Assembly (NCBI GenBank): GCA_021812745.1
Contig: JAKAMS010000051.1
Coordinates: forward strand, 1-11,135
Reading direction: 5' to 3'
DNA: 11,135 nucleotides
From: Bacteroidota bacterium
Lineage (GTDB): Bacteria > Bacteroidota > Ignavibacteria > Ignavibacteriales > Melioribacteraceae
Shown here: piece by piece, positions 1-11,135 of the stretch
Position numbering within the stretch: position 1 is the first letter of the stretch
Layout: every line of letters begins with the position of its first letter
Position numbers and translations under genes: made by a program
The notes under the pieces: model-generated
What the model was told of the DNA's origin: nothing
Databases searched by the model: none
The model's input: the letters and a program-made list of their open reading frames with translations, nothing else

Positions 1-161
1 TCAGATAAATATTTAAAATATTTCGAAATGGTCGGGTAATCTGCAATCTTATAATCGCTTCCAACTTTGTAACCGAGAAATTCTTCAGGTGATTTTAGAG
101 TTTGAGAATTAATAGAGATGAATGAAATTAAGAGAAGAGTAAATACGAGAAGACGGCCCAT
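1..161 (-). CDS. Secreted M14-type zinc carboxypeptidase, N-terminal fragment
   Basis: Only the first 53 codons lie in the window; the gene continues past base 1. The start ATG at 159-161 is preceded by a GGAGG ribosome binding site (166-170), about 4 nt away. Residues 1-20 form a typical signal peptide: one Arg at position 3, a hydrophobic core (LLVFTLLLISFIS), then a polar end, so export is expected. The mature start, SPEEFLGYKVGSDYKIADY followed by an aromatic-rich stretch, resembles the conserved N-terminus of large M14-family metallocarboxypeptidases of Bacteroidota and Ignavibacteria, where a 'P-x-E-F-[LF]-G-[YF]-x-[LIV]-G' start is usual. The zinc ligands and catalytic Glu are beyond the edge, so activity cannot be judged. 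The gene has its own promoter and seems unrelated to the redox operon upstream. The family assignment rests on a short N-terminal match only. Confidence 0.6.
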   Translation of the reverse strand, partial: MGRLLVFTLLLISFISINSQTLKSPEEFLGYKVGSDYKIADYPTISKYFKYLS

Positions 162-194
162 GCTTCCTCCGAATTGATTTGAATTATTGTAACG

Positions 195-223
195 ATAATA
201 TGGAATTTATAAGCGGGTAACAA
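195..223 (-). promoter_or_regulatory. Sigma70-like promoter for the carboxypeptidase gene
   Basis: Read on the minus strand, a -35 element TTGTTA (218-223) and a -10 element TATTAT (195-200) are separated by exactly 17 bp. Transcription would start near 188, leaving a short leader with the GGAGG site before the ATG at 161. Both boxes are close to the general bacterial consensus rather than to the Bacteroidetes -33/-7 type. This supports independent transcription of the left-edge gene. Confidence 0.5.
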
Positions 224-237
224 TCAAATTTTTGGCA

Positions 238-269
238 ACATCATCTCTGCTGTTTATCAGTGATGATGT
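238..269 (-). terminator. Imperfect hairpin at the end of the redox/two-component operon
   Basis: Arms ACATCATC (238-245) and GATGATGT (262-269) pair over 8 bp. After one T/T mismatch, CTG (247-249) pairs with CAG (258-260), leaving an 8-nt loop. The structure spans the last codons and stop (257-259) of the response regulator gene and lies upstream of the next promoter, where a terminator would be expected. No U-tract follows on the minus strand (TGCCAAAAATTTG), so a classical intrinsic terminator is not supported. It could aid Rho-dependent termination, protect the 3' end of the RNA, or be chance. Confidence 0.3.
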
Positions 270-1639
270 GAATTCTCTAATCCATACTTTTTAATTTTTG
301 CAATAAGATTTACTCTTGAGATACCAAGAATCGCAGAAGCCTTTGTTTTATTGTGGTTAGTAAATTCAAGCACCAATCCAATGTGACACTTTTCCATCTC
401 TTCCAAAGATTGCGGAAGAATTTCTTTGTCTAATTCATGGTAACCGTTATTAATTCCCATAAAGTAATTAGGAAGGGATTTTTTATGAAGTTCGTTTGTT
501 GATTCAACAATAATTGCGCTGTTAATTAAATTCATCAGTTCTCTTACGTTACCCGGGAAAGAATATGTTTTGAGACAATTCAATAGTGGCTGTGAAATTT
601 TTCCCACGTTCTTATTATACTTTTTATTAAACTTTTTCAAAAAGTAGTTTGCCAGTAATTCGATATCGCCTTTCCGTTCGCGAAGCGGCGGAATGCTGAT
701 TGAGTTTATATTCAATCTGAAGAAAAGATCTTTTCTAAAATTGCCGTTTTTAATTTCTTCAAATAAATTTTTATTAGTCGCGGCAATGATTCTAACATCG
801 GTCTTAATATTTCGAGTAGAGCCTAATTTATAAAATTCCTCTTCCTGCAAAACTCTTAAAAGTTTGACTTGAATTGGCAATGATAGTTCACCGATCTCAT
901 CAAGGAATAAAGTTCCGCCGTTGGCTTCTTCCAAAAATCCGATCTTTTCTCTGGAGGCACCGGTAAAAGCGCCTTTTTCATGCCCAAAAAATTCAGATGA
1001 GAACAGTTCTTGCGCAAACGATCCGGCATTGACAGCAATAAATTTTTTATCCCTTCTATCACTTATTTTATGAATTGCTTGAGCTATTAATTCTTTACCG
1101 GAACCGCTCTCTCCCCAGATTAAAACGCTGTTGTCGGTTGAAGCAAATTTTTCCGCATAAAGAAATATTTTAAACATTTTTTCGTCATTTGTTATAATAT
1201 CTTTGAATGCTTCTTTATGTTTCAGACTATTCAAAGATGAATTGCGCAAAACATCAATTTCCGCTTCGTTAATCTTTTGTGATTCAAGAGATTCTTCGAT
1301 TGTCTTAATCAACTTCTCTTCCTCGATTGGTTTAAGCATATAATCATAAGTGCCAAGCTTCATTGCAGAGATTGCAAGGTCAATATCTTCAACTCCGGTA
1401 AGCACAATTGTAGTAATATTTATTTTGTTGTCGCTGATATATTTTAGAATATCCAGCCCGGTAACATTGGGCATATCCATATCTAACAAAAGCACATCAA
1501 ATTTTTCTTTACTCAATAAGTTGTAAGCCTTTGTGCTGTCTTGAAGAGTTTTAATCTCATATTTTCCAGTTTGCAATAAAAATACATTCAGAAAATTCAA
1601 TACAGCCTGGTTGTCGTCAACTAAAAGAATCTTTGCCAT
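257..1639 (-). CDS. Sigma54-dependent response regulator, NtrC family
   Basis: This 460-residue protein has the full NtrC layout. The receiver domain (about 1-118) has acidic pocket D8/D9, phospho-acceptor D53 in LLLDMDMP, switch T81 and K103-P104. The AAA+ sigma54-interaction domain (about 145-380) has Walker A GESGSGKE (176-183), the sigma54-contacting GAFTGA loop (223-228), Walker B TLFLDE (243-248) and an arginine-finger region with [11 protein letters not shown] Fis-type helix-turn-helix follows (about 410-455). All residues needed for phosphorylation, ATP hydrolysis and sigma54 contact are present, so it should be an active enhancer-binding activator. It starts 2 nt after the stop of the histidine kinase gene with no clear Shine-Dalgarno of its own, which implies translational coupling and a cognate pair. 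The protein ends in three histidines encoded within the terminal hairpin arm. Target promoters of the -24/-12 type were not found in the window. Confidence 0.95.
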
Positions 1640-1641
1640 AG

Positions 1642-3510
1642 TTATATGTTTTGATTAACTGGAAATCTGATAGTAAATTTCGTTCCGATTCCGATCTTAG
1701 AATCCACCTCAATTTTTCCGCGGTGGTCTTTTATTATCCCGTAAGTAATCGAAAGTCCAAGACCGGTTCCGCCTCTATTACGTTTTGTAGTAAAGAAAGG
1801 ATCGAAAATATTTTTAATCATATTCTCATCCATTCCGCAGCCATTGTCTTCTACAATAAGAAGGACCTCTTTCTTTTTCGCATCGTAACCGGTTTTAATT
1901 TTAATAAGACCATTCCCGCTTTCAATAGCTTCGGAAGCATTCATTACTAAATTTAGAATAACTTGTTCAAGTTTATTGCTGTTGCCGATGAATGATGGGA
2001 CATTTTTGTCAAGATCAATTTCCAGATCGGCAAATTTTTTAACATGCTTACTCGTTAGAGTCAGATTGTTTTTGATAATATAATTCAAATCAACTTCATC
2101 TGTTAAAGAGCCATCATCTTTCTTTGCAAAGTTTCTAAGATCGCCGACAATTTTTTTGGTGCGGTTGGCGCCGTTTATCATGTCGTCAACCAGAGTGGAA
2201 ATGTTTTCCTTGAACAAATCATAATTCAAACGGGCAATTTTCAATTCTTTGTTCTTCGCATAATTTTCTTCAAGAATCGGAAAGATATCTTGAAATGCTT
2301 CTTGAATAATTTTGAGATTACCGAGAATGAATGTATTTGGATTATTTATTTCGTGAGCCACACCAGCAACTAATTTGCCTAAAGAAGCCAGTTTATATGA
2401 TTGCAGCAGTTGCGCTTCCATTTTTTTTTGGACAGTTACATCATGACAGACTTCCAAAACGCCTTCTACACGTTCATCTTGATCTAATACTGGATAAGAA
2501 CGCAGCATAAAATATTTATCATCAACTTCTCTTTCATAAGCGGTGTGTTCCGCCGTTTCAAAAGTTTTTTCAGCAGGGCATTTTTCACATCTTTGGTCCA
2601 GATCAAATAATTTTTTATAGCATTTGCCGGTATCGCCTATGCCGTCCTTGTTAGACATAGTAATATTAAATTCTTTGTCTATCACAACAATTTTATCTGT
2701 TATCGCACTGAAAAATGTGCGCAATTTCGCCCTTCGGTTATTGCATTCGTCAGTTAATTTTAAGAGAGCTTCATTCTTAGCAAGAAGAATTTTCTGCTGC
2801 TTCTCTAAGTTAACTGTCTTCTCTAATTCTTCGATTGAACGCGCAAACTTACGTGCAATTTCATCAATCATTTTTCGTTCTTCTTCAAGAAATCCTTTTT
2901 TATCCTTGAGAAGTATCCTAATCTGTCCAAATTTTTTATTATTAACATAAATATCAGAAGTTAAGAAATTACCAGCCAATTCTTGAGTTAAATCAGTTAT
3001 ACCAAAAGATTTTTTCCCGATTTCAATAATTACAATTGTTTCTTCCGGATATTGAAACCCCGCATGAATGTGCGGAATACATTTATTAAATGATTCATCA
3101 AGCGGTCTTGAAGATTCCAATTCCTTGCTAATGTTATAGAGACACCGTAATTCTTTTACTCTTTCTTTAAGGTCGTGTTCTATGTTTGTTATCTGGTCAA
3201 TTTTATCTTTCTGTGTAAGAATTATATGCGGGCTGTAATCGAAGTATAGAGGGAATAAAATGAACTCATCTTTTATTCCAATAAACTTAAACGCTTGTGG
3301 TTCAAGATTGGATTTAACTTTTCCAATAATTTCATTAAGCAGTTTTAATTGGTCTGTTTTTCTAGTAGATAGATCGTGAATATTAATTGAGGCATTGCTC
3401 AATAATTTATTGAGTTCAGTTCCTTTAAACACAACATCGTCATTGTTACCGAATATTATAATATAATCGAACAGATCATAGATTAATTTGTAATTCGTTT
3501 TATTGTCCAT
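1642..3510 (-). CDS. Soluble sensor histidine kinase with GAF-like and Cys-bearing PAS domains
   Basis: 622 residues with no transmembrane segment, so it is probably a cytoplasmic sensor. In order: an N-terminal region of unclear fold (1-105); a short coiled segment; a GAF-like module (about 118-230) with the 'GFQYPEET' signature seen in a class of multidomain kinases; a coiled coil (about 228-262); a PAS domain (about 263-360) with C297, C308 and C311 in a CYKKLF-x6-CEKCP arrangement; a HisKA domain with phospho-acceptor H386 in GVAHEINNPNTF; and an HATPase_c domain with N box (N520, N524), G1 box DNGCGM (555-560) and G2 box GGTGLGL (580-586). The catalytic parts look intact. It starts 5 nt after the large redox fusion gene and ends 2 nt before the sigma54 regulator, so it is co-transcribed with both. 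The three PAS cysteines suggest a redox, metal or Fe-S linked input, which would suit its neighbours, but similar PAS cysteines occur in kinases of unknown signal. Confidence 0.93.
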   Translation of the reverse strand: MDNKTNYKLIYDLFDYIIIFGNNDDVVFKGTELNKLLSNASINIHDLSTRKTDQLKLLNEIIGKVKSNLEPQAFKFIGIKDEFILFPLYFDYSPHIILTQKDKIDQITNIEHDLKERVKELRCLYNISKELESSRPLDESFNKCIPHIHAGFQYPEETIVIIEIGKKSFGITDLTQELAGNFLTSDIYVNNKKFGQIRILLKDKKGFLEEERKMIDEIARKFARSIEELEKTVNLEKQQKILLAKNEALLKLTDECNNRRAKLRTFFSAITDKIVVIDKEFNITMSNKDGIGDTGKCYKKLFDLDQRCEKCPAEKTFETAEHTAYEREVDDKYFMLRSYPVLDQDERVEGVLEVCHDVTVQKKMEAQLLQSYKLASLGKLVAGVAHEINNPNTFILGNLKIIQEAFQDIFPILEENYAKNKELKIARLNYDLFKENISTLVDDMINGANRTKKIVGDLRNFAKKDDGSLTDEVDLNYIIKNNLTLTSKHVKKFADLEIDLDKNVPSFIGNSNKLEQVILNLVMNASEAIESGNGLIKIKTGYDAKKKEVLLIVEDNGCGMDENMIKNIFDPFFTTKRNRGGTGLGLSITYGIIKDHRGKIEVDSKIGIGTKFTIRFPVNQNI

Positions 3511-3515
3511 GACAA

Positions 3516-6500
3516 CTAAACCAACTGCATTTTTATGTTACTAATGTAATAGTTTTCCTGGAAATGAATTACTTGTTTTACCGGATCAAAAGCCGTTAGG
3601 TCTGAATCATAAACCGAAAAGAAATATTTCTTTTCTGAAAAATCATCGGTCAAAAAATTATCAATCCATGATTTTCCAATCTCGGTCTGCTTATAATATC
3701 TGTTAACGCTTTTTATCTCTTCAAAAATATCATCAACCGAGTGGTGGTTGAATCCTTTAGAGAAACATCCCGCCAGCATTTCAATCACTTCCCAATTTGA
3801 ATATTCATTCTTTCTATTAATTATTTTATTCGCTTTCTGGATGGTATTATCGCAACGCGTGTATGTTCCTTCTTTTTCAATATGTGTTAATGCCGGTAAA
3901 ACAACATCAGCTTCAAGTGTTGTTTTTGTATTGAAGGAATCGCTCACAAAAAGAAATTCGACATCACTGAAATATTTACGGTAGCTTTCTTCAGCAAAAG
4001 GATCTTCACCAAAAATTAGCACAGCTTTAATTTCGCCGAGCTTCATCTTTTTCTCAAGATCAACTTGCTTAAATATTGGTATTAAATTCCGTCCCCATTT
4101 ATTTCTAATTTTTTCTATCTGATCTAAATCGGAGTGTTTCACATAACCCGGTAAGTAATTTGGCGAAACGCCCATATCCATAAGTCCCGCTGAATTACAA
4201 TTATCGCGCAGAAGAATTATTCCGTTGTCATGCTTATTTATTCTTCCGGTCATTAGCAAAAAGTTAGCAATTGCGCGCAGATCGTTATGTGATTTCTCTC
4301 GCGTGGAATCAATATTATAAATGAATATGAGATTCGAATTTGGATTTTTCACCATCTCGAAGAATCGAATTAATTTTTCACGGTCAATATTGATTATGTT
4401 AATCGCATCTTCCGTATTCAAGTCTAAAAGTTTTTTCTTAAACTCCGCGAACAGTTCCGTTCTCATATTAATGAATTTATTATCAACACAATTATTTTCG
4501 ATACAAATTTTCATTAGCATATCCAGAAGAAGCGTATTCGTTCCTTTTGTAGTATCAATCCACAAATCCGCATGGCGGGTTAATTTAATTTCCGAGGAGT
4601 TTATAACTATTAACAAAGCGCCTCTCTTTTGCGCTTCTTTGATCTTTAGTTCCATTACCAAATTCTCTTCTGATAAATTGGAATTTATAATCACAATCAC
4701 ATCGGCTGATTGTAAGTCATCCATCTTAACCGTAGAAGTGGTCAAACCCAATAAATCGTCTAGAGCATCAAGTTCTTTTTCTTGGAATAAGTTAGATAGA
4801 CTATCAATATTATTATTCATTAAACCAACTCGAACAAATTTTTGAAGCAAGTATAATTCTTCGTTAGAAAGTTTTGGAGATGCAAAGACAGCAACAGAAT
4901 CCTTGCCGTATTTATCCATTATATCTCTAACCCGTTTCTCGGTATAAATAATTGCCTCTTCAGTTTTCACTTCATGCACAAGTCCATTGCGCCTTATGAT
5001 TGGTAAAGTCACGCGGTTTTGATCCATTAGAAAACGGTGGCCGAATTTTCCCTTTATGCAAAGATATCCTTTATTGTGCGAATCGTGAATAGAATTAGTG
5101 GAGTTGGAAACATAGAAAATCTCATCACTTATTTTTTTGAAATTTACTTTGCAACCGACTGAACAGAAACTACAAATGGTTTCATAATTTTGTTTCGGAA
5201 GAGTTCCTAGAATCTTGAAAGGGAATTTTTCACTTATGGCGCCGGTTGGACAGGAGTCTATGCAATTTCCGCATGCAATACAATTTGATTCTATAAGCGC
5301 TTTCTCCATAGCAGGTTTAACTACAGATCTGAATCCGCGATATACAAATCCTAATGCAGAGACTTCTAATATCTCAGAGCAAGTTCTTACGCATTTACCG
5401 CAATTAATGCATTTGTTAGGATCCAATGAAATAAAAGGATGGCGGTTATCAACTAAATATTTTTTTGTTTCGCCGATGTAATTCGAAATATCTAGATCAT
5501 ATTCTTCTCCATATTTTCTGAGTGCACAGTCATAATATTCCGAACAACCGCATTCCAAACAACGTTCACACTCTTTAATTGATTGTAATTCCGTTATTCC
5601 GGATTCTACCTCATCGAAAGTTTTTATACGATCAGTTACATTCAGCTCGGCAAGTTTTTCTCTTGCCATTTTTTTTATATGTGAGAATTCTCTTTCAGAC
5701 AGTTCTCCAAATCTATGTTTGAAGCTCACGAATTTACTTTTAGATACTTTTGCTTTTCCGGTTTCGAGATAACTCATTATTGATTGAGCGGCTTTCTTAC
5801 CTTGCGCTATTGAACTGATTGCCGTTAATGGTCCGGTTACAACATCACCGCCTGCAAATACACCGGGAATTGTTGTCTCAAAAGTGTCTTGGTTTATTGT
5901 AACTGTTCCCCATTTTTCCAATGCAAAGTTTTTATCAAGATCTATAAACGAGGAATCAACTTTCTGTCCGATGGCGCCAATTATAAAATCACAATCAATA
6001 ATATATTCCGATCCCTCGATTGGAACCGGCTGAGGTCTCTCACCATTTTTTTTAGATTCGAGTTTTTGCTTCAAACATTCAATGCCTTTAAGCTTTTTAT
6101 CTTTCGAGATAATTGATTTTGGATTTGTTAAGAAGATAATTTCAACTCCTTCTTTCTGCGCAGCTTCAATTTCTTCATGACTGGCTGGCATTTCTTTGAT
6201 ACTTCTTCTATAGACAATTTTTACATTATCAGCACCGCATCTCAATGCCGTTCTTGCGGCATCAATCGCAGTATTGCCTCCACCCACTATAATTACTGTC
6301 CCAAACAATTTTGGCTTATTGCCCATTTCGACTTCTCGTAAAAAATCTATTCCTTTATAAATGCCTTCAGTAACATCCTCATCTTTTAATCCTATGGTTG
6401 CGGCTTTATGTGCACCTACTCCAACAAAGATAGATTCGTATCCCTCGTAAAGAAGACTGTTGACTGAAAAATCTTTTCCTAATTCCATTCCGGTCTTTTT

Positions 6501-7274
6501 TGAAACACCAAGGTTTAGTATCCAATTAATTTCCTCATCTAATATTTTCTTTGGTAAACGATATTCCGGAATTCCGTATCTCAACATTCCGCCCAGTTCG
6601 GGAAGTTTTTCAAAAATAGTTGGTGAATATCCTTCTAATGTTAAATAATATGCGCACGTTAATCCGGCGGGTCCTCCGCCAATAATTGCTACTTTTTTCT
6701 TGTTTCGAGGTTTTAATTCTGGAATCCACATTTCGGTTTTATCAACGTCGGCTATATACCGTTTCAGATAGTTGCACGCTACCGGCTCATCTACAAGATT
6801 TCTCCGGCAGGCATTTTCGCAATCTCTAACACAAACTCTTCCGATAGATAAAGGTAATGGATTATTTTCTTTTACCAATCTGATTGCATCTTTGTATTTA
6901 CCCATTGATGTAAGTGCGATGTATGCTTGCGCATCTACTCCGGCAGGACAATTTATTTTGCAAGGTCCAAGACAATCTGCATAATGATTTGAGAATAAAA
7001 GTTCTAATGCTGTTTTACGTGAGTTTCTTACTTTTTCATTGTTGGTTACAATCTTCATTCCTTCGCGAATGATTGTCGAACAAGAAGGGACCAATTTATT
7101 GGATCCGTTAACTTCCACAACACAAAGATAACATGACGTAAAATGCTCGGTCCGTTTATCATGACAAAGAGTTGGAATTGTATCTAATTTGTTTTCATGA
7201 ACGGCTTCTAAAATTGTTTTATCCGGATCACAAAAAATTTCTCTTCCGTTGATGGTAACTTTAATTTTTTCCAT
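3516..7274 (-). CDS. Fe-S / GltD-like FAD / degenerate molybdopterin-oxidoreductase fusion subunit
   Basis: A 1252-residue electron-transfer protein. Order: NuoG-like [2Fe-2S] domain (C37, C48, C51, C65); Cys-rich GltD/NfnB-type cluster region (C101, C105, C109; C148, C152, C156, C167); FAD domain with GGGPAG (199-204); NAD(P) domain with GGGNTAIDAARTA (331-343) and R356-R357 after VY, which favours NADP(H); FAD-closing GVFAGGD (471-477); extra Cys motif (C569, C572, C575, C577, C583); two ferredoxin-like [4Fe-4S] motifs (C622/625/628/632 and C665/668/671/675); then an FdhA-like molybdopterin-oxidoreductase region from C701, C704, C708 and C739. In that region the catalytic Cys/Sec-His of formate dehydrogenases is replaced by F830-Q831, and the protein ends without the usual C-terminal pterin-binding domain. 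No H-cluster motif is present. The ATG has AAGGA 7 nt upstream (7282-7286) and lies 21 nt after the NuoF-like gene. Inferred role: large subunit of an NAD(P)H/ferredoxin complex, perhaps bifurcating. Automatic pipelines would probably call it formate dehydrogenase alpha, which the residues do not support. Confidence 0.88.
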   Translation of the reverse strand: MEKIKVTINGREIFCDPDKTILEAVHENKLDTIPTLCHDKRTEHFTSCYLCVVEVNGSNKLVPSCSTIIREGMKIVTNNEKVRNSRKTALELLFSNHYADCLGPCKINCPAGVDAQAYIALTSMGKYKDAIRLVKENNPLPLSIGRVCVRDCENACRRNLVDEPVACNYLKRYIADVDKTEMWIPELKPRNKKKVAIIGGGPAGLTCAYYLTLEGYSPTIFEKLPELGGMLRYGIPEYRLPKKILDEEINWILNLGVSKKTGMELGKDFSVNSLLYEGYESIFVGVGAHKAATIGLKDEDVTEGIYKGIDFLREVEMGNKPKLFGTVIIVGGGNTAIDAARTALRCGADNVKIVYRRSIKEMPASHEEIEAAQKEGVEIIFLTNPKSIISKDKKLKGIECLKQKLESKKNGERPQPVPIEGSEYIIDCDFIIGAIGQKVDSSFIDLDKNFALEKWGTVTINQDTFETTIPGVFAGGDVVTGPLTAISSIAQGKKAAQSIMSYLETGKAKVSKSKFVSFKHRFGELSEREFSHIKKMAREKLAELNVTDRIKTFDEVESGITELQSIKECERCLECGCSEYYDCALRKYGEEYDLDISNYIGETKKYLVDNRHPFISLDPNKCINCGKCVRTCSEILEVSALGFVYRGFRSVVKPAMEKALIESNCIACGNCIDSCPTGAISEKFPFKILGTLPKQNYETICSFCSVGCKVNFKKISDEIFYVSNSTNSIHDSHNKGYLCIKGKFGHRFLMDQNRVTLPIIRRNGLVHEVKTEEAIIYTEKRVRDIMDKYGKDSVAVFASPKLSNEELYLLQKFVRVGLMNNNIDSLSNLFQEKELDALDDLLGLTTSTVKMDDLQSADVIVIINSNLSEENLVMELKIKEAQKRGALLIVINSSEIKLTRHADLWIDTTKGTNTLLLDMLMKICIENNCVDNKFINMRTELFAEFKKKLLDLNTEDAINIINIDREKLIRFFEMVKNPNSNLIFIYNIDSTREKSHNDLRAIANFLLMTGRINKHDNGIILLRDNCNSAGLMDMGVSPNYLPGYVKHSDLDQIEKIRNKWGRNLIPIFKQVDLEKKMKLGEIKAVLIFGEDPFAEESYRKYFSDVEFLFVSDSFNTKTTLEADVVLPALTHIEKEGTYTRCDNTIQKANKIINRKNEYSNWEVIEMLAGCFSKGFNHHSVDDIFEEIKSVNRYYKQTEIGKSWIDNFLTDDFSEKKYFFSVYDSDLTAFDPVKQVIHFQENYYISNIKMQLV

Positions 7275-7295
7275 AGAGAAATCCTTAAGAGAAAA

Positions 7296-9059
7296 TTAGT
7301 TTTTAATAACAGCATCCAAATTACAGACGTCAAAACAACGCCCGCATTTAATACACAAATCTTGATTGATATGATGAACTGCTTTTTTGCTTCCGGTTAT
7401 GGCATTTGAAGAACATGCTTTGATGCAAAGCATACAACCCTTACATTTTTCTTCATCAATAGTATATTCAATTAACGCAGCGCAATTGTGAGCCGGACAT
7501 TTTTTATCACGGATGTGTACTTCGTATTCTTCTCTAAAATATTTAATAGTTGTTAGAACCGGATTTGGCGCTGTCTGCCCCAATCCGCAGAGACTGCTAT
7601 TCTGAATTTTATAAGCTAAGTCCTCTAATAATTCTATATCACCGCCCTTTCCGTTTCCATCAGTAATCCGTTCGAGTATTTCCAACATTCTTTTTGTTCC
7701 AATTCTGCAGAATGTACATTTGCCGCACGATTCATTTTGAGTGAAGTTCAAAAAATATCTGGCAAGATCAACCATGCAAGTTGTTTCATCCAGAACGATC
7801 AATCCGCCGGAGCCCATTATGGCGCCGGTGCGGACAATTTCATCGTAATCAATTTTTAGATCGCCCATACTAGCGGGAATGCAACCACCGGAAGGTCCTC
7901 CCATTTGAACAGCTTTAAATTTTTTATCATTCTTAATTCCGCCGCCGAGATCAAAAACAATTTGATTTATAGTCATACCCATCGGCACTTCAACCAAACC
8001 GCTTCTTTTAATTTTTCCGGCGAGGGCAAAAACTTTGGTCCCTTTACTCTTTTCCGTTCCAAGCAAAGCATATTCTTGCCAGCCGTTATTAATTATCCAA
8101 GGAACATTTGCAAATGTTTCTACATTGTTAATGTTGGTTGGTTTGCCCCATAATCCTTTATGAGCCGGAAACGGCGGACGAATTCTCGGCACCCCTCTTT
8201 TCCCTTCTATTGACGACATCAAAGCGGTTTCTTCTCCGCATACAAATGCACCGGCGCCTTCTTTTATTTTTATCTTAAAGCTGAAGTCCGAACCGAAAAT
8301 ATTTTTTCCAAGAAAATTTTCAGCTTCACATTGTTTGATAGCATTTCTCAATCTTTTTATTGCAAGAGGATATTCCGCTCTACAATAGATATAACCCTCA
8401 TCTGAACCAATAGCATATGCTGCAATCATCATCCCTTCAAGAACAGAATGAGGATCGCCTTCCAATACACTCCGGTCCATAAATGCACCCGGATCGCCTT
8501 CATCTGCATTGCAGATAAGATATTTTTTATCACTCTTTTCTTGATAAGCGAATTTCCATTTTTGTCCTGTTGAAAATCCTGCACCACCGCGACCCCGTAA
8601 ACCGGATTTAATTATTAATTCAATAACTTCTTCTCGAGATTGACTTTTGATAACTGTTTGAATCGCTTTGTAGCCATCATACTTTATATATTCGTCTATT
8701 GAGGTCGGATCAATTACACCGCAATTTCTTAAGACAATTCTTTTTTGATTTTTTAGAAACGCATCTTCCTTGGAAATATCTTTGCTCTTAATTATCCATT
8801 CACTAACCGGACTGTTGTTGATCAAGTGTTCGTTTACTATTCTTCCGACTCGGTCAGTTGTTACATTTGAATAAAGCGAGCTGTTTCCGTTATCAACAAT
8901 TTCAACGAGCACTTCTTTATAGCACATTCCCATGCATCCTGTTTCTTTAAGCTGAACATTCAAGCTCCTTGAATCTATTTCATCTTTAAATTTGTTATAG
9001 ACTAATTCACCTCCGGCGGATATTCCGCACGTACCCAAGCCAACTTTAATTTGCTTCAT
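7296..9059 (-). CDS. NuoF/HydB-like NADH-binding flavoprotein subunit with C-terminal ferredoxin domain
   Basis: 587 residues. An N-terminal thioredoxin-fold ferredoxin-like domain (1-80) has only C11, C42 and C46; the place of the expected fourth Cys is G16, so its cluster may be lost or altered. The NuoF core follows: FMN/NADH-binding GLRGRGGAGFSTG (153-165), NADEGDPGAFMDR (184-196), GAGAFVCGEETAL (268-280), and the N3-type [4Fe-4S] ligands C445, C448, C451 and C491. The C-terminus adds a Cx4C pair (C521, C526) and two [4Fe-4S] motifs (C539/542/545/549 and C569/572/575/579). These additions mark the HydB/HndC type of soluble hydrogenase and bifurcating complexes rather than complex I NuoF. 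Its ATG overlaps the stop of the NuoE-like gene by 4 nt (ATGA, 9056-9059), so the two are translationally coupled. Expected role: hydride exchange with NADH at FMN and electron transfer to the large fusion subunit encoded next. Confidence 0.93.
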   Translation of the reverse strand: MKQIKVGLGTCGISAGGELVYNKFKDEIDSRSLNVQLKETGCMGMCYKEVLVEIVDNGNSSLYSNVTTDRVGRIVNEHLINNSPVSEWIIKSKDISKEDAFLKNQKRIVLRNCGVIDPTSIDEYIKYDGYKAIQTVIKSQSREEVIELIIKSGLRGRGGAGFSTGQKWKFAYQEKSDKKYLICNADEGDPGAFMDRSVLEGDPHSVLEGMMIAAYAIGSDEGYIYCRAEYPLAIKRLRNAIKQCEAENFLGKNIFGSDFSFKIKIKEGAGAFVCGEETALMSSIEGKRGVPRIRPPFPAHKGLWGKPTNINNVETFANVPWIINNGWQEYALLGTEKSKGTKVFALAGKIKRSGLVEVPMGMTINQIVFDLGGGIKNDKKFKAVQMGGPSGGCIPASMGDLKIDYDEIVRTGAIMGSGGLIVLDETTCMVDLARYFLNFTQNESCGKCTFCRIGTKRMLEILERITDGNGKGGDIELLEDLAYKIQNSSLCGLGQTAPNPVLTTIKYFREEYEVHIRDKKCPAHNCAALIEYTIDEEKCKGCMLCIKACSSNAITGSKKAVHHINQDLCIKCGRCFDVCNLDAVIKN

Positions 9060-9562
9060 GACGCTTCTCTATACTGTTCTTCGGATTTGTATTTCTTGAC
9101 AATCTTTTTGAGTTTATCAGTTGTTAGGTTACCGTGAGTTGAGTTATTTATCATTATAACCGGTGCCAAAGAACAGCATCCCAGACACGCAACGGACTGC
9201 AGACTGAAAATCCCATCGTCTGTAGTTTCGCCGACTGTAATTCCGAGTTCATCTTGCAAAACAGATAGGATGCTTTTTGCACCGTTAACATGGCAAGCTG
9301 TTCCTTCACAAATGCGAATTAAATTTTTACCTAACGGTTTTAATCTGAATTGCGAATAAAAAGTTATAACACCGTAAATATCCGCCGCCGGGATGTTGAC
9401 CAATTCGCTGATATAGTAGATTATTTTTTCAGGAATGTACCCATAAGAATCCTGAGCTGATTGAAGCAACGGGATTAAAGAACCGTTTTGATGTCTCTTG
9501 TTGATTAAGTCAATCTTGAAATCAAGAATGCCAGGTTTTTCTTGAATATCTGCAACCGACAT
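9056..9562 (-). CDS. NuoE/HydC-like [2Fe-2S] subunit
   Basis: 168 residues from the chosen ATG at 9560-9562. An N-terminal helical domain contains the family-typical 'GYIPEKII' and 'IYGVITFYSQF' segments. It is followed by a thioredoxin-like fold holding a [2Fe-2S] cluster with ligands C85, C90, C126 and C130 (CEGTAC and CLGCC motifs). Length and motifs match the 24-kDa subunit of complex I and HydC of soluble hydrogenases. A TTG codon at 9587-9589 is an upstream in-frame alternative, but the strong AGGGG at 9570-9574 sits 7 nt before the ATG and lies inside the longer version, so the ATG is preferred. It is the first gene of a five-gene run with the NuoF-like, fusion, kinase and regulator genes. 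Expected role: relays electrons to or from the FMN subunit, with which it forms a tight pair. Confidence 0.94.
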   Translation of the reverse strand: MSVADIQEKPGILDFKIDLINKRHQNGSLIPLLQSAQDSYGYIPEKIIYYISELVNIPAADIYGVITFYSQFRLKPLGKNLIRICEGTACHVNGAKSILSVLQDELGITVGETTDDGIFSLQSVACLGCCSLAPVIMINNSTHGNLTTDKLKKIVKKYKSEEQYREAS

Positions 9563-9569
9563 AATGTTT

Positions 9570-9574
9570 CCCCT
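9570..9574 (-). promoter_or_regulatory. Ribosome binding site that fixes the NuoE-like start
   Basis: AGGGG on the minus strand lies 7 nt upstream of the ATG at 9562. It favours this start over the in-frame TTG 27 nt further upstream, which has no purine-rich site before it but instead a U-rich terminator tail. Confidence 0.7.
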
Positions 9575-9597
9575 ATAATTATTTAGCAACCCATTTC

Positions 9598-9645
9598 AAA
9601 AAAAAATAAATAAAGAGACAGTAGATGATTTCATTTGCTGTCTCT
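9598..9645 (-). terminator. Strong intrinsic terminator between the RAM-domain regulator and the redox operon
   Basis: On the minus strand an 8-bp perfect stem AGAGACAG / CTGTCTCT (9638-9645 with 9614-9621) encloses a 16-nt loop that can itself pair ATG with CAT. It is followed directly by TTTATTTA and nine Ts (9598-9613). It lies about 40 nt after the stop of the RAM-domain response regulator and 36 nt before the NuoE-like start. It should end most transcripts from the upstream gene. Read-through could still feed the operon. Confidence 0.85.
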
Positions 9646-9684
9646 GACATTATTCCGAGATTAATCGTGCCGATAGAAACGTCA

Positions 9685-10680
9685 TTACATCTCATAAATA
9701 TTTATTATTGGGTACTTCTTAATTTTTATAATTCCGTTCATGTTGACTAATTTATTTTCAATGAACTTATCTATCTGACTGAATTGTGATCCACTTACCA
9801 TCATCACCATATTATATCTGCCGTTTATAAAATCGCAGTAGACAATATTCTCTGTTAGTTTTAAGATCGGATAGATGTCTTGAATTTTTTCCCGTTCCAC
9901 TTCTACTAAGACATAAGAGCAGACTGAATGCTTTGAATCTCTCACAACGCCGGAATTTGGAATTTCTGTTGATAGTGAAATACCAGCAGAGTTGATAATA
10001 TCTTTTATGTTTTCATTTAGAACCGGTACATCTACCGGCAAGAACTCCGCACCTTTTAATCCATCCATTACTTTAACTTCTTTCTCAAAAATTTCTTTGC
10101 AAGCATCAATTGTTTCTGCTTGCACCAGCAGAAAAATATCAATATCGCCCCGTGTTGCATCGCAATACAAAACGTTTTCCATTGCATATAACTTTTTGTA
10201 GATATCGAAAAAGTCAGCTTTCTCATCAATCTTTAGAAGCATGTATGCCGCGGCAGTTCTTGTTTCATCTATTGTGGTATGAGATTTAACCGGCTGTTTC
10301 GGTTGCTTATCTAAAATTTTGTTTATCTCTTCCATCAGTTCGTCTGCATCGAAAGGTTTTTCAAGGAATGCATCTACTTTCAAATCATCAATTTCGGTTT
10401 CCTCTAATTTATCCGCATAACCGGTAATGTAGATCATCGAAGTATTAGGATATTTTGCTTTAATGATCTTACCGAGCTTTATTCCATCAATATCAGGCAA
10501 TTGTATATCGAGAACGATTGTGTCCAGATTTACTTCATTCTTCTGATACAGGTCAATTTTGTTCAATGCGCTGATTCCGTTTTCGCAAAGTTCAACATCA
10601 ACTCCTCTCTGATTCAGACCAATCGAAATAGACCTTCGTAAAGACGGTTCATCATCAATTAATAAAATTCTCTTTGACAT
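9685..10680 (-). CDS. Response regulator with two C-terminal Lrp/AsnC-like (RAM) domains
   Basis: 331 residues. The receiver domain (about 1-123) has D9/D10, phospho-acceptor D58 in IVLDIQLPD, switch T86 and K108-P109, all intact. After a linker (124-142) come two related alpha/beta domains at about 144-218 and 254-327. They share the pattern E-N-[VI]-[LV]-Y-C-D near the middle (169-174 and 277-283) and a beta-alpha-beta-beta-alpha-beta layout like the ligand-binding domain of Lrp/AsnC regulators. No helix-turn-helix, AAA+, GGDEF or other known output is visible, so it probably acts by protein contact or oligomer change, possibly also binding a small molecule. The ATG has GGAGG 9 nt upstream (10690-10694). 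It is separated from the redox operon by a strong terminator, and no partner kinase is adjacent unless the kinase at 1642-3510 serves both. The RAM-like call is by pattern, not by search. Confidence 0.8.
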   Translation of the reverse strand: MSKRILLIDDEPSLRRSISIGLNQRGVDVELCENGISALNKIDLYQKNEVNLDTIVLDIQLPDIDGIKLGKIIKAKYPNTSMIYITGYADKLEETEIDDLKVDAFLEKPFDADELMEEINKILDKQPKQPVKSHTTIDETRTAAAYMLLKIDEKADFFDIYKKLYAMENVLYCDATRGDIDIFLLVQAETIDACKEIFEKEVKVMDGLKGAEFLPVDVPVLNENIKDIINSAGISLSTEIPNSGVVRDSKHSVCSYVLVEVEREKIQDIYPILKLTENIVYCDFINGRYNMVMMVSGSQFSQIDKFIENKLVNMNGIIKIKKYPIINIYEM

Positions 10681-10921
10681 TTCTCTTTTCCTCCATTGTT
10701 AATAATTGCATTAATGTGAACAAAGCTCATACCAAGAACAAAGCCTCTGAAATGAGAGGTATTGCAAGGATTTTGAGAAACGTCTGTCAGCAATCGCTAA
10801 ATAATTTAACAACAAATCTCTAACCTTATTTGATAGATAGAGATAACCACTGTCAAAATATGTTGCGATTATCGTGCGGATTAAAAACTTCAACATCGCT
10901 ACTTCTATTTTCCGTTAGTAA
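10681..10921 (-). other. Long untranslated leader (about 240 nt) of the RAM-domain regulator gene
   Basis: The region lies between the predicted transcription start near 10921 and the regulator ATG. It holds a 61-codon minus-strand open frame (10711-10896) with a weak site before its ATG and no recognised family, so coding is doubtful. It also holds a short hairpin CCTCT/AGAGG (10744-10748 with 10755-10759), extended by ATACC/GGTAT (10729-10733 with 10758-10762), and a direct repeat near the 3' end. It also contains another TTGACA (minus strand, 10851-10856) without a good -10. The promoter of the divergent + strand gene must lie here too. No known riboswitch class was recognised. Confidence 0.4.
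10718..10744. repeat. 9-bp direct repeat GAACAAAGC with 9-bp spacer
   Basis: GAACAAAGC occurs at 10718-10726 and again at 10736-10744, an 18-bp period. It sits about 25 bp upstream of the ribosome binding site of the RAM-domain regulator. It could be a regulator binding site or an RNA element, or a chance repeat. One 18-bp period is not close to a whole number of helical turns, which weakens a simple same-face operator model. Confidence 0.35.
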
Positions 10922-10927
10922 TATTTA

Positions 10928-10956
10928 ATTGTAATTTTCATCTAAAAAATTGTCAA
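10928..10956 (-). promoter_or_regulatory. Near-consensus sigma70-type promoter for the RAM-domain regulator
   Basis: On the minus strand a perfect -35 TTGACA (10951-10956) and a -10 TACAAT (10928-10933) are separated by 17 bp. The predicted start is near 10921. The -35 box overlaps the A of the ATG of the divergent + strand gene, so polymerase binding here could interfere with that gene. Confidence 0.6.
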
Positions 10957-11135
10957 TGACTAAAGAGATAGTAATAGAACCGGTTGGCTATCTGCATTCT
11001 GATCTTGCGTACAGGTACGAAACTCCCAGACAAGGTGTGCTGGCGGGTGAAAAAATTTCTGTGATAGAACTGATTCCGAATAATAATTACGAGCAAGCGG
11101 TAAAAGATTTAGATGGTTTCGAAAGAATCTGGGTT
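10956..11135 (+). CDS. trmO: TrmO/TsaA-family tRNA methyltransferase, N-terminal fragment
   Basis: The first 60 codons are in the window, in frame to the last base; the gene continues to the right. The protein begins with 'IEPVGYLHSDL', then 'YETPRQGVLAGEK', and ends with 'LDGFERIWV'. This is the typical start of the TsaA (UPF0066) beta-barrel family, which has GxxxSxxxxxxxxPRQ early and L-x-GF-x-x-[IL]-W-[VL] at about residue 55-60. Family members such as TrmO use S-adenosylmethionine to methylate N6 of t6A at position 37 of tRNA-Thr. An in-frame TAA at 10932-10934 bounds the start; a TTG at 10950 is an alternative. No clear Shine-Dalgarno is seen before the ATG. Other members of the family could have other substrates, so the symbol is given on family grounds. 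Confidence 0.8.
   Translation, partial: MTKEIVIEPVGYLHSDLAYRYETPRQGVLAGEKISVIELIPNNNYEQAVKDLDGFERIWV

Follow-up and report, generated by a model that had tools for sequence, protein, structure and literature searches.

Gene organisation of the locus

The window (that is, the whole stretch of 11,135 nucleotides analysed here) carries six close-packed genes, all on the minus strand (Table 1). The gaps between successive genes, counted from the first gene onward, are 95, -4, 21, 5 and 2 nt, and judging from strand and spacing the six genes would be transcribed as a single operon. A search of the window for a sigma-54 promoter gave no candidate with at most one mismatch, a result that says little since 0.56 such sites are expected by chance.

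Table 1. Genes and features predicted in the window
Feature	Coordinates	Strand	Profile or structure matches	Remark
Receiver protein with two Lrp/AsnC ligand-binding domains	9685..10680	-	PF00072, PF01037 (2 stretches)	First gene of the cassette
StnA, NuoE-like, thioredoxin-fold [2Fe-2S]	9056..9589	-	PF01257; NF005722
StnB, NuoF-like	7296..9059	-	PF01512, PF10589, PF00037 (2 stretches)
StnC, 1252 aa	3516..7274	-	Pfam domains; PDB 9bov_A, 8oh5_C
FdhA-like domain, StnC residues 698-1252	3519..5183	-	TIGR01591 positions 1-505 of 672; PF01568 absent
N-L-F-Q, StnC residues 828-831	4782..4793	-		Place of catalytic R-L-[C/U]-H
Histidine kinase, 622 aa	1642..3510	-	HisKA, HATPase_c	Begins 5 nt past stnC
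NtrC-type sigma-54 response regulator, 460 aa	257..1639	-	PF00158, PF00072, PF02954

The three genes in the middle of the cluster encode the putative enzyme. StnA scored 157.7 against NF005722, above its cut-off of 141, and has the four [2Fe-2S] ligands (Cys 94, 99, 135 and 139), while StnB, on the basis of its domains and Cys positions, combines an FMN/NAD domain with an N3-type cluster (Cys 445/448/451/491) and a C-terminal 2x[4Fe-4S] part. In StnC a [2Fe-2S] domain is followed by a GltD/NfnB-like NADPH-FAD part, 2x[4Fe-4S] and the FdhA-like domain.

With respect to the predicted regulators, no DNA-binding domain was found by Pfam in the receiver-AsnC protein, and nothing more appeared at E-values up to 5; its gene also lies upstream of stnA in relatives. 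Each of its AsnC domains has one kept Cys-Asp pair (at C173 and C282), and both cysteines are present in 17 of 18 aligned rows, the window counted. The kinase has a PAS-like region, where the PAS profile matches fall below their cut-offs. Within this region Cys297, Cys308 and Cys311 (C-x10-C-x2-C) are kept, together with Cys123, in 14 of 15 rows (window counted), and these residues are a possible redox or metal site.

Relationship to Stn and Nfn-Bfu transhydrogenases

The best PDB matches over most of the StnC length were NfnABC (9bov_A, 871.8 bits), which belongs with 9bp5 to the Nfn-Bfu type, and StnC of Sporomusa ovata (8oh5_C, 745 bits). As in these systems, genes for a NuoE-like protein, a NuoF-like protein and a NuoG-GltD fusion are adjacent. 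The similarity to S. ovata StnABC (8oh5, 8oh9) extends to the three subunits, the StnC domain order, the Fe-S ligands and the equivalents of S. ovata K170 and R239 (K171 and R239 in the window); moreover, the FMN domain and C-terminal ferredoxin-site clusters of StnB and the [2Fe-2S] cluster of StnA were recognised from domains and Cys positions. The window is thus predicted to encode a Stn-type or Nfn-Bfu electron-bifurcating transhydrogenase. According to the available text of PMC9304861, Nfn-Bfu was already known from Bacteroidetes among others (Bfu clade 53).

To assess conservation we aligned the window protein with the best 120 of 689 relatives found (121 rows in total); the closest relative among the matches listed is 88% identical to window StnC. 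For each of the seven clusters expected in StnC, the columns of the Cys ligands contain gaps and zero substitutions, and the same holds for K171 and R239. One residue near the proximal cluster is different from S. ovata, for which the available text of PMC10482914 proposes that C114 and K170 alternate at this cluster. The equivalent of C114 is Ala in the window (A115, 6930-6932), while K171 is kept (6762-6764); across the 121 rows the C114 position reads Ala in 80, Val in 31 and Cys in one, with Lys in all 119 rows that are ungapped at its own position. Among the loci examined (see below), Cys at this position is found mainly in Bacillota, in 13 of 15 Bacillota rows and in 14 of 51 fused rows overall. 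Since the equivalent of C114 is Ala, the proposed Cys/Lys switch cannot work alike in the window protein, and its gating may therefore be different from that of S. ovata.

The FdhA-like domain: kept cluster ligands, lost catalytic site

The earlier note, made by eye, had placed a formate dehydrogenase-like region from about residue 698 onward, with a Cys cluster and characteristic motifs, and this is borne out: residues 699-1198 match positions 1-505 of 672 of TIGR01591 (Fdh-alpha), and the cluster ligands C701, C704, C708 and C739 as well as GYLCIKG, DMGVSPNYLPGY and EADVVLPALTHIEKEGTYT are present. In alignments to E. coli FdhF and to an F420-dependent FDH, F830 occupies the place of Sec and Q831 that of His, such that the reading of N-L-F-Q in place of R-L-[C/U]-H also holds, with L-F-Q at 4782-4790. 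Equally, the protein does stop before the last pterin-binding domain, as had been claimed: PF01568 was absent from the Pfam scan, and the tail beyond the column of residue 1197 amounts to 55 aa, compared with 167-177 aa in five related fusions that keep the catalytic pair (see below). A hidden remainder past the stnC stop could be ruled out, in agreement with the note, as the kinase open reading frame starts 5 nt further on. The window protein accordingly differs from active FDH alpha subunits in the catalytic Cys/Sec, in PF01568 and in its TIGR01591 score (359.8 bits, cut-off 666.25). Neither does it reach the cut-off of the NuoG equivalog TIGR01973 (269.6 against 470.05 bits). It shares with NuoG of complex I a MopB fold without catalytic Cys/Sec as well as Fer2 and Fer4_Nqo3 parts; the difference is the GltD domain, which NuoG is not known to have and which was absent from the two NuoG proteins examined.

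The YjgC-type oxidoreductases 8rqz and 9gzq read Cys-Gln at the catalytic pair, likewise P0179-P0181, and Gln at the place of His is for this reason no mark of loss when taken alone; the argument rests instead on the missing Cys/Sec, the missing Arg and the missing last domain. None of the 121 rows carries Cys or Sec at 830 or His at 831, whereas C701, C704, C708 and C739 are Cys in 121/121, and the loss of the motif is therefore not due to chance or sequencing error. Residue 830 is L in 62, F in 30 and I in 11 rows, and residue 831 is Y in 65, Q in 19 and N in 11. Hence Phe-Gln, whose conservation the earlier note had wanted checked, is not conserved, as is expected for a site that is no longer used.

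For a view of the whole domain, columns that are at least 93% uniform in 16 pair-bearing sequences were scored as kept (residue present in at least 80% of rows) or lost (in less than 20%) in a 29-row window group, which gave 36 kept and 42 lost FDH-uniform columns. Among the lost ones are R828, C830, H831 and Q1025, as well as the end of the last domain; the cluster ligands are kept, as are K741 and R1023 (in most rows) and other FDH residues. The window domain alone scored 231.8 bits with the F420-dependent FDH, compared with 177.9 for NfnABC 9bov_A and 139.9 for 8oh5_C. On these alignments the FDH core is better preserved in the window group than in S. ovata StnC. The short tail is common to the window, S. 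ovata StnC and the Bacillota loci, whereas the catalytic loop is deleted in S. ovata and Bacillota StnC and is present but substituted in the window branch. Taken together, the Mo/W pterin has most likely been lost and the pterin site of the window protein would be empty; given K741, R1023, the other FDH residues and the FDH-leaning score, some residual pterin binding is conceivable.

Relatives that keep the catalytic pair and the age of the loss

A scan of genome contigs with one protein as query found zero relatives. We refer to a profile scan made with the relatives' alignment, from which the best 80 of at least 599 matched stretches were used as loci. The Cys/Sec-His pair is missing in 75 of these 80 loci and present in five; among the 75, L027 has Cys without His and L041 has His without Cys. 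The five pair-bearing FdhA fusions (L012:10001-14080, L024:10001-14110, L014:1156-5355, L055:10004-14188 and L069:9869-14122) have the same [2Fe-2S]-GltD-4Fe-4S front as StnC, are 1359-1417 aa long and keep CARL[C/U]H; in two of them an in-frame TGA is positioned exactly at the Sec place (CARL-TGA-H). The three full-length fusions of the Cys type that were scanned (L014, L055 and L069) all contain PF01568, with the tails of L012 and L024 judged by length alone, and the TIGR01591 cut-off is passed by L069 (840.2) and L014 (822.4).

None of the five has a StnA or StnB match in its locus (for L014 the upstream sequence amounts to just 1.2 kb). Four are situated near one-carbon (Wood-Ljungdahl-type) genes: genes for acetyl-CoA synthase and corrinoid protein are close to L012, L024 and L069, and a folD-like gene adjoins L014; the single L055 neighbour checked is a rhomboid protein. 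These fusions are probably pyridine-nucleotide-linked formate dehydrogenases. Homologues with the same layout that keep Cys/Sec-His, which the earlier note had named as evidence against its reading, thus exist (5 of the best 80 of at least 599), but they share with StnC the N-terminal layout and differ in catalytic pair, length and the lack of a StnA/StnB match. They hint at the origin of the domain, and do not thereby make the window copy active, because they are longer, placed elsewhere and without StnA/StnB.

For the domain we computed a quick tree of 88 rows (SH-aLRT without bootstrap): 10 of the 121 window-group rows (window included), 46 of the 80 loci, and 32 rows of FDH, NuoG and nitrate reductase that we selected by hand and assigned to groups ourselves. 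The other 34 loci were discarded manually because they were near copies, truncated or badly aligned, and S. ovata StnC is not among the rows. Of the 19 rows labelled FDH, eight are without Cys-His (P0177, P0179 with Cys-Gln, P0182, P0183, P0184, P0196, P0203 and P0206). In this tree 50 of the 51 StnC-type rows group in a single clade (SH-aLRT 100) with the five pair-bearing fusions outside, which makes the loss an old one. The loss would consequently be common to the whole StnC clade and not specific to the window; a recent or window-specific loss is ruled out by the absence of the pair from all 121 rows together with the domain tree.

The tree does not sustain the claim of a second loss, independent of that in NuoG: NuoG and other Cys-less rows are nearer the StnC clade than the pair-bearing fusions are, which may reflect history or long-branch attraction, and a topology constrained to unite StnC with the five fusions is 10.9 log units worse but not rejected by the AU test (p-AU 0.305). 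A second tree, computed from 68 rows of the GltD part, sets the fused proteins apart from five ordinary GltD proteins (support 100), with two long-branched GltD-like rows placed among the fused ones; the pair-bearing fusions are located near its base and do not group as a single clade. The pair-bearing fusions, together with the fuller FDH core in the window group, mean that a route between a nucleotide-linked formate dehydrogenase and a transhydrogenase can be traced.

Molybdenum cofactor genes in genomes with the cassette

Eight genomes, chosen for carrying the six-gene cassette and identical with those of the eight complete larger regions described below, were scanned with profiles for Mo-cofactor genes: MoeA was found in three, the MoaA C-terminal domain in two and MoaC in two, with all three profiles silent in five of the eight (G090, G443, G419, G184 and G275). 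The control profile RecA was found in 8/8, and each Mo-cofactor profile was positive in 11 of 14 control genomes. G090 and G443, both without a Mo-cofactor match, encode other MopB proteins (733 aa, and frames of 552 and 1028 aa, respectively), and for this reason the missing genes may represent assembly gaps in these two. NuoG and Qrc kinds are not known to carry a pterin, and the remaining MopB matches in G419 and G184 are to NuoG, in G419 also to a protein nearest the Qrc models (under their cut-offs); region L154, from the MopB search in G275, contains no open reading frame of 300 aa. The genome of the closest relative, G454, has all three Mo-cofactor genes and another MopB protein (744 aa).

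Distribution of the six-gene regulator cassette

The full six-gene order was found in six of the best 80 of at least 599 loci, and these belong to a Bacteroidota MAG (L001), Coatesbacteria (L002), Aminicenantes (L003), Krumholzibacteriota (L006), an unassigned bacterium (L008) and Thermodesulfobacteriota (L010). In L027 (Elusimicrobia) genes one to four are present along with a short open reading frame (271 aa) resembling a kinase, with no sigma-54 regulator match in the remaining 1.4 kb, while in L005, L009, L021 and L038 the receiver-AsnC gene and stnABC occur with no kinase next to them (the last two loci end inside stnC). In most of the 80 loci stnC is without an adjacent kinase match. Among short loci, the kinase follows stnC in 10 of 32, the identity to the window protein being 49% or higher in every case; from a set of 30 short loci, 24 (L087-L110) proved to encode GltD-like proteins that have no FdhA part, and these were excluded from there on.

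We also considered 15 larger regions from genomes in the class of G184, itself drawn from the phylum of the L001 genome (L085 and L001 are the same genome). All six genes are present in eight of these 15, which were picked from 37 matching genomes of 294 searched, mostly the closest, and are not a random sample; L146 begins inside stnB and has the rest. The kinase pair is missing, with ample flank, in L144, L147, L148, L149 and L151 (L150 ends 0.8 kb past stnC and was not counted), and L147 and L148 show a weak receiver-AsnC match upstream of stnA. Where a kinase is adjacent, it is separated from stnC by -1 to 203 nt. No neighbour family beyond the cassette recurs in more than four of 14 loci compared, and with such variable flanks the six genes look like one unit.

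Literature searches returned no paper linking Stn with such regulators. In the available text of PMC7483475 and PMC10482914 the terms "two-component" and "regulator" are absent, "kinase" occurring in PMC7483475 solely as acetate kinase, and "kinase" and "two-component" are likewise absent from that of PMC9304861 (on Nfn-Bfu). The presence of a six-gene regulator cassette across several phyla therefore looks new.

Proposed function of the complex and its FdhA-like domain

Our favoured interpretation, which we hold with considerable confidence, is a Stn-type bifurcating transhydrogenase provided with its own regulators, in which the FdhA-like domain is inherited, has lost its formate chemistry and holds the complex together. 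By homology to S. ovata, NADPH would reduce the FAD of the GltD-like part of StnC, and the electrons would then travel along the Fe-S clusters to the FMN of StnB before being divided between NAD+ and ferredoxin, StnA acting as the moving gate, or the flow would take the reverse direction. The inherited formate dehydrogenase module would have kept its [4Fe-4S] cluster and fold because these hold the complex together. Both this electron path and the scaffold role are carried over from the S. ovata homologue, whose StnC is described in the available text of PMC10482914 as having a catalytically inactive FdhF domain, with clusters C1/C2 as a non-functional electron-transfer branch. Deletion of that domain or exchange of C1/C2 ligands yielded no active or properly assembled complex, loss of the ligands blocked tetramer formation, and the authors conclude that the domain has a role in stability or assembly (PMC10482914, available text). 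Purified Stn did not oxidise formate, according to the part of PMC7483475 available. The window domain resembles its S. ovata counterpart in being without the catalytic residues, and as a dead domain is already in print for S. ovata StnC, the one reported here is not a novelty. The note had further suggested that the domain is kept as a scaffold or a wire; the former agrees with the S. ovata mutants, whereas the latter does not, C1/C2 being off the path (PMC10482914, available text).

The dead FdhA-like domain being mostly explained by the known homologue, the regulator cassette is the part worth following. The two-component pair might control the cluster or other redox genes, and the six-gene organisation suggests how cells may sense and set the balance of NADPH, NADH and ferredoxin. 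To our knowledge little is known about how this is done for bifurcating enzymes.

A different use of the same genes would be as a redox sensor, in which StnABC reads the NADPH/NADH/ferredoxin balance and the catalysis-free FdhA-like domain docks the downstream kinase; the cofactor-free complex of the window branch would then be a signalling device that reports on that balance directly through a kinase and a sigma-54 regulator dedicated to it. The complete gene order in six of the best 80 of at least 599 loci and in eight of the 15 larger regions, the close stnC-kinase spacing and the kept kinase cysteines are compatible with it. We nevertheless think it improbable, for every enzyme residue checked is kept, which fits a working enzyme, genes sharing a cluster are often merely co-regulated, and the adjacent kinase is missing from most of the 80 loci as well as from the five larger regions named above.

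Alternatively, the domain might form a second electron wire or exit branch, with a partner protein at the C701/704/708/739 cluster. In S. ovata, however, the C1/C2 branch is described as lying outside the electron path and is linked with assembly or stability (PMC10482914, available text). Even with the four ligands invariant as Cys in 121/121 rows, which speaks in its favour, we regard such a wire as less probable still than the sensor. Finally, an enzyme that binds pterin and works without Cys/Sec could draw on the several FDH core residues retained, on the Gln for His of YjgC-type proteins and on acetylene hydratase, a relative of the FDH fold that does other chemistry (and a weak match to the window domain), but with Cys/Sec, Arg and the last pterin-binding domain gone, residues 830 and 831 varying freely and the three Mo-cofactor profiles silent in five of eight cassette genomes, it is very improbable.

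Additional observations

A Myxococcota GltD-FdhA fusion (L041:9995-13708) reads Ser-His at the catalytic place, has no StnA/StnB match and branches outside the StnC clade in the domain tree. The cassette-bearing genome of L010 also encodes a GltD-FdhA relative (G005:C499:2108-5713) whose open frame of 1381 aa includes one in-frame TGA. A plasmid search returned 1068 records, two of them covering at least 80% of the query, with Acetoanaerobium and Photobacterium in the top two rows. Near the cassette, L003, L142 and L143 have an NfnA-like gene next to one resembling GltD, and L138-L140 contain genes similar to those for transketolase and 6-phosphogluconate dehydrogenase, all of these being named by sequence and size.
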